A DNA stretch of 64,000 bases, taken from Betaproteobacteria bacterium (GTDB taxonomy: Bacteria; Pseudomonadota; Gammaproteobacteria; Burkholderiales; Burkholderiaceae). The stretch spans positions 1 to 64,000 of the forward strand of contig RFXC01000002.1 of assembly GCA_009921765.1 (NCBI GenBank), given 5' to 3'. Of this stretch, positions 1-64,000 are shown piece by piece. Below the pieces are notes generated by a model, which saw only the letters and a list, made by a program, of their open reading frames with translations, was not told the DNA's origin and ran no database searches. How positions within the stretch are numbered: position 1 is the first letter of the stretch; the number at the start of each line of letters is the position of its first letter. The position numbers and the translations under genes were made by a program.

Positions 1-1
1 T

Positions 2-418
2 CCGCGCTTCGTCGACTCCGGCATGCCAACGCAGGTGGATGCAGTGCTCACCTTCCGCAATGTGCACAATTGGGTCACCGATGGCCATCTCGACGACACG
101 CTGAAGGCATTTGCATCGGTGCTGAAGCCGGGTGGCGTGCTGGGGGTGGTAGACCATCGCGCGCCGGCGGGTGCCTCGCTCGACTGGATGATTCGCAGCG
201 GCTACGTCTCGGAAGCGCTGATGGAGGACCGTGCGCGTGCGGCAGGCTTCCGGCTGGATGCGCGAAGCGACATCAACGCCAACCCCAATGACACCCGATA
301 CCACGTGAACGGCGTCTGGTCGCTCCCGCCCAGCTTTCGGGGAGGCGCAGTCGATCGCGAGAAATTTGCCGCGATCGGTGAGTCCGACCGCTTCACTCAC
401 CGCTATGTCCGGGTCTGA
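2..418 (+). CDS. Class I SAM-dependent methyltransferase, C-terminal part (5' truncated by window edge)
   Basis: The reading frame is open from base 2 to the TGA at 416-418, so the start lies outside the window. The visible 138 or so residues contain 'TFRNVHNW', then 'LKPGGVLGVVDHRA', which is the post-motif region of predicted methyltransferases of the COG4798 type. The cofactor-binding glycine-rich motif I would be upstream and is not visible. The substrate is unknown. The last 14 bases overlap the start of the downstream HAD gene, suggesting translational coupling. Confidence 0.75.
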   Translation, partial: PRFVDSGMPTQVDAVLTFRNVHNWVTDGHLDDTLKAFASVLKPGGVLGVVDHRAPAGASLDWMIRSGYVSEALMEDRARAAGFRLDARSDINANPNDTRYHVNGVWSLPPSFRGGAVDREKFAAIGESDRFTHRYVRV

Positions 419-1139
419 GCCGGCGCGCCAGGGCAGTGCCGCCCGCGCGCGCTGGCCGCGTGCGATCACGCTCGATCTCGATGACACGCTCTGGCCCATG
501 CTGCCCGTGCTGAAGCATGCCGAGCGCACACTCGCCAGCTGGCTGGGCGCGCACGCGCCAGCGACCGCCGCCTTCCTGAACGCCGACACCCGTCTGGCGC
601 TCAGGGAGGCAGTGATGGCCGATCATCCCGAGCGGGCACACGACGTGGGGTTCCTGCGTCTGGAGCTTCTCAGGCGGGCGCTCGCCCGTGCGGGCGATGA
701 TCCTTCGCTTGCGCAGCCCGCCTTCGATGTGTTTTTTGAGGCAAGACAGCAGGTCAGCCTGTTTGATGATGTGCTGCCGGTGCTCGAGCGCTGGTCGGCC
801 AAGGTACCGGTGGTGGCGCTCACCAATGGCAATGCCGATTTGCATCGAATCGGCCTCGCCAGATTCTTCAAGGGTGTGGTGTCGGCGCACGAACTGGGCT
901 GCGCGAAGCCTGACCCGCGGGCGTTTCACGCTGCGTGCGAGCTCGCGGGCTCGGCGCCTGCCGATACCCTCCATGTCGGTGACGACCCCGCCCTCGATGT
1001 GGCGGGTGCTGAGGCTGCGGGCCTGCGGGCGATCTGGCTGCTTCGGCCCGAGCTGATCGAGCGGCACGCAGGGCATGCGGCAGCCGCCCAGTCGGTGGGG
1101 AGTCTCTACGACATCGACCGCACGTTCATGCTTGACTGA
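405..1139 (+). CDS. HAD-superfamily hydrolase (YigB-like phosphatase)
   Basis: About 244 residues. HAD motifs are in order: motif I 'LDLDDTLW' with the nucleophile and acid Asp pair, motif II 'LTNGN', motif III Lys in 'CAKPDPRAF', and motif IV 'HVGDDPALDVAGA'. A helical cap lies between motifs I and II. It is probably a small-molecule phosphatase; YigB relatives act on FMN or sugar phosphates, but the substrate here is not readable. I chose the ATG at 405, which overlaps the preceding stop by 14 bases, over an in-frame upstream start at 366. Confidence 0.82.
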   Translation: MSGSEPARQGSAARARWPRAITLDLDDTLWPMLPVLKHAERTLASWLGAHAPATAAFLNADTRLALREAVMADHPERAHDVGFLRLELLRRALARAGDDPSLAQPAFDVFFEARQQVSLFDDVLPVLERWSAKVPVVALTNGNADLHRIGLARFFKGVVSAHELGCAKPDPRAFHAACELAGSAPADTLHVGDDPALDVAGAEAAGLRAIWLLRPELIERHAGHAAAAQSVGSLYDIDRTFMLD

Positions 1140-1242
1140 AGGCAGGGCCAGACCTGGGGCGTCCTGGCGGAACGTATTGCGCCGGCGGGGTGCAGTGGTC
1201 GCTATGATCGGGCTGATGTGAATCCCCTTCTGGAGCCGAACG

Positions 1243-2226
1243 ATGCCCCGTAAATCCCCCGATGGTCTTCGCAGCGCCCGTTGGTTTGCGCCGGATGACC
1301 TCCGTTCGTTCGGCCACCGTTCCCGTCTCATGCAGATGGGCTACTCGCATGCCGACTGGGTGGGCAAGCCCGTGATCGCGATCGTGAACACCTGGAGCGA
1401 CATCAATCAGTGCCACGGCCATATGCGGCAGCGCGCCGACGATGTGCGTCGCGGGGTGTTGCAGGCGGGTGGCCTTCCCATCGAGTTGCCGGCCATCAGT
1501 CTGTCGGAACCGATCGTCAAACCCACCACCATGCTGTACCGCAATTTTCTGGCGATGGAGACCGAGGAACTGCTGCGCAGTCATCCGATCGATGGTGCGG
1601 TGCTGATGGGGGGCTGCGACAAGACCACGCCTGGCCTCACCATGGGTGCTCTCAGCGCGGGGTTGCCTTTCATTTTTGTGCCGGCCGGTCCAATGCTGAG
1701 CGGCCAGTGGCGCGGGCAGACGCTGGGCTCGGGGTCGGATGCCTGGAAATACTGGGACGAGCGGCGCGCCGGGCGAATCTCCGAAAGCGACTGGCGTGAA
1801 ATCGAGGGCAGCATCTCGCGTAGCCACGGCACCTGCATGACCATGGGCACAGCGGCCACCATGATGGGGATCGCCGAGGCGGTGGGCCTGACGCTGCCAG
1901 GTGCGTCGAGCATTCCTGCAGTGGATTCGGCGCATATCCGGATGTGTGGGGACAGTGGTCGACGCATTGTCGACATGGTCTGGGAAGACCTCACGCCGGC
2001 GACCATGCTGTCGCGCGCCAACTTTGAGAACGGCATTGCCTGTGCCATGGCGATGGGCTGCAGCACCAACGCCATCATTCATCTGATCGCCATGTCGCGG
2101 CGCGCGGGCTATCCGGTCACGCTCGACGACTTCGACGCGGCCAGCCGCAAGGTGCCCGTAATTGCCAACATCCGCCCAAGTGGCGATCGCTACCTGATGG
2201 AAGATTTTCACTACGCGGGGCCATGA
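1243..2226 (+). CDS. IlvD/Edd-family dehydratase, N-terminal fragment (broken gene)
   Basis: This encodes roughly the first 327 residues of an Fe-S dehydratase of the dihydroxy-acid/sugar-acid dehydratase family. It carries all three expected Cys regions: 'NQCHGH', 'MGGCDKTTPG' and 'SHGTCMTMGTAATM'. The frame stops at 2224-2226 right after 'YLMEDFHYAG', where intact relatives continue with 'G-L-x-x-L/M' and a helix. The rest of the enzyme follows at once in another frame (2223-2924). Only about 17-20 conserved codons appear missing at the junction, so this looks like a recent deletion plus frameshift, or an assembly error. Relatives dehydrate sugar acids such as arabinonate or act in branched-chain amino acid synthesis. 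Confidence 0.8.
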   Translation: MPRKSPDGLRSARWFAPDDLRSFGHRSRLMQMGYSHADWVGKPVIAIVNTWSDINQCHGHMRQRADDVRRGVLQAGGLPIELPAISLSEPIVKPTTMLYRNFLAMETEELLRSHPIDGAVLMGGCDKTTPGLTMGALSAGLPFIFVPAGPMLSGQWRGQTLGSGSDAWKYWDERRAGRISESDWREIEGSISRSHGTCMTMGTAATMMGIAEAVGLTLPGASSIPAVDSAHIRMCGDSGRRIVDMVWEDLTPATMLSRANFENGIACAMAMGCSTNAIIHLIAMSRRAGYPVTLDDFDAASRKVPVIANIRPSGDRYLMEDFHYAGP

Positions 2227-2924
2227 CCGTGAACGGCCGCTCGCTGGGCGACAACATTACAGGCGCCGTACCCGCCAACCGCGATGTCATCCGGCCGCTC
2301 GACAACCCGATCTATGCCGAAGGCGCGCTTGCGGTGCTTCGCGGCAATCTTGCGCCGGACGGTGTGGTGATGAAGCCAAGCGCCTGCGCGCCGCGACTGC
2401 TTCGCCACGTTGGCCGGGCTCTGGTCTTTGATGATTACCCCAGTCTCAAGCGCGCGACCGACGATCCGGATCTGGACGTCACAGCCGATGACATCCTGGT
2501 GCTGCGCAATGCCGGACCGCTGGGCGCGGGCATGCCCGAGTGGGGCATGTTGCCGATTCCGGTGAAGCTCGTGCGGCAGGGCGTGAGCGATATGCTGAGG
2601 CTGTCGGATGCCCGGATGAGCGGCACCAGCTATGGGGGCTGTCTCCTCCACTGCGCACCGGAGGCTGCGGTCGGGGGGCCGCTGGCGCTGGTGCGAACCG
2701 GTGACCGAATCGCGATTGACGTGCCAGCGCGCCGAATCCATCTCGAGGTGAGCGATGAGGAACTCGCGCGCCGGCGCGCCGCCTGGCAGGCTCCCGCACC
2801 CCGCTGGCAGCGGGGCTATGGGTGGATGTTCAGTCGCCATGTGCTGCAGGCTGATCAGGGCTGCGACTTCGATTTTCTCGAGCGGGATTTTGGCGCGCCC
2901 GTGCCGGAGCCCGACATCTACTAG
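2223..2924 (+). CDS. IlvD/Edd-family dehydratase, C-terminal fragment (broken gene)
   Basis: This is the C-terminal swivel domain of the same dehydratase. It begins at 'TVNGRSLGDN' and includes 'IRPLDNPIYAEGALAVL', 'RNAGP', 'DARMSGTSYGG' and 'PEAAVGGPLALVRTGD', all family hallmarks. The ATG at 2223 overlaps the stop of the N-terminal fragment (ATGA), so the two halves could be translated as a coupled pair. However, the linker helix normally joining them is absent and I doubt that an active enzyme forms. The reading frame itself shows no decay, so the break is recent or artefactual. Confidence 0.78.
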   Translation: MTVNGRSLGDNITGAVPANRDVIRPLDNPIYAEGALAVLRGNLAPDGVVMKPSACAPRLLRHVGRALVFDDYPSLKRATDDPDLDVTADDILVLRNAGPLGAGMPEWGMLPIPVKLVRQGVSDMLRLSDARMSGTSYGGCLLHCAPEAAVGGPLALVRTGDRIAIDVPARRIHLEVSDEELARRRAAWQAPAPRWQRGYGWMFSRHVLQADQGCDFDFLERDFGAPVPEPDIY

Positions 2925-2964
2925 ACACCAGACGCGCGGGGCCTGTGCGGCGCCGCGTTTCAAG

Positions 2965-2986
2965 GGCCGTGCGCGCCCGCACGGCC
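2965..2986 (+). terminator. Stem-loop, probable terminator after the dehydratase
   Basis: A perfect 9-bp inverted repeat (GGCCGTGCG / CGCACGGCC) with a 4-base loop lies 40 bases after the dehydratase stop. It is followed a few bases later only by a short TTT. It sits in the 114-base gap before the gamma-glutamyltransferase gene. The weak U-tract makes intrinsic termination likely but not certain. Confidence 0.5.
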
Positions 2987-3038
2987 GCGCGTTTCGGGCA
3001 TTGGCGTGGCACCTCGGCTACCATTCGGGTCGGAACGG

Positions 3039-4646
3039 ATGGGGGCGGCCTTGAACGACAATTTTTCTTCAACGCAGACGGTTCGCAAAGCGGTGGTTCC
3101 CACCGCAGGCGGCGTGGTGGCCGCCCAGCACCGAGTGGCCGCCGAGGCGGGTGCTGCGGTGCTTGCCGCAGGCGGCGATGCGGTCGATGCGGCAGTCGCC
3201 ACCTCATTTGCCCTGGGTGTGGTTGAGCCCTGGATGAGCGGCGTGGCAGCCGGTGGGTGCATGGTCGTCTGGCGGGCCGACGAACAGCGTGCCCGCGCCG
3301 TCAACTTCGGGATGCGCTCGCCGCGCAGTCTCGATCCTGCGCACTTTCCCTTGACCGGCGCTGGCGTCAACACCGATCTTTTTGGCTGGCCCTCGGTGCT
3401 TGAGGATCGCAATATTCAGGGCGCAAGCTCGGTGGCCGTGCCGGGTGTCATCGCCGGCATGGCGCTCGCGCATGGCGAATACGGGCGGCTCGGCTGGCGC
3501 GAGCTGGTCGAGCCCGCCGCCCGTCTCGCACGTGACGGGCTGCTTTGCGACTGGTATTCCGGACTGGTTACTGCGTCGAACGCCAAGGCACTCGCGGCCG
3601 ACCCCGATGCCGCGGCCATGTTCCTCGATGAGGGCAGATGGCCCATTCTCGGCGCCTGGACCGGCGGCCCCTTGCGGCGGCTGAATCAGAGCCGGCTGGC
3701 CGACACCTTGTCGCAGATTGCGCTCGACGGCCCCGGAACCTTTTACGGTGGCGACGTCGGGCGGGCACTCGCTGGCGATGTGCTCGCCAAGGGTGGATTT
3801 CTCGGCGATCGCGATCTCGCCGACTATCGCGCAGAGTGGGTCGAGCCCCTTAGGCTCGCGCACCCCGGGGGTGTGATCTGGGCGGTTCCTGGTCTCACCG
3901 GTGGCCCAACCTTCGCGCGTGCGCTGTCTGCACTCCAGTTCGACGCCGACCACGCAGCTTCGTCCGAGGCGCGTCGCGTGGGCCCCCGGCACTACCAGGC
4001 AATGGCCGCTGCCCTCAACGAAGCCTTCACGGCCCGCCTGGCTGAAATGGGCGATCACGAGTCGGTCAAGGCGCCGGGCAGCACCACGCACTTCAGCGTG
4101 GTCGACAGGCACGGCAACATCTGTTCAGTGACGCAGACGCTGCTCTCGATCTTCGGTGCGCGGGTGGTGTCGCCCGCCACCGGGGTGCTGCTGAACAACG
4201 GCATCATGTGGTTCGATCCGGTGCCCGGCAAGCCCAATTCGCTTGGGCCCGGTAAACGGTGTCTCGCCAACTACTGCCCGGTGATTGGCGCCGATGGCGG
4301 CCAACGCATGTTCGCACTCGGCGCGTCGGGTGGTCGCAAGATTCTCGGTGCGGTGCTGCAGTTGGCGACCTTCCTCTCGCGATTCGGGATGAACCTCGAG
4401 CAGGCATTCCATCAGCCCAGAATCGATGTAAGCGGCCTGCCGGTCATCGCGGCCGACCCGCTGCTGGGCGAGGAAGCGCTCAATGCGCTGGCCGATGTGA
4501 TGCCGGTGGTGCCTGCGCGTCGTCAGGTCTACCCCTATGCGTTCGCCTGCCCGGCCGGGGTGCTGCGCGAAGCGGGCCTCAATAGCGGCTGCACCGAGAT
4601 CATGTCGCCTTATGGCGATGCGGTGGCCGAGCCCGGGGCGCACTGA
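3039..4646 (+). CDS. Gamma-glutamyltransferase family protein
   Basis: About 535 residues, an Ntn-hydrolase related to gamma-glutamyltranspeptidase. Family signatures are 'AAEAGAAVLAAGGDAVDAAVA', 'EPWMSGVAAGG', and the autoprocessing site 'GSTTHFSVVDRHGN', where a Thr becomes the N-terminal nucleophile of the small subunit. The C-terminal 'LGASGGRKI' loop matches the family oxyanion region. No convincing signal peptide is visible, so it may be a cytoplasmic acylase-type member. An upstream in-frame GTG at 3006 exists, but the ATG at 3039 gives a normal N-terminus. The next gene starts two bases after the stop. Confidence 0.88.
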   Translation: MGAALNDNFSSTQTVRKAVVPTAGGVVAAQHRVAAEAGAAVLAAGGDAVDAAVATSFALGVVEPWMSGVAAGGCMVVWRADEQRARAVNFGMRSPRSLDPAHFPLTGAGVNTDLFGWPSVLEDRNIQGASSVAVPGVIAGMALAHGEYGRLGWRELVEPAARLARDGLLCDWYSGLVTASNAKALAADPDAAAMFLDEGRWPILGAWTGGPLRRLNQSRLADTLSQIALDGPGTFYGGDVGRALAGDVLAKGGFLGDRDLADYRAEWVEPLRLAHPGGVIWAVPGLTGGPTFARALSALQFDADHAASSEARRVGPRHYQAMAAALNEAFTARLAEMGDHESVKAPGSTTHFSVVDRHGNICSVTQTLLSIFGARVVSPATGVLLNNGIMWFDPVPGKPNSLGPGKRCLANYCPVIGADGGQRMFALGASGGRKILGAVLQLATFLSRFGMNLEQAFHQPRIDVSGLPVIAADPLLGEEALNALADVMPVVPARRQVYPYAFACPAGVLREAGLNSGCTEIMSPYGDAVAEPGAH

Positions 4647-4648
4647 CG

Positions 4649-5599
4649 GTGGCGGCGTCCGGGGCGCTGTTTTCCTGGTGGACGGTCGGCTTTCCGCTGG
4701 TCGGCGCCACCGCGCTCGCTGCACCCCTGATTGGTTTGCAGGTGCCGATTGCCGCAGTCGTGGTGCTCCTCGTCGGCTGCACGTTTTCGTCGGTGCACCA
4801 TGCCGAAACGCTTGCGCACCGGTTGGGCGCGCTGTTTGGCAGCCTGGTGCTGGCGCTTGCCATTTCGGTAATCGAAGCGGGGCTCATTGTCTCGATGATG
4901 CTGGGGGGCGACCAGCCCGAGCTTGCCCGTGATTCAATCTTCTCGGCGCTTCTCATTGCATTGAACGGCATCCTGGGCGTGTGCCTGCTGCTGGGCGGCG
5001 GGCGTCACTACCAGCAGAGTTTCAGAGTCTCGGCATCCAACGCATTCCTTGCCGTGCTTGTGCCGCTTTCGATGCTCACGATGGTCCTCCCCTCCTACAC
5101 GGTGAGCGCAGCCGGACCCGTGTTTACCCGGGTGCAGCTCATCTTTGTGGCAGCGGTTTCATTTGTGCTCTACATGCTTTTTCTTTACGTCCAGCTGGTG
5201 AGGCACCGGAGCGACTTTGTTGCCGACCACGAGGTGGTACCCGATACCCCGCGTCCCAGCGGACGTAACGCCTGGCTCGCGCTTGCGCTTCTGCTGACGG
5301 CGCTGGTGGCAGTGGTGCTGCTCGCCAAGCTGCTGTCGCCAGTGCTTGAAAAATCGGTGGAGGCCGCCGGGTTGCCCAAGGCACTGGTGGGCGTGGCCAT
5401 CGCCTTGCTGGTGGCCATCACTGCGCTCATCACCAACCAGTCGCTGCATCTGGGCTTGAGCGCGCCGATGGTGGTGCTGCTCTTCACCACCTTTCTCACG
5501 CTATCGTTTACGCTGAACACCGGGCGAACCACGGTGCTGGAAGGGTTTGTTCACCTGGCGATCTTCGCTGCATTTGTTCTCTTCACCATGTTGCCGTAA
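4649..5599 (+). CDS. ChaA-like Ca2+/H+ antiporter with internal deletion
   Basis: A 316-residue membrane protein with the CaCA-family alpha-1 motif 'HHAETLAHRLGALFGSLVLALAISVIEAGLIVS' around residues 50-80, and the ChaA-type C-terminus 'TGRTTVLEGFVHLAIFAAF'. ChaA relatives are about 360 residues. Here the chain jumps from 'VGVAIALLV' straight to 'AITALITNQSLHLGLSAP', omitting about 40 residues that normally hold the alpha-2 repeat (consensus LLPE..AA.....N.LQ.SLNLALGS). The deletion is in frame. A GGTGGCCATC-like direct repeat (about 5392-5401 and 5410-5419) is at the junction. Transport activity is doubtful. The start is a GTG two bases after the upstream stop. Confidence 0.78.
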   Translation: MAASGALFSWWTVGFPLVGATALAAPLIGLQVPIAAVVVLLVGCTFSSVHHAETLAHRLGALFGSLVLALAISVIEAGLIVSMMLGGDQPELARDSIFSALLIALNGILGVCLLLGGGRHYQQSFRVSASNAFLAVLVPLSMLTMVLPSYTVSAAGPVFTRVQLIFVAAVSFVLYMLFLYVQLVRHRSDFVADHEVVPDTPRPSGRNAWLALALLLTALVAVVLLAKLLSPVLEKSVEAAGLPKALVGVAIALLVAITALITNQSLHLGLSAPMVVLLFTTFLTLSFTLNTGRTTVLEGFVHLAIFAAFVLFTMLP

Positions 5600-5603
5600 T
5601 CCG

Positions 5604-6629
5604 ATGGTCACCTGCTCTCGTTCTGTCCCGAAGCGTGTGCGGGGTCGCTGCGCGCGAATCGTCACCGGTTGCCTCGTGGTCTTGCTCGCCCTTGCCGCGG
5701 GGCTCGGTTCACCTGTCGCGCTTGCACAGGAGTTCCCGCCCCGACGTGGCATCACGCTTCTGGTTGGTTTTGCGGCGGGTGGCGCGGCCGACACCGCGGC
5801 GCGCATCATCGCTCGCCGCCTCGCCGACAACCTGGGGCAGACGGTATCGGTCGACAATCGACCAGGTGCCGGTGGCAACATCGCGCATCAGATGACAGCG
5901 GCTGGCCCGACTGATGGCAGCCTCATTCTTCTTGGCACCATCGGTCCGCTCTCGATTGCGCCACACCTGATGAAAACCGGCTATGACGCAGCCGCCGATT
6001 TCGCGCCGCTCACCATGGCAGTGAATTTTCCGAATGTGCTGGTGGTGCACGCGGGCGCCGGCATCCGGTCGTTTACCGAGTTCATCGACGCAGCGCGGCG
6101 CCAGCCGGGCCGGATCGACTTTGCCTCCACCGGCCCCGCCTCGGCCTCGCATCTGGCCGGCGAGCTGCTGAACGCCATGGCAGGCATCGAGACGGTTCAT
6201 GTTCCCTACAAAGGCGGCGCCCCGGCCTTGGTTGATATTCTCGCCGGCCGGGTTACATCGTGGTACGCCACGATGTCCACCGCGCAGCAGCATATCGAGT
6301 CGGGCAAGCTCATTGCGCTTGCTTCCACCGGCCTCAGTCGTCATCCTTCACTGCCGGGTGTGCCCACCATCGCCGAATCCGGGTTTCCTGGCTTCAATGC
6401 CACCAACTGGTATGCGTTCATTGCGAGCTCAAAGGTGTCACGCGAGGTGCTGGATCGCTGGCATACCGAGCTGGTGCGTGTGCTCGACAACCCGGAGGTG
6501 GCCGAGGCGCTGGGGCGGCACGGTTTCTGGCCCACGCCCACCAGCCGGGCCGAGTTGGGCGCGTTCATTGCGCGCGAGTACCAGACCTGGGGCAAGGTGA
6601 TCCGTGAGCGCAATATCAGTGGTCGCTGA
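5604..6629 (+). CDS. Tripartite tricarboxylate transporter-type (Bug/TctC) substrate-binding protein
   Basis: About 341 residues with a long basic n-region, a hydrophobic segment and an 'ALAQ' cleavage site, so it is exported to the periplasm. Bug-family motifs are 'LLVGFAAGGAADTAAR', 'VDNRPGAGGNIA', 'VPYKGGAPALVDILAG' and 'GVPTIAESGFPGF'. Such proteins bind carboxylates or other small organic acids. No TctA/TctB membrane partners are nearby, which is common in Burkholderiales. I chose the ATG at 5604, five bases after the antiporter stop. Confidence 0.88.
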   Translation: MVTCSRSVPKRVRGRCARIVTGCLVVLLALAAGLGSPVALAQEFPPRRGITLLVGFAAGGAADTAARIIARRLADNLGQTVSVDNRPGAGGNIAHQMTAAGPTDGSLILLGTIGPLSIAPHLMKTGYDAAADFAPLTMAVNFPNVLVVHAGAGIRSFTEFIDAARRQPGRIDFASTGPASASHLAGELLNAMAGIETVHVPYKGGAPALVDILAGRVTSWYATMSTAQQHIESGKLIALASTGLSRHPSLPGVPTIAESGFPGFNATNWYAFIASSKVSREVLDRWHTELVRVLDNPEVAEALGRHGFWPTPTSRAELGAFIAREYQTWGKVIRERNISGR

Positions 6630-6643
6630 GCCGGTGGCTGCCC

Positions 6644-6668
6644 GGCGCGTGCGCGCGGTGGTCGCGCC
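6644..6668 (+). terminator. Weak stem-loop followed by T-rich tract
   Basis: GGCGCG (6644-6649) pairs with CGCGCC (6663-6668). A T-rich stretch with several TTTT runs follows at about 6674-6700. It lies between the Bug protein gene and the GST gene. The stem is short and the T tract starts a few bases late, so this is a tentative terminator. Confidence 0.3.
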
Positions 6669-6716
6669 TCGTCGGTTTGGTCGGTTTTCGTTTTCCCTTT
6701 CCTGAGGAATTCAGTC

Positions 6717-7328
6717 ATGAAGCTTCTGTTTTCACCTTTTTCTCCCTATGTCCGAAAGTGCCTGGTCACTGCCAATGAACTGGGTCTGGATGGGCGCATC
6801 AGTCTGCTCGCCTCGGCCGCGAATCCGGTGAATCGCGACCAGACCATCATTCCTCACAACCCGCTTGGCAAGGTGCCCACGTTCTTCACCGACGATGGCG
6901 AGGCGCTCTACGACAGCCGGGTCATCTGCGAATACCTCAACGATCTGGCGAAGGGCGGCATCTTTCCGGCCGCCGGCACGGCGCGCTGGCGGGCGCTCAC
7001 CCTGCAGTCGCTGGGCGATGGCATCCTCGATGCGGCCATTCTTGCCCGCTATGAAGTGTTCCTGCGCCCGGAGCCGCTTCGATGGGAAGACTGGTCGCGT
7101 GGGCAGCGCGACAAGATCCGCACGTCGCTTGCGCACCTGAATGCCAACCCGTCAATGCTGTCGGCCGAGATCACCATTGGCAATATCGCGGTCGGTTGCG
7201 CGCTCTGGTATCTGGATCTCCGGTTTGCCGACTTTGGCTGGCGCGAGACCTACCCCGAGGTGGCGAAATGGTATGCCGCCTACAGCCAGCGCCCGTCAAT
7301 GAAAATGACGTGGGCGCTACCTTCCTGA
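6717..7328 (+). CDS. Glutathione S-transferase family protein
   Basis: 203 residues. The thioredoxin-fold half begins 'MKLLFSPFSPYVRKC' with the usual catalytic Ser/Tyr region. It carries the cis-Pro motif 'NPLGKVPTFF' and the gamma-glutamyl-contact 'ALYDSRVICEYL'. The helical half ends 'TIGNIAVGCALWYLDLRF', typical of beta-proteobacterial GSTs of the YibF-like group. A GAGGA ribosome site precedes the ATG. Function is probably detoxification or an isomerase-type reaction; substrate unknown. Confidence 0.88.
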   Translation: MKLLFSPFSPYVRKCLVTANELGLDGRISLLASAANPVNRDQTIIPHNPLGKVPTFFTDDGEALYDSRVICEYLNDLAKGGIFPAAGTARWRALTLQSLGDGILDAAILARYEVFLRPEPLRWEDWSRGQRDKIRTSLAHLNANPSMLSAEITIGNIAVGCALWYLDLRFADFGWRETYPEVAKWYAAYSQRPSMKMTWALPS

Positions 7329-7365
7329 GCCGCAGACTGCCGGGTTCACCCGATCGGAATCAAAC

Positions 7366-9528
7366 GTGGAAGTCTCGTTTCGAGAAGAAATCGATGCGCT
7401 CAGACTGGGGGCCGGGGAGACCTTCCATGGCGAAGGTATCCTGGCCATCACCAAGGCGCTGCTGCAGTCAGGTGTGGCCTATGTGGGGGGCTATCAGGGG
7501 GCGCCAGTCTCGCATCTGCTTGATGTGATGGTGCAGGCGCGGGATTATCTCGATGAGCTGGGTGTCCATGTCGAGGCGTGCTCGAACGAGGCCTCGGCGG
7601 CTGCGATGCTGGGCGCCTCGCTCCACTATCCCGTGCGCGGCGCGGTCACCTGGAAGTCCATCGTGGGCACCAACGTGGCGGCCGATGCGCTCTCCAATCT
7701 GGCCTCGCCCGGTGTGACCGGAGGCGTGCTGATCGTTGTGGGTGAAGACTACGGCGAAGGCGCAAGCGTGATCCAGGAGCGCACGCACGCCTACGCGCTC
7801 AAGTCCGGCATGTGCCTGCTCGACCCGCGACCCGAACTCGGGCAGATGGTGAATATGGTCGAGAAGGGCTTTCAGCTGAGCGAAGCCAGCAACATGCCCG
7901 TCATCATGGAGCTGCGCATTCGTGCCTGCCATGTAAGGGGCAGCTTCGAGACCCGCGACAATATTGCGCCCCGGTTTTCCACCCGGCACCTGATCGAGGA
8001 TCCGGCGTCGTTTGACTACATGCGTCTTGCGCATCCGCCGGTTACGTTCATCCACGAAAAGCGGAAAATCGCCGAGCGCATTCCAGCGGCGCGGCGTTTC
8101 ATCGTTGAGCATCGCCTCAATGAACTCATGCCCGGCAATGAGCACGCCGATCTCGGTCTCATCGTGCAGGGCGGTCTTTACAACGCGCTCATCCGCTCGC
8201 TGCAGCAGTTTGGTCTGGCCGATGCTTTTGGTCAGTCGTCGCTCTCGCTCATGGTGCTCAATGTCACCTGGCCGCTGGTGCCCGAGCAGCTCACCGAGTT
8301 CTGCCGTGGCAAGTCGGCCGTGCTGCTGCTCGAAGAAGGGCAGCCCGAGTACATAGAGCAGGAGCTCGCGCTCGCCTTGCGGCGCGCCGGGGTGAGCACG
8401 CCGCTTCATGGCAAGGACATGCTGCCGGCGGGTGGGGAGTACACGGCCGAAGTGATCGCGCGCGGGCTGCTCCAGTTTCTCGACCGTCATCGCGTCCACG
8501 CTGTTGATGGGTCGGTTCGTGGCTGGCTCGAGGGCATCGGCGAGCGCCGCCAGCAGGTGCAGGCAGCGCTCGATCAGCCCTTGCCGGCGCGGCCGCCTGG
8601 CATGTGCACAGGCTGCCCGGAGCGACCGGTGTTCGCAGCGCTCAAGCTTGCCCAGGAAACGGTCGGCCCGGTGCATGTCTCGGGCGACATCGGTTGTCAC
8701 GCGCTTGCCACCTTTGAGCCGTTTTCGGTGGGTCATTCCATCCTTGGATACGGCATGAGTCTGGCGAGCCGGGCGGGGGTGTCGCCTCTCATGAAGCGGC
8801 GGGTGCTGTCGATCATGGGCGATGGCGGTTTCTGGCATAACGGCCTGCTCACCGGGGTGCAGAGCGCGCTGTTCAATGGCGATGACGCGGTGCTGCTCAT
8901 CATGAAAAATGGTTACACCTCCGCGACCGGCACGCAGGACATCATTTCAACGCCCGGCGAGGCCGCACGCGACCAGGCGGCCGACAAGCGGCAAAGCCTG
9001 GCCCACGAGAACCGCACGATTGAATCCACGCTGGAGGGCCTGGGTGTCAAGTGGTTGCGGACGGTTCATACCTACGAAGTCGCCAAGGTTCAGGCCACGC
9101 TCACCGAAGCGTTCACCACGCCGTTTCAGGGACTCAAGGTGATCGTCGCCGAGGGCGAGTGTCAGCTTGAAAGACAGCGGCGGGTCCGTCCCTGGGTGGC
9201 CGCGCGGCTCAAGCGCGGTGAGCGGGTCGAGCGCGTCAAATATGGCGTGGATGATGACGTGTGCAACGGTGATCACGCCTGCATTCGGTTGTCGGGTTGC
9301 CCCACGCTCACGCTCAAGGACAACCCGGATCCGCTCAAGGTCGATCCGGTGGCCACGGTTCTGGAGGGGTGCGTCGGATGCGGTCTGTGTGGCGAAAACG
9401 CGCACGCCGCCACGCTCTGCCCGTCTTTTTACCGCGCCGAGGTGGTTCGCAATCCCGGCATGGGTGAACGTCTTCGTGACCGCGTCCAGGGCGCAGCCCG
9501 ACGCGTGCTGCAGGGGGTGTTGGGATGA
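7366..9528 (+). CDS. Indolepyruvate:ferredoxin oxidoreductase alpha-type subunit (TPP and Fe-S)
   Basis: 720 residues resembling IorA. The N-terminal pyrimidine-binding domain has 'YQGAPVSHLLDVM' and 'NEASAAAMLGAS'. A TPP-binding domain carries 'CTGCPERPVFAAL', 'GDIGCHAL', 'MGDGGFWHNGLLTG' and 'NGYTSATGTQD'. The C-terminus has a ferredoxin-like domain with 'CNGDHACIRLSGCPTL' and 'CVGCGLCGENAHAATLCP', enough Cys for [4Fe-4S] clusters. The enzyme oxidatively decarboxylates aryl 2-oxo acids to acyl-CoA. The start is a GTG. The gene overlaps the beta subunit by 4 bases. Confidence 0.88.
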   Translation: MEVSFREEIDALRLGAGETFHGEGILAITKALLQSGVAYVGGYQGAPVSHLLDVMVQARDYLDELGVHVEACSNEASAAAMLGASLHYPVRGAVTWKSIVGTNVAADALSNLASPGVTGGVLIVVGEDYGEGASVIQERTHAYALKSGMCLLDPRPELGQMVNMVEKGFQLSEASNMPVIMELRIRACHVRGSFETRDNIAPRFSTRHLIEDPASFDYMRLAHPPVTFIHEKRKIAERIPAARRFIVEHRLNELMPGNEHADLGLIVQGGLYNALIRSLQQFGLADAFGQSSLSLMVLNVTWPLVPEQLTEFCRGKSAVLLLEEGQPEYIEQELALALRRAGVSTPLHGKDMLPAGGEYTAEVIARGLLQFLDRHRVHAVDGSVRGWLEGIGERRQQVQAALDQPLPARPPGMCTGCPERPVFAALKLAQETVGPVHVSGDIGCHALATFEPFSVGHSILGYGMSLASRAGVSPLMKRRVLSIMGDGGFWHNGLLTGVQSALFNGDDAVLLIMKNGYTSATGTQDIISTPGEAARDQAADKRQSLAHENRTIESTLEGLGVKWLRTVHTYEVAKVQATLTEAFTTPFQGLKVIVAEGECQLERQRRVRPWVAARLKRGERVERVKYGVDDDVCNGDHACIRLSGCPTLTLKDNPDPLKVDPVATVLEGCVGCGLCGENAHAATLCPSFYRAEVVRNPGMGERLRDRVQGAARRVLQGVLG

Positions 9529-11162
9529 GCGCCCCGATTTCCATTCTGTTGTGCGCGCTGGGCGGCGAGGGGGGCGGCGTGCTGGCCGGCTGGCTGGTGT
9601 CGGCTGCGCGTGTGGCGGGCCTGGCCGCGCAGGCCACGTCCATTCCCGGCGTGGCACAGCGTACCGGCGCCACCACCTACTACCTTGAAATTTACCCCGA
9701 GCCCCTGCCTGCCGGGGCGCCCAAACCTGTCCTGGGTCTCAATCCACTGCCCGGCCGGCTCGATCTGCTGGTGTCATCCGAACTGCTTGAAACCGCGCGT
9801 CAGGTCGCCAACGGCCTGCCGTCCAGCGACCGCACCATGGTTCTCAGCAACGCAGCGCGCGTGCTCACCACTGCCGAGAAAATGGTGATGGGCGATGGTC
9901 GTCGCGATGTCGACCGCCTGCGCGATCTGGTGGTGGCCAACAGCCGCGATCATCGGCTGGTTGACATGACCAGCCTCACCGCCCAGGCGGGCACGGTGAT
10001 GAGTGCAGTCATGCTGGGATGCATTGCAGGGGCGGGCCGTCTGCCGCTGCAGCGAGAACACTTTGAAGCGGTGCTTGCGGGTGACTCGGCGTCGGCACAG
10101 GCAAGCAGGCGTGGCTATGAACTGGGCTTGAATTCGGTCAGGCAGTCCGCCAATACCGAATGGCGTTCGGTATCGCGTCAGGGCAACCATGCCGCTCCCG
10201 ATCCGCAAGGCACCGCAACGCTCCACCCGGGCCGAGGAGCGGTTGACACCACCGAGGTTGCAGCCGCGGCGGCTGTCGTATCGCCCTGGGCGCGCGAGCA
10301 GGCAGCGCGCTTTCCCGCCGATGTTCAGCCCATTGCCGCGCTGGGCATCCAGCGGATGATGGACTACCAGGGCGCGGGCTATGCGGCGCTTTACACCGAG
10401 CGTCTCCAGTCGATTCTGACCGCAGAACGCGTTGCCGCGCCTCGCACGCATGCCGTGACGGTGGAAGCCGCGCGCTGGCTTGCACTCTGGATGGCTTTCG
10501 ATGATGTGATCCGGGTGGCTGCGCTCAAGAGCGCTGCCTCACGCCTGGAGAAAGTGCGTCGCGAGGCAGGGGCTGGTCCCCAGGACCTTCTCAAACTTTA
10601 TGATCACTTCAAGCCTGGTGTGCCTGAGTTCGCAGGGCTGCTTCCCGCGCCGATTGCCCGCTGGCTGATCGAACGTGACCGTCGCCGGGTGGCACTGGGT
10701 ATTCCGCCCTGGGCGCTTGCGCTTCGGATCGGCACCCATTCGGTTCTGGGGTTTCTGGCGCTGCGGCTTCTTGCAAGTCTGCGGGTCGTTCGCCCCTGGG
10801 GAAGCCGCTACCAGGCCGAACAGGCCGCGATCACGACCTGGGTCGAGGCGGTGATACAGGGTTCACGCGAGCACCCTGAACTCGGCCTGGAGATTGCCCG
10901 CTGCGGGCGGCTGATCAAAGGTTATGGGGCCACCAACGAACGCGGTAAACGCAATCTCGCCCATGTGCTCGATCACCTGACTCAGCCAGGTTCCCCGGCG
11001 CTTGCCCGGGCAGCTTCCATCGCGCAAGTGCGCGATGCTGCGCTCAAGGACGAAGCCGGCCGCGCATTCGATCAGGCGCTGCGCGACCACGGGGCGCCGC
11101 CCCGGCCGGTCGAGGCCAAGCCAGTGCTTTGGATGAAGAACCCTCGTACGGGTCGTGCCTGA
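9525..11162 (+). CDS. Indolepyruvate oxidoreductase beta-type subunit with C-terminal DUF6537-like region
   Basis: 545 residues starting at an ATG that overlaps the alpha-subunit stop. Residues 1-190 match the gamma/beta domain of 2-oxoacid:ferredoxin oxidoreductases ('ALGGEGGGVLAGWLVSAAR', 'GVAQRTGATTYYLEIYPE'). The remaining 350 or so residues form a helical extension found in proteobacterial IorB homologues, with 'RMMDYQGAGYAALYTERL' and 'YGATNERGKRNL'. It partners the preceding subunit in 2-oxoacid (probably aromatic) oxidation. Confidence 0.85.
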   Translation: MSAPISILLCALGGEGGGVLAGWLVSAARVAGLAAQATSIPGVAQRTGATTYYLEIYPEPLPAGAPKPVLGLNPLPGRLDLLVSSELLETARQVANGLPSSDRTMVLSNAARVLTTAEKMVMGDGRRDVDRLRDLVVANSRDHRLVDMTSLTAQAGTVMSAVMLGCIAGAGRLPLQREHFEAVLAGDSASAQASRRGYELGLNSVRQSANTEWRSVSRQGNHAAPDPQGTATLHPGRGAVDTTEVAAAAAVVSPWAREQAARFPADVQPIAALGIQRMMDYQGAGYAALYTERLQSILTAERVAAPRTHAVTVEAARWLALWMAFDDVIRVAALKSAASRLEKVRREAGAGPQDLLKLYDHFKPGVPEFAGLLPAPIARWLIERDRRRVALGIPPWALALRIGTHSVLGFLALRLLASLRVVRPWGSRYQAEQAAITTWVEAVIQGSREHPELGLEIARCGRLIKGYGATNERGKRNLAHVLDHLTQPGSPALARAASIAQVRDAALKDEAGRAFDQALRDHGAPPRPVEAKPVLWMKNPRTGRA

Positions 11163-11201
11163 GGGTCAGGCGGCCCGATTCGATTTCAGGAGTAGATCGC
11201 A

Positions 11202-12182
11202 ATGAACAAGATGATTCGTACCGTCCTGTGTGCCGGGCTCGCATTGGCCACGCTTGCGGGCGGCGTGCCGGCTTTGGCGCAATCGGGCGCCGCACCGCGC
11301 CCGCTCCGTATCGTTGCCAACTTTCCACCGGGTGGCGCGGCCGATCTCATTGCACGCGCGGTGGCCATTCCGCTCTCGGAATCGCTTGGTCAAGCCGTGG
11401 TGGTGGAGAACCGCGCGGGCGCCAACGGCAATCTGGGCGGCGAGGCGGTTGCGCGGTCGGCACCCGACGGCACCACGCTCCTCTTGAGTTCCGGCGGCAT
11501 GGTGTCGGTCAATCCGCACATCTATCCGAAAATGAGCTTCGACCCGGCGCGTGAACTGGTGCCGGTGGCGTCCGCTGCACGGGTGCTGGTGTTCCTGGTC
11601 GCCCGCGCGGATCTGCCGGTGGCCGACATCCGCGAGTTTCTGTCCTATGTGAAGTCGCGCCCTGGCAAGCTCTCCTTCGGATCGGCCGGCAACGGCAGTT
11701 CCCCGCATCTTGCCGCCGAGATGATGAAGAGCCAGGCCGAACTGTTTGCGGTCCATGTTCCCTACCGTGGCGCGGCACCAGCGCTTCAGGATCTTCTCGC
11801 GGGTCAGATCGATTTTTATTTTGATCCCGGCATCGGGCTCAACCAGGTTCGTGCCGGCAAGCTCAAGTTGCTGGCAGTGGGAAGTCTGCGGCGCTCGCCA
11901 ATGTTCCCGGACACCCCCACGCTCGATGAGGCCGGCCTCAAAGGGTTCGACGCCGACACTGTGTTTGGGTTTTATGCGCCAGCTGGCCTGGCGGGCGAAT
12001 CGATTGCGCGGCTGAACGCCGAGATCAATCGGGCGCTTGCAACGCCTGCTGTCACCGAGCGGATTCGCGCCCTCGGAGGCGAGCCCTTGCCGCTCACGCC
12101 GGCGCAGTTCGGCGCCCGAATTGCGGATGATTCGAAACGCTTCGGCACAATCATCCGCGAACGCAATATTCGAGGCGACTGA
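11202..12182 (+). CDS. Bug/TctC-type periplasmic substrate-binding protein
   Basis: 326 residues with a clean signal peptide ('MNKMIRTVLCAGLALATLAG...ALAQS'). Family motifs are 'IVANFPPGGAADLIAR', 'VENRAGANGNLGGEAVA', 'HVPYRGAAPALQDLLAGQ' and 'PTLDEAGLKGF'. An AGGAG ribosome site lies about 8 bases before the ATG. It sits just after the Ior-like pair and may supply a precursor acid, but no membrane subunits are adjacent. Confidence 0.9.
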   Translation: MNKMIRTVLCAGLALATLAGGVPALAQSGAAPRPLRIVANFPPGGAADLIARAVAIPLSESLGQAVVVENRAGANGNLGGEAVARSAPDGTTLLLSSGGMVSVNPHIYPKMSFDPARELVPVASAARVLVFLVARADLPVADIREFLSYVKSRPGKLSFGSAGNGSSPHLAAEMMKSQAELFAVHVPYRGAAPALQDLLAGQIDFYFDPGIGLNQVRAGKLKLLAVGSLRRSPMFPDTPTLDEAGLKGFDADTVFGFYAPAGLAGESIARLNAEINRALATPAVTERIRALGGEPLPLTPAQFGARIADDSKRFGTIIRERNIRGD

Positions 12183-12194
12183 TCTCAAGTTCAC

Positions 12195-14594
12195 ATGCGG
12201 CGACCCGCTTTCAAACGCCTCCTTCCTGGCGGTGAACCACAGCGCAAAGCGGGGCGAGGTCAGGCCGGATCGCCGCTGATATCCCGTTTGGTGGCGCGTG
12301 CGTGTCATGCGCTGAGTGCAGTGCGGCGTGCGGCGCGGTGGGCGTGTCTGGGCGGAGTGTTGCTCGCGGGCATGCTGCAGGCGGCTCAGGCGCAGACGGG
12401 TTCGGCACAGACGGGTTCGGCACAGATGGGTTCGGCCGCAGCCAGTCCGCCGACAGTAGCCCGACGACCCGTGGTGGCGGTCGTGCTGGGCGGTGGGGGC
12501 GCGCGCGGTGCGGCGCATGTGGGCGTGCTGCGCGTACTCGAACGCGCGGGCGTGCCGATCGACATCATCACCGGGACGAGCGCGGGCGCCATCGTCGGCG
12601 GCCTGTACGCGGCCGGGCAGACGCCCGATCAGATCGAGGACACGCTGCGCACAATCGACTGGGACGCCACGCTCACCGATCGGCCCCCGCGTTCGCGCCG
12701 GGTTCAGAACAGCCGGAGCGATGAACGCGTGATGATCTCGCGCGAGGTGGCTGGGGTGAGCGAGCTCGAGGTGCGGGCGCCCAGCGCCCTGGTTCAGGGC
12801 CAGCAGTTCGACTTCATCCTGCGCAACCTCACCCTGCCGGTTCAGCGAATCACCGACTTTGACCGGTTGCGGGTCCGCTTCCGAGCGGTGGCAACCGATG
12901 CGGCGACTGGTGACCCGGTGGTCCTCGGTGGTGGCGATCTTGCGCGGGTGATTCGCGCAAGCATGTCAGTACCGGCGGTATTTGCCGGGGTCGATATCAA
13001 TGGCCGGTTGTTGATTGACGGCGCCGTATCGAACAACCTGCCGATTTCAGTGGCCATCGAGATGGGTGCCGATATCGTCATTGCTGTTGATATCAGCACC
13101 CCGCTTCGCCCACGCGAGCAACTCGGTTCCCTGCTCGCCATGATGGATCAGATGACCGGGTTCCTCACCGCTCGCAACACTGCCGATCAGATCTCGCGGT
13201 TGCGGGCAGTCGATTTGCTTTTGCGTCCGCAGGTCGACGGCCTGTCAACTTCGGATTTTTCCCAGGCGCACGAGGCTGTGGAACTGGGTGAGCGGGCGGC
13301 GTCGCAGTCGATCCGCCGGCTCGAGGAAATCGCTCTGCTCGCGCGTGCCAATTCGGCTCCTCAGCCGGTGGTGGCGGGCGTGACGGCTGGTGCTGCGCAG
13401 GTCCTACCGGTGATCGGTTTCGTGCGATTCGAGAACCCGTCGTCCCTGCGCGACGAGGTTCTTCGCGCAAAGCTCGGTGATCTGCTTGGCCGCCCACTCG
13501 ATCTCGATGCGCTCAAACTGGGTCTCGACCGCATTTATGCAACCGAGGCCTTCGAGAGCGTGCGTTACCGCCTGGATGAAGAGGGCGAACGTACCGGGTT
13601 GGTTGTGTCGGTGACGCCGCGCTCCTGGGGGCGAGACGCGCTGAATTTTGGCCTGCGCATGGCGGCTGAGCGCCGGCGCGGAGCCGAATTTGATTTTGGT
13701 GTGGCCTACGAGGCTCGGGCGATCAACGAGCTCAACGGCAAATGGCGCACCGAACTTCAGCTCGGCCAGAGCACGCTGGTTGCTACCGAAATCTACCAGC
13801 CGCTTGACCCGGCGGAGTACTGGTTCGTGAACGCGCGCATCGGCGCTTCCGACACGCTGCGTAAACGCTACATCAACAACCAGCCGGTGTCGGAGTACGG
13901 CATTACGCGGAAGGGCGTCCAGGCGGCGTTTGGTGCGAACGTCGATCGCTATGGCGATGTGCGAGTGGGTATCCGCCGCTCTTTCGGCAATACCCGCCTG
14001 GCATTGGGCGAAAGTGATCCCTATCCCCGATACCAGTTTGATGAGGCGAGTGTTTTCGCTTCGACCGAATTCGAGAATCTCGATTCCATCCGCTTTCCCC
14101 GGTCGGGCGCACGCCTGTTGCTGATCAGTTCGCACTCCCTTCCGCGTTTGGGCGCGAGCGCCGACTATCGCCAGTTTGAGGCCCGCGCCACCGCGGCGCG
14201 CAGCTGGTCGGCCCACACCCTGATCGGGCAGGCCAATGTCGGCCTCACCACCCGCGGCAGTTCCCCGCTTGAAGCCCAGTTCTCAATGGGCGGTCTCTTC
14301 ACCATGCCGGGCTACAACCTCGATTCGCTGATCGGTCAGCAGCTTGTGCACTCATCGCTCACCTACATGTATTCGTTTGGCCGGGTCGCACTGCTGCCGG
14401 TCTACCTTGGCGCCTCGTGGCATGCCGGCAATGTCCGGGATGAACGGTCTGCGATTCAGGGCTCGCGATTGCTGCAGGGGCGGGCCGTATTCGCAGGGAC
14501 CGATACGCTGATCGGCCCGATCTACCTGGGCTTGGGCGCCTCGCCCGGTGCGGGCAGTGCGGTCTATCTGAACCTCGGACAGTCGGCATTTTGA
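12195..14594 (+). CDS. Patatin-like phospholipase with outer-membrane barrel (PlpD-like, type Vd)
   Basis: 799 residues. After a signal segment the patatin domain shows the oxyanion loop 'VLGGGGARGAAHVGVL', the nucleophile elbow 'GTSAG' and the dyad Asp in 'LIDGAVSNNLP'. A POTRA-like segment ('IGFVRFENPSSLRDEVLRAKLGDLLGRPLD') and a C-terminal Omp85-type beta-barrel ending in Phe follow. This is the layout of type Vd autotransported lipases. The ATG at 12195 gives an unusually long n-region; a GTG at 12291 would give a more normal signal peptide and may be the true start. A 15-bp triplet repeat lies just after the signal peptide. Confidence 0.85.
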   Translation: MRRPAFKRLLPGGEPQRKAGRGQAGSPLISRLVARACHALSAVRRAARWACLGGVLLAGMLQAAQAQTGSAQTGSAQMGSAAASPPTVARRPVVAVVLGGGGARGAAHVGVLRVLERAGVPIDIITGTSAGAIVGGLYAAGQTPDQIEDTLRTIDWDATLTDRPPRSRRVQNSRSDERVMISREVAGVSELEVRAPSALVQGQQFDFILRNLTLPVQRITDFDRLRVRFRAVATDAATGDPVVLGGGDLARVIRASMSVPAVFAGVDINGRLLIDGAVSNNLPISVAIEMGADIVIAVDISTPLRPREQLGSLLAMMDQMTGFLTARNTADQISRLRAVDLLLRPQVDGLSTSDFSQAHEAVELGERAASQSIRRLEEIALLARANSAPQPVVAGVTAGAAQVLPVIGFVRFENPSSLRDEVLRAKLGDLLGRPLDLDALKLGLDRIYATEAFESVRYRLDEEGERTGLVVSVTPRSWGRDALNFGLRMAAERRRGAEFDFGVAYEARAINELNGKWRTELQLGQSTLVATEIYQPLDPAEYWFVNARIGASDTLRKRYINNQPVSEYGITRKGVQAAFGANVDRYGDVRVGIRRSFGNTRLALGESDPYPRYQFDEASVFASTEFENLDSIRFPRSGARLLLISSHSLPRLGASADYRQFEARATAARSWSAHTLIGQANVGLTTRGSSPLEAQFSMGGLFTMPGYNLDSLIGQQLVHSSLTYMYSFGRVALLPVYLGASWHAGNVRDERSAIQGSRLLQGRAVFAGTDTLIGPIYLGLGASPGAGSAVYLNLGQSAF
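12396..12440 (+). repeat. Three tandem 15-bp units in the patatin gene
   Basis: Units start at 12396, 12411 and 12426 (consensus ACGGGTTCGGCACAG, third copy diverged). They encode TGSAQ-TGSAQ-MGSAA between the signal peptide and the patatin domain. In-frame units of this kind can expand or contract without breaking the frame. Confidence 0.85.
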
Positions 14595-14625
14595 TGACCG
14601 CATACCGATTCGCGAACGGGGCCCG

Positions 14626-15003
14626 ATGCGTACGCTCGATCTGATCGCCGAACGGCGAATTCGTGAGGCCATCGAGCGTGGCGAGTTGAAAGACCTGCCG
14701 GGCGAGGGACGGCCGCTGGAACTGGACGATGACAGCCTGGTGCCCGAAGACACCCGCGCCATCAACCGGGTGCTGAAGAACGCGGGGTTCGTGCCCCCGG
14801 AGGTGCAGGCCCTGCGCGAGGCGGCCCAGTTGAACCAGACGCTTGCCGAAACCGGGGCGGTCAGCGCGGCGCTTGCCGAACCTGGGTCGGTCAGCGCGGC
14901 GGATCGGCGTCGCGGCCTTCAGCGCCTCGCGCTGTTGCGAACCCGTATCGAGGCTGCGTATCTTGATCGGGTGATCGACCGGCTGTCACGGCGCGCGCGC
15001 TGA
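14626..15003 (+). CDS. DUF1992 / DnaJ homologue subfamily C-like protein
   Basis: 125 residues beginning 'RTLDLIAERRIREAIERGELKDLPGEGRPLELDDD', the hallmark of the DUF1992 family. It continues with 'NAGFVPPEVQALREAAQL' and ends in a basic helix. The molecular function is unknown; the human relative DNAJC28 shares this domain without proven chaperone activity. A duplicated 10-residue segment (LAETGAVSAA / LAEPGSVSAA) in the middle is an unusual insertion for this short family. Confidence 0.85.
   Translation: MRTLDLIAERRIREAIERGELKDLPGEGRPLELDDDSLVPEDTRAINRVLKNAGFVPPEVQALREAAQLNQTLAETGAVSAALAEPGSVSAADRRRGLQRLALLRTRIEAAYLDRVIDRLSRRAR
14841..14900 (+). repeat. Tandem duplication of a 30-bp unit inside the DUF1992 gene
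   Basis: Bases 14841-14870 and 14871-14900 differ at only three positions. They encode LAETGAVSAA and LAEPGSVSAA. The in-frame copy looks like a recent slippage duplication. Confidence 0.85.
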
Positions 15004-15012
15004 GCGCGCGCG
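14992..15012. terminator. GC hairpin spanning the DUF1992 stop codon
   Basis: Nine bases of alternating CG (14992-15000) and their complement (15004-15012) flank the TGA, giving a 9-bp stem with a 3-base loop. It lies exactly between two convergent genes with only 14 bases between them. It could serve as a bidirectional transcription block, but no T tract follows, so this is tentative. Confidence 0.35.
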
Positions 15013-15017
15013 GCCCG

Positions 15018-16382
15018 CTATGCACTCACGCTGGGCAGCCCCGCGAGTGCCATCGCCAGTTCCTTCTCGTCGTAGCTTTCATCACGCAACTCGCCGGCGA
15101 AGTACTTCTGGTAGGCACTCATGTCGAAGTGACCATGGCCGCAGAGGTTGAACAGGATGGTTTCCGCGCGTCCCTCGCGCTTGCAGCGCAGCGCCTCCTC
15201 GATAGCGCCCTTTACCGCATGGTTTGCCTCCGGCGCGGGCACGATGCCTTCGCTGCGCGCGAACTGAACGCCCGCTGCAAAGCATTCGGTCTGGGTATAG
15301 GCGCTGGCCTCGATCAGCCCAAGTTCCTTCAGATGCGAGACCAGCGGCGCCATGCCGTGATAGCGCAGGCCGCCCGCGTGAAATGCCGGCGGTGTGAAGG
15401 TGGACCCCAGGGTGTGCATCTTGACGAGCGGGGTCATCTTGCCGGTATCGCCAAAGTCGTAACCATAGCGGCCCCGCGTGAGCGACGGGCAGGCCGCAGG
15501 CTCAACCGCAACGATGCGAGGCTTGACCCCGCCCCGCAGCCCATGCCCGATGAAGGGGAAGGTGATGCCGGCGAAATTCGAGCCGCCGCCCGTGCAGCCC
15601 ACGATCACATCAGGCCAGGCGTTGGCCATCTGCATCTGTTCGATGGCTTCCAGACCGACGATGGTCTGGTGCATGAGCACGTGGTTCAGCACCGAGCCCA
15701 GCGCGTATTTGGTGTCTTCGCGCTGCGCCGCGAGTTCGACCGCCTCGGAGATGGCGATGCCAAGACTGCCCGGATGGTCGGGGCGCTCGGCCAGCACGCT
15801 GCGGCCGTATGCGGTTTCCGTGGACGGTGAGGGCAGGCAACGCGCACCATAGGTTTCCATGACCGCCCGCCGGTAGGGCTTCTGGTCGTAGGACACCCGA
15901 ACCTGGAACACGAGGATTTCCAGGCCATAGATCTGACCCGCAAAAGATAGCGATGTTCCCCACTGACCTGCACCGGTTTCAGTGGTGAGCCGCTTGACAC
16001 CGGCCGCCGCGTTGAAGAACGCCTGTGGCACCGCCGTATTGGGCTTGTGGCTGCCCGCCGGACTGACGCCTTCGTACTTGTAGAAAATTTTGGCGGGGGT
16101 GCCGAGTGCCTTTTCGAGTCGGTGGGCGCGATAGAGCGGCGAGGGCCGCCAAAGGCGGTAGACCTCGCGTACCGGCTCCGGAATCTCGATCTCGCGCTCT
16201 GTACTGACCTCCTGAAGAATGAGGTCCATGGGAAAGAGCGGGGCCAGATCGGCCGGACCGATTGGCTGCAACGTGCCCGGGTGCAGGACGGGCGGCAGCG
16301 CGACCGGCAGGTCGGCCTGAATGTTGTACCAGGCGCGCGGCATCTGTGCTTCGTCGAGCTGATACTTGGTCGGTGTCGTCAT
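15018..16382 (-). CDS. TrpB2-type tryptophan synthase beta-like enzyme (PLP)
   Basis: 454 residues. The PLP lysine is in 'GSHKPNTA' (about K113), and the phosphate-binding loop is 'GCTGGGSNFAG'. 'TTETGAGQWGTSLSFAG' and 'CGHGHFDM' are typical of the TrpB2 group, which is longer than TrpB1 and often lacks a TrpA partner. Expected chemistry is beta-replacement forming tryptophan, or a serine-dependent relative. No trpA is nearby. I chose the ATG at 16382 ('MTTPTKYQLDE') over an upstream in-frame start at 16460, which would run back into the neighbouring Bug gene. Confidence 0.88.
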   Translation of the reverse strand: MTTPTKYQLDEAQMPRAWYNIQADLPVALPPVLHPGTLQPIGPADLAPLFPMDLILQEVSTEREIEIPEPVREVYRLWRPSPLYRAHRLEKALGTPAKIFYKYEGVSPAGSHKPNTAVPQAFFNAAAGVKRLTTETGAGQWGTSLSFAGQIYGLEILVFQVRVSYDQKPYRRAVMETYGARCLPSPSTETAYGRSVLAERPDHPGSLGIAISEAVELAAQREDTKYALGSVLNHVLMHQTIVGLEAIEQMQMANAWPDVIVGCTGGGSNFAGITFPFIGHGLRGGVKPRIVAVEPAACPSLTRGRYGYDFGDTGKMTPLVKMHTLGSTFTPPAFHAGGLRYHGMAPLVSHLKELGLIEASAYTQTECFAAGVQFARSEGIVPAPEANHAVKGAIEEALRCKREGRAETILFNLCGHGHFDMSAYQKYFAGELRDESYDEKELAMALAGLPSVSA

Positions 16383-16449
16383 GCCGTGTCTCCGTGTTTG
16401 AGTGGAAATGATCGGTAAGGCCCTGGCTGCACGCCTGCAAACCGGGTGC

Positions 16450-17433
16450 TCAGTCGGCAAATACGCCTGCTTTCTTGATGACCGGCCCCCACTTGGCGAT
16501 CTCGGCCTGCAGATGGGTGCGCAGCCCCTCGGGGGAAATCTTGTCGGCGGGCGGAATGTCCGAGCTCAGATCGGCCATCCGTTTGACGACCGCCGCGTCG
16601 GTCAGCGCCTCGCGAAGCGCACGGGTGAGTTTTTCGGTGATGTCGCGCGGCGTGCCTTTGGGGGCGTAAACGCCGTGCCAGACCTTCACTTCGAAGCCCT
16701 TGAGCCCCTGCTCGTCGAGGGTGGGCACGCTCGGTAGCGCTGCCAGCCGGCTGGTGGAGGTGACGCCATAAATCTTTACCCGCCCGTCGCGGATCATGGG
16801 AACCGTTTGCGTGGTCTGATCGCAAAGAAGGTCGACCTGACCACCCAGCAGATCGGTCATGGCAGGGCCGGTGCCCTTGTAGGGCACGGTGGTGAGGTCG
16901 GTAGCGATGGCCGACATGAACATCATCCCGCACAGGTGCGATACCGCCCCCAGACCGGCATTGGCGAGCGTCACCTTGTCCTTGTTGGCTTTCACATAGG
17001 CGATCAGCTGCTGCAGATTTTCAGCCGGAAAATCTTTCCGCGCCAGCATCGTCATGGGTACATCAAGGGCCTGGCCGATGTATTCGAAGCTTGCGAGCGG
17101 ATCGAAGGGCAGCCGCCGATACAGCGCCGGCGCTGTAGCCATTCCCATGTGATGGATCAGCACGGTATAGCCATCGGGGTTCGATTTCGCGACGCGCTGC
17201 GAAGCGATGGTACCGCCCGCGCCCACGGTGTTTTCGACCACGACCGTGGTGCCTAGCGACTTGCCCATCGGGGCAGAGATCATGCGCGCAACCACGTCGG
17301 TGGGGCCGCCCGCTGCGAACGGCACGACCAGAACGATGGGTTTGGTGGGATAGGACTGGGCGCTGACCTGCGAACCAACCGCTGCCAGGGCGGCGGCGAG
17401 CAGGGGTAGAAAAATGCGGGCGCGTGGGTTCAT
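16450..17433 (-). CDS. Bug/TctC-type periplasmic substrate-binding protein
   Basis: 327 residues with a signal peptide ending near 'VSAQS'. Motifs are 'VLVVPFAAGGPTDVVAR', 'VENTVGAGGTIASQRVA', 'TVPYKGTGPAMTDLLGGQ' and 'VPTLDEQGLKGFEV'. It lies upstream of the TrpB2-like gene on the same strand with a 67-base gap, so the two may form an uptake-plus-metabolism unit. No TctA/B genes are adjacent. Confidence 0.9.
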   Translation of the reverse strand: MNPRARIFLPLLAAALAAVGSQVSAQSYPTKPIVLVVPFAAGGPTDVVARMISAPMGKSLGTTVVVENTVGAGGTIASQRVAKSNPDGYTVLIHHMGMATAPALYRRLPFDPLASFEYIGQALDVPMTMLARKDFPAENLQQLIAYVKANKDKVTLANAGLGAVSHLCGMMFMSAIATDLTTVPYKGTGPAMTDLLGGQVDLLCDQTTQTVPMIRDGRVKIYGVTSTSRLAALPSVPTLDEQGLKGFEVKVWHGVYAPKGTPRDITEKLTRALREALTDAAVVKRMADLSSDIPPADKISPEGLRTHLQAEIAKWGPVIKKAGVFAD

Positions 17434-17478
17434 GGCTTTCCTCGGTTGGCGCGCACTGATGTGCGTAAAACCGGGATG

Positions 17479-18528
17479 TTAACCGGCCAGACGGCCTGCC
17501 ACGTCAGCGTGCAATTGCAGCCAGGGGCCAATCGACTCGGCCGGCCGCCGTCCCAGCCCGCACTCGCAGGCAATGCCGAAGGTCGGTGCGAAAGGCCTTG
17601 CCGCATGGATGCGCTCGAGCGCGCCCTCGACACCATCCTCAAGATGCAAAAGCCCCAGGAACAGCTCGCTCGCGGGGTCAAGGCGCAGACCGCCTAGCGG
17701 CGCAAAGTAATCCTGGTCGGACCGGTTCTGTGGCACAGGAAGATGAAGAAAGTCCAGGCGTCTTGTTGTCCGCGCAATGAGTCCGTTGGCGACGGACACC
17801 AGATTTTGGGTGTCCACGGGCTCTTTCCAGTGCTGGTTGTTCATGCTGCCGTAGCAGAGGTGAAGACCCAGTTCCACCCCGGCGGGCACCGCGTTCAGCA
17901 GTCTGGCGACACTGTCGAGCACGCCGTTTTCAATGTCCTGGAAGGGTGCGGGATAGACCCGCTCCCACCAGCTCATTTCGGTGGCCACGTCCCATTGGAT
18001 GCATAGCGACCCGGGTGGAATGGCCTCGCAGACCGCAGCCAGTTCGCCGAGCAGCGCGGCTTCATAGATGGGGTGGATCTCGCGCTGCCAGCGGTAGCTG
18101 ATGAACGAATAGACCGGCGCCCAGGCAGTGGGTAGCGCGACCTGGAGGCGGGTGTCGGGTGCCAGCGCGCCACTGGCCTTGAGGTCCTGAAAAACCCACC
18201 ATGACTTGATGGCTTCAGCGGCAAACCCGAGCGGGCCGAAGCGCACATCGCCCGGCTGTGCGGCAGGGCGCAGCGTGAACGGCGGGAACAGTTGATAGTC
18301 GCGCTCGCGTGCGCCGGATTCGACCAGCGCCGGAATCGCACCGAACACGGCTCGCTGCCAGGCGATCCAGTTGCTGCGGCGGCCGGTCTCGCCATCGGGC
18401 AGGCGTCGCGCGCTGCGTCCCAGTGTTTGCGCGGCCGCCTGAAAAACGGCGGCCGAATCCCTGAGCGGCACGCTGCCGACCAGCAACGTGGCAACGCCTT
18501 GCGCGGCGCCGGCGGCGCCGGTGGACAT
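17479..18528 (-). CDS. MetE/UROD-fold protein of unknown substrate
   Basis: 349 residues. The start 'TLLVGSVPLRDSAAVFQAAAQTLG', 'DGETGRRSNWIAWQ', 'LHLCYGSMNNQHW' and the ending 'IACECGLGRRP' recall the C-terminal zinc-binding barrel of cobalamin-independent methionine synthase. The usual zinc ligands may be the His-Cys of 'HLCYG' and the Cys of 'CECG'. It lacks the folate-binding half, so it is not a full MetE. The ATG overlaps the stop of the upstream binding protein (TGATG), so the two are coupled. A methyl- or alkyl-transfer role is inference. Confidence 0.65.
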   Translation of the reverse strand: MSTGAAGAAQGVATLLVGSVPLRDSAAVFQAAAQTLGRSARRLPDGETGRRSNWIAWQRAVFGAIPALVESGARERDYQLFPPFTLRPAAQPGDVRFGPLGFAAEAIKSWWVFQDLKASGALAPDTRLQVALPTAWAPVYSFISYRWQREIHPIYEAALLGELAAVCEAIPPGSLCIQWDVATEMSWWERVYPAPFQDIENGVLDSVARLLNAVPAGVELGLHLCYGSMNNQHWKEPVDTQNLVSVANGLIARTTRRLDFLHLPVPQNRSDQDYFAPLGGLRLDPASELFLGLLHLEDGVEGALERIHAARPFAPTFGIACECGLGRRPAESIGPWLQLHADVAGRLAG

Positions 18529-19520
18529 CAGCGGCCGACGAACTGGTTGGTGAACAGGTCGGCGACCGGTGTTTCCTTGGGAACAATGCCCTGGGACACG
18601 TAGAACTTCTGGATCGCGGAAAGCTTCTCTGCGTTGATGGTACCCAGCGGGCCCGCGCCCTGGTAGGTGTACTCGGTGTACTGGCTGAACACATCTTCGA
18701 GGAAGGCTTCGCGCCCCTTGAAGGTGGGCGATCCGGCTACGAAGTCAGGCACTACTCCCTTGGGATCTTTCATGATGTCGGCAAGCCCGGCGAGCGTGGC
18801 GCGAACCAGTTTCTGGATGAGCTCGGGCCGCTTGGCAATCATGTCGTCGGAGGCAAGGATGGCCTGCGTGGTGGTGGGGATGAACTGGTCGGAGGCCACC
18901 GTGGTGACCTTGGCCCCCGCGCCACGAGCGCTGATCGCGAAATCAACCGGGCCCGCGAACGCCTGCGCCTTCCCGGTGGCGGGTTGCTGCCAGACACCCA
19001 CTGGACCAGCCGCCTGCACCTCGACATCATTCTTGGTGAGGCCTGCCGAGGCCAGCACGCCCAGGAGCACGTAGTAAGAGGTGTCCTGATAGGACATGAC
19101 GGTGATGGTGCGGCCCTTGAGATCGGCGACCTTCTTGATGCCGGCGCTATCGAGAACATGCAGGTGGTGCAGCGCGCGGCCACCGATGAGGGCTACGGCC
19201 TTCACTGGCACGCCCTGGGCGCGCACGATGATGGGGGTGTCGCCGATTCCGCCGCCGATGGGCGCATTGCCCGCGCCGACCTGCTTGGCCACATCGACCC
19301 CGCCCTTGGCGACCAGGAAGTTCACCTTCAGGCCTTCGCGGGCGTAGTAGCCGCGCTGCTGCGCGAGCACCCAGGGCGCAAACGCCGGCAGGGTGGGCGG
19401 GGCAGGCAACAGGTAGCTCACCTCTTCGAGCTTCTGCGGGGCCTGCGCCTGAGCGGTGCAGGTGAAGAGGGTGGCAGCAGAAAGGGAAACGGCCGCAAGC
19501 GTGCCGGCGAGACGATTCAT
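18528..19520 (-). CDS. NMT1/THI5-type ABC transporter substrate-binding protein
   Basis: 330 residues with a signal peptide ('MNRLAGTLAAVSLSAATLFTCTAQAQA'). The body matches SsuA/NMT1-like proteins: 'PAFAPWVLAQQRGYYAREGLKVNFL', 'GGVDVAKQVGAGNAPIGGGIGDTPIIVRAQGVPVKAV' and 'DLKGRTITVMSYQDTSYY'. Such proteins bind pyrimidines, sulfonates, nitrate or aromatic acids. No permease or ATPase is adjacent; the only partner is the MetE-like gene that follows with a one-base overlap. A good promoter lies upstream. Confidence 0.85.
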   Translation of the reverse strand: MNRLAGTLAAVSLSAATLFTCTAQAQAPQKLEEVSYLLPAPPTLPAFAPWVLAQQRGYYAREGLKVNFLVAKGGVDVAKQVGAGNAPIGGGIGDTPIIVRAQGVPVKAVALIGGRALHHLHVLDSAGIKKVADLKGRTITVMSYQDTSYYVLLGVLASAGLTKNDVEVQAAGPVGVWQQPATGKAQAFAGPVDFAISARGAGAKVTTVASDQFIPTTTQAILASDDMIAKRPELIQKLVRATLAGLADIMKDPKGVVPDFVAGSPTFKGREAFLEDVFSQYTEYTYQGAGPLGTINAEKLSAIQKFYVSQGIVPKETPVADLFTNQFVGR

Positions 19521-19587
19521 GAGCTCCTCCTGACGGGGTGAACGCTTGCGCCCGGGCGGACGCCGCGCGTGTGTTTTAGTGGGTCAC

Positions 19588-19615
19588 ATAGTAGCATCGG
19601 CGCGTCATTTGTCAG
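19588..19615 (-). promoter_or_regulatory. Probable sigma-70 promoter for the NMT1-type binding protein operon
   Basis: On the minus strand CTGACA (19610-19615) and TGC-TACTAT (extended -10, hexamer at 19588-19593) are separated by 16 bases. Transcription would start about 60 bases before the ATG at 19520. The divergent gene at 19629 starts just beyond, so this 108-base gap is a shared regulatory region. Confidence 0.5.
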
Positions 19616-19628
19616 CAGGGGGCGGGGG

Positions 19629-19988
19629 ATGAATCCAACCAGCGAAACCATCATGCTTACCGTGTTCCTCAGGCATGATCAGTCGCAGAATCTGGACCAG
19701 CTCCAGCGCACGCTTGCCGAGCGCAACTGGTGGGACCGGTTTCCGCCAGCGGGCGTTGAAGTCGTGTCGTGGAACGTGGTGATGGGAATCGGGCAGATCG
19801 TTACCCTGCGTCTGCCACCCGACAAGCTGGCGATGGTCAATGTCGAATTGGAGCGCTCGGCCTGGGGGGTGTTCACCACCGAGTTTTTCCCCACCTACGA
19901 TTTCGTGCCCGTGCGCGAGCGGATTCGTGCTCGCGCCCACGCGGGCGAGTGGTCGGCGCCTTTGCCCCAGCCCGGAGTGCAGCCTTGA
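19629..19988 (+). CDS. Conserved hypothetical protein (Rieske-operon associated)
   Basis: 119 residues. It contains 'MLTVFLRHDQSQNLDQLQRTLAERNWWDRFPPAGVEVVSWNVVMGIGQIVTLRLPPDKL' and 'WGVFTTEFFPTYDF'. I recognise this as a recurring small protein in proteobacterial catabolic operons, but no function is known to me. It has no signal peptide or membrane segment. The ATG at 19629 is preceded by a G-rich AGGGGGCGGGGG stretch. An upstream start at 19569 would overlap the promoter region and is unlikely. The stop overlaps the next gene's TTG start. Confidence 0.7.
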   Translation: MNPTSETIMLTVFLRHDQSQNLDQLQRTLAERNWWDRFPPAGVEVVSWNVVMGIGQIVTLRLPPDKLAMVNVELERSAWGVFTTEFFPTYDFVPVRERIRARAHAGEWSAPLPQPGVQP

Positions 19989-20227
19989 ACCCATTTGGCG
20001 ATCGCAGGTTCCCCGAACCCTGGGCGCAGCCGCACCAGGCCCGCCGAACTCCGCCCACCGATTATGAGAATGCGCTGGCCTCCTCAATCGAGGCTGCGTT
20101 TGCGGCCGGGGTGTGGGAGCTTTCAGGATTGGTGGCGCACTTGAACGCCGGGGGTCTACGAACACCGTCGGGCGAGCCCTGGACCGAAGCGCGCTATTGC
20201 GATGTCATGGCCCGACTGGGGCGCTGA
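19985..20227 (+). CDS. Small recombinase-like helix-turn-helix protein
   Basis: 80 residues starting at a TTG that overlaps the previous stop (TTGA): 'NPFGDRRFPEPW...PPTDYENALASSIEAAFAAGVWELSGLVAHLNAGGLRTPSGEPWTEARYCDVMARLG'. The second half resembles the resolvase/recombinase-type HTH ('...LNxxGxxTPxGxxWTxxxxxxxLxR'). It accompanies the preceding small protein and a Rieske oxygenase. It may be a regulator or an accessory subunit. No catalytic recombinase domain is present. Confidence 0.65.
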   Translation: MNPFGDRRFPEPWAQPHQARRTPPTDYENALASSIEAAFAAGVWELSGLVAHLNAGGLRTPSGEPWTEARYCDVMARLGR

Positions 20228-20234
20228 GGGACGC

Positions 20235-21305
20235 ATGCCGACCGACCCGACCGACGACGAGATCGAGACCCTGCTTCGCATGGGCCTACGCAACCGCTGG
20301 CATCCGCTCTGTCCGTCGCATTTCGTGACGGATCGACCCCTGTCGCTGTATCGCCTCGGGCTCAAGCTCGTGGTGTGGCGCGACGCTTCAGGAACCGTCT
20401 GCGTGCAGGATGATCACTGCCCGCATCGCGGCGCGCCGCTCTCCCTGGGGCGTCACCTGGGCGATCGACTTGCGTGCGCCTATCACGGTGTGGAGATATC
20501 CGCGACCGGCCAGGTGCTGTCAGTGCCAGGTAGTCCGGGCTGCAGGCTTGAAGGCCAGATGGCGGTTCGCACCTATCCGGCATGCGAGCTGAAAGGGGCA
20601 ATTTTTGCCTACATAGGCGATTCGCTCCATCCAGAGCCGTGCACCTTTGAGCCGCCCGAGCAGCTTGCCTCCGATGAATACGATGCATTTCTCTGTTATG
20701 CCGAATGGCGAACCGGTTACCGGTACCTGATCGACAACAATCTCGATCCCATGCATGGCACTTTCTTGCATCGGCAGTCGCACTCCATGGCGACGGGCGA
20801 TGTGCGGGCGAATTTTCGGGTACGCGACACCGAGAGCGGCTTTCGCTTCGAAAAGGTCACGCAGCGTGACGTGAATTTTGACTGGAGCGAGTGGTGCGAC
20901 ACCGGGGCCCTCTATGCCCGGTTGGAGATCCCTTACCCCAAATCGGGCGGACCCGGCGGCAACTTCGGAATCATTTTCATGTCCACGCCCATCTCCGACA
21001 CGCTGTGCGCGAATTTTTTCTGGCGCAATCGAAGAGTGCAGGGATGGGAGCGTGATACCTGGCGCTTTCTCTATCGGAACCGGCTTGAGGCCCGGCACTG
21101 GCAGGTCCTCGAGCAGGATCGCGTGATGCTCGAGGCTGTTGAACCCGATGCCAATCAGAACGAATGCTTCTACGACCATGATGTGGGCGTTGCCCGGGTG
21201 CGCCGCTGGATGCGGGAACGCGCGATCGAACAGTTGCGGGCGCTGAACGCGGCCGGCGCGCGCAAGCCCTGGGAGCGGCGTGCGGCTGCGGGAGCCTCAG
21301 CATGA
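20235..21305 (+). CDS. Rieske non-heme iron oxygenase, alpha subunit (VanA-like)
   Basis: 356 residues. The Rieske [2Fe-2S] motif is C62-P-H64 ... C81-A-Y-H84 ('CPHRG', 'CAYHG'). The mononuclear iron site is in 'DNNLDPMHGTFLH', with two His and a nearby Asp, as in VanA-type demethylases and hydroxylases. A reductase partner is not adjacent. The gene is in a coupled operon with a RidA protein and an aconitase-family enzyme (ATGA overlaps). I chose the ATG at 20235, with a GAGGG ribosome site, over 20202, which lies inside the upstream gene. Substrate unknown. Confidence 0.87.
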   Translation: MPTDPTDDEIETLLRMGLRNRWHPLCPSHFVTDRPLSLYRLGLKLVVWRDASGTVCVQDDHCPHRGAPLSLGRHLGDRLACAYHGVEISATGQVLSVPGSPGCRLEGQMAVRTYPACELKGAIFAYIGDSLHPEPCTFEPPEQLASDEYDAFLCYAEWRTGYRYLIDNNLDPMHGTFLHRQSHSMATGDVRANFRVRDTESGFRFEKVTQRDVNFDWSEWCDTGALYARLEIPYPKSGGPGGNFGIIFMSTPISDTLCANFFWRNRRVQGWERDTWRFLYRNRLEARHWQVLEQDRVMLEAVEPDANQNECFYDHDVGVARVRRWMRERAIEQLRALNAAGARKPWERRAAAGASA

Positions 21306-21703
21306 CCATTCGCAGAGTCGTCTGTCCCGAGGTCCCCGAGTCGGCGGCGCCGTTCTCGCAATGCCTGGTAGTCGACCGGCAGGTGTTCCTGTCGGGGGTG
21401 ACGGCGGCAGGACCCAATGGGGAGGTTCGGGGCGGCAGCGACATGGCAGCGCAGACACGCGCCTGCCTAGAAAAAATCAGCCATCTGCTGCGCGCGGCGG
21501 GCTCGGGACTGCAAGATGTTGTGAAGCTCACGATCTACACCACCGACATCTCGCGCCGTGTCGAGATTTCTGCTGCGCGGCGCGAGGTTCTTGAAGCGCC
21601 TTTTCCGTGCTCCACGCTGGTCGAGGTGAAGGCGCTCGCCGCCCCCGGGCTGATGGTTGAAATCGACGCCACCGCGCTGATTGGCGCCTCGGAGGGAGAA
21701 TGA
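21302..21703 (+). CDS. RidA-family (YjgF) enamine/imine deaminase-like protein
   Basis: 133 residues with 'VFLSGVTAAGPNGEVRGG', 'DMAAQTRACLEKISHLLRAAGSGLQDVVKLTIYTTDI' and the C-terminal 'PCSTLVEVKALAAPGLMVEIDATA'. The conserved Arg of active RidA ('R..V.V..L') is replaced in this region, so it belongs to a Rid2/3-like subgroup. These proteins hydrolyse reactive enamines/imines or act in catabolic pathways. ATGA overlaps couple it to the oxygenase before it and the aconitase-like gene after it. Confidence 0.85.
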   Translation: MTIRRVVCPEVPESAAPFSQCLVVDRQVFLSGVTAAGPNGEVRGGSDMAAQTRACLEKISHLLRAAGSGLQDVVKLTIYTTDISRRVEISAARREVLEAPFPCSTLVEVKALAAPGLMVEIDATALIGASEGE

Positions 21704-23694
21704 GCGTCATCACTCCTGTGCTGCCCGAGCTGCTGCGTTTCAAGAACCGTATCCTGTTTCTGTCGGAGGATCCTGACAAAGTCGCCTTGCAACTCGCCGG
21801 TCAAGCGCTCGCCCGTGAAGCAGCGGGCGCGCTACGCGACAATGTGTCCACCGATGAAATCACGCCTGTGCCGGCCATGACCATCTGGGACGACCGGCTG
21901 GGTCGCATCCCTTACACCGGGTTCAAGGCCGGGCAGCGCCTGCCCATCGGGCACGATGCGATTCGCGAAGCGGGGATCGAGGTGGTGGTGGCCGGTGCCC
22001 GCTATGGCAAGGGATCGTCGCGCGAGCACAGTCCGGCGGCCGAGCGGGCAGCGGGTGTCCGCCTGGTGATTGCCGAAAGCTTCGAGCGCATTTACCGGCA
22101 GAATGCCGACAACATCGGTCTCTTCACCTCTACCGATTTCGGACTGATTGAGCGGATCCGCCGAGGTGAGCCCATCGCACTGTCCGAACTGCTCGCCGAT
22201 CGCGACCAGCTTGCAAGCGCCATTGTTCGTGCGGGCGGACTGATCGAATTTGGTCAGCGACACCTGCGCGCGGTGAGCCCGCAGCCCATGGCGCCGGCGG
22301 GTGCAGCCACCCGTCCGCAGACGCTCTTCGAAAAAATCATCGAGCGTAATCTCCTTGAAACGCCGGTGAGTGCCCGGGCGGTGCATCCCGGCGCCGGGGT
22401 GTTTGTGCGCGCCGACTGGCGTTTCATCATCGAGTACTACGCGGGCATGGCCATTCATATGCTCGAGCGCCGCTTTGGAAGCGACCTCTCGCTTGTCGAC
22501 CCTGAACGTATCGTGATGTTCGAGGATCACACCTCCTATGCCGATGAAAGCGCGGTACATGTCCGCCTGGGGCTGCTCTCCCAGGTGCGCGAGATGTGCG
22601 AGGTCCAGCGCGAATTTGCCCAACGCCATCGGCTGAAGTTCTTTCGCACGCTGCCTGAAGTGGAGGCAGCGGCCGATGACGGCGGGCATGTTGCGGGCAT
22701 TTCCCACGCGGTGATATCCGAGCAGTTTGCGCTGCCCGGCCAGCTCATCGTGGGCACCGATTCGCATACGCCGCATAGCGGTGCGCTCGGGTGCGTGGCG
22801 ATCGGTGTGGGCACAACCGACATGGCCAACGCCTTTGTCACCGGGGCGGTCCGGCTCGCCGTTCCCGACACGATCCGGGTTGAGTTCACGGGGCGGCTGC
22901 GCCCCGGTGTGACAGCGAAAGACGCGGTGCTCCATCTGCTCGCGCAGCCTGCCATTCGAGCCGGCGGGGCGCTGGGCAAAGTGTTTGAATTCTGTGGCGA
23001 GGCGGTTCGCGCCATGGATACCGATGAGCGGGCCACGCTCACCAACATGGTGGCTGAACTCGGTGGACTCACCGGCCTGGTTGAACCCGACGATGAAACC
23101 GTTCGCTACCTGAAGGAGCGGCGCGGGGTCGATTTCCAGCTCGAAAGCTGGATGCGCAGCGACCCTGGCGCGCCCGTCGCCGAGCATCTGCGGATCGATT
23201 GCGCTGCGCTCGGACCGATGCTCGCGCGCCCTGGCGATCCGGGTAACGGGCTCGCCATGGCCGCATTGACCGAGAGGGTGCCGATCACCATCGCCTACGG
23301 GGGCTCCTGTACCGGCGGCAAGCGTGCCGATTTCGATCATTACTTTGCAGTGCTGCGCTGGGCATTCGATCGCGGGCTCACCGTTGCGCCAGGGGTGCAA
23401 CTTTTCCTGCAGTTTGGCACCACGGCTGTTCGCGACTATTGCATCGCCCGCGGCTACATGCCGGTGTTTGAATGGTCGGGCGCAAGGCTGCTGCAGCCCT
23501 CCTGTGGCGCCTGCGCCAACTGCGGCCCGGGCTCGTCGGTGAATGCCGACCAGGTCACCGTGAGCGCCATCAACCGCAATTTCCCTGGTCGCAGCGGGCC
23601 CGGTCAGGTGTGGCTCGCGAGCCCGCCCACGGTCATCGCGAGTGCCATTGCGGGCGAACTGATGTCGTTTGAGGGGCTGCAGGCCCGCCACTGA
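21700..23694 (+). CDS. Aconitase-family hydro-lyase with LeuD-like domain fused N-terminal to LeuC-like domain
   Basis: 664 residues. Residues 1-210 are the swivel (small-subunit) domain with the substrate-binding 'YGKGSSREHSP' and 'NADNIGLFTS'. Residues 220-664 are the catalytic large-subunit domains with 'VGTDSHTPHSGALG' and the [4Fe-4S] ligands in 'GGSCTGGKRADFDHY' and 'PSCGACANCGPG'. The order is small-large; aconitase and homoaconitase single-chain enzymes are large-small. The reaction is expected to be reversible hydration of an unsaturated di- or tricarboxylate. It is the last gene of the Rieske-RidA operon. Confidence 0.85.
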   Translation: MSVITPVLPELLRFKNRILFLSEDPDKVALQLAGQALAREAAGALRDNVSTDEITPVPAMTIWDDRLGRIPYTGFKAGQRLPIGHDAIREAGIEVVVAGARYGKGSSREHSPAAERAAGVRLVIAESFERIYRQNADNIGLFTSTDFGLIERIRRGEPIALSELLADRDQLASAIVRAGGLIEFGQRHLRAVSPQPMAPAGAATRPQTLFEKIIERNLLETPVSARAVHPGAGVFVRADWRFIIEYYAGMAIHMLERRFGSDLSLVDPERIVMFEDHTSYADESAVHVRLGLLSQVREMCEVQREFAQRHRLKFFRTLPEVEAAADDGGHVAGISHAVISEQFALPGQLIVGTDSHTPHSGALGCVAIGVGTTDMANAFVTGAVRLAVPDTIRVEFTGRLRPGVTAKDAVLHLLAQPAIRAGGALGKVFEFCGEAVRAMDTDERATLTNMVAELGGLTGLVEPDDETVRYLKERRGVDFQLESWMRSDPGAPVAEHLRIDCAALGPMLARPGDPGNGLAMAALTERVPITIAYGGSCTGGKRADFDHYFAVLRWAFDRGLTVAPGVQLFLQFGTTAVRDYCIARGYMPVFEWSGARLLQPSCGACANCGPGSSVNADQVTVSAINRNFPGRSGPGQVWLASPPTVIASAIAGELMSFEGLQARH

Positions 23695-23820
23695 CCTGGC
23701 CGTGCGGCAGTGCCGGATGTCCCCGGAAGGCGAACGGTTGAAGCTTGTTATGATCGCCCCGACCTTCCGGTTTGAGGCCAGCCGGCCGTCTTCCCATCAT
23801 CCACAGTGACCGGGTCTTCC

Positions 23821-25083
23821 ATGTCTTGCACAGCGCTTCAACGGATTGCTGCGGGCTTCCTGCTCGTGTTCGCGCTCGTGGCCGGGGCCCGGTCGGGGTG
23901 GACGCAGGACGCGGTCCCAGGCTACAGCCTCGATCAACTGACTCAGCGGGTGCTGGCCGGCAATCCCGATCTGCAGGTGACTGCACTCGCGCGTGATGCC
24001 GCGCGTTCGGCAAGCATGGCTGCGCTCGCGCCGCCCAACCCGAAGCTCGATGTCGCGGGGGGACGCGCTGTGCCACGGGCTGCGGTGGGTGGCGCGTCAT
24101 CGGTTCAGGCGTTTGGCGCCTCGCAACTGATCGAAAGCTCTGCGGTGCGGGGTGCCCGCGTTGATTCGGCGCGCGCGGCCGAACGCGGCGCGGGGCATGC
24201 CGTGCTGCAGGTTCGCAATCAATTGGTGGCACAGACGCGTCTGGGGGCCTTCGAAGCCCTGCTCCGGCAGGAGGAGGCCGAGGCGGCGTCCGAGGCCTTG
24301 CGGCTGCTTGATCAGGTGCGTGAGCGGGTGCGGGTGCGGGTCGATAGCGGCGAGGCGCCGCGCTATGAGCTCATCAAGGCCGACGCCGAAATCATCAGCG
24401 CACGTCAGCGTCGCGATGCGGCCCGTCTGATGGCCGAGAAAGCCCTGCTCGATCTCAATCGGCTGGCTGGTGGAGCGCTACCCGATCGATGGCGCCTTGC
24501 CGCCACACTCGACGAAGCCGGACCGGCGCTTGAGCTCGACCCGCTGATCCGTGACGCGTTGGCGCGCAGCCCCGAGCTCGCGCAATTGCAGGCTGATGTC
24601 GATCGGGCGCGCGCCCAGCTGCAGGCCGCGCAGGCGAGCCGCTGGCCCGGTGTGGAGGTCCGTATCGACCATTCGCGCGAACCCGATGTGATTCAGAACA
24701 AGATCGGACTCAGCGTCGCGGTGCCGCTCCTTGACAACCGATCCAGTGCAATCGAGCAGGCGAGCGTCGAGCTGTCGCGTGCACAGCGTCTGCTCGAGGG
24801 TCGCCGTACCGAATTGCGCCAGCAGGTTCTTCTTGGCTGGAAATCCCTGGAAATGGCGACCGGCGCGGTCGAAGCCCTCAGCCGCGGGGCAGTGCGTGAG
24901 GCCGAGGCTGCGCTCCGGGTTGCCGAGGCCGCTTATCGGTTCGGCGAGCGAGGCATTCTCGAAGTGCTCGATGCGCAGCGTGTGCTGCGCTCGGTTCGCG
25001 CCGATCTTCTGCAGGCGCGCTTCCAGGCGCAGGCCGCGCGGGTCATCCTCGAGCAGCTCGCCGCCCGTTATGTTGATCGCTGA
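23821..25083 (+). CDS. TolC-family outer-membrane efflux protein (CzcC-like)
   Basis: 420 residues with a signal peptide and two repeated coiled-coil halves rich in Ala, Glu and Arg, as in outer-membrane factors. Residues such as 'YSLDQLTQRVLAGNPDLQ', 'VDSGEAPRYELIKADAE', 'SVAVPLLDNRSSAIEQA' and 'YRFGERGILEVLDAQRVLR' match CzcC/CusC relatives. It is the first gene of a three-gene metal-efflux operon. The ATG at 23821 is preferred over an in-frame GTG at 23806. Confidence 0.87.
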   Translation: MSCTALQRIAAGFLLVFALVAGARSGWTQDAVPGYSLDQLTQRVLAGNPDLQVTALARDAARSASMAALAPPNPKLDVAGGRAVPRAAVGGASSVQAFGASQLIESSAVRGARVDSARAAERGAGHAVLQVRNQLVAQTRLGAFEALLRQEEAEAASEALRLLDQVRERVRVRVDSGEAPRYELIKADAEIISARQRRDAARLMAEKALLDLNRLAGGALPDRWRLAATLDEAGPALELDPLIRDALARSPELAQLQADVDRARAQLQAAQASRWPGVEVRIDHSREPDVIQNKIGLSVAVPLLDNRSSAIEQASVELSRAQRLLEGRRTELRQQVLLGWKSLEMATGAVEALSRGAVREAEAALRVAEAAYRFGERGILEVLDAQRVLRSVRADLLQARFQAQAARVILEQLAARYVDR

Positions 25084-25111
25084 TTCTGTTCGAACGTTTC
25101 CGAGGTATGTG

Positions 25112-26332
25112 ATGACCCGACCGATCAATCGCCTGATGTTTGCCGCAGTCATCGCTGCGGCGCTCACGCTGGCTGGGTGCGGCGAGCGCAGCCCTCAGGC
25201 ACCGGTGGCCACGCAGTCGGGCGCCACCAAGGCGGGCAGCGGCAGCGCAGGCACGGGCGCGGCGGCACCGGGCGCGCGCCGCGCAACGGACCCGATGGAG
25301 GTCAGCGTCCGTCCTGAAATGGCGTCCTACTTCAAGGTTGGCAAGGTTGATCAGGTCGAGATCGCACAGACCCTGGACGCGGTGGGCCGAATCGAGGCGG
25401 ATGCACGCAGAGTGGCGCGCATCGGCGCCGCCGTCTCGGGCCGGGTCACCGAAATTCTTGCCGAGGTTGGTGACCCGGTGCAGCGCGGCCAGCCGCTTGC
25501 CGAAATCGCAAGCCCGGAGCTCACCAACGCCCAGCTCAACTATCTGCGGTCCTACTCGGCCAGCACCCAGGCCGAACGCGCAGTCGACCGTGCTCGGCAG
25601 CTGCTGCAGGCCGATGTCATCGGATCTGCAGAGCTGCAGCGGCGGGAGTCCGAGCTCACGATTGCGCGTGCCGAGCTCGGTGCGTCGCGCGACCAGCTGT
25701 CTCTCATCGGCATGACCAATCTCCAGATCGACACGTTGCGCGGGAGCGGCACGCTCAACGCCCGCATGCCGATCGCATCGTCGCAATCCGGGGTGGTGAT
25801 CGAGCGCAAGCTCAGCAAGGGCCAGGTCGCGCAGCCTGGCGATCCGCTCTTCACGGTGGCCGACCTCAGCAGCGTCTGGGTGGTTGGTTCGCTGCCGGAG
25901 CAGGTGGCGAGGCAGGTGAAGATCGGCCAGACCGTCGAGATGGAGGTGGCGGCGCAACGCGGCCGAAAACTCGTCGGAAAAATCATCCATGTTGGCGACA
26001 TGCTGTCGTCTGAAACCCGGTCGATCGAGTTTCGTACCGAGGTGGCCAATCCGCAGCGCGAACTCAAGCCCCTGATGATGGTCTCGATGCGCGTGCTCGG
26101 CGAGCCGCAGCGACAGCTCGCAGTGCCGGCGGACGCCGTGGTGCGCGACAACGACCGCGACCATGTTTTCGTGCGCACCGGGCCCGACCGCTTCCGGCTG
26201 GTTCCGGTCGAGCTCGGCTATGCGGTGGGCGGCTTGCGCCCGGTGAGGCGAGGGTTGCAGGAGGGGGCCGAGATTGCGGTGTCGGGCGCTTTTCACCTGA
26301 ACAACGAACGCCGGCGCGCAGAGCTGGAGTAA
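25112..26332 (+). CDS. CzcB/CusB-type periplasmic adaptor lipoprotein
   Basis: 406 residues starting at ATG 25112. A lipobox 'LTLAGC' marks lipid attachment to the inner membrane. A low-complexity Gly/Ala linker leads into the barrel-sandwich domain ('RIGAAVSGRVTEILAEVGDPVQRGQPLAEI'), an alpha-hairpin, and the beta-barrel and membrane-proximal parts ('ADLSSVWVVGSLPEQVA', 'IGDxL'-like 'HVGDMLSSETRS'). It links the inner-membrane pump to the TolC-like channel. It ends five bases before the pump gene. Confidence 0.88.
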   Translation: MTRPINRLMFAAVIAAALTLAGCGERSPQAPVATQSGATKAGSGSAGTGAAAPGARRATDPMEVSVRPEMASYFKVGKVDQVEIAQTLDAVGRIEADARRVARIGAAVSGRVTEILAEVGDPVQRGQPLAEIASPELTNAQLNYLRSYSASTQAERAVDRARQLLQADVIGSAELQRRESELTIARAELGASRDQLSLIGMTNLQIDTLRGSGTLNARMPIASSQSGVVIERKLSKGQVAQPGDPLFTVADLSSVWVVGSLPEQVARQVKIGQTVEMEVAAQRGRKLVGKIIHVGDMLSSETRSIEFRTEVANPQRELKPLMMVSMRVLGEPQRQLAVPADAVVRDNDRDHVFVRTGPDRFRLVPVELGYAVGGLRPVRRGLQEGAEIAVSGAFHLNNERRRAELE

Positions 26333-26336
26333 GCCC

Positions 26337-29300
26337 ATGATCGCGAGCCTCATCCGGGCGGCGCTCGGCCAGCGCCTGATCGTCATCGTCCTGTCGCTGG
26401 TCCTGGTTGCCTTTGGCGTGCGTGAGGCGCTTCGCCTGTCGGTCGATGCGTTTCCGGACGTCACCAATGTGCAGGTGCAGATTGCCACCGAGGCCGCGGG
26501 CCGTTCGCCCGAGGAGATCGAGCGTTTTGTCACGGTGCCGCTTGAAATCGCCATGACGGGGTTGCCGGGGCTGGTGGAGATGCGCTCCCTCAACAAGAGC
26601 GGACTGTCGATCATCACGCTGGTTTTCACCGACCAGACCGATGTGTATTTCGCCCGCCAGATGGTGACCGAGCGACTGATCGAGGTGACGCCGCGCATGC
26701 CCGCGGGAATCGTGCCCGTGCTGGGGCCGGTCTCCACCGGTCTGGGCGAGGTGTATCAGTACACGATCGAACACCCGAACGACGGGCAGCGCGCGCTCAC
26801 AGAGCAGGAACTCGCCGAGCGGCGCGCGGTGCAGGACTGGGTGGTACGGCCGCTGTTGCGCTCGATCCCGGGCGTGGCGGAGATCAATTCGCAGGGCGGC
26901 TATGTGCGCCAGTATCAGGTGCAGGTCGATCCGGGCCGCTTGTTCCACTACCGCATGTCGGTGCAGCAGGTGGTGCAGGCAATTGCTGCCAATAACGCCA
27001 ACTCCAGTGGCGGCATCCTGCCGCGCGCCTCCGAACAGTTTCTCATCCAGGGTGTGGGTCTCATCCGCACGGTGGAGGACATCGCCAACATCGTCATTCG
27101 CGAAGATGGCGGCGTGCCGGTGTTCGTGCGTGACGTGGCAAGCGTCAGCATCGGCTCCGAAGTCCGCCAGGGGGCCATCGTGAAGGGGGGCTACACCGAA
27201 TCGGTCGCGGGCATCGTTCTCATGATGCGCGGCGGCAACGCCAAGGAAATCGTGGGTCGTATCAAGGATCGTGTCGACGAGATCAACATGAAGGGCATGC
27301 TGCCTGGCGGGTTGAAGATCGTCCCCTTTTACGATCGGACCGATCTGGTTGACGCCGCGCTCTGGACAGTCGGAAAGGTGCTGATCGAGGGCATCCTGCT
27401 GGTGGTCGTGATCCTGTTCATCTTTCTGGGCGACGTGCGCTCGAGCCTGATCGTGGTAGCCACGCTCATCATCGCGCCGCTCACCACCTTCATTCTGATG
27501 AACCGCTACGGCATTTCGGCCAACCTCATGTCGCTGGGAGGGCTTGCGATTGCCATTGGTCTGATGGTGGATGCCACGGTTGTGGTGGTCGAGAACGTGT
27601 ACCTGAAGCTGGGGGAGTACGTGCCAGGCGGCAAGTCGCGCCGGCGCATTGTGTTCGAAGCCACCTCCGAGGTGGCCACGCCCACCATCTTCGGCATCGC
27701 CATCATCATTCTCGTGTTTCTGCCCCTCATGACGCTGCAGGGCATCGAGGGCAAGATGTTTGCGCCGCTTGCCCTCACCATTGCCATTGCGCTGGCGGTC
27801 TCGCTGGTGGTTTCACTGCTCCTGTCGCCGGTGCTGTGCTCGTTTTTCCTCAAGGGCGGCGGCGACCATGAAACCTGGCTCATCGCTTTCCTCAAGCGCC
27901 GCTACACCCCGCTGCTTGACGCTGCGCTGGGTCGTCCCTGGGTCACGGTGGTGGCAGCGGTAGCGCTGCTTGCGGGTGCCCTGGGACTGTTTCCGCTTCT
28001 TGGCAAGTCCTTCATGCCGATCATGAAGGAGGGGGCCCTCACGCCGCAGATCAACCGGGTGCCCAGCATCTCGCTGGAGGAGTCGCTGCGTATCGAGATG
28101 GACGCGATGAAACGCATCGCCGAAGTACCTGGCGTGAAAATGGTGGTCTCCAAGCTTGGCCGTGGCGAGTCCCCCGCCGACCCGGCAGGCCCGAATGAAT
28201 CCGATCCGATCGTACTGCTGGACCCGAAATCTGGCCGCAGTCAGGATGAAATCGACGAAGACATCCGGCAGCGCCTGTCGACCATTCCGGGCGTGCAGAT
28301 CGTGCTCTCGCAGCCGATCGCCGAACGCGTGGATGAAATGGTCACGGGCGTACGTTCGCAGCTCGCCATCAAGGTGTTCGGCAACGAGCTGTCGGAGTTG
28401 CGACGCATTTCCGAAGCGGTAGCACGCGTGCTGCGATCGGTTCCGGGTTCTCAGGACATCCGCATCGAACGGCTGTCGGGCCAGCAGTCGCTTCAGATCG
28501 AAATCGACCGGTTCGCCATTGCGCGTTATGGCCTCAACGTGGCCGATATCCATCAGATCATCGAGTCGGCGGTTGGATTTCCGCCCGAGCGTCGCAATTC
28601 CGTCGAAGCCATTTCGGCAATCAAGGTGCGAAGCCACGAGGGAAGCGAAGTACCGCTGTCTGCGCTGGCGCGCATTCGCCTGGTTGATGGACCGGCGCAG
28701 CTCTCGCGCGAAGGCGCCAAGCGCAGGGTGGTGGTGGGCGCCGATGTGAGCGGGCGCGATCTGGGCGGTTTCGTTGCCGAGGTCCGCCAGCGGCTCGACG
28801 CCGAGATTCGTTTGCCCGAGGGCTACTACTTCGATTTCGGCGGGCAGTTCGAAAACATGGAGCGGGCAATGGCAACGCTGTCAGTGATCGTGCCGATCAC
28901 CGTGGGCGCCATTTTCTTTCTGCTGTTCCTGCTCTTCAACTCGGTCAAGCTCGCATCGCTCATCATTCTGGTGCTCCCCTTTGCATCGATCGGCGGCATC
29001 TTTGGGTTGTTTGTCACGGGCGAATACCTCAGCGTGCCCGCCTCGGTTGGCTTTATTGCGTTGTGGGGCATTGCGGTGCTCAATGGCGTGGTGCTGGTCA
29101 CATGCATCCGGCGTCTGCGCGAAGAGGGCAAGGATGTTGCAGTAGCCGTCCGCGACGGCTGCCTGCTCCGCTTTCGCCCGGTGATGATGACCGCCACCGT
29201 TGCGCTCCTCGGGCTGGTCCCGTTTCTGTTTGCCACGGGGCCGGGTTCAGAGGTTCAGCGCCCACTCGCGGTGGTGGTGATTGGCGGTCTGATCACCTCC

Positions 29301-29369
29301 ACGCTGCTCACCCTGGTTGTGCTGCCTGCGCTCTACCGCTGGTTCGACGATCGCCCGGAAGAACTCTGA
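26337..29369 (+). CDS. CzcA/CusA-family heavy-metal efflux RND pump with a missing internal segment
   Basis: 1010 residues, twelve predicted TM helices. Markers are 'DAFPDVTNVQVQI', 'MPIMKEGALTPQINRVP', 'SKLGRGESPADPAGPNESDP' and, in TM4, 'AIGLMVDATVVVVEN' with the Asp and Glu of the proton relay. It exports metal cations such as Zn, Co, Cd or Cu/Ag; the specificity cannot be decided. Odd: after 'IIESAVG' (about base 28575) the chain goes directly to 'FPPERRNSVEAI'. Close relatives have about 20 residues here of the type G-K-x-A-T-x-x-x-E-G-E-R-R-F. The missing piece is part of a periplasmic subdomain. Confidence 0.87.
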   Translation: MIASLIRAALGQRLIVIVLSLVLVAFGVREALRLSVDAFPDVTNVQVQIATEAAGRSPEEIERFVTVPLEIAMTGLPGLVEMRSLNKSGLSIITLVFTDQTDVYFARQMVTERLIEVTPRMPAGIVPVLGPVSTGLGEVYQYTIEHPNDGQRALTEQELAERRAVQDWVVRPLLRSIPGVAEINSQGGYVRQYQVQVDPGRLFHYRMSVQQVVQAIAANNANSSGGILPRASEQFLIQGVGLIRTVEDIANIVIREDGGVPVFVRDVASVSIGSEVRQGAIVKGGYTESVAGIVLMMRGGNAKEIVGRIKDRVDEINMKGMLPGGLKIVPFYDRTDLVDAALWTVGKVLIEGILLVVVILFIFLGDVRSSLIVVATLIIAPLTTFILMNRYGISANLMSLGGLAIAIGLMVDATVVVVENVYLKLGEYVPGGKSRRRIVFEATSEVATPTIFGIAIIILVFLPLMTLQGIEGKMFAPLALTIAIALAVSLVVSLLLSPVLCSFFLKGGGDHETWLIAFLKRRYTPLLDAALGRPWVTVVAAVALLAGALGLFPLLGKSFMPIMKEGALTPQINRVPSISLEESLRIEMDAMKRIAEVPGVKMVVSKLGRGESPADPAGPNESDPIVLLDPKSGRSQDEIDEDIRQRLSTIPGVQIVLSQPIAERVDEMVTGVRSQLAIKVFGNELSELRRISEAVARVLRSVPGSQDIRIERLSGQQSLQIEIDRFAIARYGLNVADIHQIIESAVGFPPERRNSVEAISAIKVRSHEGSEVPLSALARIRLVDGPAQLSREGAKRRVVVGADVSGRDLGGFVAEVRQRLDAEIRLPEGYYFDFGGQFENMERAMATLSVIVPITVGAIFFLLFLLFNSVKLASLIILVLPFASIGGIFGLFVTGEYLSVPASVGFIALWGIAVLNGVVLVTCIRRLREEGKDVAVAVRDGCLLRFRPVMMTATVALLGLVPFLFATGPGSEVQRPLAVVVIGGLITSTLLTLVVLPALYRWFDDRPEEL

Positions 29370-29371
29370 GA

Positions 29372-30238
29372 TCAGCGATCCATGCCGTATTCGCGCTGAA
29401 TGCGCTCGATATCGTCAAATCCGATCAGCTTCTTGAACTGATCCATGCTGGTTTGCGCCAAGGGTAGGGCGCGCGCGTGTCGGTCTGCGGCCAGTTTTGC
29501 AAGATTGGCGCGCATGGCGCTTGTCACCGTCATGAGCGGAACCAGCGGGAACACCGCAAGCCCGGCGACCGATTCAATGTCGGCGGGGCTCAGATCGCGT
29601 TCCAGCCAGCCCAGGATCTGCAAGGACAGACGCCGGCCGCAGGCGGACTGCAGCCGGCGCAGATCATCGATCGATTTCATGGTTCTGGAGATAGGCTGAA
29701 TCAGGTCGGCGCCGGCCTCGGCATAGAGGCAGGCGCGTTCAATGGATTCCTCCACGCTGTCGGCGTCGGTTCGTGCGATCACCAGAAAATCACGATCGCG
29801 GCGCGTATCGCAGGCGGCGCGGATCTTTCGTGCGGCCTCTTCGGCGGGTAACACCTCCACTCTGCTGGCTGCAGCCGGGCAGCGTTTGGGGATCAGCTGA
29901 TCCTCAAACACAATGCCCGCCACGCCGGCATGCTCGAATTCGCGCACCGTGCGGATCACGTTGATCACATTGCCATAGCCCGTGTCGCCATCGGCAATCA
30001 CCGGGCGCTTGACCGAATTGACCATGTGCCGCACCACGCCCAGGTTTTCGGTCATGGTGTAGAGCTCGACATCGGGCAGGCCGAGGTGCGAGGCCGAGAT
30101 ACCAAAGCCAGTGGTGAAGACAGCGTCGAATCCGGCCTCGTCAACCAGGCGGGCCGACAGTGCGTCGTAGGCGCCTGCCGACCAGATGGTGCGGCCAGCT
30201 TCAATAATGTTGCGCAGTGCGCGGGCATGGGTGGTCAT
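29372..30238 (-). CDS. Isocitrate lyase/PEP mutase-family enzyme (2-methylisocitrate or dimethylmalate lyase-like)
   Basis: 288 residues forming a TIM barrel with 'SAGAYDALSARLVDEAGFDAVFTTGFGISAS', the metal-binding 'IADGDTGYGN', 'GIVFEDQLIPKRC' with the mobile-loop Cys, and 'VIARTDA'. The usual KKCGH loop reads KRCPAA. Family members cleave C-C bonds in methylisocitrate, dimethylmalate or oxaloacetate. It follows LeuC and LeuD homologues on the same strand, an order that recalls dimethylmaleate hydratase plus 2,3-dimethylmalate lyase. It abuts the pump gene tail to tail. Confidence 0.83.
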   Translation of the reverse strand: MTTHARALRNIIEAGRTIWSAGAYDALSARLVDEAGFDAVFTTGFGISASHLGLPDVELYTMTENLGVVRHMVNSVKRPVIADGDTGYGNVINVIRTVREFEHAGVAGIVFEDQLIPKRCPAAASRVEVLPAEEAARKIRAACDTRRDRDFLVIARTDADSVEESIERACLYAEAGADLIQPISRTMKSIDDLRRLQSACGRRLSLQILGWLERDLSPADIESVAGLAVFPLVPLMTVTSAMRANLAKLAADRHARALPLAQTSMDQFKKLIGFDDIERIQREYGMDR

Positions 30239-30274
30239 TGCGGTCTCCGGGAGAAAAGCAGGGGGGCGCGAAGG

Positions 30275-30793
30275 TTAAGGCGTAGCGGACGCGGCTGCCC
30301 GGTGCTTCAGGTAGCCGGTGAGACCGCCGTGCTCGAGCATGCTGAGATCGGCGCTCGCGAGTGGTAGAAACGGCAGCGTGGTGCCGCTTCCAAAGACCAC
30401 CTGTTGACGGGCCCAGTCGATGGTGAGCGACTCCCATCGCTTTGCGACGGTGAGAATGCCCGGGCAGGCGACCATCGGAAAGCCCATGCTGATTTCGCCT
30501 CGCCAGAATCCCGGCGAGAAGGATTCAGCGATCAGTGCACGGATACCCAGATGCCGCATGGCGCGCAGCGGCGGGTAATGAGGATGACCGTAGCCGAAGT
30601 TCACGCCGCCCACCAGCACATCGCCCGGACGGACCTGCTGGGCGAAACCGGGGTCATAGTCCTTCATGGCCTGGGCGGCGAGTTCCTCGATGTCGGTGAT
30701 TTTGATGTTCTTCACGCCTACGATCTGGTCGACATCAAAGTCTTCTTCGGGAAAGATCCAGGCGATCCGGCCAGTGATGTTTTCAAGTGCCAT
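30275..30793 (-). CDS. Aconitase-family small subunit (LeuD/DmdB-like)
   Basis: 172 residues: 'GRIAWIFPEEDFDVDQIVGVKNI', 'DVLVGGVNFGYGHPHYPPLRAMRHLGIRALIAESFSPGFWR'. The swivel-domain motif is 'GxNFGYGHPHYP' rather than the GCGSSREHAP of leucine-pathway LeuD. That argues for a hydratase with a different substrate from isopropylmalate. It forms a complex with the LeuC-like subunit encoded 25 bases upstream. Confidence 0.83.
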   Translation of the reverse strand: MALENITGRIAWIFPEEDFDVDQIVGVKNIKITDIEELAAQAMKDYDPGFAQQVRPGDVLVGGVNFGYGHPHYPPLRAMRHLGIRALIAESFSPGFWRGEISMGFPMVACPGILTVAKRWESLTIDWARQQVVFGSGTTLPFLPLASADLSMLEHGGLTGYLKHRAAASATP

Positions 30794-30817
30794 GGTGGGG
30801 TCGGTGAGGGCGGTTGA

Positions 30818-32089
30818 TCAGGCAGCCGTGGCAGCAAGCAGGGGCCGCGGGTCGGCGATGCTGCCGGCCACCGCCGAGGCGGCCACCACGGCAGCGTTGC
30901 AGATGTAGATTTCCGAGTCGGGGCTACCCATGCGGCCCGGCACGTTGAGCGTGCCGGTGGAGACCGCCCGCTGGCCTGCGGTCATGGTGCCGATCCGACC
31001 AAAGCAATAGTCGCAGGAGGGCGAGCTTACGAACGCCCCAGCGTCGGAAAACACCTGAATCAGGCCCTCGGCTGCCGCCTCCGACATGATGGCCTGCGAG
31101 GTGGGCACGATATGAAGCGACACCCCCGCTGCCACCTGTCGGCCGCGCAGCACCTGCGCCGCGGCGCGCAGGTCTTCCATGCGGCCGCTCGCGCACGAGC
31201 CGAGGTAGCCTGCGTGGATAGGCAGGCCGATGAAGTCGGTCAGGTCGCGGGTACGCGCCGGGCTGGGCGGAATCACCACAATCGGTTCAAGGGCCGAGAT
31301 GTCGATCTCGACCACCCGTTCGTACACCGCGTCGATATCGCTTGTGACCGGATCAAGCGCGATGCGCGCCCGATTCCGTGCGTAGTCGATCGCTTTCTGG
31401 TCGGGATTGACGATGGCGGTGGTGGCGCCCACGAACATGGCCTGGCCGCAGAGCGTCTGCCGGCCCTCGATGCTCATGGCGTCAATCACCGGGCCGCCCA
31501 GTTCGAGCACCTTGAACGCGCATGACGCCGGCCCCATGACGCGCACGATGTGATGGAACACGTCGCGTGCCATCACGCCATGACGCAGCTTGCCGTGCAG
31601 ATTGACGCGGACCGTTGCGGGCACGCGCAGACTCACGGTCTCGTTGACGAACGCCTCCAGAAGGTTGCGTCGGAGCCCGATTGCGAGCGTGCCGAGCGCG
31701 CCGAGCTGGCTGATGTGGCCGTCGAAGTGCACAGCGAACGCGCCGGGCGTGGCATAGCCCAGCTCCGCACTCACCTGATGCCCGATCCCCTTGCGCTCAT
31801 AGACCGGAACGCCCTGCTGGGCGCCCCATTGCCGGGTCTGGATGTGGAGTTCCTCTTCCTTGGGCGTGGCGACCGGCACCATGTGGTCGATGAAAAGCGC
31901 GAACCGCTTCGGATCGGTCACCCGGTCGATGCCGAAGTCGTCTTTCATCTGCTTGAAGATGACATCGGTGTAGCCAGGGAAATCGTAGGCGATGACAAAG
32001 TCGGGGCGCGCCAGGACTTCGTCGCCGGCACGCACGGCAGGGCGCTGCGCGACGCGCGCGAGGATTTTTTCGGTGATCGTGAAGCCCAT
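30818..32089 (-). CDS. Aconitase-family large subunit (LeuC/DmdA-like)
   Basis: 423 residues from ATG 32089 ('MGFTITEKILARVAQRPAVRAGDEVLARPDFVIAYDFPGYTD'). Fe-S ligands are in 'GYLGSCASGRMEDLRAAAQVLRGRQVA' and 'SPSCDYCFGRIGTM'. The familiar 'GTDSHT' motif is replaced by 'HFDGHISQLGALGTLAIGL', unlike true LeuC. Together with the odd LeuD partner this suggests a dimethylmaleate-hydratase-like or related enzyme. An in-frame upstream ATG at 32167 would extend into the divergent promoter region; 32089, after a GGAGTGACA ribosome site, is preferred. Confidence 0.83.
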   Translation of the reverse strand: MGFTITEKILARVAQRPAVRAGDEVLARPDFVIAYDFPGYTDVIFKQMKDDFGIDRVTDPKRFALFIDHMVPVATPKEEELHIQTRQWGAQQGVPVYERKGIGHQVSAELGYATPGAFAVHFDGHISQLGALGTLAIGLRRNLLEAFVNETVSLRVPATVRVNLHGKLRHGVMARDVFHHIVRVMGPASCAFKVLELGGPVIDAMSIEGRQTLCGQAMFVGATTAIVNPDQKAIDYARNRARIALDPVTSDIDAVYERVVEIDISALEPIVVIPPSPARTRDLTDFIGLPIHAGYLGSCASGRMEDLRAAAQVLRGRQVAAGVSLHIVPTSQAIMSEAAAEGLIQVFSDAGAFVSSPSCDYCFGRIGTMTAGQRAVSTGTLNVPGRMGSPDSEIYICNAAVVAASAVAGSIADPRPLLAATAA

Positions 32090-32333
32090 TGTCACTCCGC
32101 GGTTTGCCCACCCGCCCCCCGGCCGCTGAACGGGCGGTGCGGAGCGGTCTGATCTGGTGATGGCCAACGCCCCGGCGGGTGTTGCCTGTCTGGCTAGTCT
32201 AGCGATAACCCGGACGCGTGGGATGTTCGCGGTTCACGCCCGTGGTGACCCCCCATCAAAACGGGTGGTTGATTCGGGGCGATGTCCTTTATCATCCGCG
32301 GGCTTGTCAGTTTTTCCCATCAAGGAGACACAC

Positions 32334-33404
32334 ATGTTGAAACGGATTCTGGTCGCGGCGGTCGCCGCAGCCTGCGCAAGTGGCGGTGCCTTTGCGCAGT
32401 CTCTCCCCGCTGGCCCCAAGATCACGGTCACCGCGGTCACCCAGGCGGCGCCGTCCATTCCGCAGTACACCAAGGTCGATGTGCCGGTGCTTCGCGAGAA
32501 TATGCCCAAGGCGAGCAACGGCCGCATCGAATTCAATCTGAAGAGCTGGCCCGAGGCCAACGTCCAGGGACCCGAGGTCATCCGGTTGGTCCGCTCGGGA
32601 CAGGTGGACATCGGTGGCGCGCCGCTCACCACGGTGTCGGGCGACGTCCCCATCCTGGACGGGGTTGACCTCGCTGGCCTCAATCCTGAAATCGATCAGG
32701 CATTCAAGGTGGCCGAAGCCATGCTCCCGCTCGCCAACCGTGAGCTCGAGCGGCTGGGCGTCAAGATCATTGCCACCTACCCATATCCCGCCCAGGTCTT
32801 TTTCTGCCGCAAGCCGATCAACGGGCTGGCTGATTTCAAAGGTCTCAAGGTCCGTGTGAACGGCCCGTCGCCAGGCGATCTGATGAACGCACTCGGGGCA
32901 CAGCCAACCGCGCTTGCCTTCGGCGAGGTCTACACCGCGCTCGAGCGCGGCACGGTCGACTGCGGCGTGACCGGGTCGGGGAGCGGCAACGGCACCAAAT
33001 GGTACGAGGTATCCACCCATCTCTACACGCTGTCGATCTCATGGTCGACCTCGGCGTATTTCGTAAACCTCGCCTGGTGGAACAAACTCGATCCCGCGGT
33101 ACGCAGCTTCCTTGAAGCGCAGTTCCGCGATGTGCAGGCCCGTCAGTGGAAGTTGGGCGCCGATGCATCGCAGGACGGCATCGACTGCAACATCGGCAAC
33201 GCTGCTGCGTGCACGATCGGCACCGTCGTCAAGAACCGCCCCATGGTCTGGGTGAAGGCGTCGGATGCCGACAAGGCGCGGGTTCGCGAGGCGCTTCAGA
33301 ACGTGGTGCTGCCCAACTGGGTCAAGCGCTGTGGGCCGAAGTGTGGCGACATCTATAACGAGGTGATCGCACCGATCTCGGGCGTGCGCTACTCGGCGCG
33401 CTGA
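32334..33404 (+). CDS. TRAP transporter substrate-binding protein (DctP type)
   Basis: 356 residues with signal peptide 'MLKRILVAAVAAACASGGAFAQS'. The carboxylate-binding region 'LADFKGLKVRVNGPSPGDLMNALGAQPTALAFGEVYTALERGTVD' is the DctP hallmark, including the Arg that binds the substrate carboxyl. An AAGGAGA ribosome site (32322-32328) fixes the start. The 244-base gap upstream is shared with the divergent LeuC-LeuD-lyase operon, so the transporter probably brings in that pathway's acid. Gene order P-Q-M is standard. Confidence 0.9.
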   Translation: MLKRILVAAVAAACASGGAFAQSLPAGPKITVTAVTQAAPSIPQYTKVDVPVLRENMPKASNGRIEFNLKSWPEANVQGPEVIRLVRSGQVDIGGAPLTTVSGDVPILDGVDLAGLNPEIDQAFKVAEAMLPLANRELERLGVKIIATYPYPAQVFFCRKPINGLADFKGLKVRVNGPSPGDLMNALGAQPTALAFGEVYTALERGTVDCGVTGSGSGNGTKWYEVSTHLYTLSISWSTSAYFVNLAWWNKLDPAVRSFLEAQFRDVQARQWKLGADASQDGIDCNIGNAAACTIGTVVKNRPMVWVKASDADKARVREALQNVVLPNWVKRCGPKCGDIYNEVIAPISGVRYSAR

Positions 33405-33417
33405 TCGGAGCCGCGCG

Positions 33418-34092
33418 ATGCTGCTCGTCGCGGTGCGCGCAGCCAATCGCGCGGTCGACGCGCTGGCCCGGGTGATGGGCGCGTGCGCAGGCTGGCTGAT
33501 CATTGCCTGCGCACTGTTCATCACCTTCGATGTGCTGGCACGGCGGTTTCTGGGGTTCTCCACGCAGTCAAGCGTCGAACTGTCCGGGTACATGCTGGGG
33601 ATCGGCATCACCTGGGGACTCGCTGCTGCGATGGAGGCGAGGTCCCACGTGCGGATCGATGTGCTGATCATGCGCTTTCCGCCCGGGGTGCGGCGCTGGC
33701 TGCACTGGGTGGCGCTTCTCGCGCTGGCCATCTTCGCGGGTTTCCTGGTCTATGGCGCCTTCTACACCGCCAGGGAATCGTTTGAATTTCGGGCGACCGA
33801 CAACAGTCTGCTGAAGACGCCCCTCATCATCCCGCAGGGCTTGTGGCTTGTGGGGCTGGCTGTGTTTGGTCTGATGGCGGCGCTTCGCACCATCGAGGTG
33901 ACCTTGCTCCTGCGGGGCGGCACCATTGGCGAGGTCGAGCGACTCACCGGCCCGCGCAGCTATGTCGAGGAAGCCGAAGAAACCCTCGATGCGCTCGGCG
34001 TGAAAGCGGATGCCTTGCAACAGTCGCTTCAACCCCAGACGGATGGGGCGTCGGCTGGCGTGCCTCGCCCGCCAGACAGGAGTGCGCCGTGA
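33418..34092 (+). CDS. TRAP transporter small permease (DctQ type)
   Basis: 224 residues with four hydrophobic segments and the DctQ signature 'FDVLARRFLGFSTQSSVELSGYMLGIGITWGLAAAMEARSHVRIDVL'. The C-terminal 60 residues are a soluble tail rich in Ala/Glu. Its stop overlaps the GTG start of the large permease (GTGA), coupling the two. Confidence 0.88.
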   Translation: MLLVAVRAANRAVDALARVMGACAGWLIIACALFITFDVLARRFLGFSTQSSVELSGYMLGIGITWGLAAAMEARSHVRIDVLIMRFPPGVRRWLHWVALLALAIFAGFLVYGAFYTARESFEFRATDNSLLKTPLIIPQGLWLVGLAVFGLMAALRTIEVTLLLRGGTIGEVERLTGPRSYVEEAEETLDALGVKADALQQSLQPQTDGASAGVPRPPDRSAP

Positions 34093-35462
34093 TCGCGGTC
34101 GTCTTTCTGATCCTTCTTCTGGCAGTAACCGTGGGCGCCTCGCTCTTTGGCGGCGCCTCGGCCTCGCAGGTACCGGTCGGCCAGATTCTGATGCTGGTGG
34201 GCCTCTTCTGCCTGTTTTTTGGTGCCGGCATTTATGTGGCTGCGGCGCTGGGGCTTCTGGGCATCATCGCGGGCTTTGCCTTCTCCGACCGGCCTTTCTG
34301 GAACTTCATCGGCCAGATGGTCTGGGGGCCCACCACCAACTTTGTGCTGGTTGCGGTGCCGCTGTTTTTGTTGATGGGCGAGATCATGTTGCGGGCAGGG
34401 TTGTCTGATCGCCTGTACCGCTCGCTCAACCTGTGGCTACAGCGGGTGCCCGGCGGCCTGCTGCACACCAACATTGCCGCCTCCAGCGTGTTTTCGGCCA
34501 TTTCAGGCTCGAGCGTGGCAACGGCCGCCACCATGGGCTCGGTGGCTCTGCCCTATTTTCGCGATACCCGCTACTCGCAGCCGATGGTGCTGGGCTCTCT
34601 GGCGGCAGGCGGGGCGCTTGGCAATCTCATACCGCCCGGCATCACCTTCATTGTCTATGGGCTGATCACCGAGACCTCGGTGGGCGCGCTCTACACCGCG
34701 GCGATCGGCCCCAGCATCCTGGTGGTGCTGCTCTTCACGCTCCTCATCCTGTGGCACGGTGTTCGCAACCCCCTCCCGAGGCCCGATGCGATCCCGCTGG
34801 CGGTGAAGCTGAGGGGTCTCCTCGACCTGCTGCCGACCCTGGTGCTGATCGCGATTGTGCTGGGCACCATTTATTCCGGGCTGGCCACGCCCACGGAATC
34901 GGCCGCGCTCGGTGTGGTGGCGGCGATCATCGCCGCGGCACTCGCCGGGCGGCTGACGCTGTCCATGCTCAATGAATCCGCCAAGGCGGCTGCGCGCACC
35001 ACTGCATTCATCGGACTCATCCTGTGTGGTGCCTATCTGCTCAACTATATTTTTGGTGCACTCGGCGTGCCGCGCGCGTTGTCCCAGGCGGTCTCCGACC
35101 TGCCCGTTCCTTCCTGGATGATCATGACGCTGATCGTGGGGTTTTATCTCGCGCTCGGCACGTTCATGGAAGGGTTTTCGATGATCGTGACGACAATTCC
35201 GGTCATCTTTCCGGTCGTCAAGGCGCTCGGCTACGATCCGATCTGGTTCGGCGTGGTCGTGACGATGCTGGTCGAGATTGCGCTGATCAGTCCTCCCGAT
35301 GGCACAGTGCTCTATGTATTGCAGGGCATGCGGGGGAATCCAGGGCCGATCACCGATGTGTTCAAGGGCGTGATGCCTTTTCTTCTCGTCTACATTGTTG
35401 CGATCATTTTGCTGATGGTGTTTCCGCAGATCGCCCTGTGGCTGGTCGCGCGAACGCCCTGA
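34089..35462 (+). CDS. TRAP transporter large permease (DctM type)
   Basis: 457 residues with about 12 membrane segments. DctM motifs are 'FVLVAVPLFLLMGEIMLRAGLSDRLY', 'SVFSAISGSSVATAATMGSVALP', 'GGALGNLIPPGITFIVYG' and 'GTFMEGFSMIVTTIPVIFP'. It starts at GTG 34089 overlapping the small permease stop. With the preceding two genes it makes a complete Na+-coupled TRAP system. Confidence 0.9.
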   Translation: MIAVVFLILLLAVTVGASLFGGASASQVPVGQILMLVGLFCLFFGAGIYVAAALGLLGIIAGFAFSDRPFWNFIGQMVWGPTTNFVLVAVPLFLLMGEIMLRAGLSDRLYRSLNLWLQRVPGGLLHTNIAASSVFSAISGSSVATAATMGSVALPYFRDTRYSQPMVLGSLAAGGALGNLIPPGITFIVYGLITETSVGALYTAAIGPSILVVLLFTLLILWHGVRNPLPRPDAIPLAVKLRGLLDLLPTLVLIAIVLGTIYSGLATPTESAALGVVAAIIAAALAGRLTLSMLNESAKAAARTTAFIGLILCGAYLLNYIFGALGVPRALSQAVSDLPVPSWMIMTLIVGFYLALGTFMEGFSMIVTTIPVIFPVVKALGYDPIWFGVVVTMLVEIALISPPDGTVLYVLQGMRGNPGPITDVFKGVMPFLLVYIVAIILLMVFPQIALWLVARTP

Positions 35463-35517
35463 CCGGGGTCGCCGGGCCCGATTCTTCGGCATTTCCTCAA
35501 CTCATTCGGGTTTTGTC

Positions 35518-36981
35518 ATGCTGCTTGGGTTCGTTGTTGTTTATCTGCTCTGCACGATCGCGATCGGGCTGTGGGCCGCGAAGAACGTCAAGACCACCGC
35601 CGACTTCGCGGTGGCGGGTCGGCATCTGCCGATGATCATGATCGTCACCACCACCTTTGCAACCTGGTTCGGCTCGGAAACCGTACTTGGCATTCCCGCG
35701 AAATTCGTCGAGGGTGGACTGGGCGCGGTGGTCGAGGATCCATTCGGCGCGGGCAGCTGTCTCATTCTCGTTGGCCTCTTTTTTGCGGCCAAGCTCTACC
35801 GGATGACGCTCCTCACCATCAGCGACTACTACCGCGAGCGCTATGGTCGTGGGGTTGAGGTGGCCTGCTCGCTCATCATCATCATGAGTTACCTGGGCTG
35901 GGTTTCGGCCCAGGTCACTGCGCTGGGCCTGGTGTTCAACCTGCTGTCCGGTGGCGCCATTCCCATCGAGATGGGAATGATCATCGGCACCACGGTCATT
36001 CTTGCCTACACCCTGTTTGGCGGCATGTGGTCGGTGGCGGTCACCGACTTTGTACAGATGATCATTTTGGTGGTCGGGTTGTCGGCGATCGCCATCTTTG
36101 CGGCCAATCTTGCCGGCGGTGCCGACAAGGTGGTTGAGCTCGCGGTGAGCAAGGATCTGTTCAGGTTCTTCCCCGAGCCCAGCTTCACCGAGATCATGTT
36201 TTTCATCGCTGCAGCGATCACCATGATGTTCGGCTCGATTCCACAACAGGATGTCTTCCAGCGCGTGATGTCGGCGCGCGATGAAAAGGCCGCCACGCGC
36301 GGCCCGGTAATCGGCGGCATCTGCTACATCCTGTTCGCGTCGGTCCCCATGTTCCTGGTGACGAGCGCGCTCATCATCATGCCGGAGAAAGCGGCCGAGC
36401 TGATCGCAGACGACCCGCAGAAGGTGCTGCCCACGCTGGTGCTCGAAAAAATGCCGCTCATCATGCAGGTGCTTTTCTTTGGTGCCCTGCTGGCAGCGCT
36501 TCAGAGCGTGGCCTCGGCCACGTTGCTCGCGCCTTCGGTCACGTTTGTTGAAAACATCTGGCGGCAATTCAAGCCCCGCATCAGCGACAGGCAGGAACTC
36601 CTCACCATGCGGATTGCGGTGCTGGTGTTTGCCTGCTGCGTGTGCACCTACGCCATTGCGCTCAAGGGCACGCCCATCTACGAGATGGTCTCGGGTGCCT
36701 ACCAGGTCACGCTGGTTGGTGCATTCGTGCCGCTGGTGGCGGGGCTCTTCTGGTCACGAGCCACCACGCAGGGGGCTGTGTTTGCGATCGTGCTGGGGCT
36801 TGCCACCTGGGGCATCCTGCTGCTTGCCGGGCTGGGCGAGGTGTTCCCGCCGCAGCTCGCGGGGTTCGCCATGGCCGCCGTGGGCATGGTGATCGGTTCG
36901 CTGGGGCCGCAGCGTCTCATCCGCAATCAGCACGCATCGCACCGCCACATGACGGGGGTGGAAGGGCGCGGGGCGCACTGA
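35518..36981 (+). CDS. Sodium:solute symporter family protein (SSS)
   Basis: 487 residues, about 13 membrane segments. SSS-type features are 'LWAAKNVKTTADFAVAGRHLP', 'TFATWFGSETVLGIPAKFVEGGLGAVVEDPFG', 'AYTLFGGMWSVAVTDFVQM', and 'ALLAALQSVASATLLAPSVTFVENI'. It may import a monocarboxylate, proline-like or panthothenate-like solute with Na+; the substrate is unknown. It lies 55 bases after the TRAP permease and may be cotranscribed. Confidence 0.85.
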   Translation: MLLGFVVVYLLCTIAIGLWAAKNVKTTADFAVAGRHLPMIMIVTTTFATWFGSETVLGIPAKFVEGGLGAVVEDPFGAGSCLILVGLFFAAKLYRMTLLTISDYYRERYGRGVEVACSLIIIMSYLGWVSAQVTALGLVFNLLSGGAIPIEMGMIIGTTVILAYTLFGGMWSVAVTDFVQMIILVVGLSAIAIFAANLAGGADKVVELAVSKDLFRFFPEPSFTEIMFFIAAAITMMFGSIPQQDVFQRVMSARDEKAATRGPVIGGICYILFASVPMFLVTSALIIMPEKAAELIADDPQKVLPTLVLEKMPLIMQVLFFGALLAALQSVASATLLAPSVTFVENIWRQFKPRISDRQELLTMRIAVLVFACCVCTYAIALKGTPIYEMVSGAYQVTLVGAFVPLVAGLFWSRATTQGAVFAIVLGLATWGILLLAGLGEVFPPQLAGFAMAAVGMVIGSLGPQRLIRNQHASHRHMTGVEGRGAH

Positions 36982-37074
36982 GTGGGTTGCGCGCTCGCGT
37001 CGGCTGGGTGATGGACATCATGCGATTTCTGCACTACCTTTGCGCCCAGCCATTACAAATACACGGAGACACAC

Positions 37075-38109
37075 GTGACACCTGATTTCGTTCGCCGCTC
37101 TTTTGTTGCCGCCGCGTTGGTTGCAGCTGCCGCCCCCGCCGCGTATGCCCAGATTCCCTCAGCCTCGCTCGATCAGCTCGCCGCCCAGGCACGCACCAAG
37201 GGTCCGGTGATCTGGTACGAGAGCTCGCCCACCGATCAGGCCGACAAGATCGCTGCGGCCTTCGCAAAGCGTTTCCCCGGTGTGCAGCTGCAGCACACGC
37301 GTGACGCGGGTGGGGCGGGCATTGGCGCCCGGGTGATTCAGGAAGTGCAGGGCAATGCCCGAACCGCCGACCTGCTCACCGGCAGCGCGTCGGTGATTTG
37401 GCAACTGGTCAATCGCGACATGGTCGTCAAGCAGGACTGGAAGGAGATGGGCGTTCCCGCAAGCGTCAGCACCTCGCCCTTCACGATTGCGAGCACCACT
37501 GCGGTCTATGTGCTTCTCAGCAACAAGCAGCAGGTGTCCGATGCCGAGGCGCCAAAAAACTGGGATGACCTCCTTAATCCCAAGTGGTCGGGCAAGATCG
37601 GGCTCTGGATTCGCGCCGAGCCGCAACTGTCGCTCGCAGCGGTTTGGGGTGAGCAGAAGACCGCTACGTTCATCGAGTCGGTCAACCGCCAGAAGCCGTT
37701 TGTCTTCAAGAGCACGTTCCCGCTTGCCCAGCAGGTAGGCGCGGGCGAAGTTCCGGTCGGGCTCGGGCTCTATCACGCCGCCATGGTGCCGATCGCAAAA
37801 GGCGCCCCGATCCGCTTTCATTTCCCCGACCCGGTGCCCACCACCACGCTACACAGCGCGGTGATCGCTGCGGGTAAGAACCGCGAGGGCGGTTTGCTGC
37901 TGGCGCTCTGGCTCGCCACGCCCGAGGGGGCCAAGGTTTATGAGGCCGCCACAGGCCGTGGCCATGCCGGCGTGGAAGGCACCGAGGTGCAAAAGCTGCT
38001 GGCGGGGCGCACGCTTGCCGAATTCTCGCCCGACAAGGTGCCGGCCAATCTCGAGATGTTCGAGCGCTTCAACAAGTCCATCGCTGCCGGCGGCCAAGCC
38101 GTCAAGTGA
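37075..38109 (+). CDS. Fe(3+)/2-aminoethylphosphonate-type ABC substrate-binding protein
   Basis: 344 residues from GTG 37075, after a CGGAGAC ribosome site. The N-terminus 'FVRRSFVAAALVAAAAPAAYAQ' is a signal peptide with a twin-Arg-like RRSF, possibly Tat-exported. The fold is FbpA/PotD-like: 'KGPVIWYESSPTDQADKIAAAFAKRFPGVQLQ', 'NWDDLLNPKWSGKIGL'. The stop overlaps the permease start (GTGA). The ligand may be ferric iron or another small ligand; the Tyr pair of FbpA is not obvious. Confidence 0.85.
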   Translation: MTPDFVRRSFVAAALVAAAAPAAYAQIPSASLDQLAAQARTKGPVIWYESSPTDQADKIAAAFAKRFPGVQLQHTRDAGGAGIGARVIQEVQGNARTADLLTGSASVIWQLVNRDMVVKQDWKEMGVPASVSTSPFTIASTTAVYVLLSNKQQVSDAEAPKNWDDLLNPKWSGKIGLWIRAEPQLSLAAVWGEQKTATFIESVNRQKPFVFKSTFPLAQQVGAGEVPVGLGLYHAAMVPIAKGAPIRFHFPDPVPTTTLHSAVIAAGKNREGGLLLALWLATPEGAKVYEAATGRGHAGVEGTEVQKLLAGRTLAEFSPDKVPANLEMFERFNKSIAAGGQAVK

Positions 38110-39845
38110 GGTTGGCGCCTACATCGGGCGCACCGTCCGTCGGGCACGGTTGGGGAGCGCGCCTTACCGCGGCAGCGGTGGCGCTGCTCCTGATTTACCT
38201 GGTGGTGGTGCCGCTGGTGCTGCTCGGCATCAGCAGCATCCGGCCCACCGGCTTTCCGCTTGAGCCCGGCTTTACTCTCGACAATTTTGGCAAGGTCTTT
38301 CTGGCGGGCGATTTTGCCGCGCTGCTCTCGACTACGGTGGTGTTCGCGCTCGGCTCGACCGCGCTCGCGCTCGTGTTCGGCACCGGGCTCGCCTGGCTGA
38401 TCGAACGTACCGATCTGCCAGGACGTGGCGCGTTCCGTGTGCTGGTCATCTTGCCGATGGCCACTCCGCCGGTTCTGCTCGCAATCGGTTGGGCCATGCT
38501 GCTGTCGCCCCGCACGGGCTTCTTCAATCTGCTGCTTCGCGATGGGCTGGGTCTGGGCGCGGCGCCGTTCAATGTGTACTCGGTACCCGGCATGATCTTC
38601 GTCGAGGCGCTGGCCCTGGTGCCGACCGCCTTCCTTTTTCTTGCGCCTGCGTTTCGCAACATGGATCCCAGTCTGGAGGAGGCGGCGCTCGCGAGTGGTG
38701 CGTCTACCTGGCGGTTGATCCGGAAAGTGCTGCTGCCGCTCCTCTGGCCAGCGCTTGCGGCGTGCGCGGTGTTTTTACTGATCGTGTGCTTTGTGGTGTT
38801 CGACATTCCGGGCACACTCGGCATGCCCGCGCGCATCTATGTGCTGAGCACCCGAATCTTCTACCTCACCGCAGACAGTCCCACCGGTGTTCCGCTCTAC
38901 GGGCAGGTGAGTGCGCTTGGCAGTTTTTTCCTGCTGATCCTTGCGGTGCTGGGATATGCCTATTTCCGCTTCACCCGCGAGAGCCAGCGTTATCGAACGG
39001 TGAGCGGCAAGGGTTTTCGCCCGCGACAATCGCCGCTCGGCCGCTGGCGCTGGCCGGCGTTCGGTGCGGTCACCGTCTACTTCCTGCTGGCGGTGGTTGC
39101 GCCGCTCGCCATTCTTATCTGGGCGAGTCTCATGCCCTATCAGACGAGGCCCAACCTTGCGTCGTTGTCGCTCGCCACGCTTGATAATCACCTGGAGTTT
39201 CTCCGCAACGCTCGCCTGATCGCCGCGTCGCTCAACTCGCTCACCATCGCCGTCGTGTCGGCCACCGCGGTTGCGCTGCTCTCGCTCGTGGTGTCGTGGT
39301 TGGTGGTCAGACAGCGGCCACGGGGGGCAACGCTGATCGACAATCTGGCGTTTGCGCCGATCGCCATTCCCGGTGTCATGCTGGGTGTGGCGGTGGTGTA
39401 TGTCTACCTGTCGCTTGATCAGGTGTTTCCGGTCTACGGCACGATCTGGATTTTGGTGATTGCCTATGTCACGCACTACCTGTCGTTTGGGAGCCGGCTC
39501 GCCAATGGCGTGATGGTGCAGATTCATCCCGAACTCGAAGAGGCGGCTCGCGCCTCGGGCGCGGGAGGCTTTCGTGTTCTGGCGCGTATCACTGCGCCGC
39601 TGGTCTGGCCGGCCGTGGCGGCCATCTGGATCTGGGTGCTGGCCCATGCGATGCGCGAGCTCTCCACCGCGCTCATGCTGTCCAGCCGCAACAACACGGT
39701 GTTGCCCACGCTGCTCTGGGATTACTGGACCGGGGGCGAGCCGACCCGTGCTGCCACGGTCGGCGTCTGGCTGGTGCTGGCGCTGGCACTCATTCTTGCT
39801 CTGTGGCATGTGCTCGCCACACGAAGCACCACGCGGACAGCATGA
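38106..39845 (+). CDS. ABC transporter permease with two fused membrane halves (FbpB type)
   Basis: 579 residues with about 12 membrane segments and two EAA loops: 'EEAALASGASTWRLIRKVLLPLLWPA' and 'EEAARASGAGGFRVLARITAPLVWPA'. This is the fused-dimer layout of ferric iron or phosphonate importers. GTG start overlapping the binding-protein stop; the ATPase gene follows after 20 bases. Confidence 0.9.
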   Translation: MRLAPTSGAPSVGHGWGARLTAAAVALLLIYLVVVPLVLLGISSIRPTGFPLEPGFTLDNFGKVFLAGDFAALLSTTVVFALGSTALALVFGTGLAWLIERTDLPGRGAFRVLVILPMATPPVLLAIGWAMLLSPRTGFFNLLLRDGLGLGAAPFNVYSVPGMIFVEALALVPTAFLFLAPAFRNMDPSLEEAALASGASTWRLIRKVLLPLLWPALAACAVFLLIVCFVVFDIPGTLGMPARIYVLSTRIFYLTADSPTGVPLYGQVSALGSFFLLILAVLGYAYFRFTRESQRYRTVSGKGFRPRQSPLGRWRWPAFGAVTVYFLLAVVAPLAILIWASLMPYQTRPNLASLSLATLDNHLEFLRNARLIAASLNSLTIAVVSATAVALLSLVVSWLVVRQRPRGATLIDNLAFAPIAIPGVMLGVAVVYVYLSLDQVFPVYGTIWILVIAYVTHYLSFGSRLANGVMVQIHPELEEAARASGAGGFRVLARITAPLVWPAVAAIWIWVLAHAMRELSTALMLSSRNNTVLPTLLWDYWTGGEPTRAATVGVWLVLALALILALWHVLATRSTTRTA

Positions 39846-39865
39846 ACCCTGATGGATGAATCAAC

Positions 39866-40987
39866 ATGCTTGAGGTGAGTCAGCTTCGCAAACGCTATGA
39901 CCGCACCGATCCCAACGCGTTCGCTGTGCGGGAGGTGTCGTTTGCGGTAAAGCCTGGCGAGTTTTTTACACTGCTGGGTCCTTCGGGGTGCGGCAAGACC
40001 ACCACGCTGCGGGCGATCGCTGGACTGGAAATGCCGGACGAGGGGGAAATCCGAATCGCTGATGAGACGGTTTTTTCTTCGGCGAGGGGCGTTGCGGTAC
40101 CGGTCAATCGCCGCGACATCGCAATGGTGTTTCAGAGCTACGCGATCTGGCCGCACATGACAGTGGGCGAAAACGTTGCCTTTCCGCTCGAGGCGAAGGG
40201 TGTGCCTTCGGTTGAGGCCGCGCGCAGGGTGGAGCGCGCGCTCGAAATGGTGGGGCTCGCCGCGTTCCGCGATCGCCCGGCACCCATGCTGTCGGGTGGT
40301 CAGCAGCAGCGGGTGGCGCTCGCCCGCGCTTTCGTGAAGGAGGCGCGCGTCCTGCTGCTCGATGAACCGCTGTCGAATCTCGATGCGAAGCTGAGGGAGC
40401 AGATGCGGGTGGAGTTGCGCGACCTGCAGCGCAGAGTGGGCACCACTACCATCTATGTCACCCATGACCAGGAGGAGGCGATGAGCCTGTCGGATCGGGT
40501 CGCGGTGATGAATGAGGGACGGGTCGTTGAGGTGGCGCACCCGCGCGCACTGTATCTGCGGCCACGCACGCGCTTTGCCGCGCAGTTTGTCGGACAGGCC
40601 GATCTGCTTGAGGGCACGGTGGTGGCAGTTGACGGCGATGCGCGGGTGGTGGATACGCCGCTCGGGCGATTGAGCGCGATTGCCTCGGCACCGGCCGGCG
40701 CCGAGTCGTCTGCCGAGGGCGGGTCGCGTGGTGCAACCGCAACCTCCGGCGTGAGTGTCCTGATCCGCCCCGAACATATCGAACTTCACGCCGGAACCTG
40801 TGGGGCCCGGAATGAAGTGCCCGGCGTGATTGAACGCCTGATGTTTTCCGGTCGGATCGTTGAGTATGTGGTGATGGCCGGTGACCAACGCGTCCGCGTG
40901 CAGGGCACCTCGCGGGAAATGTTCGAGACCGGCCAGAGCGTGGTCATGGTGTTGCCGCCCGAGCACTGCGTGGTGGTGACCGCGTAG
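39866..40987 (+). CDS. ABC transporter ATP-binding protein (FbpC/PotA type)
   Basis: 373 residues. Walker A 'GPSGCGKTTTLRAIAG', Q-loop 'MVFQSYAIWPHMT', signature '[14 protein letters not shown]', Walker B 'VLLLDEPLSNLD' and switch 'VTHDQEEAMSLSDR' are all intact. The C-terminal 120 residues form a TOBE domain ('VLIRPEHIELHAG'). It energises the two-gene importer immediately upstream. Confidence 0.92.
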   Translation: MLEVSQLRKRYDRTDPNAFAVREVSFAVKPGEFFTLLGPSGCGKTTTLRAIAGLEMPDEGEIRIADETVFSSARGVAVPVNRRDIAMVFQSYAIWPHMTVGENVAFPLEAKGVPSVEAARRVERALEMVGLAAFRDRPAPMLSGGQQQRVALARAFVKEARVLLLDEPLSNLDAKLREQMRVELRDLQRRVGTTTIYVTHDQEEAMSLSDRVAVMNEGRVVEVAHPRALYLRPRTRFAAQFVGQADLLEGTVVAVDGDARVVDTPLGRLSAIASAPAGAESSAEGGSRGATATSGVSVLIRPEHIELHAGTCGARNEVPGVIERLMFSGRIVEYVVMAGDQRVRVQGTSREMFETGQSVVMVLPPEHCVVVTA

Positions 40988-41012
40988 CGCCCGGCGTAAT
41001 CCAATACAACGT

Positions 41013-42626
41013 TCAACTTTCGATTGTTAAAGGTTGAGCTTCGTTGCGATCAGTCGCCCCGGTCGCTTCAGCTGGCAATCGGATGAGGTGGTCAAACGCG
41101 CTCAATGCCGCCTTGGCCCCATCGCCCGCCGCAATCACGATCTGCTTGTAAGGCACCGTGGTGCAGTCGCCGGCTGCGAAAACTCCCGGCACGTTGGTGA
41201 GTCCTCCGGCGTCCACCACGATTTCGCCGAACCTGCTGAGTTCCACTGTGCCACGCAGCCACTCGGTGTTGGGGACGAGCCCGATCTGGACGAACACGCC
41301 TTCAAGCGGTACCCAGTGCGCCTCGCCGGTTTGCCGGTTGCGATAACTGAGCCCGTTCACCTTGCCTGAGGCGCCGGTGATTTCAGTGGTCTCGGCGTTG
41401 AGCCGGACCGTCACGTTTGGAAGGCGTTCGAGCCGCCGAACCAGCACTGCGTCGGCTTTGAGCGCACCGGCAAACTCCACGAGCGTGACATGCTCGACCA
41501 CGCCCGCAAGGTCAATGGCGGCCTCCACGCCAGAGTTGCCGCCTCCGATCACGGCCACGCGCTTGCCCTTGAAGAGCGGGCCATCGCAGTGCGGGCAGTA
41601 GGCCACGCCCTTGTTGCGGTATTCCTGCTCGCCTGGGACGTTCACACTGCGCCAGCGGGCGCCGGTTGCCAGGATCACCGAGCGGCCCCTGAGCGTGGCC
41701 CCGCTTTCGAATTTCACCTCGTGGAGGCCACCGGGTTCGGCAGCGGGAACCAGCGCCCGCGCACGCTGCAGGTTCATGATGTCGGCGCCGCTGGTGCGCG
41801 TGTGGGCTTCAAGAGCGGCGGCAAAACGCGGTCCGTCGGTATCGAGTACCGAAATGTAGTTCTCGATGCCGAGCGTGTCGTTGACCTGTCCGCCGAAACG
41901 TTCGGCGGCAACACCCACCCGGATTCCCTTGCGCGCCGCGTAGACTGCCGCAGCGGCACCGGCGGGGCCACCGCCCACGATGAGCACATCGAAGGGCTCG
42001 CTCGAATCGAGCCGGGCCGCCTCGCGGGCGACCGACCCGGTATCGAGCTGGGCGAGGATTTCCTCCAGGGTGAGGCGGCCCGTACCAAACAGCTTGCCGC
42101 TTTCGAACACCATGGGTACTGCCATGATCTCGCGTTGGCGCACCTCATCCTGAAACACGCCGCCTTCAATCACCACTGTGTTGATGTGCGGATTCAGAAT
42201 CGACATCAACGAAAGCGCCTGCACCACGTCCGGGCAGTTGTGACACGAGAGCGACATGAATACTTCGAAGCTGAGCGGTTGATCGATCTCGCGGATGCTG
42301 TCGATGAGCGCAGGCTCTACCTTTGGCGGGTGTCCGCCCGTCCAGAGGAGGGCGAGCACCAGAGAGGTGAATTCATGACCCAGGGGGGCGCCAGCGAACC
42401 GGACCCCGTGGTCACTGTCATCGGGAGTGATCAGGAAAGAGGGTTTGCGAGCGTCATGCCCGTTCAGATCAAGCGTCACCTTGTCGCTCAGTTCGGCGAT
42501 GGTGCGAACCAGCGCGAGCATCTCGCCCGAGGCCGGGTCATCGCCGAGCGAGGCGGTGAGGCGAATCGGTCGTCGCAGCAGTTGGAGGTACTGCTGCAGC
42601 TGTGATTTGAGTTCGGAATCGAGCAT
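41013..42626 (-). CDS. ahpF: Alkyl hydroperoxide reductase subunit F
   Basis: 537 residues. The N-terminal tandem thioredoxin-fold domain holds the redox pair C128-H-N-C131. The FAD/NADH domains carry '[19 protein letters not shown]', '[29 protein letters not shown]' with C344/C347, and the C-terminal '[26 protein letters not shown]'. It passes electrons from NADH to AhpC. It lies 24 bases downstream of ahpC in the same operon. Confidence 0.95.
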
Positions 42627-42650
42627 GACAAACTCCCTTTCGATGGCCGA

Positions 42651-43226
42651 TTAAATCTTGCCGACCAGATCGAGCGATGGCGCAAGCGTCTTCGCGCCTT
42701 CCTGCCACTTGGCCGGGCACACCTGTCCGGGGTGATTGGCCACGAACTGGGCGGCCTTCAGCTTGCGCAGCGTTTCCTTCACATCGCGGGCGATCGCGTT
42801 GTCGTGCACTTCGGCCGTCTTGATCACGCCCTCAGGGTTGATCACGAACGTGCCGCGGAGCGCCAGACCTTCTTCTTCGATGTGAACGCCGAACGCGCGG
42901 GTGAGCCGGTGGGTGGGGTCGCCCACCAGCGGAAAGCGCGCCTTGCCCACCGCCGGGCTGGTCTCGTGCCACACCTTGTGCGAGAACTGCGTGTCGGTCG
43001 TGACGATGTACACCTCGGCGCCGGCCTTCTGGAATTCGGCGTAGTGGTCGGCCGCGTCTTCGATCTCGGTCGGGCAGTTGAACGTGAACGCTGCCGGCAT
43101 GAAGATCAGGACCGACCACTTGCCGGTGAGTGATTGTTCGGAGACCTCGATGAATTCGCCCTTGCCGGTACGGTTGACGAACGCATTGGCCTTGAAGGGC
43201 TGAACGCGGGTGTTGATCAGGGACAT
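42651..43226 (-). CDS. ahpC: Alkyl hydroperoxide reductase subunit C (typical 2-Cys peroxiredoxin)
   Basis: 191 residues. The peroxidatic Cys is C51 in 'FTFNCPTE' (usually F-V-C-P-T-E), and the resolving Cys about C170 in 'GQVCPAKW'. It reduces peroxides and is recycled by AhpF, encoded next. The upstream gap to the divergent selenoprotein gene contains an AT-rich block with OxyR-like half sites. Confidence 0.95.
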   Translation of the reverse strand: MSLINTRVQPFKANAFVNRTGKGEFIEVSEQSLTGKWSVLIFMPAAFTFNCPTEIEDAADHYAEFQKAGAEVYIVTTDTQFSHKVWHETSPAVGKARFPLVGDPTHRLTRAFGVHIEEEGLALRGTFVINPEGVIKTAEVHDNAIARDVKETLRKLKAAQFVANHPGQVCPAKWQEGAKTLAPSLDLVGKI

Positions 43227-43305
43227 GATGTTTTCCTTTTATGGTGAGGAGGAGAGACAGCCTGGCGTGCGCTGTGTTCGTGGTGAATCACGGCACGCAA
43301 CGAAT

Positions 43306-43358
43306 GATAGGTATGGAATATCGATTATGGAAATTGATAGTTTTAATAGAACCGATAG
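43306..43358 (-). promoter_or_regulatory. Candidate OxyR/LysR-type operator upstream of ahpC
   Basis: This is an AT-rich island in GC-rich surroundings. GATAG occurs at 43306, 43336 and 43354. The near-palindrome TATCGAT-N7-ATTGATA lies at 43319-43339. OxyR half sites are ATAG/CTAT tetrads with regular spacing; here the spacing is irregular. On the minus strand a TATCAT hexamer (43305-43310) could be the ahpC -10, which would place the element over the -35, as expected for an activated promoter. Tentative. Confidence 0.4.
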
Positions 43359-43452
43359 GCGAGGTCTCGTGCGCTCGCATGGCCGGATGGTTTGGTCGGC
43401 CGCGGGTGTATGCTCGACCGGGCGGTCAGCCGCCGCGATTCAGGAGACGTTC

Positions 43453-44688
43453 ATGGCACGACTATCCGATCTGACCGAATACGAGCGCACTCACCTGCTC
43501 AAGATGCGCGAGCAGGCCCCTCGCCTCGCGCCCAAGGCGTGGGCAGACGCACGGCCGCTTGCTCGGCGTCGCGTGGCGATTGTCAGCACGGCGGGCTTGC
43601 ACGCGGGCAGCGACCCCGCGTTCGCGCCGGGCGAAGGTGCCACCGGCTACCGGGTGATCCCCGGCGATGTGAACCCGGCAACGCTCATGATGAGTCATAT
43701 CTCGGTCAACTTCGATCGAAGCGGTTTTCGACGTGATCCTGAGGTGGTGTTTCCCGTCTCCCGGTTGCGTGAACTCGCCGCGGAGGGCGTCATCGGCTCG
43801 GTGGCCAACTTTCACTACTCCTTCATGGGGGCACCGTTTCCACCCACGCGGTTTGAAGCGAAGGCCCGCGAGATCGCTGGCCTCCTGCGTCGCGACGGGG
43901 TGGATACGGCCGTTCTGATGCCGGTCTGACCGAATTGCACGTGCGCCGTGAGCGCCATCGGTCACTATCTGGAGTCGGAGGGGATTGCTACCGCGTCGAT
44001 CAGCCTCGTTCGCGAGCACACCGAGGTGATGCAGCCACCGCGTGCGCTCTGGGTGCCATTTCCGCTGGGCCGGCCAATGGGGGTGGCACACGACCCGGCG
44101 TTTCAGCGTCGGGTGCTGAGAGCGCTGCTCGCACTTTTTGAACGTCCGTCGGGCCCGGTGCTCGAGGATTTTCCCGAGGACGCCCCCGCTGATGGTCTTG
44201 CGCATGCTGATGACTCGGAGGGCGAAGCCTGTCCCGTATTTTTTGATGCGCCTGGTGCAGCATCCGATTCTCCGCGTGCTGCGCGGTTGCAATCAGAAAT
44301 CGCGCAGCTTGCACCGTGGCAGGCGCTTGCCGCCCAGCGCCGAGGCGCAAGCGTGTTCGGATTGAGTGGCCAGTCACCGCAGGCGCTGGCGGCGATGCTC
44401 TTGGGGCTTGCCGAGGCGGCTTCGATCACTGCTGCCGAGTGGCAGACACTCAAGCTCGCGGTCGATGATCTTCGCACCTTCTACGAGGAGGCTGCGGCAG
44501 CCCAACCCTCGCCACTTTCGTCAGTCGAACTTGAGAAATGGTTCTATCGGCAAACGGCGGCGGGAGCGTTGCTGCACGACCTGCGCGCCGCGGGGCTCGT
44601 GCACGATGACGCAACCGTCAGGCAGATCGCCGACCGGATGCTGATTCCCAGGAGGGTGCTGGAGGCGGAACCGTTCCAGGAGGGTTAG
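43453..44688 (+). CDS. GrdB-like selenoprotein (glycine/betaine/sarcosine/D-proline reductase selenoprotein B family), UGA = Sec159
   Basis: Read through the in-frame TGA at 43927-43929, this is one 411-residue protein. Before the TGA are family motifs 'MSHISVNFDRSGFRRDPEVVFPVSRLRELAAEGVIGSVANFHYSFMGAPFP' and 'GVDTAVLMPV'. Directly after it, in the same frame, is 'PNCTCAVSAIGHYLESEGIATASISLVREHTEVMQPPRALWVPFPLGRP', giving a U159-P-N-C162-T-C164 redox motif. A C-terminal helical domain follows. A stop here would remove the active site and leave the second half without its own start. A bSECIS-like hairpin follows the UGA. Selenocysteine genes (selA, selB, selC, selD) are not in the window. Start ATG 43453 after AGGAGA. 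Confidence 0.8.
43930..43961 (+). promoter_or_regulatory. Candidate bacterial SECIS element
   Basis: Immediately after the UGA (43927-43929) CCGA (43930-43933) pairs with TCGG (43958-43961). An inner GCGC (43943-43946) pairs with GCGC (43952-43955), capping with a 5-base loop CGTGA. The apical loop is 18-22 bases after the UGA with a G-U at its start, within the known range for bacterial SECIS. The middle of the stem is loosely paired. Confidence 0.55.
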
Positions 44689-45606
44689 ATGGCAGACTTG
44701 CGCGGCGTGGTGTTCGATGCCTACGGCACGCTGTTCGATGTGTATTCAATCGGTCAGCGCGCCGAGCAACACTTTCCGGGAATGGGTGCGGCCATTTCAA
44801 CCATCTGGCGCGACAAGCAGATCGAGTACTCGCGCCTGGTGACACTGTCAGACCCGTCGGCCTCTGGCAGTCGTCACTACCAGACGTTTTGGGAGCTGAC
44901 GCGCGCAGCGCTCGTCTACAGCCTGCAGAAGCTGAACCTCTCCTTCGCTGCTGCCGAGATCGATGACCTGATGAGCGGCTACGCCCGACTCGATGCCTAT
45001 CCCGAATGCCTCTCGGTGCTGCAGGCGCTCAGGTCGTGCGGTCTTGTCACTGCCGTTCTGTCCAACGGATCGCCCGACATGCTTCGGGCCGCGTCGGACA
45101 GCTCGGGTCTCACGCCCTGGTTGAGCCACCGCATTTCGGTCGATTCAGTCAGGCAGTTCAAGACCAGCCCCGCCTGTTACGCACTCGCACCGCAGGTGCT
45201 CGGGCTGTCCACCGAGTCGTTGCTTTTTGTCTCGTCGAATGGTTGGGATGTGGTGGGCGCCCGGTGGTTCGGGTTTCGCACCTGCTGGGTCAACCGGCAG
45301 GGGCTTCCGTTCGAAACGATCGGCGAGCGGCCTCATGCCCGGAAATTGGGCGCTCCGCGCGCTTACGGTGCGATTCGCCCTCGATTGGGTGCGGTCTGCA
45401 TTGGTTTCGTCCGGGCTCGGATGGATTTGGGTCGGCACGCGGATTGCTGGATAGGGGCGTCTCACATGCGTGTGGGATCCACCCCCACAACGTCCGGTTG
45501 CCATTCCTCGCAGAGCCGTGCTGTCCTCCGATCCCCTTCTCATTGTCAATGCGCAGCGTGCGGTGCGCGCAGGCGAGCGCCTGTCACGGGTCGACGTACT
45601 GATTGA
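44689..45606 (+). CDS. Type II haloacid dehalogenase-like HAD protein with abnormal C-terminal run-on
   Basis: The first 220 or so residues match (S)-2-haloacid dehalogenases: nucleophile 'FDAYGTLFDV', 'LSNGSPDML', 'FKTSPACYALAPQVLGL' and 'FVSSNGWDVVGARWFGFRTCWVNRQGLPFETIGERPH'. Family members end 10-20 residues later. Here the frame stays open for another 80 or so residues of Arg/Cys-rich sequence with no resemblance to the family, running through a sigma-54 promoter and into the next gene. The original stop was probably lost. The ATG follows the selenoprotein stop directly with a GGAGG site. Confidence 0.78.
   Translation: MADLRGVVFDAYGTLFDVYSIGQRAEQHFPGMGAAISTIWRDKQIEYSRLVTLSDPSASGSRHYQTFWELTRAALVYSLQKLNLSFAAAEIDDLMSGYARLDAYPECLSVLQALRSCGLVTAVLSNGSPDMLRAASDSSGLTPWLSHRISVDSVRQFKTSPACYALAPQVLGLSTESLLFVSSNGWDVVGARWFGFRTCWVNRQGLPFETIGERPHARKLGAPRAYGAIRPRLGAVCIGFVRARMDLGRHADCWIGASHMRVGSTPTTSGCHSSQSRAVLRSPSHCQCAACGARRRAPVTGRRTD
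45433..45448 (+). promoter_or_regulatory. Sigma-54 (-24/-12) promoter for the amidohydrolase/ABC operon
   Basis: CGGCACGCGGATTGCT matches the consensus TGGCACGNNNNTTGCW at all fixed positions except the first. The GG/GC spacing is exact. The predicted start is near 45459, about 59 bases before the GTG at 45518. A GCGC-N7-GTGC near-match to an NtrC site lies at 45357-45371, roughly 100 bases upstream of the predicted transcription start. Confidence 0.75.
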
Positions 45607-47023
45607 TCGTGGTCGGATTGTCTCGGTAGAAGAGGCAGACGCTGATGCCCGTCAGGCGACGGGCCAGGCGAGACGGATTGACGCGAGCTCGCTCATTCTG
45701 TTGCCCGGCCTGGTCAATGCGCATGTGCATTCGAATGAGGCCTTTGAAAGAGGCCTTTATCCGGCCTTGCCTCTTGAACGCTGGCTCACCCGCACTTACC
45801 CGCCGCTCGGGGCGCCCGCCGTGCCGCCGCGCTGGCACTACCTTCGGGCGATGCTGGTGGCGTGTGACGCCATTCGCTCGGGCACCGTCGCGCTACAGGA
45901 TGATTTCCTGAACCCCGCTTGCGATGCTGAGTCGCTCGAGCAGGTGGTGGGCGCGTGGTCGGACAGCGGATTGCGCGCCTCCATCGCAACAACACTGGCA
46001 GACCGCCCCTATCTTGACGGCCTGCCCTGGGCTAGAGGGCTGTGCGATTCCCTCCTCGCGCGCTCAATCGATGCGAGGCTGGGGCGTTCAGTTGCCGAGC
46101 AGTCGAGCTTCTTCAGGGCAGCCCATAGACGGTGGAATGGGGCGTCCGCTGGCCGTATCCAGCTCATGCTCGGACCGCGAGGGCCGCAACGCTGCAGCGA
46201 CTCGCTTCTGTCCGAGGTCGCGATGCTGAGCCGTGACCATGATTGCGCGGTGCACATGCATGTCCTTGAAACCAAGACGCAGCGCGCCACGTCGCATCTG
46301 CAGACGGGGGGCGGGTTCTTCGTCCGGTTGGCCCGCGCGGGTTTATTGAACGAAAAACTGACCATCAATCACGCCGTTTGGGTCGATGGCCAGGATATCC
46401 AGGCGATCGCCGATTCCGGAGCATTCGTGACCCATAACCCCTTGAGCAATCAGCGCCTTGGGAGCGGCACCGCGCCCGTGAGACGTCTTCGCTCTGCTGG
46501 CGTGCGCGTAGCGCTCGGTACGGACGGCCCGGCAACCGGCGATACGGCCTGCATGGCGGCGGTCCTCCGGGCTGGCAGCCTTTTGCATCGAGACGCAGAT
46601 ACCAACGAAAGTGAGTGGCTGGGACCCGATGCAGCGTGGGAAATGGCTACCCGCTTGGGTGCTCAAAGCATGGGGTTGGAGCCGGCTTGGGGCAAGCTCG
46701 AACCGGGCGCGCCAGCGGATCTGATCCTGCTGAATGCCAGGCATCGCGCACTGATTCCGCATCACGATACCGTGGCGCAATGGGCGCTTTCGGCTGGCGC
46801 CGATTTGGTCGATACCGTGGTCATCAATGGCGAGTTGGTGATGCAAGCTGGCCGGATCACTGCCTTTGACGAAGAGCGGATTCTTGACGAGGCGCGCGAG
46901 GCGGGTGAGCGATGGCAAGAGCAGGTTCAGCCAGCGCTTGAGGCGAGTGGCGCAATGTTCGACCCGCTCATCGGTCAGGTACTGGACAAGGTTCGGACTG
47001 AAGCCATCCACGAGGCGGGCTGA
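45518..47023 (+). CDS. Amidohydrolase (TrzA/AtzA/SAH-deaminase type)
   Basis: 501 residues from GTG 45518. The metal site has 'NAHVHSNEAF' (HxH), 'AVHMHVLETK', 'NHAVWV' and 'GTDGPATGD'. The fold starts with the small beta-sandwich ('LLIVNAQRAVRAGERLSRVDVLIDRGRI'). Relatives deaminate or dechlorinate triazines, guanine, cytosine-like rings or S-adenosylhomocysteine. It leads a sigma-54 operon with an amino-acid-type ABC importer, starting two bases before the permease. The substrate is probably an imported ring or amidine. Confidence 0.83.
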   Translation: MLSSDPLLIVNAQRAVRAGERLSRVDVLIDRGRIVSVEEADADARQATGQARRIDASSLILLPGLVNAHVHSNEAFERGLYPALPLERWLTRTYPPLGAPAVPPRWHYLRAMLVACDAIRSGTVALQDDFLNPACDAESLEQVVGAWSDSGLRASIATTLADRPYLDGLPWARGLCDSLLARSIDARLGRSVAEQSSFFRAAHRRWNGASAGRIQLMLGPRGPQRCSDSLLSEVAMLSRDHDCAVHMHVLETKTQRATSHLQTGGGFFVRLARAGLLNEKLTINHAVWVDGQDIQAIADSGAFVTHNPLSNQRLGSGTAPVRRLRSAGVRVALGTDGPATGDTACMAAVLRAGSLLHRDADTNESEWLGPDAAWEMATRLGAQSMGLEPAWGKLEPGAPADLILLNARHRALIPHHDTVAQWALSAGADLVDTVVINGELVMQAGRITAFDEERILDEAREAGERWQEQVQPALEASGAMFDPLIGQVLDKVRTEAIHEAG

Positions 47024-47025
47024 AT

Positions 47026-47679
47026 ATGGATTTCGAGTGGTCAATCTTTCTTGAGACCCTGCCGTCGCTTGCCCGAGGCGCAGTGGTCACCGCTCAACTC
47101 GCGCTGGCCTCCGCACTGCTTGGTTTGCTGATCGGTGTGCTGGGCGGACTCGCGCGCGTGTCGTCGCGGCCGTTGCTGCGCAAGGCGGCGGGTGTCTATG
47201 TCACGGTGGTCAGGGGCCTTCCGCTCCTGGTAATCCTGCTGTTTCTTTACTACGGGCTTCCGTCGCTCGGCCTCCTTCTGCCTGCAACCGCCGTCGCCAT
47301 TCTCGCGCTAGCGATGACCAACGGCGCATATGTCACGGAGATTGTCCGCAGCGGCATTGAGTCGATCGATCGGGGCCAGATGCGTGCCGCCCGGTCGCTG
47401 GGCATGTCTTATCCGCTGGCGATGCGACGAATCATTCTGCCGCAGGCGATTCGCCGCGTGCTTGCGCCGCTGACCAACGAGTCCATCACGCTGATCAAGA
47501 ACACCGCGCTGGTTTCGGTGATTGCCATCTCCGACCTGCTTCGCGCGGGCGTCGACGCGATGACCTGGAAGGCCAACACCTTCAGCCCCTTCGCCGGGGT
47601 GGGGCTCTTTTACCTTGCGCTGACACTGCCGTTGCTTGCGCTCACGGGCTGGCTCGAGCGTCGCTACCGCATCCACTGA
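47026..47679 (+). CDS. Polar amino acid-type ABC transporter permease
   Basis: 217 residues, five membrane segments, with the HisM/GlnP-type loop '[54 protein letters not shown]'. A single permease gene suggests a homodimeric channel. It follows the amidohydrolase by two bases and precedes its ATPase. Confidence 0.9.
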
Positions 47680-47686
47680 GCCTGCC

Positions 47687-48460
47687 ATGCTGCTGATTCG
47701 AAACCTTCACAAAAGCTATGGCTCCCAGCTTGTGCTGCGCGGCGTCGATCTTTCGGTGGCACGCGGCGAAGCGGTGGTGCTGATCGGGCCGTCCGGATCC
47801 GGCAAGAGCACGCTCCTTTCATGCGTCAATTTCCTGGAGCCTTTCGAACAGGGCGAGATTCGTGTCGATGGCGAACCTGTCGGCTGGACCACTGGCTCCG
47901 AAGGCATGCGGCTTCGTCAAACCGAAAGGGAGCTGGACCGCCTCAGGCGTGGGATCGGGATCGTATTCCAGCAGTTCAATCTGTTTCCGCACTTGAGCGT
48001 CATGGGCAACCTCATTGAGGCGCCGGTCCATGTGCTGGGGCAGGACCCCGGCGCAGCGCGTATCGAGGCGCGACAAATTCTCGAAAAGGTCGGGCTATCG
48101 GAGAAGGCTGACGCCCACCCCGGCGATCTGTCGGGCGGGCAGCAACAGAGGGTGGCAATCGCTCGCTGTCTGATGATGAAGCCCAAGCTGATGCTGTTTG
48201 ACGAAGTGACGTCAGCGCTCGATCCCGAACTGGTTGGTGAAGTGCTTGCCGTCATGAAGCAGTTGAAAGAGGACGGCATGACGATGCTGGTGGTGACCCA
48301 TGAAATGGGTTTTGCGCGCGAAGCGGCCGATCGCGTGGTGTTCATGGATGCAGGCTTGATCGTTGAGCAGGGGCACCCCGACCAGATGTTTGTAGCGCCA
48401 GCCGAACCAAGAACGCAGGCCTTTCTGTCCCGATTCACCGACCGGATGTCGCGCGCCTGA
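47687..48460 (+). CDS. Polar amino acid-type ABC transporter ATP-binding protein
   Basis: 257 residues from ATG 47687. Walker A '[19 protein letters not shown]', '[17 protein letters not shown]', signature '[15 protein letters not shown]', Walker B '[14 protein letters not shown]' and '[15 protein letters not shown]' are intact and typical of GlnQ/HisP. It energises the permease just upstream. Confidence 0.93.
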
Positions 48461-48510
48461 TCGTCCGGTGTTGATCTATCCCTGAAACCTTGACCGATAC
48501 GGAGTTACAG

Positions 48511-49290
48511 ATGTCTGAGCAGCATGATTTCCTGTCTCGTCGTCGCTTTGCGGGCATGTTGGCGGTTTGTGCTGCGCTTCCCGCATCAGCTTCAGCACAA
48601 AGCAGCACCCTTGATGCGATTCGTTCAAAGGGTGTCATGGTGATCGGCAACGGCGGCGCGTTTCCGCCCTTTGAATTTATCGAGAACGGGCAGTTGGTGG
48701 GCTTCGACATCGACCTGGGTAATGAGATCTGCCGCCGGCTGGGGGTAAAGGCCCAGTGGGAGAAAATTGATTTCTCAGGGCTGATTGCAGCCCTCACGTC
48801 CCGGCGCGTCGACGTGCTGATCACCGCCATGACCAAGACAGCCGAGCGGGCCGAGCGCATTGCGTTTTCCACGTCTTATTACAACTCGGGCATTGCGGCG
48901 GCTTCCAGGGCCAACGCGCCGGTTCGTGTCGCCGATGACTTGAGCGGAAAGATTGTTGCGGTTCAGGTGGGAACTGCCGGGGAACGCTTTGTACGCGACA
49001 ACTACGGCGCCAAGGTGAAGCAACTGAAGACCTTCAACGAATTTCCGCTGGCATTTGCAGACGTGGAAGCGGGACGCGCAGACGTGGTGGTAAACACGCT
49101 TCCCGTTTTGAAGTACAACGCCTCGCGGCGTGGTGGAAAGCTTGTTTTGTCTGAGCCGTTTGATTCCCGCGATGTGGGTATCAACACCCGACTTGCCGAC
49201 GCCGCATTTCTTGAAGAGATCAATCGTATTCTCGCCGAGCTGAAGAAGGAGGGTTTCCTCGATAAGCTCGACGAGAAGTGGTTCAAATAG
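48511..49290 (+). CDS. Polar amino acid-type ABC substrate-binding protein
   Basis: 259 residues. The leader 'FLSRRRFAGMLAVCAALPASASAQ' has an SRRRF twin-Arg motif, so Tat export is possible. The body is a type-II periplasmic binding fold: 'GVMVIGNGGAFPPFEFIENGQLVGFDIDLGNEICRRLG', 'DVLITAMTKTAERAERIAFSTSYYNSG', 'VGTAGERFVRD'. It completes the three-part importer in this sigma-54 operon. The ATG at 48511 after GGAG is preferred over a TTG at 48490. Confidence 0.9.
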   Translation: MSEQHDFLSRRRFAGMLAVCAALPASASAQSSTLDAIRSKGVMVIGNGGAFPPFEFIENGQLVGFDIDLGNEICRRLGVKAQWEKIDFSGLIAALTSRRVDVLITAMTKTAERAERIAFSTSYYNSGIAAASRANAPVRVADDLSGKIVAVQVGTAGERFVRDNYGAKVKQLKTFNEFPLAFADVEAGRADVVVNTLPVLKYNASRRGGKLVLSEPFDSRDVGINTRLADAAFLEEINRILAELKKEGFLDKLDEKWFK

Positions 49291-49297
49291 GCCGCAA

Positions 49298-50746
49298 TCA
49301 ACGCCCCCCGGCGGCCGACACCGCTTCGGGGGTGAGTTCATGATGCGCCTGCAAATCAAACTCGGCGCGAGTGGCAGCAGCATCCTCCAAAAAAAGTTGC
49401 CGGGTGATCCCCGAAACGATCCGGGGCGCGGTGTAGCGAATGTTGCTGTTCGAGGCTGAACTTGGCCCCAGGCTGAGCGTGGCGCCTCGAAAAATTGCGA
49501 AGATCCGGCTTGCCCAGGGCGCAGTTGCCGGATCCTTTGCTGTGAACGCGCCGAATCGATCGAGATACGGGAACTTCGCCAGTCGCGTGTCTTCCTGACC
49601 CGGCATGGGTTGGAAGCGGTCACCCCACAGGGCGATATGGGGTGAGATCGCCGACAGTTCGGGGCGTCTTTGCAGGTCGACCACGATTCCCGTGCCTGCA
49701 ATCACGAAATCGAACTCAAGATCGCCTTGCGGGGTTTCGGCTACTACCGCACCATGCCGCTCCCGAAGCGACAGCCAGGGGGTGGCGGGACGCAACCGAA
49801 AGCCCGGAAACGAGGTGGCTTTCTTGAAGGTGGGCTCGGGGGGCGGCTGGCTGATGTCGTAGAGGCGCTTCATGTAGTGCCAGCGTTCTGCGTCGGATAA
49901 CTCGGGGTAATGCGCAAGGTACCCGGCGAACTCCATCCAGCGGCGCGGGTTCGAAAGCGGAAGCTGCGGTCTTCGAAAGCAGAGATCAGCCGATGCCGCG
50001 CCTGCCTCGAGGGCTGCACTGGCGTTGTCAAAGCTGGACGCACCGGCGCCCAGGATGCCAACACGCGCGCCTTTGAGCGTGCTGAAATCGATCAGATCGT
50101 TGGTGTGTGCGTGCCGGTCGCTCGAGATGCCGTCAAAGATCGGTGGCTTCACGCGTGCACCGCTCCCCTCCGCGCCGGTAGCCAGCACCACTGTCTTGGT
50201 CTTGAAACGCTGGACGCTGCCGTCTGCTGTGCTTACCTCGATCTCGAACCGGCTGGTTCCGATCGGCGTGATGCGGGTGACCCGAGTTGCAGGGCGCACA
50301 TCAATGCCGGTCACCTCTCTGTGCCAGTTGAGATAGCCTTGCCAGTCGGGCCTGGAGATTCGAAAAAGTTGCTCCCAGCCGGCCGTGCCATGTTGCGCTT
50401 CATACCAGGCGCGAAAGCTCAGGCTGCCGATTCCGAGATCGGGCCCGGTCAGATCCTTGGGGGTGCGCAACATGATCATTCGCGCAAACGTGAGCCATGG
50501 ACCCGCAAGCCCGGGCGGGTTGGCATCGAACACAACCACCCGCTGCACCCGCTCGCGCATGAGCCCGAACGCGAGGCTTTGCCCGTACTGCCCGCCGCCC
50601 ACGATCGCGCAATCGAGCACGTCCTCTTCCCCCGGTTGTGTCCGAACCCACGGACGAGCCGGATAGTTGAGGCACTCGAGATCGAAGCGTACGCGTTCGC
50701 GCAGGGCTTCAAGGCTGGATGGGCGAGCGTTCGAAAGATCTGACAT
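49298..50746 (-). CDS. FAD/NAD(P)-dependent monooxygenase (FMO/ornithine-hydroxylase-like), copy 1
   Basis: 482 residues. The FAD-binding 'DCAIVGGGQYGQSLAFGLMRERVQRVVVFD' and NADPH-binding 'GARVGILGAGASSFDNASAALEAGA' both fit class B flavin monooxygenases, as does 'LATGAEG'. It hydroxylates N, S or C atoms. It is a clear paralogue of the enzyme at 59728-61206. It is transcribed alone from a perfect sigma-54 promoter and ends convergently seven bases from the amino-acid importer operon. Confidence 0.83.
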   Translation of the reverse strand: MSDLSNARPSSLEALRERVRFDLECLNYPARPWVRTQPGEEDVLDCAIVGGGQYGQSLAFGLMRERVQRVVVFDANPPGLAGPWLTFARMIMLRTPKDLTGPDLGIGSLSFRAWYEAQHGTAGWEQLFRISRPDWQGYLNWHREVTGIDVRPATRVTRITPIGTSRFEIEVSTADGSVQRFKTKTVVLATGAEGSGARVKPPIFDGISSDRHAHTNDLIDFSTLKGARVGILGAGASSFDNASAALEAGAASADLCFRRPQLPLSNPRRWMEFAGYLAHYPELSDAERWHYMKRLYDISQPPPEPTFKKATSFPGFRLRPATPWLSLRERHGAVVAETPQGDLEFDFVIAGTGIVVDLQRRPELSAISPHIALWGDRFQPMPGQEDTRLAKFPYLDRFGAFTAKDPATAPWASRIFAIFRGATLSLGPSSASNSNIRYTAPRIVSGITRQLFLEDAAATRAEFDLQAHHELTPEAVSAAGGR

Positions 50747-50786
50747 CTAGATACTCCAGTTTGGGGGTCGCAGGGCAGGGGAAAGT

Positions 50787-50802
50787 TGCAACCCGCGTGC
50801 CA
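50787..50802 (-). promoter_or_regulatory. Sigma-54 (-24/-12) promoter for the flavin monooxygenase
   Basis: On the minus strand TGGCACGCGGGTTGCA is a full match to the consensus TGGCACGNNNNTTGCW. The predicted start is near 50776, 30 bases before the ATG at 50746, which has a GGAG ribosome site. This is the strongest of the five sigma-54 sites in the window. Confidence 0.85.
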
Positions 50803-50891
50803 TTTTGGAATCGGCCGATTCGCGCCAGCGCGGTGCGGGGCGGACTACGCCCGCACCATTGCAACCCGCTGGGCACCATGCGGTGGCGCAA

Positions 50892-51194
50892 TCAGAGCGG
50901 CTCCAGGTTAGGGCTGAATACATCGACCAGTACGCGATGCTCGTGTCGCACGCCCTTCTGAGGCCAAAGCTCTGACGGGTCGAATTCGAGCAGATACACC
51001 CCAACCAAGGGGGCACTCTGGTTGCCACGAGCGAGTTCTTCAGGGTCAGGAAAGTCACCCCAATCGCGTACCACCCGACCGATCTTTCCTTCGATGAAGC
51101 CTGGGGTGCGGCTATGCCCGAGCCTTGAAATCGGGCGCACCCGCAGGATCTGCCCAGGCTGCCAGCGCATTGAAACGATCACGTTGTAAGGCAT
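50892..51194 (-). CDS. Nitrile hydratase/thiocyanate hydrolase beta C-terminal (SH3-like) domain as a free protein
   Basis: About 100 residues: 'WQPGQILRVRPISRLGHSRTPGFIEGKIGRVVRDWG', '...GVYLLEFDPSELWP', '...HRVLVDVFSPNLEPL'. This matches the SH3-like C-terminal half of nitrile hydratase beta subunits, where 'G-H-T/S-R-x-P' is highly conserved. The other half of beta is fused to alpha at 55848-56894. A stand-alone C-half is the arrangement of three-subunit thiocyanate hydrolase. It is the last gene of the ABC operon. The ATG at 51194 is preferred over an in-frame one at 51215 inside the permease. Confidence 0.75.
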   Translation of the reverse strand: MPYNVIVSMRWQPGQILRVRPISRLGHSRTPGFIEGKIGRVVRDWGDFPDPEELARGNQSAPLVGVYLLEFDPSELWPQKGVRHEHRVLVDVFSPNLEPL

Positions 51195-51199
51195 GATGG

Positions 51200-51952
51200 C
51201 TAACGATAGGCCCAACCGGTGAAGCGCCGTTCAACGATCACCATCGCCGCATAGAGCGCGATACCCAGAATTGCTAGCGCCACCAACCCTGCAAACACAA
51301 GAGGCACCTGGAACGCGGCCTGCGCGCTCAGCATCAGGTGACCAACGCCTCTGTTTGACCCCACCGTTTCGGCCATGACCGAGCCAACAAAAGCCAATGT
51401 GATTGCCACCTTGAGCGAGCTGAAAAAATAGGGCATGGAGCGGGGGAGTCCGATCTTTCGAATGATCTCCCAGCGGCTCGCGCCCAGCGCGCGCAGCACG
51501 TCGCGAAGCTCGGGCTCGGTGGTGGCGAGTCCGGTGGCGACATTCACCACAATCGGAAAAAACGAGATCAGGAAGGCGGTCAATACTGCAGGAAGCGTTC
51601 CTACGCCAAACCAAAGGATCAGAACGGGCACGATCGCAACCTTGGGAATGGAGTTGAAGCCGATCATGACGGGATAGAGCGCTTCATAGAGTCCACGGCT
51701 TGCGCCGATGATCGCGCCAAGGAGCAGCCCCACGACGGTGGCAATGCCAAAGCCAACCAGCGTCGTCCACAAGGTGACCGCCGAGTTGTCGATCAAAGTT
51801 TTGCGGAAGTTCCAGCCTGCCTGGGCGATGGTGCTCGGCGCAGGCAGAAACGAAGGTGGGATCGAAAAACTGGTGCAGGCGATTTCCCAAATACCGAATA
51901 GCGCGAGCGTAAACAGCGCGGGCCACACGACATAGGTTGGAAGACGGGTCAT
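51200..51952 (-). CDS. SsuC/TauC-type ABC transporter permease
   Basis: 250 residues, about six membrane segments. The family loop is 'DVLRALGASRWEIIRKIGLPRSMPYFFSSLKVAITLAFVGSVMAE', and 'LFGIWEIACTSFSIPPSFLPAPSTIAQA' is at the N-terminus. It works with the ATPase upstream and the divergent binding protein. Relatives import sulfonates, nitrate, cyanate, pyrimidine precursors or aromatic acids. Confidence 0.9.
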   Translation of the reverse strand: MTRLPTYVVWPALFTLALFGIWEIACTSFSIPPSFLPAPSTIAQAGWNFRKTLIDNSAVTLWTTLVGFGIATVVGLLLGAIIGASRGLYEALYPVMIGFNSIPKVAIVPVLILWFGVGTLPAVLTAFLISFFPIVVNVATGLATTEPELRDVLRALGASRWEIIRKIGLPRSMPYFFSSLKVAITLAFVGSVMAETVGSNRGVGHLMLSAQAAFQVPLVFAGLVALAILGIALYAAMVIVERRFTGWAYR

Positions 51953-51968
51953 TCTGGGCTCCCAGCGA

Positions 51969-52754
51969 TCAGTGACGGATGTGGCTGCGAAGCAGCTGAA
52001 CAGTTTCGGTAAAGGCCGGGCTGTAGGTGATGCTCAGATCCCGAGGCCGGGGGAGGTCCACCTCGTGCCGCAGGATGATCCGCCCCGGTCGTGGCGAAAA
52101 GACATAAACCGTGTCCGCCAGAAAGGTCGCCTCGCGCAAGTCGTGAGTCACCAGCATCACAGTCACACCGCGTTCAGTCTGCAGGTCGCGCAGCGTGCAC
52201 CACAGGTCTTCACGGGTGAAGGCATCGAGCGCGCCAAACGGTTCGTCGAGCAGCAGGATCTCGGGTTGATGGATGAGGGCCCTGCATATCGACGTACGCT
52301 GCTGCATGCCCCCAGAAAGTTCCCAGGGGAACTTGCTGCCGAATCCGCGCAGCCCCACGCGCTCGAGAAGGGCCTCCACCTTGGCCACGTACTCGGCGCG
52401 ATGCGAGCCGATACGGCGCTTGTGAGGCTCGACCACTTCCAGCGGCAGCATCACGTTATCGATCGTGGTGCGCCAGGGAAGCAGGTTGGCAGCCTGGAAC
52501 GCCATGCCGACCGATTTGAGCGGACCGGCGATCTCCCTGTCCTCGACCAGCGCGATGCCATCGGTGACTGGTACGAGTCCGGAAATGATCTTCATCAGCG
52601 TGCTTTTCCCGCAGCCGGAGGGGCCGACCACGGCCACGAATTCACCGCGACGAATACTCAGATCGATCTGATCAATCGCGAGCGTCGACCGTGAGCCCTC
52701 GCCGTAGCGCAGGGATACCTTTTCCAGGCGAACGAGATTGGTGCTGGCGGTCAT
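51969..52754 (-). CDS. SsuB/TauB-type ABC transporter ATP-binding protein
   Basis: 261 residues from ATG 52754 (GGAG site upstream). Walker A 'GPSGCGKSTLMKIISGL', 'AFQAANLLPWRTTIDNVMLPLE', signature 'LSGGMQQRTSICRALIHQPEILLLDEPFGALD' and 'VTHDLREATFLAD' are intact. First gene of the minus-strand ABC operon, under a sigma-54 promoter back-to-back with that of the binding protein. Confidence 0.92.
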   Translation of the reverse strand: MTASTNLVRLEKVSLRYGEGSRSTLAIDQIDLSIRRGEFVAVVGPSGCGKSTLMKIISGLVPVTDGIALVEDREIAGPLKSVGMAFQAANLLPWRTTIDNVMLPLEVVEPHKRRIGSHRAEYVAKVEALLERVGLRGFGSKFPWELSGGMQQRTSICRALIHQPEILLLDEPFGALDAFTREDLWCTLRDLQTERGVTVMLVTHDLREATFLADTVYVFSPRPGRIILRHEVDLPRPRDLSITYSPAFTETVQLLRSHIRH

Positions 52755-52791
52755 CCGCAGTTCTCCGAACGAGCATTGATGGCGGTGAACT

Positions 52792-52807
52792 AGCAAGCAG
52801 CGTGCCG
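52792..52807 (-). promoter_or_regulatory. Sigma-54 promoter for the ABC ATPase/permease/NHase-beta-C operon
   Basis: Minus strand CGGCACGCTGCTTGCT matches TGGCACGNNNNTTGCW except for the first base. The predicted start is near 52781, 27 bases before the ATG at 52754. Its -24 end is only 18 bases from the -24 end of the divergent promoter at 52826-52841. Confidence 0.75.
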
Positions 52808-52825
52808 CTTTCTGGTGCGCCCAAC

Positions 52826-52841
52826 AGGCACGATGTTTGCA
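52826..52841 (+). promoter_or_regulatory. Sigma-54 promoter for the divergent ABC binding protein
   Basis: AGGCACGATGTTTGCA matches TGGCACGNNNNTTGCW except for the first base. The predicted start is near 52852, 43 bases before the ATG at 52895. It forms a back-to-back pair with the minus-strand promoter at 52792-52807, so one activator could serve both. Confidence 0.8.
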
Positions 52842-52894
52842 GCCGAGTCGCAGTGGCCCTCTGCGCATCCCCACTCAACAAAGGATCTGACACC

Positions 52895-53941
52895 ATGGTT
52901 GACTTCAAGCGACGTGCAGCCCTCCTCTTGGCTGCTTCGGTAACGAGCCTCTCCCTCTCTTCGGCGTTTGCCCAGACGCCGGTTCGCTTCTCCCTCGATT
53001 GGCGGTTCGAAGCGCCCAACAGCGGCTTTATGGTTGCCATCGACAAGGGCTTCTATAAAGCCGAGGGGTTGGATGTCACCCTTGACCCCGGCAACGGCTC
53101 GGTGGATGGCATCAATCGCGTAGCGAGTGGCGCCTACAACCTCGCAATGGCCGACATCAACTCTCTGATCCGCTTCCGCGATAACCCTGCCAACCCACCG
53201 ATTAAGGCGGTCTTCATGCAGATGAACGCACCGGCGTTCGCGGTCACCTCATTTGTCAAAAGCGGCATCAAGACGCCCAAGGATCTGGAAGGCCGGCTAG
53301 TAGGGGCGCCTGCTGCCGACGGCGCTTACGCAAACTGGGCTGCTTTCGTTAAGGCGGCTGGCTTTGACGGCGCAAAGGTGCGAATCGAAAACGTAGGCTT
53401 TCCGGTTCGCGAACCTATGCTCATGCAGGGGAAGGTTGATGCGATTGTGAGCTTTGCGTATAGCTCCTGGGTAGCGCTTCGAAGCGCTGGCCACAAGCCG
53501 GAGGATATCTCCATCATCTACATGCGCGACTTCGGGCTCGAACTTTACGGTAACGCGCTGCTTGCCAATCCGCAGTTTATGCAAGCGAATCCAGAGACTG
53601 TTCGCAAGTTTGTGCGAGCCAGCATCCGAGGGTTCCTTGATGCCGCGGCCAATCCGAAGGATGCGGTCGCGAGCGTTCTCAAACGCAATCCGGTCACCAA
53701 CGAGAACGCCGAGATGATGCGCTTTGCGATGTTCATGAATGACAATTTCTTTACCGACGAGGTAAAGAGGAATGGTGTCGGCCATGTAGACAACGCAAGG
53801 CTCGCAAGGTCAATCGATCAGATCGGTGAAAGCTTCAAGTACACCAACAAGCCGAGCGTCGCCGACTTCTACACCGGTGAATTCCTGCCGCCCGCGTCTG
53901 AGCGCGCAGTGCCCGCTGCGATTGCTAGCAAGAAGTTTTGA
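52895..53941 (+). CDS. SsuA/NMT1-type ABC substrate-binding protein
   Basis: 348 residues with signal peptide 'MVDFKRRAALLLAASVTSLSLSSAFAQT'. The body is 'VRFSLDWRFEAPNSGFMVAIDKGFYKAEGLDVTLDPGNGSVDGINRVASGAYNLAMADINSLI', a strong match to the SsuA/THI5-like fold often tied to pyrimidine or thiamine-precursor uptake. Transcribed divergently from its ATPase/permease, each from its own sigma-54 promoter. AAGGA ribosome site; ATG 52895. Confidence 0.9.
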   Translation: MVDFKRRAALLLAASVTSLSLSSAFAQTPVRFSLDWRFEAPNSGFMVAIDKGFYKAEGLDVTLDPGNGSVDGINRVASGAYNLAMADINSLIRFRDNPANPPIKAVFMQMNAPAFAVTSFVKSGIKTPKDLEGRLVGAPAADGAYANWAAFVKAAGFDGAKVRIENVGFPVREPMLMQGKVDAIVSFAYSSWVALRSAGHKPEDISIIYMRDFGLELYGNALLANPQFMQANPETVRKFVRASIRGFLDAAANPKDAVASVLKRNPVTNENAEMMRFAMFMNDNFFTDEVKRNGVGHVDNARLARSIDQIGESFKYTNKPSVADFYTGEFLPPASERAVPAAIASKKF

Positions 53942-53947
53942 TCAACC

Positions 53948-55012
53948 TCAGCAGCGCACCACGATGGCGGCCATTCCGCCGCCTGGTGGTGCCTGATGCA
54001 CCGAATCGGCCGACACAAAAAAGCGCAGATGTCCCAACAGACTGCCCAGAACGCCTGATGCAGCCGCCCGAATGTGAGATTCGGGGGCCCATCCACTGGT
54101 ATAGACAGTGGTTCTTGATCCGCGTACCAAGCCATCTTCCGTGACCATCATCTTGGCGATCAGCGCCTCGATACGATCACCGTCAACCAGCTCTCCGAAT
54201 TCATCGAATCGCAACCCCTGTCGACTCATAAGGGCGCGCAGCGATCGTTGGTCAAGCAGGTCGCGTGTGTGGGTTGAAGCAATCTGCAGGTTACCGCCCG
54301 CACCGGGGCGATTGCCCATCACCACTGCTTCAATGCGTCGGATCTCCGCGCCGGCAATCCCCTGTACATGACGGGTGTAAATCGACAGGTCTTCGGTGAT
54401 GTTGTCTTCGGTCAGTCGGGAGCGATCGACTTCGCCGAGCGCGACACCACCGCCCAGTGCCGAGATGGCTCGGCCTCTGTGCAGCAGGCTGTTGCGCGGT
54501 GTGGCCGCAGCATGGCGGGCGGGAAGGGTTGGAGATTTGATGAACAGGAATTCCACCTGGTCGGGAGTGAGGCCTGCATCGACGATTGCTTCGCGCGCGC
54601 ACTCGGCCACCCGGTCGACCAGTCGAAGCGTCCCGATGTCCGCGATCGGCACATGCGCGCTATAGGCGGTGCCCATCGCGAGGCGCGCCGGCGCTCGTTC
54701 ATCAGCCGGTTCTACATCTGTCTCGGACGAATCGATCTCGGCAAACGCGAAGCCTTTGGGTGACCCGACGCCTTCGCTTCCGATGGCGAGCATGGACAGG
54801 GCTCGGTTCGAAAGGCCGGTCTGCTCGAATAGCTGATCGAGCTTCAGCTTCAGCAAATCTCGAGAAAAATCATTCGGTGCGTGATGCCCCTCGGTTTTTG
54901 CGAGGACCACCAGCCGCCGGATTCTGGCAAGCGGCAGCGTGTTCAGCCACTCGTCAAGCTGAGAGACGTCGCCGGCGCCGGCCATGTCGAAGCAGGTCGT
55001 TTGAACGGTCAT
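53948..55012 (-). CDS. Ring-opening amidohydrolase (barbiturase/cyanuric acid hydrolase family)
   Basis: 354 residues built of three repeats, the AtzD/barbiturase toblerone fold. Markers are 'VVLAKTEGHHAPNDFSR', 'FLFIKSPTL', 'RGRAISALGGGVALGE', 'EAVVMGNRPGAGGNLQIA', 'VTEDGLVRGSR' and 'FVSADSVHQAPPGGGMAA'. The Lys of each repeat appears present and the third Ser is kept. The first-repeat 'S-G-G-T-E-G' reads 'A-I-G-S-E-G' and the second-repeat Ser also seems absent, so the substrate may differ from barbiturate and cyanurate. Last gene of the long minus-strand operon; its ATG overlaps the upstream stop. Confidence 0.83.
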   Translation of the reverse strand: MTVQTTCFDMAGAGDVSQLDEWLNTLPLARIRRLVVLAKTEGHHAPNDFSRDLLKLKLDQLFEQTGLSNRALSMLAIGSEGVGSPKGFAFAEIDSSETDVEPADERAPARLAMGTAYSAHVPIADIGTLRLVDRVAECAREAIVDAGLTPDQVEFLFIKSPTLPARHAAATPRNSLLHRGRAISALGGGVALGEVDRSRLTEDNITEDLSIYTRHVQGIAGAEIRRIEAVVMGNRPGAGGNLQIASTHTRDLLDQRSLRALMSRQGLRFDEFGELVDGDRIEALIAKMMVTEDGLVRGSRTTVYTSGWAPESHIRAAASGVLGSLLGHLRFFVSADSVHQAPPGGGMAAIVVRC

Positions 55013-55851
55013 GGTGCTCGTCCTATCGGAGGGAGGGGGTCGGTGTCCCAAAGTGTCCGCCACAGTTTCACCATTGGGTCGGACTGGTCGGAGACCTTGG
55101 CGCACAGGTCGAGGTCTTTACGGAGCCAAGTGAAGAGTTCGGCCGCGTCGGTGTCCGGGCGAGATAGTGCAGACTGCAGTCGGTCCAGTTGCACTGAGCG
55201 GGCGCTGCCAAGCGACAGTGCCGCGAACACCTGTTCGAGATTGAGTCCCGCAGCCAGGCTGAACTGTCGGGCAGACGCGAGTCCGGCAGCAATACCTGCG
55301 ATGGCAAGTTGGTTGGCGAGTTTGCAGGTTTGGCCCGCGCCCGCATTACCCAGGAATATCACCTGGGCACAGTACGCAGCGAGAACTCGGGTGATCTCCG
55401 ACTGATCGGATGGATCTGTGCCCAGCATGGCGACCATCTCGCCGCGTCTTGCGCCCTCTACGCCGCCGCTCAACGGTGCGTCGGCGTAGCGTAGCCCCGC
55501 GTTCCGGCAGCGGCTCGCGGTGCGACAGGCCGACGCGGGCGACACAGTGCCATGTTCAATCAGCAGCGCGCCTCGTGGCCAGCTTCCCAGGGCGCTGTCG
55601 ATAACGGAGAGCGAAGCGGCTTCGTCGGTGACGCAGAGCACGATGACCGCCGGCTCGGTTTCCTGGACGCTGCCATGTATCGCTGCCCAGCGCGCCTGAG
55701 CGATGGCGTCTGTATCAATGCCTTGCACTGAGGCGCCAGCGCTCACCAGCCGATTCGCTAGCGCTGAGCCCAGCGCGCCCAGCCCAAAAAATTGAACTTT
55801 CAATCCCGCAAGACTGAGGTGGGCCGATTCTTTCGGTACGCGATGGGTCAT
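55009..55851 (-). CDS. Beta-hydroxyacid dehydrogenase (3-hydroxyisobutyrate dehydrogenase-like), copy A
   Basis: 280 residues. NAD(P)-binding 'VQFFGLGALGSALANRLVSAGASVQGIDTD', substrate loop 'DAPLSGGVEGARRG', and catalytic Lys in 'GQTCKLANQL'. It oxidises a 3-hydroxy acid or reduces a semialdehyde such as tartronate or malonate semialdehyde. ATGA overlaps couple it both to the nitrile-hydratase-like gene before it and to the ring-opening amidohydrolase after it. Confidence 0.87.
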   Translation of the reverse strand: MTHRVPKESAHLSLAGLKVQFFGLGALGSALANRLVSAGASVQGIDTDAIAQARWAAIHGSVQETEPAVIVLCVTDEAASLSVIDSALGSWPRGALLIEHGTVSPASACRTASRCRNAGLRYADAPLSGGVEGARRGEMVAMLGTDPSDQSEITRVLAAYCAQVIFLGNAGAGQTCKLANQLAIAGIAAGLASARQFSLAAGLNLEQVFAALSLGSARSVQLDRLQSALSRPDTDAAELFTWLRKDLDLCAKVSDQSDPMVKLWRTLWDTDPLPPIGRAP

Positions 55852-56894
55852 GGGATGGGTGCGGAGTGCGATACGCTCTCCGCCTTAGGGGGCAGACGTG
55901 GCACTGCAACACCGATCAGACAATCACGGGTCACCAGTGCGGCAAGCGCGGCTTCGTCGAGAAGGTCTGATCCAACCGGGCGCACTGGCAGCACCATGTA
56001 GCGGAGATCAGCCGTGCTGTCGTACACGTCGATCCGGACCGAGTCGGGTAGCGACAATCCGAACTCGGCCAGTACAGCCCGGGGCTCGTATACGGTGCGA
56101 GTGCGATAGGGCTTACCCACATACCAGGCTGGTGGCTGACCCAGGAGATTGCGCGGGTAGCACGAGCAGAGCGTGCAGACGATCACGCAGTGCACGCTGG
56201 CGGTGCTTTCAACGAGCGCAAGGCGTCCGTCTGGAAACGGGATGCCGAATGCCTCGCAGGCCACTCGGCCGTCTGCGAGGATGGCCCGCCTGAAGTCGTC
56301 GTCGCACCATGCACGGGCAACAATCTTCGCGCCCCATGCAGGTTGCGGGGCGTCGATCCGTTCGATTGCAGCGCGGATCTGGTCGCGTGTCAGCAGCGCG
56401 CGCGACTCAAGCAACTCGGCGAGTGCAATTGTTCGCCACTCCGACTTGGAAGGCGGACTGTCGGCCATAGGCAGGTAGCCTTTGCCACCGTAAGGATCAG
56501 GAACTGACCCGGGTGCGCACGGGTCGGCGGAGCGATCTCCGAGCGTGGCGAGCCAGCCTGGGTCGGCGCGGTATTGCTGCTTGAGCTCGTCTGCCCGTTG
56601 ATCGATATCGGCAAGTGTCACGACCCCCTTTCGATCCAGAATGCTGAGCATGCTCGTGAGCATTCGTTCGAAGAACGACAGCTCACGATAAAGCGTCTCG
56701 CCAAAGCTTTCGAATCCGTCACGCAATTCGTCAAGTGGTACCAGTCCGCGTGCGCCCAGCAGTACGCGAATCGCGGCGCACTGTCGCTCCCAGTGAAAGA
56801 GTGATCTCTCTCTGCGGTCGATAGGCCCGGTATCGCCCCAGCCGGGCGATTCCATCCGCCCGCCTACATCATGGTAGCGGCGCGCCTCGCTCAC
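55848..56894 (-). CDS. Nitrile hydratase-type fusion: beta N-terminal domain + alpha subunit (Co-type)
   Basis: 348 residues. Residues 1-105 resemble the N-half of nitrile hydratase beta ('YHDVGGRMESPGWG', then a helical stretch). Residues 150-348 are a complete alpha/gamma subunit: 'LLESRALLTRDQIRAAIERIDAPQPAWGAKIVARAWCDDDFRRAIL', the metal claw 'VCTLCSC' (C240-T-L-C243-S-C245) with Thr as in cobalt enzymes, and 'AVLAEFGLSLPDSVRIDVYDSTADLRYMVLP'. The missing beta C-half is encoded at 50892-51194. The order differs from nitrile hydratase (alpha + beta) and thiocyanate hydrolase (three chains). Coupled by ATGA overlaps on both sides. Confidence 0.82.
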   Translation of the reverse strand: MSEARRYHDVGGRMESPGWGDTGPIDRRERSLFHWERQCAAIRVLLGARGLVPLDELRDGFESFGETLYRELSFFERMLTSMLSILDRKGVVTLADIDQRADELKQQYRADPGWLATLGDRSADPCAPGSVPDPYGGKGYLPMADSPPSKSEWRTIALAELLESRALLTRDQIRAAIERIDAPQPAWGAKIVARAWCDDDFRRAILADGRVACEAFGIPFPDGRLALVESTASVHCVIVCTLCSCYPRNLLGQPPAWYVGKPYRTRTVYEPRAVLAEFGLSLPDSVRIDVYDSTADLRYMVLPVRPVGSDLLDEAALAALVTRDCLIGVAVPRLPPKAESVSHSAPIP

Positions 56895-57598
56895 GCGGCC
56901 TCGCGTGTGCGGCTGGCCTGGGCAAATTCATCGACCTTCGCTGTCCAGCCAAAAAACGTTCGAATATTCCAAAGCGTGGCATCGAGCAGATAGGGCGGGC
57001 CGGCATGGTGCGTTGCATCTTCCAGGAGCAGGCAAAAATATTCCCGGTGATATGCCTCGCGTAGCGTGCTTTCCACACAGGCGTTGGCGGCTACACCAGT
57101 AAAGACGATGTTCTGGATTCGGCGCGCTCGCAGGACCTGATCCAGGCAGGTACCCGCAAATGCGCTGTAGCGTGATTTGCGCACCACCAGTTCGCCTGCA
57201 TCAGGTTGAAGCTCATCGACGATTTCATAGTCCCAAGTGCCATCTGTGATCAACTTGCGATGGAGCTCCGGACGTTCGCGCATTAGAATCTGCGCCTCCG
57301 ATTTATGCCAGACCGGCGCGGTGGGTCCCCCTACAACCAAATGGTCGGCATCAAAGCCACTCTGGATGTAAACCACAAAGATCCCGGCGTCACGAGCCGC
57401 CTGGACGCTTCTTCGCACCTGCGAGATGGTTCGGTCGGCGTGGCTCAGGTCGTAGCCTACCTGGTCGAAATAGCCGTTCGGCTTGAGAAAACCGTTCTGC
57501 ATGTCGACGACCACCAGGGCAGTATCACAGGCGTGCCAGCTGATTGCGCGGGGCAAGGCGGAGGGAAGGTGAATCGACGCGGAAGCTGTGTGTGTCAT
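56891..57598 (-). CDS. RutB-like isochorismatase-family amidohydrolase
   Basis: 235 residues. The triad is Asp in 'ALVVVDMQNGFLKPNGYFDQVGYDL', Lys in 'VVRKSRYSAFAGT' and Cys in 'VAANACVESTLREAYHREYF'. The closeness to RutB is marked ('WHKSEAQILMRERPEL', 'WDYEIVDELQPDAGE', 'EDATHHAGPPYL', 'NIRTFFGW'). RutB hydrolyses ureidoacrylate in uracil breakdown, so a ureido/carbamoyl acid is the likely substrate here. ATG 57598 after AAGG; a longer reading from 57754 runs into the Rieske gene. Confidence 0.87.
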   Translation of the reverse strand: MTHTASASIHLPSALPRAISWHACDTALVVVDMQNGFLKPNGYFDQVGYDLSHADRTISQVRRSVQAARDAGIFVVYIQSGFDADHLVVGGPTAPVWHKSEAQILMRERPELHRKLITDGTWDYEIVDELQPDAGELVVRKSRYSAFAGTCLDQVLRARRIQNIVFTGVAANACVESTLREAYHREYFCLLLEDATHHAGPPYLLDATLWNIRTFFGWTAKVDEFAQASRTREAA

Positions 57599-57609
57599 GG
57601 TGATTTGCC

Positions 57610-58800
57610 TTATGCCGCGAGGGCGCCGCGTGTGCCCATACCGCTGGTCGAGCCTGCACCGTGCTGTTCGCCCAGGACGCGATCGAGCACCCAGTTGTCG
57701 AGTGCATGCACGATCTTCTCTTTGATGCAGAAGCGGCCCGGCGTGGCGTGCCACGACTGGAGTCCGCGCTGCTGAAGTTCAGAGATGTCGTTGTCCTCCC
57801 GCACAACAATGTCCTGTCGCTTGAAGTAGTTCGCTGCAAGCGCTTGAAAATCCGGACGCTCGAAGCGCTGCTCTGGAAAGCACGAGGTGAGGACCAGTTG
57901 AGTGCGCTCGGGACCTCTGGGGTGCGCCTCGAAGCACCACATGGTGTCGTTTGCGATCGCCAGCATGGCAGCGGGATAGATGAGGATGAATCGGCTGCCC
58001 TGGCTCGAATCGCCTGACAAGGTTTCAATTGGGGGAAAGCCCATGTCGCCGTGAAGCAGCGCGCGTGTTCCTTCATGTCGCTCATAGATGGCGGTGTATT
58101 CGCCGCGGCCCGGGTCTTCGGGGATATTGATTGCCTTCTGCCTTGAGATCGTGGAGCGATGTACGGTAGGGATGTGATAACCCTCCATGAAGTTTTCCAC
58201 CCACACTTTCCAGTTGCATTGCAGATCGAACGTGAGCCGGCGGGCGCTTCGCATACGCCCGAAGTCATACATCTCGAGCCGCTCGGGCAAATCTCCCAGC
58301 CACGCCGAAAGTGGTGGGACATCGTCCGACACACAAACGAACATGAAGCCCGCCCAGGTGTCGACACGCGCAGCGTGAAGCGGGTAGTCATCGGTGGAGA
58401 AACCGATTGAATCGCCCATCGCGGGAGCGGCGAGGAGCTTACCGTCCAGGCTGTAGCTCCAGGCGTGATACGGGCAGACCAGATTTCGCGACTGGCCCTC
58501 GCCTTGCGCGAGCGGCGCCCCGCGGTGCCGACAGGCGTTGGCAAGCGCGTGCAGCTGCCCCTTTGCATCGCGCGTCAGAATCAGGCTGATATCGGAAAAT
58601 TCCACCGTGCACCAGCTGCCCGGTGCCGCGATCCGGTCTTCACGGCCGACCATGACCCAGCCCTGATGAAAAATGGTTTCGACCTCTCGCTGGTAGAACG
58701 CGCTGTCTGTGTAGCAGCGGGGAGGGAGGCCTGTGGCCTGTTCTAGCGGCTTTCGCACATTTTGATAGAGCGTGCTGTCGAAAAGATTCATTGAGTTCAT
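57610..58800 (-). CDS. Rieske aromatic-ring-hydroxylating oxygenase alpha subunit
   Basis: 396 residues. Rieske motif C90-R-H92 ... C109-P-Y-H112 ('CRHRGAPLAQGEG', 'CPYHAW'), and the mononuclear iron ligands in 'WKVWVENFMEGYHIPTVH'. The 'NWKVWVENFMEGYH' form is shared with carnitine, choline and ring-N-heterocycle oxygenases. No reductase is adjacent. Its ATG overlaps the upstream dehydrogenase stop. Probable step: hydroxylation or demethylation of the imported ring. Confidence 0.88.
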   Translation of the reverse strand: MNSMNLFDSTLYQNVRKPLEQATGLPPRCYTDSAFYQREVETIFHQGWVMVGREDRIAAPGSWCTVEFSDISLILTRDAKGQLHALANACRHRGAPLAQGEGQSRNLVCPYHAWSYSLDGKLLAAPAMGDSIGFSTDDYPLHAARVDTWAGFMFVCVSDDVPPLSAWLGDLPERLEMYDFGRMRSARRLTFDLQCNWKVWVENFMEGYHIPTVHRSTISRQKAINIPEDPGRGEYTAIYERHEGTRALLHGDMGFPPIETLSGDSSQGSRFILIYPAAMLAIANDTMWCFEAHPRGPERTQLVLTSCFPEQRFERPDFQALAANYFKRQDIVVREDNDISELQQRGLQSWHATPGRFCIKEKIVHALDNWVLDRVLGEQHGAGSTSGMGTRGALAA

Positions 58801-59735
58801 CCCTTGGGAAGGCAGGCTGGAAGGTCAGCCCAGTCGACATTGGCGCAGCCCTTTTCGGCAGCGCGAGAGAGCGTGGCTCGGACCAGCTCACCCACAGGCG
58901 TGGATACGCCTGCTGCGGTCGCGGCAGCCAGCAATTGCGTGATGTCCTTCAGCCCCAGTTGTACCGTGAAGCCTGCTGGTTCGTTGGCTTCATGGCCACT
59001 GTCAGCCGCACGGGTCACGCGCCCGCCCACCCCTTCATAGACCGGTCCGCGGAAAAGTTTGCCGGTAATCACCTGATGCAGTGTCGACGCATCAGCGCCG
59101 TGCGCTCGCACAAACCGGGAGGCCTCCGTGAGGGTTTGGATGGCGCTTGCGATCATGAGGTTGCCGGCGAGCTTGATTGCGCTGGCCGCCGCGGGGGACT
59201 CAACGGTATGCTGGCGCGGTGCGAATACGGCCAGGATTCGCTGGGCCGCTGAATGCCAGCCGCCTTCATCTGGACTGCCGGGACCAAACAGCGCAGTCAG
59301 GTCGCCCGCCCAGGCTTCATCCGGTCTTCCGAATACCGGACAGGCGGCAAAGCGGTGTCCCGCATCGGCATGTTGCTTTGCAAGCGCCAGGCAAAGCGCC
59401 ATGCTGAGGGTCCCGATACAGAGATGGATCGCGCCTCCGGGCAGGCAGGCGAGCGCTCCGGATGGCCCATTAAGCAGCGACTGCGTCGAGGCATCGCTTG
59501 GCAGCACCGTGACCAGAAGCTGCGTCTGCCGCCACATGGCGGGCGTCGCCTGCGACACAACCGTGAATAGCCGATCCCTCGCCTCGCTTCTGCGCGATTC
59601 ATCCGGGTCGATACCGGTCACTGTAAATCCAGCCTGTGCAAGGGCCGCTGCAAGCGGGAGCCCCAGCTGTCCCAGGCCCGCGACCGTCAGGGGCAGCGGA
59701 TCGGTACGATCGGGCATCGGAGTCGGCTCAGCCAT
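58797..59735 (-). CDS. Beta-hydroxyacid dehydrogenase-like protein, copy B
   Basis: 312 residues from ATG 59735. Cofactor motif 'VAGLGQLGLPLAAALAQAGFTVTGIDPD' and catalytic Lys in 'AASAIKLAGNLMIA'. The substrate loop reads 'CPVFGRPDEAWAG' instead of 'DAPVSGG', as in the imine reductase/hydroxyacid-dehydrogenase side branch. This suggests a substrate different from copy A. It overlaps the upstream monooxygenase by 8 bases and the downstream Rieske gene by 4. Confidence 0.83.
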   Translation of the reverse strand: MAEPTPMPDRTDPLPLTVAGLGQLGLPLAAALAQAGFTVTGIDPDESRRSEARDRLFTVVSQATPAMWRQTQLLVTVLPSDASTQSLLNGPSGALACLPGGAIHLCIGTLSMALCLALAKQHADAGHRFAACPVFGRPDEAWAGDLTALFGPGSPDEGGWHSAAQRILAVFAPRQHTVESPAAASAIKLAGNLMIASAIQTLTEASRFVRAHGADASTLHQVITGKLFRGPVYEGVGGRVTRAADSGHEANEPAGFTVQLGLKDITQLLAAATAAGVSTPVGELVRATLSRAAEKGCANVDWADLPACLPKG

Positions 59736-61206
59736 TAGCCTTGGCAAGCGACAGGGTAGACCGAGGCACGACCGGCCTCAGTTCAACCTCATCGTAGGCA
59801 TGCAGGGCAGGCAGCAGTTCGGCAGCCTGTTCAAGCATTAGCGCGCGTGTGATGCCACCCACCAGCCTGGGGATCGCATATTTGTGCCCACTTGCGGAGG
59901 TGGTGTGCGGTCCCATGCTCACAACCGACGAGAAATTGAAGGCACGAACACGACTCACCCATGCATCGTTCGCAGGATCACGTGGTAGGTATTCAAAGGA
60001 TGAGCCGAGGTAGGGATAGTCGCCCAGGGTCTCGCTTGATTCCGCTGCAGGTGGAGTGAAGGCGTCACTCCAGCGTTTTACAAGGGGGCCCAGCGTGCGC
60101 AGCTCGGGCCGCGCGTTGTAGTCAACCACCGCGCCAGTTGCACAGACGATGTGATCGAACACGAACTCGCCGCGGGGTGTCGTCACGTGAACCTGGCTGC
60201 CATCGTCGGTCACGCTCTGCCAAGGGCAGCCCGAGTGCGACTTGAAATTGCTGTGGGCGTGGGCGCGGTCCCAGGCGTTTTGCGTGGGCGGCTGATCATA
60301 GGTCTCGAAAAAATGGTTGGTTCGCCAGCGCGTGAGGTCGTCGAGCTCCGGGAAATGCTTGAGAAAGCCTGCGAACTCGAGGCGACGGTGCGGATTGATC
60401 GTTGGGATATGTTCGCGGCGATAGCACACATCCACACTCGCCGCGCCATGCTCGAGCGCTACACAGGCGTTATCAAAGGCGGACGCGCCGTGCCCCAGGA
60501 TGCCGACGCGCTTACCGGCGAACTTTCGGAAATCGATCGCAGTGCAGGCGTGATCCAGGCGTTCCGGTGCCACCGCCCGTGCAATCGCAGACGGCACCCG
60601 CCACGCGCCGGCGCCATCAAAACCCGTTGCGAGCACGACCTGCCTGGCCCTTAGGGTTGAGGGCGAGCGCCCAGGTGTACTGTGGTCCTGCAGGGTGAGC
60701 GCGATTACACCGTTTTCGGGCATGAGTCCCAGGCATTCGACATGGTTGCGGACGTTGATGCCAGCGGCGTGCCTGAACCAGCGCAGAAACTGCATCCAGC
60801 GCGTTCGCTCTATCCGTTCGATCGATGCCCAGGCGAGATCGCCGTAGGCCGCGCGATAGAAGGCAGGGGCCGCGAGACTGGGCAATCCGCCTTCGATTCC
60901 GACCGTGAATTTGGGCGTGCGAAGGTGACTCATGCGAGCGAACTGTTCCCACACGCCTTCCTCGCCTTCGGGAAGGCGATCCAGCACCACCACGTCATGC
61001 ACACCGTCTCGTTTGAGCGCGAGCGCGGTTCCGAGGGCTGCCTGCCCGGCGCCGACGATCACGACATCATGGACTGCCATGTCTCCCGATGGTCCGGTGG
61101 GCGTTACCCAAGCGCGGCCCGGGTAGGCAAGGAGCGCCATATCCTCTCGAACTCTCGCGGTCAGCGCGCGGATCGCAGGGGTGTCCGGCCAGCCAGAATC
61201 AATCAT
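59728..61206 (-). CDS. FAD/NAD(P)-dependent monooxygenase (FMO/ornithine-hydroxylase-like), copy 2
   Basis: 492 residues, paralogous to 49298-50746. FAD motif 'DVVIVGAGQAALGTALALKRDGVHDVVVLD', 'FARMSHLRTPKF', NADPH motif 'GKRVGILGHGASAFDNACVALEHGA', and 'CATGAVVDYNARPEL'. Both copies share the odd N-terminal lead 'L.YP.R.WV' before the first GxGxxG. It sits inside the long operon between the alpha/beta hydrolase and dehydrogenase B. Confidence 0.85.
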   Translation of the reverse strand: MIDSGWPDTPAIRALTARVREDMALLAYPGRAWVTPTGPSGDMAVHDVVIVGAGQAALGTALALKRDGVHDVVVLDRLPEGEEGVWEQFARMSHLRTPKFTVGIEGGLPSLAAPAFYRAAYGDLAWASIERIERTRWMQFLRWFRHAAGINVRNHVECLGLMPENGVIALTLQDHSTPGRSPSTLRARQVVLATGFDGAGAWRVPSAIARAVAPERLDHACTAIDFRKFAGKRVGILGHGASAFDNACVALEHGAASVDVCYRREHIPTINPHRRLEFAGFLKHFPELDDLTRWRTNHFFETYDQPPTQNAWDRAHAHSNFKSHSGCPWQSVTDDGSQVHVTTPRGEFVFDHIVCATGAVVDYNARPELRTLGPLVKRWSDAFTPPAAESSETLGDYPYLGSSFEYLPRDPANDAWVSRVRAFNFSSVVSMGPHTTSASGHKYAIPRLVGGITRALMLEQAAELLPALHAYDEVELRPVVPRSTLSLAKANG

Positions 61207-62144
61207 GATTGAACTCCCAGGTTGCGGCTGAAAAAAGCCCGCATGAGCGAGCTAGGCCGATTGAATTCAAGTGGTGCGTCGAAGTGCGCCGTATCGGGAA
61301 CCTCGAACCAGATGGGTTCGCGAGCGGGTTGGATGGCCTGAAGCGCCGAATAGAGGGCACGGGATTGCCGGCGAAACTCGCTCGTTTCTTCGTTTCCTAC
61401 AGCGACCATGATGGCGGGCCAGTCGAGAGTAGCCGTCACGCTTGCCAAGTTGCGTAGCCGCACCAGGGGACTGCAGTGGGATACTTCATCCGGCGTGAAG
61501 CGGAGGGAGTCCTGAAACCGGGTGCGGGTGAGGGGTTCCAGGTCGTAGAGCCCCCCCACTAGTAGCAGCGCCCGCCATGCCGCATGCGTGGGTGCCGCCT
61601 CGCCGACTACAGCAGCCGCGCCGGGAATTCCGGCAAGAAATGCCGCCATTGCGAGATGGGCGCCCGACGAATGACCGGCTACCGCCAGCCTTGAACGATC
61701 GAGACCCAGTTGATCCGCGTGTTCGGTGACGGCATCCAGTGCCCGCCGTACTGCCGTGATCTGGTTGTCAAGCCTGAAGTTGTCATTCAGTGGAGCGAAG
61801 TTGACAACGAGCATCGCCCAGCCCTGGTCGGTGCACGCGCGGGCCCAGAATGACGTCTCGAAACTGGTGTTCAGCTGCCAGCGCCCACCGTGAACAAACA
61901 ACACCGCTGGGACTGCGCCAGACGCGCCCTGGGGCCGGAAACTGTGCACCCAGTCATGCTCGCCGCGACCCCACTGCCAGGTGTCGACCTGCATCATCGG
62001 GTCGGCGCAGGCCTGCGTACTCAGCTGCTGCAATGAGCGAAGGTCGGACTGGTTGCGGGGATCCTGGTTGTTGTCATAGAGGGCCGTGAGCGCGAGGTCG
62101 GGGGCAGTGGCCGTATCGCGGGGGTCAGGTCGTACGCGGGACAT
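61203..62144 (-). CDS. Alpha/beta hydrolase (arylformamidase-like)
   Basis: 313 residues. 'VLFVHGGRWQLNTS' is the HGGxW motif of kynurenine formamidase, 'VAGHSSGAHLAMAA' holds the Ser nucleophile, and a late Asp/His pair ('PDTAHFDAPLEF') completes the triad. Formamide or ester hydrolysis is expected. It overlaps the following monooxygenase by 4 bases (ATGA). Confidence 0.82.
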   Translation of the reverse strand: MSRVRPDPRDTATAPDLALTALYDNNQDPRNQSDLRSLQQLSTQACADPMMQVDTWQWGRGEHDWVHSFRPQGASGAVPAVLFVHGGRWQLNTSFETSFWARACTDQGWAMLVVNFAPLNDNFRLDNQITAVRRALDAVTEHADQLGLDRSRLAVAGHSSGAHLAMAAFLAGIPGAAAVVGEAAPTHAAWRALLLVGGLYDLEPLTRTRFQDSLRFTPDEVSHCSPLVRLRNLASVTATLDWPAIMVAVGNEETSEFRRQSRALYSALQAIQPAREPIWFEVPDTAHFDAPLEFNRPSSLMRAFFSRNLGVQS

Positions 62145-62162
62145 GGTTGCAGTGGTAGCGCG

Positions 62163-63050
62163 CTACAAGCGGCCGGCTTGAAAAAGTGTTTCAACATGAC
62201 GTGCGATGTCCCCAGGTCGGGTGATCCAGATCTCGCGGCGGTGAGCAACAAGATGCTCCAGGAAGCGACGAAAAGGCCGCAGTCGATGGGGATGGCCGAT
62301 TAGATAGGGATGGAGGCTGAGGTTGAACACAAGCGGCCGTCGGCGGGAGATTTCCAGCATGCCGTCAAAGGCGTCGAAGAGGGTTTCCACCCACTGGCGC
62401 GGCGGCGTTTTTGCGCCGTGCAGCGCGCTAATGTCGTTGGTCTGACGTGCGTAGGGGAGTGCCCAGAGCGGGCCGTTCGCGGTGTTCATTCGAACCGGCT
62501 GGTCGTCCATTGGCCAATCGAGCGTATAGCGCAGGCCTGCAGCGACCAGCATCTCCGGTGTGCCCGCAGTCTGATTGACCCAGGGACTCATCCATCCCTC
62601 TGGCCTTTGCCCCTCCTCTGCTGCGATTCTCGCGACGCAGGCCTCAATCATCTGTGCCTCGGTTTGGGGCGACAGGTCGCAGGCACGCTCCGCGTTGGTG
62701 CGCCCATGCCCGACAAACTCATCGCCTCGCGCTCTGAGTGCATGGATGATGTCCGGGTGATGGTCGTAGACTGCGCTGTTGGTGAGCGCGGCGGTCGGGA
62801 GGGTGAGTTCGTCAAGCACCTCCAGCAGATTCCAGATACCCACGCGGTTGCCCCAGTCTCGCCAGCCGTAGTTGACGACGTCGGGCTCGGGTTGCCGGGG
62901 GTTCAGGTCGGGGCCCAGCCCTTCGCCGAACGGGAAGGTTTCCACGTTGACCGCGATGTAAACCGCGAGGCGATGCCCGCCCGGCCAGTCATACACCGGC
63001 CGACTGACAATCGGTGAGTAAGCGAACCTGTCGTGGGCACGAAGCGACAT
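62163..63050 (-). CDS. Polysaccharide deacetylase-family protein (PuuE allantoinase-like)
   Basis: 295 residues. 'YGWRDWGNRVGIWNLLEVLDELTLPTAALTNSAVYDHHPDIIHALRARGDEFVGHGRTN' is the NodB-fold pattern seen in PuuE-type allantoinases and N-acyl hydrolases rather than chitin deacetylases; there is no signal peptide. Substrates of this branch are cyclic ureides or imides. It sits between the ureidoglycolate-lyase-like gene and the arylformamidase-like hydrolase. Confidence 0.8.
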   Translation of the reverse strand: MSLRAHDRFAYSPIVSRPVYDWPGGHRLAVYIAVNVETFPFGEGLGPDLNPRQPEPDVVNYGWRDWGNRVGIWNLLEVLDELTLPTAALTNSAVYDHHPDIIHALRARGDEFVGHGRTNAERACDLSPQTEAQMIEACVARIAAEEGQRPEGWMSPWVNQTAGTPEMLVAAGLRYTLDWPMDDQPVRMNTANGPLWALPYARQTNDISALHGAKTPPRQWVETLFDAFDGMLEISRRRPLVFNLSLHPYLIGHPHRLRPFRRFLEHLVAHRREIWITRPGDIARHVETLFQAGRL

Positions 63051-63067
63051 ACCCGAAGCTCCGCGCT

Positions 63068-63601
63068 CTAGTCGGCGAACCGGAAGGTCAGGCCGAATCG
63101 CCGGTCAAGCAGACAATTGTGATGGTCGATCTGGTTGGTGTCGGCCAACTCAAGATTGAAGAAATCCTGCACAGGCTCGTCGAAGTAGGGACCAGCGTGC
63201 CAGGTGGAGCGGTGCAGGGCGATCGCTACATTGCCCGGTATCCGGAATGCGCGGATGGCTGCCGGGTCGGGTTCGCCATCTGCAGAGTCGGGCCGGTCGG
63301 GCGGGGCCACAGCGAGCAGCCAGGGCTTGCCCCCCACCGAGGCGAGACACTGGGTGACCTGCAGGTGGCGTGTGATCCGGTTGAAGGTCTTGGGACGACC
63401 ATGCAGCCGCATGACATAGAAACGCGGCGTACCCTGAGTGAGTTGCAGTTGCGCCTCGTCCGGGCCAAACAGTTTGCCGTCTTCGGCCGCTTCGATCAGT
63501 GTGCCGAATGGAAGAAATGCCTCGGGGCTGATTGGTTCGACGATCAGATCGACCACCCGGGAAGCCGGGGCGTCGCTTGTTTCGGGGACGACTACACTCA
63601 T
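63068..63601 (-). CDS. Ureidoglycolate lyase-like protein (AllA family)
   Basis: 177 residues from ATG 63601. 'EPISPEAFLPFGTLIEA', 'RITRHLQVTQCLASVGGKPWLLAVAPP', 'AIRAFRIPGNVAIALHRSTWHAGPYF' follow the AllA cupin pattern (Lys and His of the active site included). AllA splits ureidoglycolate into glyoxylate and urea. It is the first gene after the sigma-54 promoter of the long operon. Confidence 0.83.
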   Translation of the reverse strand: MSVVVPETSDAPASRVVDLIVEPISPEAFLPFGTLIEAAEDGKLFGPDEAQLQLTQGTPRFYVMRLHGRPKTFNRITRHLQVTQCLASVGGKPWLLAVAPPDRPDSADGEPDPAAIRAFRIPGNVAIALHRSTWHAGPYFDEPVQDFFNLELADTNQIDHHNCLLDRRFGLTFRFAD

Positions 63602-63628
63602 GAGGCACTCTTCCGTTCTTGAAAGATC

Positions 63629-63647
63629 ACGCACCAGCTCTGTGCGT
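63629..63647. promoter_or_regulatory. NtrC-like dyad GCAC-N7-GTGC
   Basis: ACGCAC (63629-63634) and GTGCGT (63642-63647) are perfect 6-bp arms separated by 7 bases, matching the core GCAC-N7-GTGC of NtrC sites such as those at glnA. It lies just downstream of the predicted start of the long operon rather than upstream, so it could modulate rather than act as a classic enhancer. It may instead be a chance palindrome or an RNA hairpin. Confidence 0.45.
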
Positions 63648-63660
63648 CGGCTTTATCCCG

Positions 63661-63676
63661 TGCAAATTTCGAACCA
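63661..63676 (-). promoter_or_regulatory. Sigma-54 promoter for the 10-gene catabolic operon
   Basis: Minus strand TGGTTCGAAATTTGCA keeps the invariant GG and GC with exact spacing and differs from TGGCACGNNNNTTGCW at two positions. The predicted start is near 63650, about 49 bases before the ATG at 63601 (GGAAGAG ribosome site). The rest of the 200-base gap 63602-63801 holds no gene. Confidence 0.6.
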
Positions 63677-63801
63677 CCCTCCGTCGAGAGGCTGCGATGA
63701 CCGCTGGAGATCGTCACTGGCCAGGGTTCCCCGCGCGGTTTGCCCAACGCAGCTCCGCAGCGGCCCGGGGCGTGATCAGCCCTCGCTTGGAGTTCGCAGA
63801 C

Positions 63802-64000
63802 CTACCACCCGATCACTTTCGGCAACCAGAGTGCAATCTCGGGGAAGATGAACACGAGAAACAGAGCGACCCCTTGCAGCGCGATGAACGGCACCACGCC
63901 GCGGTAGATATCGCGAATCGTTACCTCGGGCGGCGCCACTCCTTTCAGATAAAACAATGACCACCCGAACGGCGGCGTGAGGAACGACGACTGCAGGTTC
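63802..64000 (-). CDS. TRAP transporter large permease (DctM type), C-terminal end only
   Basis: The minus-strand frame runs from the window edge to TAG at 63802-63804 and reads 'NLQSSFLTPPFGWSLFYLKGVAPPEVTIRDIYRGVVPF...LVFIFPEIALWLP', the well-conserved last two helices of DctM. It is too short to say more. It sits just upstream of the sigma-54 operon on the same strand and may import that pathway's substrate or an intermediate. Confidence 0.85.
   Translation of the reverse strand, partial: NLQSSFLTPPFGWSLFYLKGVAPPEVTIRDIYRGVVPFIALQGVALFLVFIFPEIALWLPKVIGW

Follow-up and report, generated by a model that had tools for sequence, protein, structure and literature searches.

A predicted PrdB-type selenoprotein gene with an in-frame UGA in Burkholderiales, and the SelB paralogues of its closest relatives

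What looks like a broken gene in the window (the whole 64,000-nucleotide stretch of DNA analysed here) is very probably intact, with the internal stop codon read as selenocysteine (Sec). The gene occupies 43453..44688 on the forward strand, with 411 codons when TGA is counted as Sec and a TAG stop, and from its sequence we judge it highly likely to encode a single selenoprotein of 411 residues that belongs to the PF07355 superfamily and is closest to PrdB, with Sec inserted at UGA codon 159. The initial annotation had proposed a selenoprotein here; conservation of the TGA, alignment of Cys with Sec, a SECIS hairpin and database proteins of fragment length all support that proposal.

A conserved UGA within one reading frame

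Translation of 43453-44688 produced one frame of 158 residues, a TGA at 43927-43929 (codon 159), 252 further residues and the TAG, confirming that two collinear ORFs in the same frame are split by a single TGA. The sequence AGGAG, which resembles a ribosome-binding site, lies at 43442..43446 on the same strand, six bases 5′ of the ATG, and P-N-C-T-C follows directly after the TGA. A scan of GTDB genomes yielded 44 loci, some from a shared genome (for example L046 and L048), with identities to the window query from 97% down to 41%; 42 cover the UGA site, and L081 and L082 do not. All 42 carry TGA at the site, in the context PV-U-P-x-C-T-[C/R], and they come from alpha-, beta-, gamma- and deltaproteobacteria, SAR324 and Chloroflexi. 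Of the U-x-x-C-x-C site first proposed, only U-x-x-C is a constant motif: the position of the third Cys holds Cys in 27 loci and Arg in 15.

The TGA had also been placed at a redox-active position, and the alignments agree: codon 159 aligns with the in-frame stop of the annotated prdB gene of Peptoclostridium acidaminophilum (L148) and with Cys of homologues, and on these grounds and its conservation we read the TGA at 43927..43929 (+) as Sec. Among 22 shorter relatives the aligned site was Cys in 20 and TGA in 2. A protein database search returned 1128 proteins past E 0.001, and among the 120 of these listed, 31 have Cys at the site and one a gap (Cys in 31 of the 32 aligned across it), and 88 do not cover it. 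The 88 are 238-266 residues long, the length expected of pieces that start past the TGA, which bears out the expectation that naive annotation would leave two pieces. Cys-form relatives among the matches listed are continuous across the site (369-436 residues, with one fused form of 708); homologues thus run on past the UGA position rather than ending there.

Production of two separate proteins, by a stop at the UGA and a restart at GTG 43948, would fit both the point at which gene predictions split and the 88 short homologues listed, and the GTG starts just 18 bases after the TGA. We nevertheless consider it very improbable given the unbroken Cys-form relatives, the separation of the U-x-x-C pair that it would entail, and the SECIS hairpin and SelB co-occurrence described below. 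A sequencing error or a disabling mutation in a pseudogene has nothing to recommend it beyond the TGA itself and the window being one assembly; a TGA shared by all 42 loci that cover the site, purifying selection 3′ of it and Cys in homologues reduce its probability to a practically negligible level. The dN/dS ratios 3′ of the UGA were 0.09 against L039 (0.017/0.182), 0.11 against L041 (0.066/0.585) and 0.10 against L040 (0.073/0.700), and by these codon comparisons the post-UGA part is under purifying selection. The idea that both halves belong to one family holds in that homologues are alike both 5′ and 3′ of the UGA (34-row alignment A2), but the post-TGA part by itself gave no significant match.

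SECIS hairpin and selenocysteine machinery

A conserved bacterial SECIS hairpin follows the UGA, judged by predicted fold and alignment. In the window the hairpin spans 43927..43964 (+), with a lower stem UGACCGA/UCGGUCA, an upper stem GCGC/GCGC and an apical loop CGUGA at 43947..43951 (+). Its 5-nt loop, 4-bp upper stem, 17-nt spacing 3′ of the UGA and energy of -13.6 kcal/mol fall within the bSECIS limits given in the available portion of PMC13188914 (loop of 3-9 nt with G in the first two bases, upper stem of 4-16 bp, 16-37 nt from the UGA, MFE <= -7.5).

We aligned 51 bases from the UGA, without gaps, for 43 sequences (41 distinct rows for pair statistics). Columns 15-20 pair with 26-31 as the shared upper stem, in 88.2% of the cells of the 41 distinct rows. 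Cells changed on both sides numbered 15, whereas shuffles gave 5.1 and none of 500 reached the observed number; the covariation score was 0.129 against 0.081 in shuffles, of which one in 500 scored as high. Two of the five pair measures failed to beat shuffles: neither pairs changed on both sides (2 versus 1.1; 117 of 500 as high) nor further pair types (5 versus 5.2; 465 of 500 as high) stand out. When the partner strand was slid along, no more than 3 cells had changes on both sides. At columns 16/30 the T-A/C-G exchange partly reflects the Cys/Arg change at column 16, but the partner column, 30, is a wobble base. The RNAalifold consensus over all 43 rows kept 3 pairs only, the inner ones, and in close relatives of the window the two outermost pairs of the shared upper stem are missing and the lower stem differs. 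The window SECIS had no Rfam match up to E = 10, and the formate dehydrogenase (FDH) SECIS of related genomes G001 and G003 matches Rfam SECIS_3 (RF01989). The window hairpin resembles SECIS_3 as a stem-loop 3′ of a UGA with GU in the loop; it differs in that FDH loops are AGUCU or GGUCU, whereas its own is CGUGA and matches no Rfam family.

The sel genes of the window organism are inferred, since they were read in related genomes, the nearest of which (G001) shares 24% of sampled words with the window. Ten of 101 relatives were examined for sel genes (G001-G005, G022, G027, G049, G063 and G066), nine of which hold the full-length UGA gene (G004 lacks it). In all ten, selA, tRNA-Sec (selC) and SelB scored over their cut-offs; selD did so in nine, with G063 sub-threshold at 56 bits. 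The set selA, selB, selC and selD is therefore complete in G001 and eight others, and the absence of Sec machinery that would have spoken against a selenoprotein was not what these relatives displayed.

Of 399 genomes searched across the order, 106 have SelB (E 1e-40) and 21 the PrdB-type gene (E 1e-30); 20 of those 21 carriers have SelB (hypergeometric P 1.2e-11, uncorrected for kinship). Thirty-eight of the 44 loci (all but L039-L043 and L081) led by a second route to 37 carrier genomes, 35 of them with SelB; some of these genomes are also in the order set (matches in G137/G186 and G104/G463 lie at identical coordinates), so the two carrier counts are not independent. A PrdB-type gene without a SelB found was seen in G238 (84% complete), G120 and G138, whose locus (L082) does not extend over the site.

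Family, predicted structure and neighbourhood

The read-through protein scored 33 bits against Pfam GRDB (PF07355), over the gathering score of 22, and its pre-TGA part alone 36.3 bits. The best NCBIfam model was PrdB (TIGR04483) at 96.3 bits, under the cut-off of 300, followed by GrdH (betaine) at 50.2, GrdF at 45.5, TIGR01918 at 42.3 and GrdB (TIGR01917) at 35.7 bits (cut-off 602.2), all sub-cut-off. Taken alone, the post-TGA part scored below every Pfam and NCBIfam cut-off, with E never under 0.1, and it raised the PrdB score from 77 to 96.3 bits only within the read-through protein. The label 'GrdB-like' in the initial annotation was therefore imprecise: by these profile scores, the protein is nearer PrdB than GrdB, yet is neither defined enzyme.

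An AlphaFold2 model (mean pLDDT 84.7, from a 34-row alignment with Cys substituted for Sec) predicts an alpha/beta, Rossmann-like domain at residues about 36-240 (43558..44172, +) and an all-helical C-terminal domain at residues about 274-404 (44272..44664, +), the latter past the end of the 238-position PrdB model. Sec159 is modelled between strand 152-156 and helix 160-175. Solved structures gave no match by sequence and none that was clear by fold. About the first 230 residues, including the U-x-x-C site aligned with the prdB in-frame stop, are common to the window protein and PrdB, which differ in the extra helical domain of about 130 residues. Close full-length comparators are Cys-form proteins titled 'glycine/sarcosine/betaine reductase selenoprotein B family protein' (for example P0028 and P0039), which are 43-46% identical and differ in having Cys where the window gene has Sec. 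The same bacterial family also holds shorter PrdB-type relatives (L022, L029 and others), a second subfamily in which the site is Cys or UGA.

A true subunit of D-proline or glycine reductase, serving amino-acid fermentation, would agree with the PF07355 match, the TIGR04483 score and the alignment to the prdB site. We think this quite unlikely, as the protein falls far under the PrdB, GrdB, GrdF and GrdH cut-offs, has the extra helical domain in its predicted structure, and is accompanied by no gene resembling the partner subunit (prdA) among the ten window neighbours scanned with Pfam (37075-49290); it is probably neither D-proline nor glycine reductase.

In the reading we favour, SelB bound to the SECIS would deliver Sec-tRNA at UGA 159, and Sec159 with Cys162 would form a U-x-x-C redox pair at the helix start in the alpha/beta domain. 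The U-x-x-C site and the family suggest a selenol reductase role, and the pair may serve as a selenol reductase or reductive-cleavage centre acting on a small molecule, with the helical C-terminal domain perhaps binding a substrate or partner.

Upstream, the divergent ahpC (42651..43226, -) and an ahpF-like gene (41013..42626, -) are neighbours that we place outside the system. The reported ahpC-ahpF adjacency exists in the window, but it is not conserved: ahpC recurs beside the PrdB-type gene only in L039 and L041, both close, and was not matched near it in L042 and L043 (a same-genus genome), with about 6 kb upstream, or in any other locus compared, L040 being uninformative because its upstream stretch is too short. 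Recurrence in just two close loci gives no ground for a functional link to peroxide removal, and a role as AhpC/AhpF partner in peroxide detoxification, for which the divergent arrangement and these two loci would speak, is quite unlikely in view of the loci without ahpC. Neighbours vary among loci, and no conserved gene neighbourhood pointed to a substrate. It is plausible that the window organism is an aerobe: the G063 copy has ring-hydroxylating oxygenase genes nearby, and some relatives' record titles suggest surface waters.

Immediately after the TAG begins a HAD-like hydrolase ORF (44689..45606, +), which is possibly co-transcribed with the selenoprotein gene; in the locus comparison this neighbour was matched only in L043. 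The ORF overlaps the next one (45470-47023) and its Pfam HAD match covers 5-195 of 305 residues, leaving the last third outside, and a frameshift near its end is possible. Elsewhere, a TauD/TfdA dioxygenase gene lies just 3′ of the PrdB-type UGA gene in L067 (6438-7277) and L068 (7223-8059), and such a dioxygenase is fused to a PrdB-type Cys form in protein P0049. Two metagenome-assembled genomes, those of L039 and L050, are labelled Bordetella parapertussis; contigs of close relatives are labelled Burkholderiales or Betaproteobacteria, and the species name appears questionable.

Marine metagenomes had already yielded PrdB-type UxxC selenoproteins, reported in 2005 and 2008, and as far as the accessible parts of these surveys go, PrdB with U-x-x-C from environmental bacteria amounted to 42 sequences (PMC1088965) and 235, under pfam07355 (PMC2398784). 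The surveys have the U-x-x-C site and environmental hosts in common with the window gene, compared by counts and motifs only, and their PrdB is likely the window's subfamily.

SelB paralogues and SECIS loop classes

Two or three SelB paralogues occur in four of the five genomes of the window's nearest genus: three in G002, G003 and G005 (where SelB2 is a contig-edge fragment), two in G001 (SelB1 and SelB2, with SelB3 not found) and one in G004. In every one of the five, a single selA and a single tRNA-Sec score over cut-off. The additional paralogues (SelB2, SelB3) are located at L134, L135, L137, L139, L140 and L141. SelB1, SelB2 and SelB3 share 31-37% identity with one another and 67-95% between orthologues of a type, and all pass the TIGR00475 cut-off of 242.25 (440.7, 286.7 and 343.7 bits, respectively); SelB3 aligned with SelB chain 5lzb_z over 1-313 and 336-645 of its 650 residues. 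SelB1 lies in an fdh-selA-selB-selC cluster beside formate dehydrogenase, SelB2 adjoins a TRAP transporter, and SelB3 directly adjoins a UGA-containing AhpD-related gene (NF041238), which 3 of the 101 relatives contain (E 1e-10). Coordinates of this AhpD-related selenoprotein gene are L139:4485-5630 (-), L135:754-1899 (+) and L141:6568-7713 (-). The stretches holding SelB have a GC content of 59-66% and the neighbours of all three loci are conserved between genomes, which makes contamination an unlikely source of the paralogues.

In a 66-row SelB tree, all 11 FDH-adjacent SelB proteins fell in one clade (A) of 21 (97/94), and SelB2 and SelB3 in a clade (B) of 38 (100/96); both trees built were midpoint-rooted only, and in the second, a quick run without two long rows, support for the FDH clade was 94, under its star threshold. 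Carriers of the PrdB-type gene contributed 42 rows: 29 in clade B, 7 in clade A (including 4 SelB1 proteins from the window's genus) and 6 in neither. The full-length gene was present in 9 of 18 clade-B genomes versus 0 of 13 with clade A only among the 101 relatives (Fisher 0.0036, uncorrected for kinship), a count that leaves out G096, outside both clades, and 11 other SelB genomes not in the tree. Outside the genus, an FDH query at E 1e-80 matched 4 of 34 genomes, a set of 34 in which nearly all have a clade-B SelB (along its length in G105 and G108, from residue 150 on in G066 and G137, for the four matches), and the NF041238 cut-off was passed in 7 of 35. Two SelB matches (E 1e-40) were found in 5 of the 106 SelB genomes of the order (G001, G196, G274, G358 and G413), counts for which no more than three candidates per genome were scored; those of G413 are two contig-edge pieces. 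One FDH-adjacent clade-A SelB together with one clade-B SelB was present in G358 (99% complete, 0% contaminated) and G274 (97% complete, 5% contaminated).

The SECIS loops of 43 PrdB-type sequences were CGTGA in 19, CGTGG in 11, CGTCG in 6 and others in 7. The AhpD-related gene has CGTGA in G002, G003 and G005, the same as the window gene, and CGTNN in nine of ten copies from other genomes (L229 differs). FDH loops were AGTCT or GGTCT in eight distinct copies (L133, L138, L142, L197, L202, L204, L221 and L222), with L218 left out of the count for a stretch that starts inside the gene. The shared CCGTGAG of the window and AhpD-related genes lies in different frames and so does not come from shared protein sequence. 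The loop class thus follows the selenoprotein family.

A pairing of loop class with SelB type is plausible, but not strict. We offer as a tentative model, with somewhat less than even confidence, that one lineage runs parallel Sec-decoding channels, in which one selA and one tRNA-Sec would be shared and each diverged SelB would serve its own SECIS class: SelB1 the RGUCU loop of FDH, and SelB3 and/or SelB2 the CGUNN loop of the PrdB-type and AhpD-related genes. Evidence for such dedicated SelB-SECIS pairing is suggestive, with counter-examples. Zwartia hollandica (L047, G105) has a single SelB, on a long branch in the FDH-type clade, with both an AGUCU FDH SECIS and a CGUGA PrdB-type SECIS. G117 and G107 have the PrdB-type gene with FDH-type SelB only, G108 has an AGUCU FDH SECIS with clade-B SelB only, and six carrier SelB rows belong to neither clade. 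The two SelBs of G056 are both in the FDH-type clade, and those of G196 both in clade B.

Up to three SelB versions in the closest relatives is unusual. In the parts of the literature accessible to us, Sec-decoding genes are described as without close paralogues in bacteria (PMC1273633), fdhA as the sole selenoprotein of the Sec-decoding Alphaproteobacteria and Betaproteobacteria then known (PMC1794560), and Photobacterium profundum 3TCK as having two complete sel operons (PMC5330540), so that two SelB genes per genome are not without precedent. The available text of PMC12013277, PMC8124441 and PMC1780047 contains nothing on SelB paralogues, and we found no report in the open-access literature of SelB paralogues assigned to SECIS classes.

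The gene adds to the PrdB-type selenoproteins of Burkholderiales a two-domain branch that is cut in two by gene prediction, falls under every NCBIfam cut-off and has no Rfam SECIS match. The newer point is the SelB paralogues of the relatives, which matter more than the gene itself. If these are tuned to different SECIS loops, they would offer naturally occurring pairs in which to study SelB's recognition of its RNA signal, and a means of inserting Sec at chosen sites independently.
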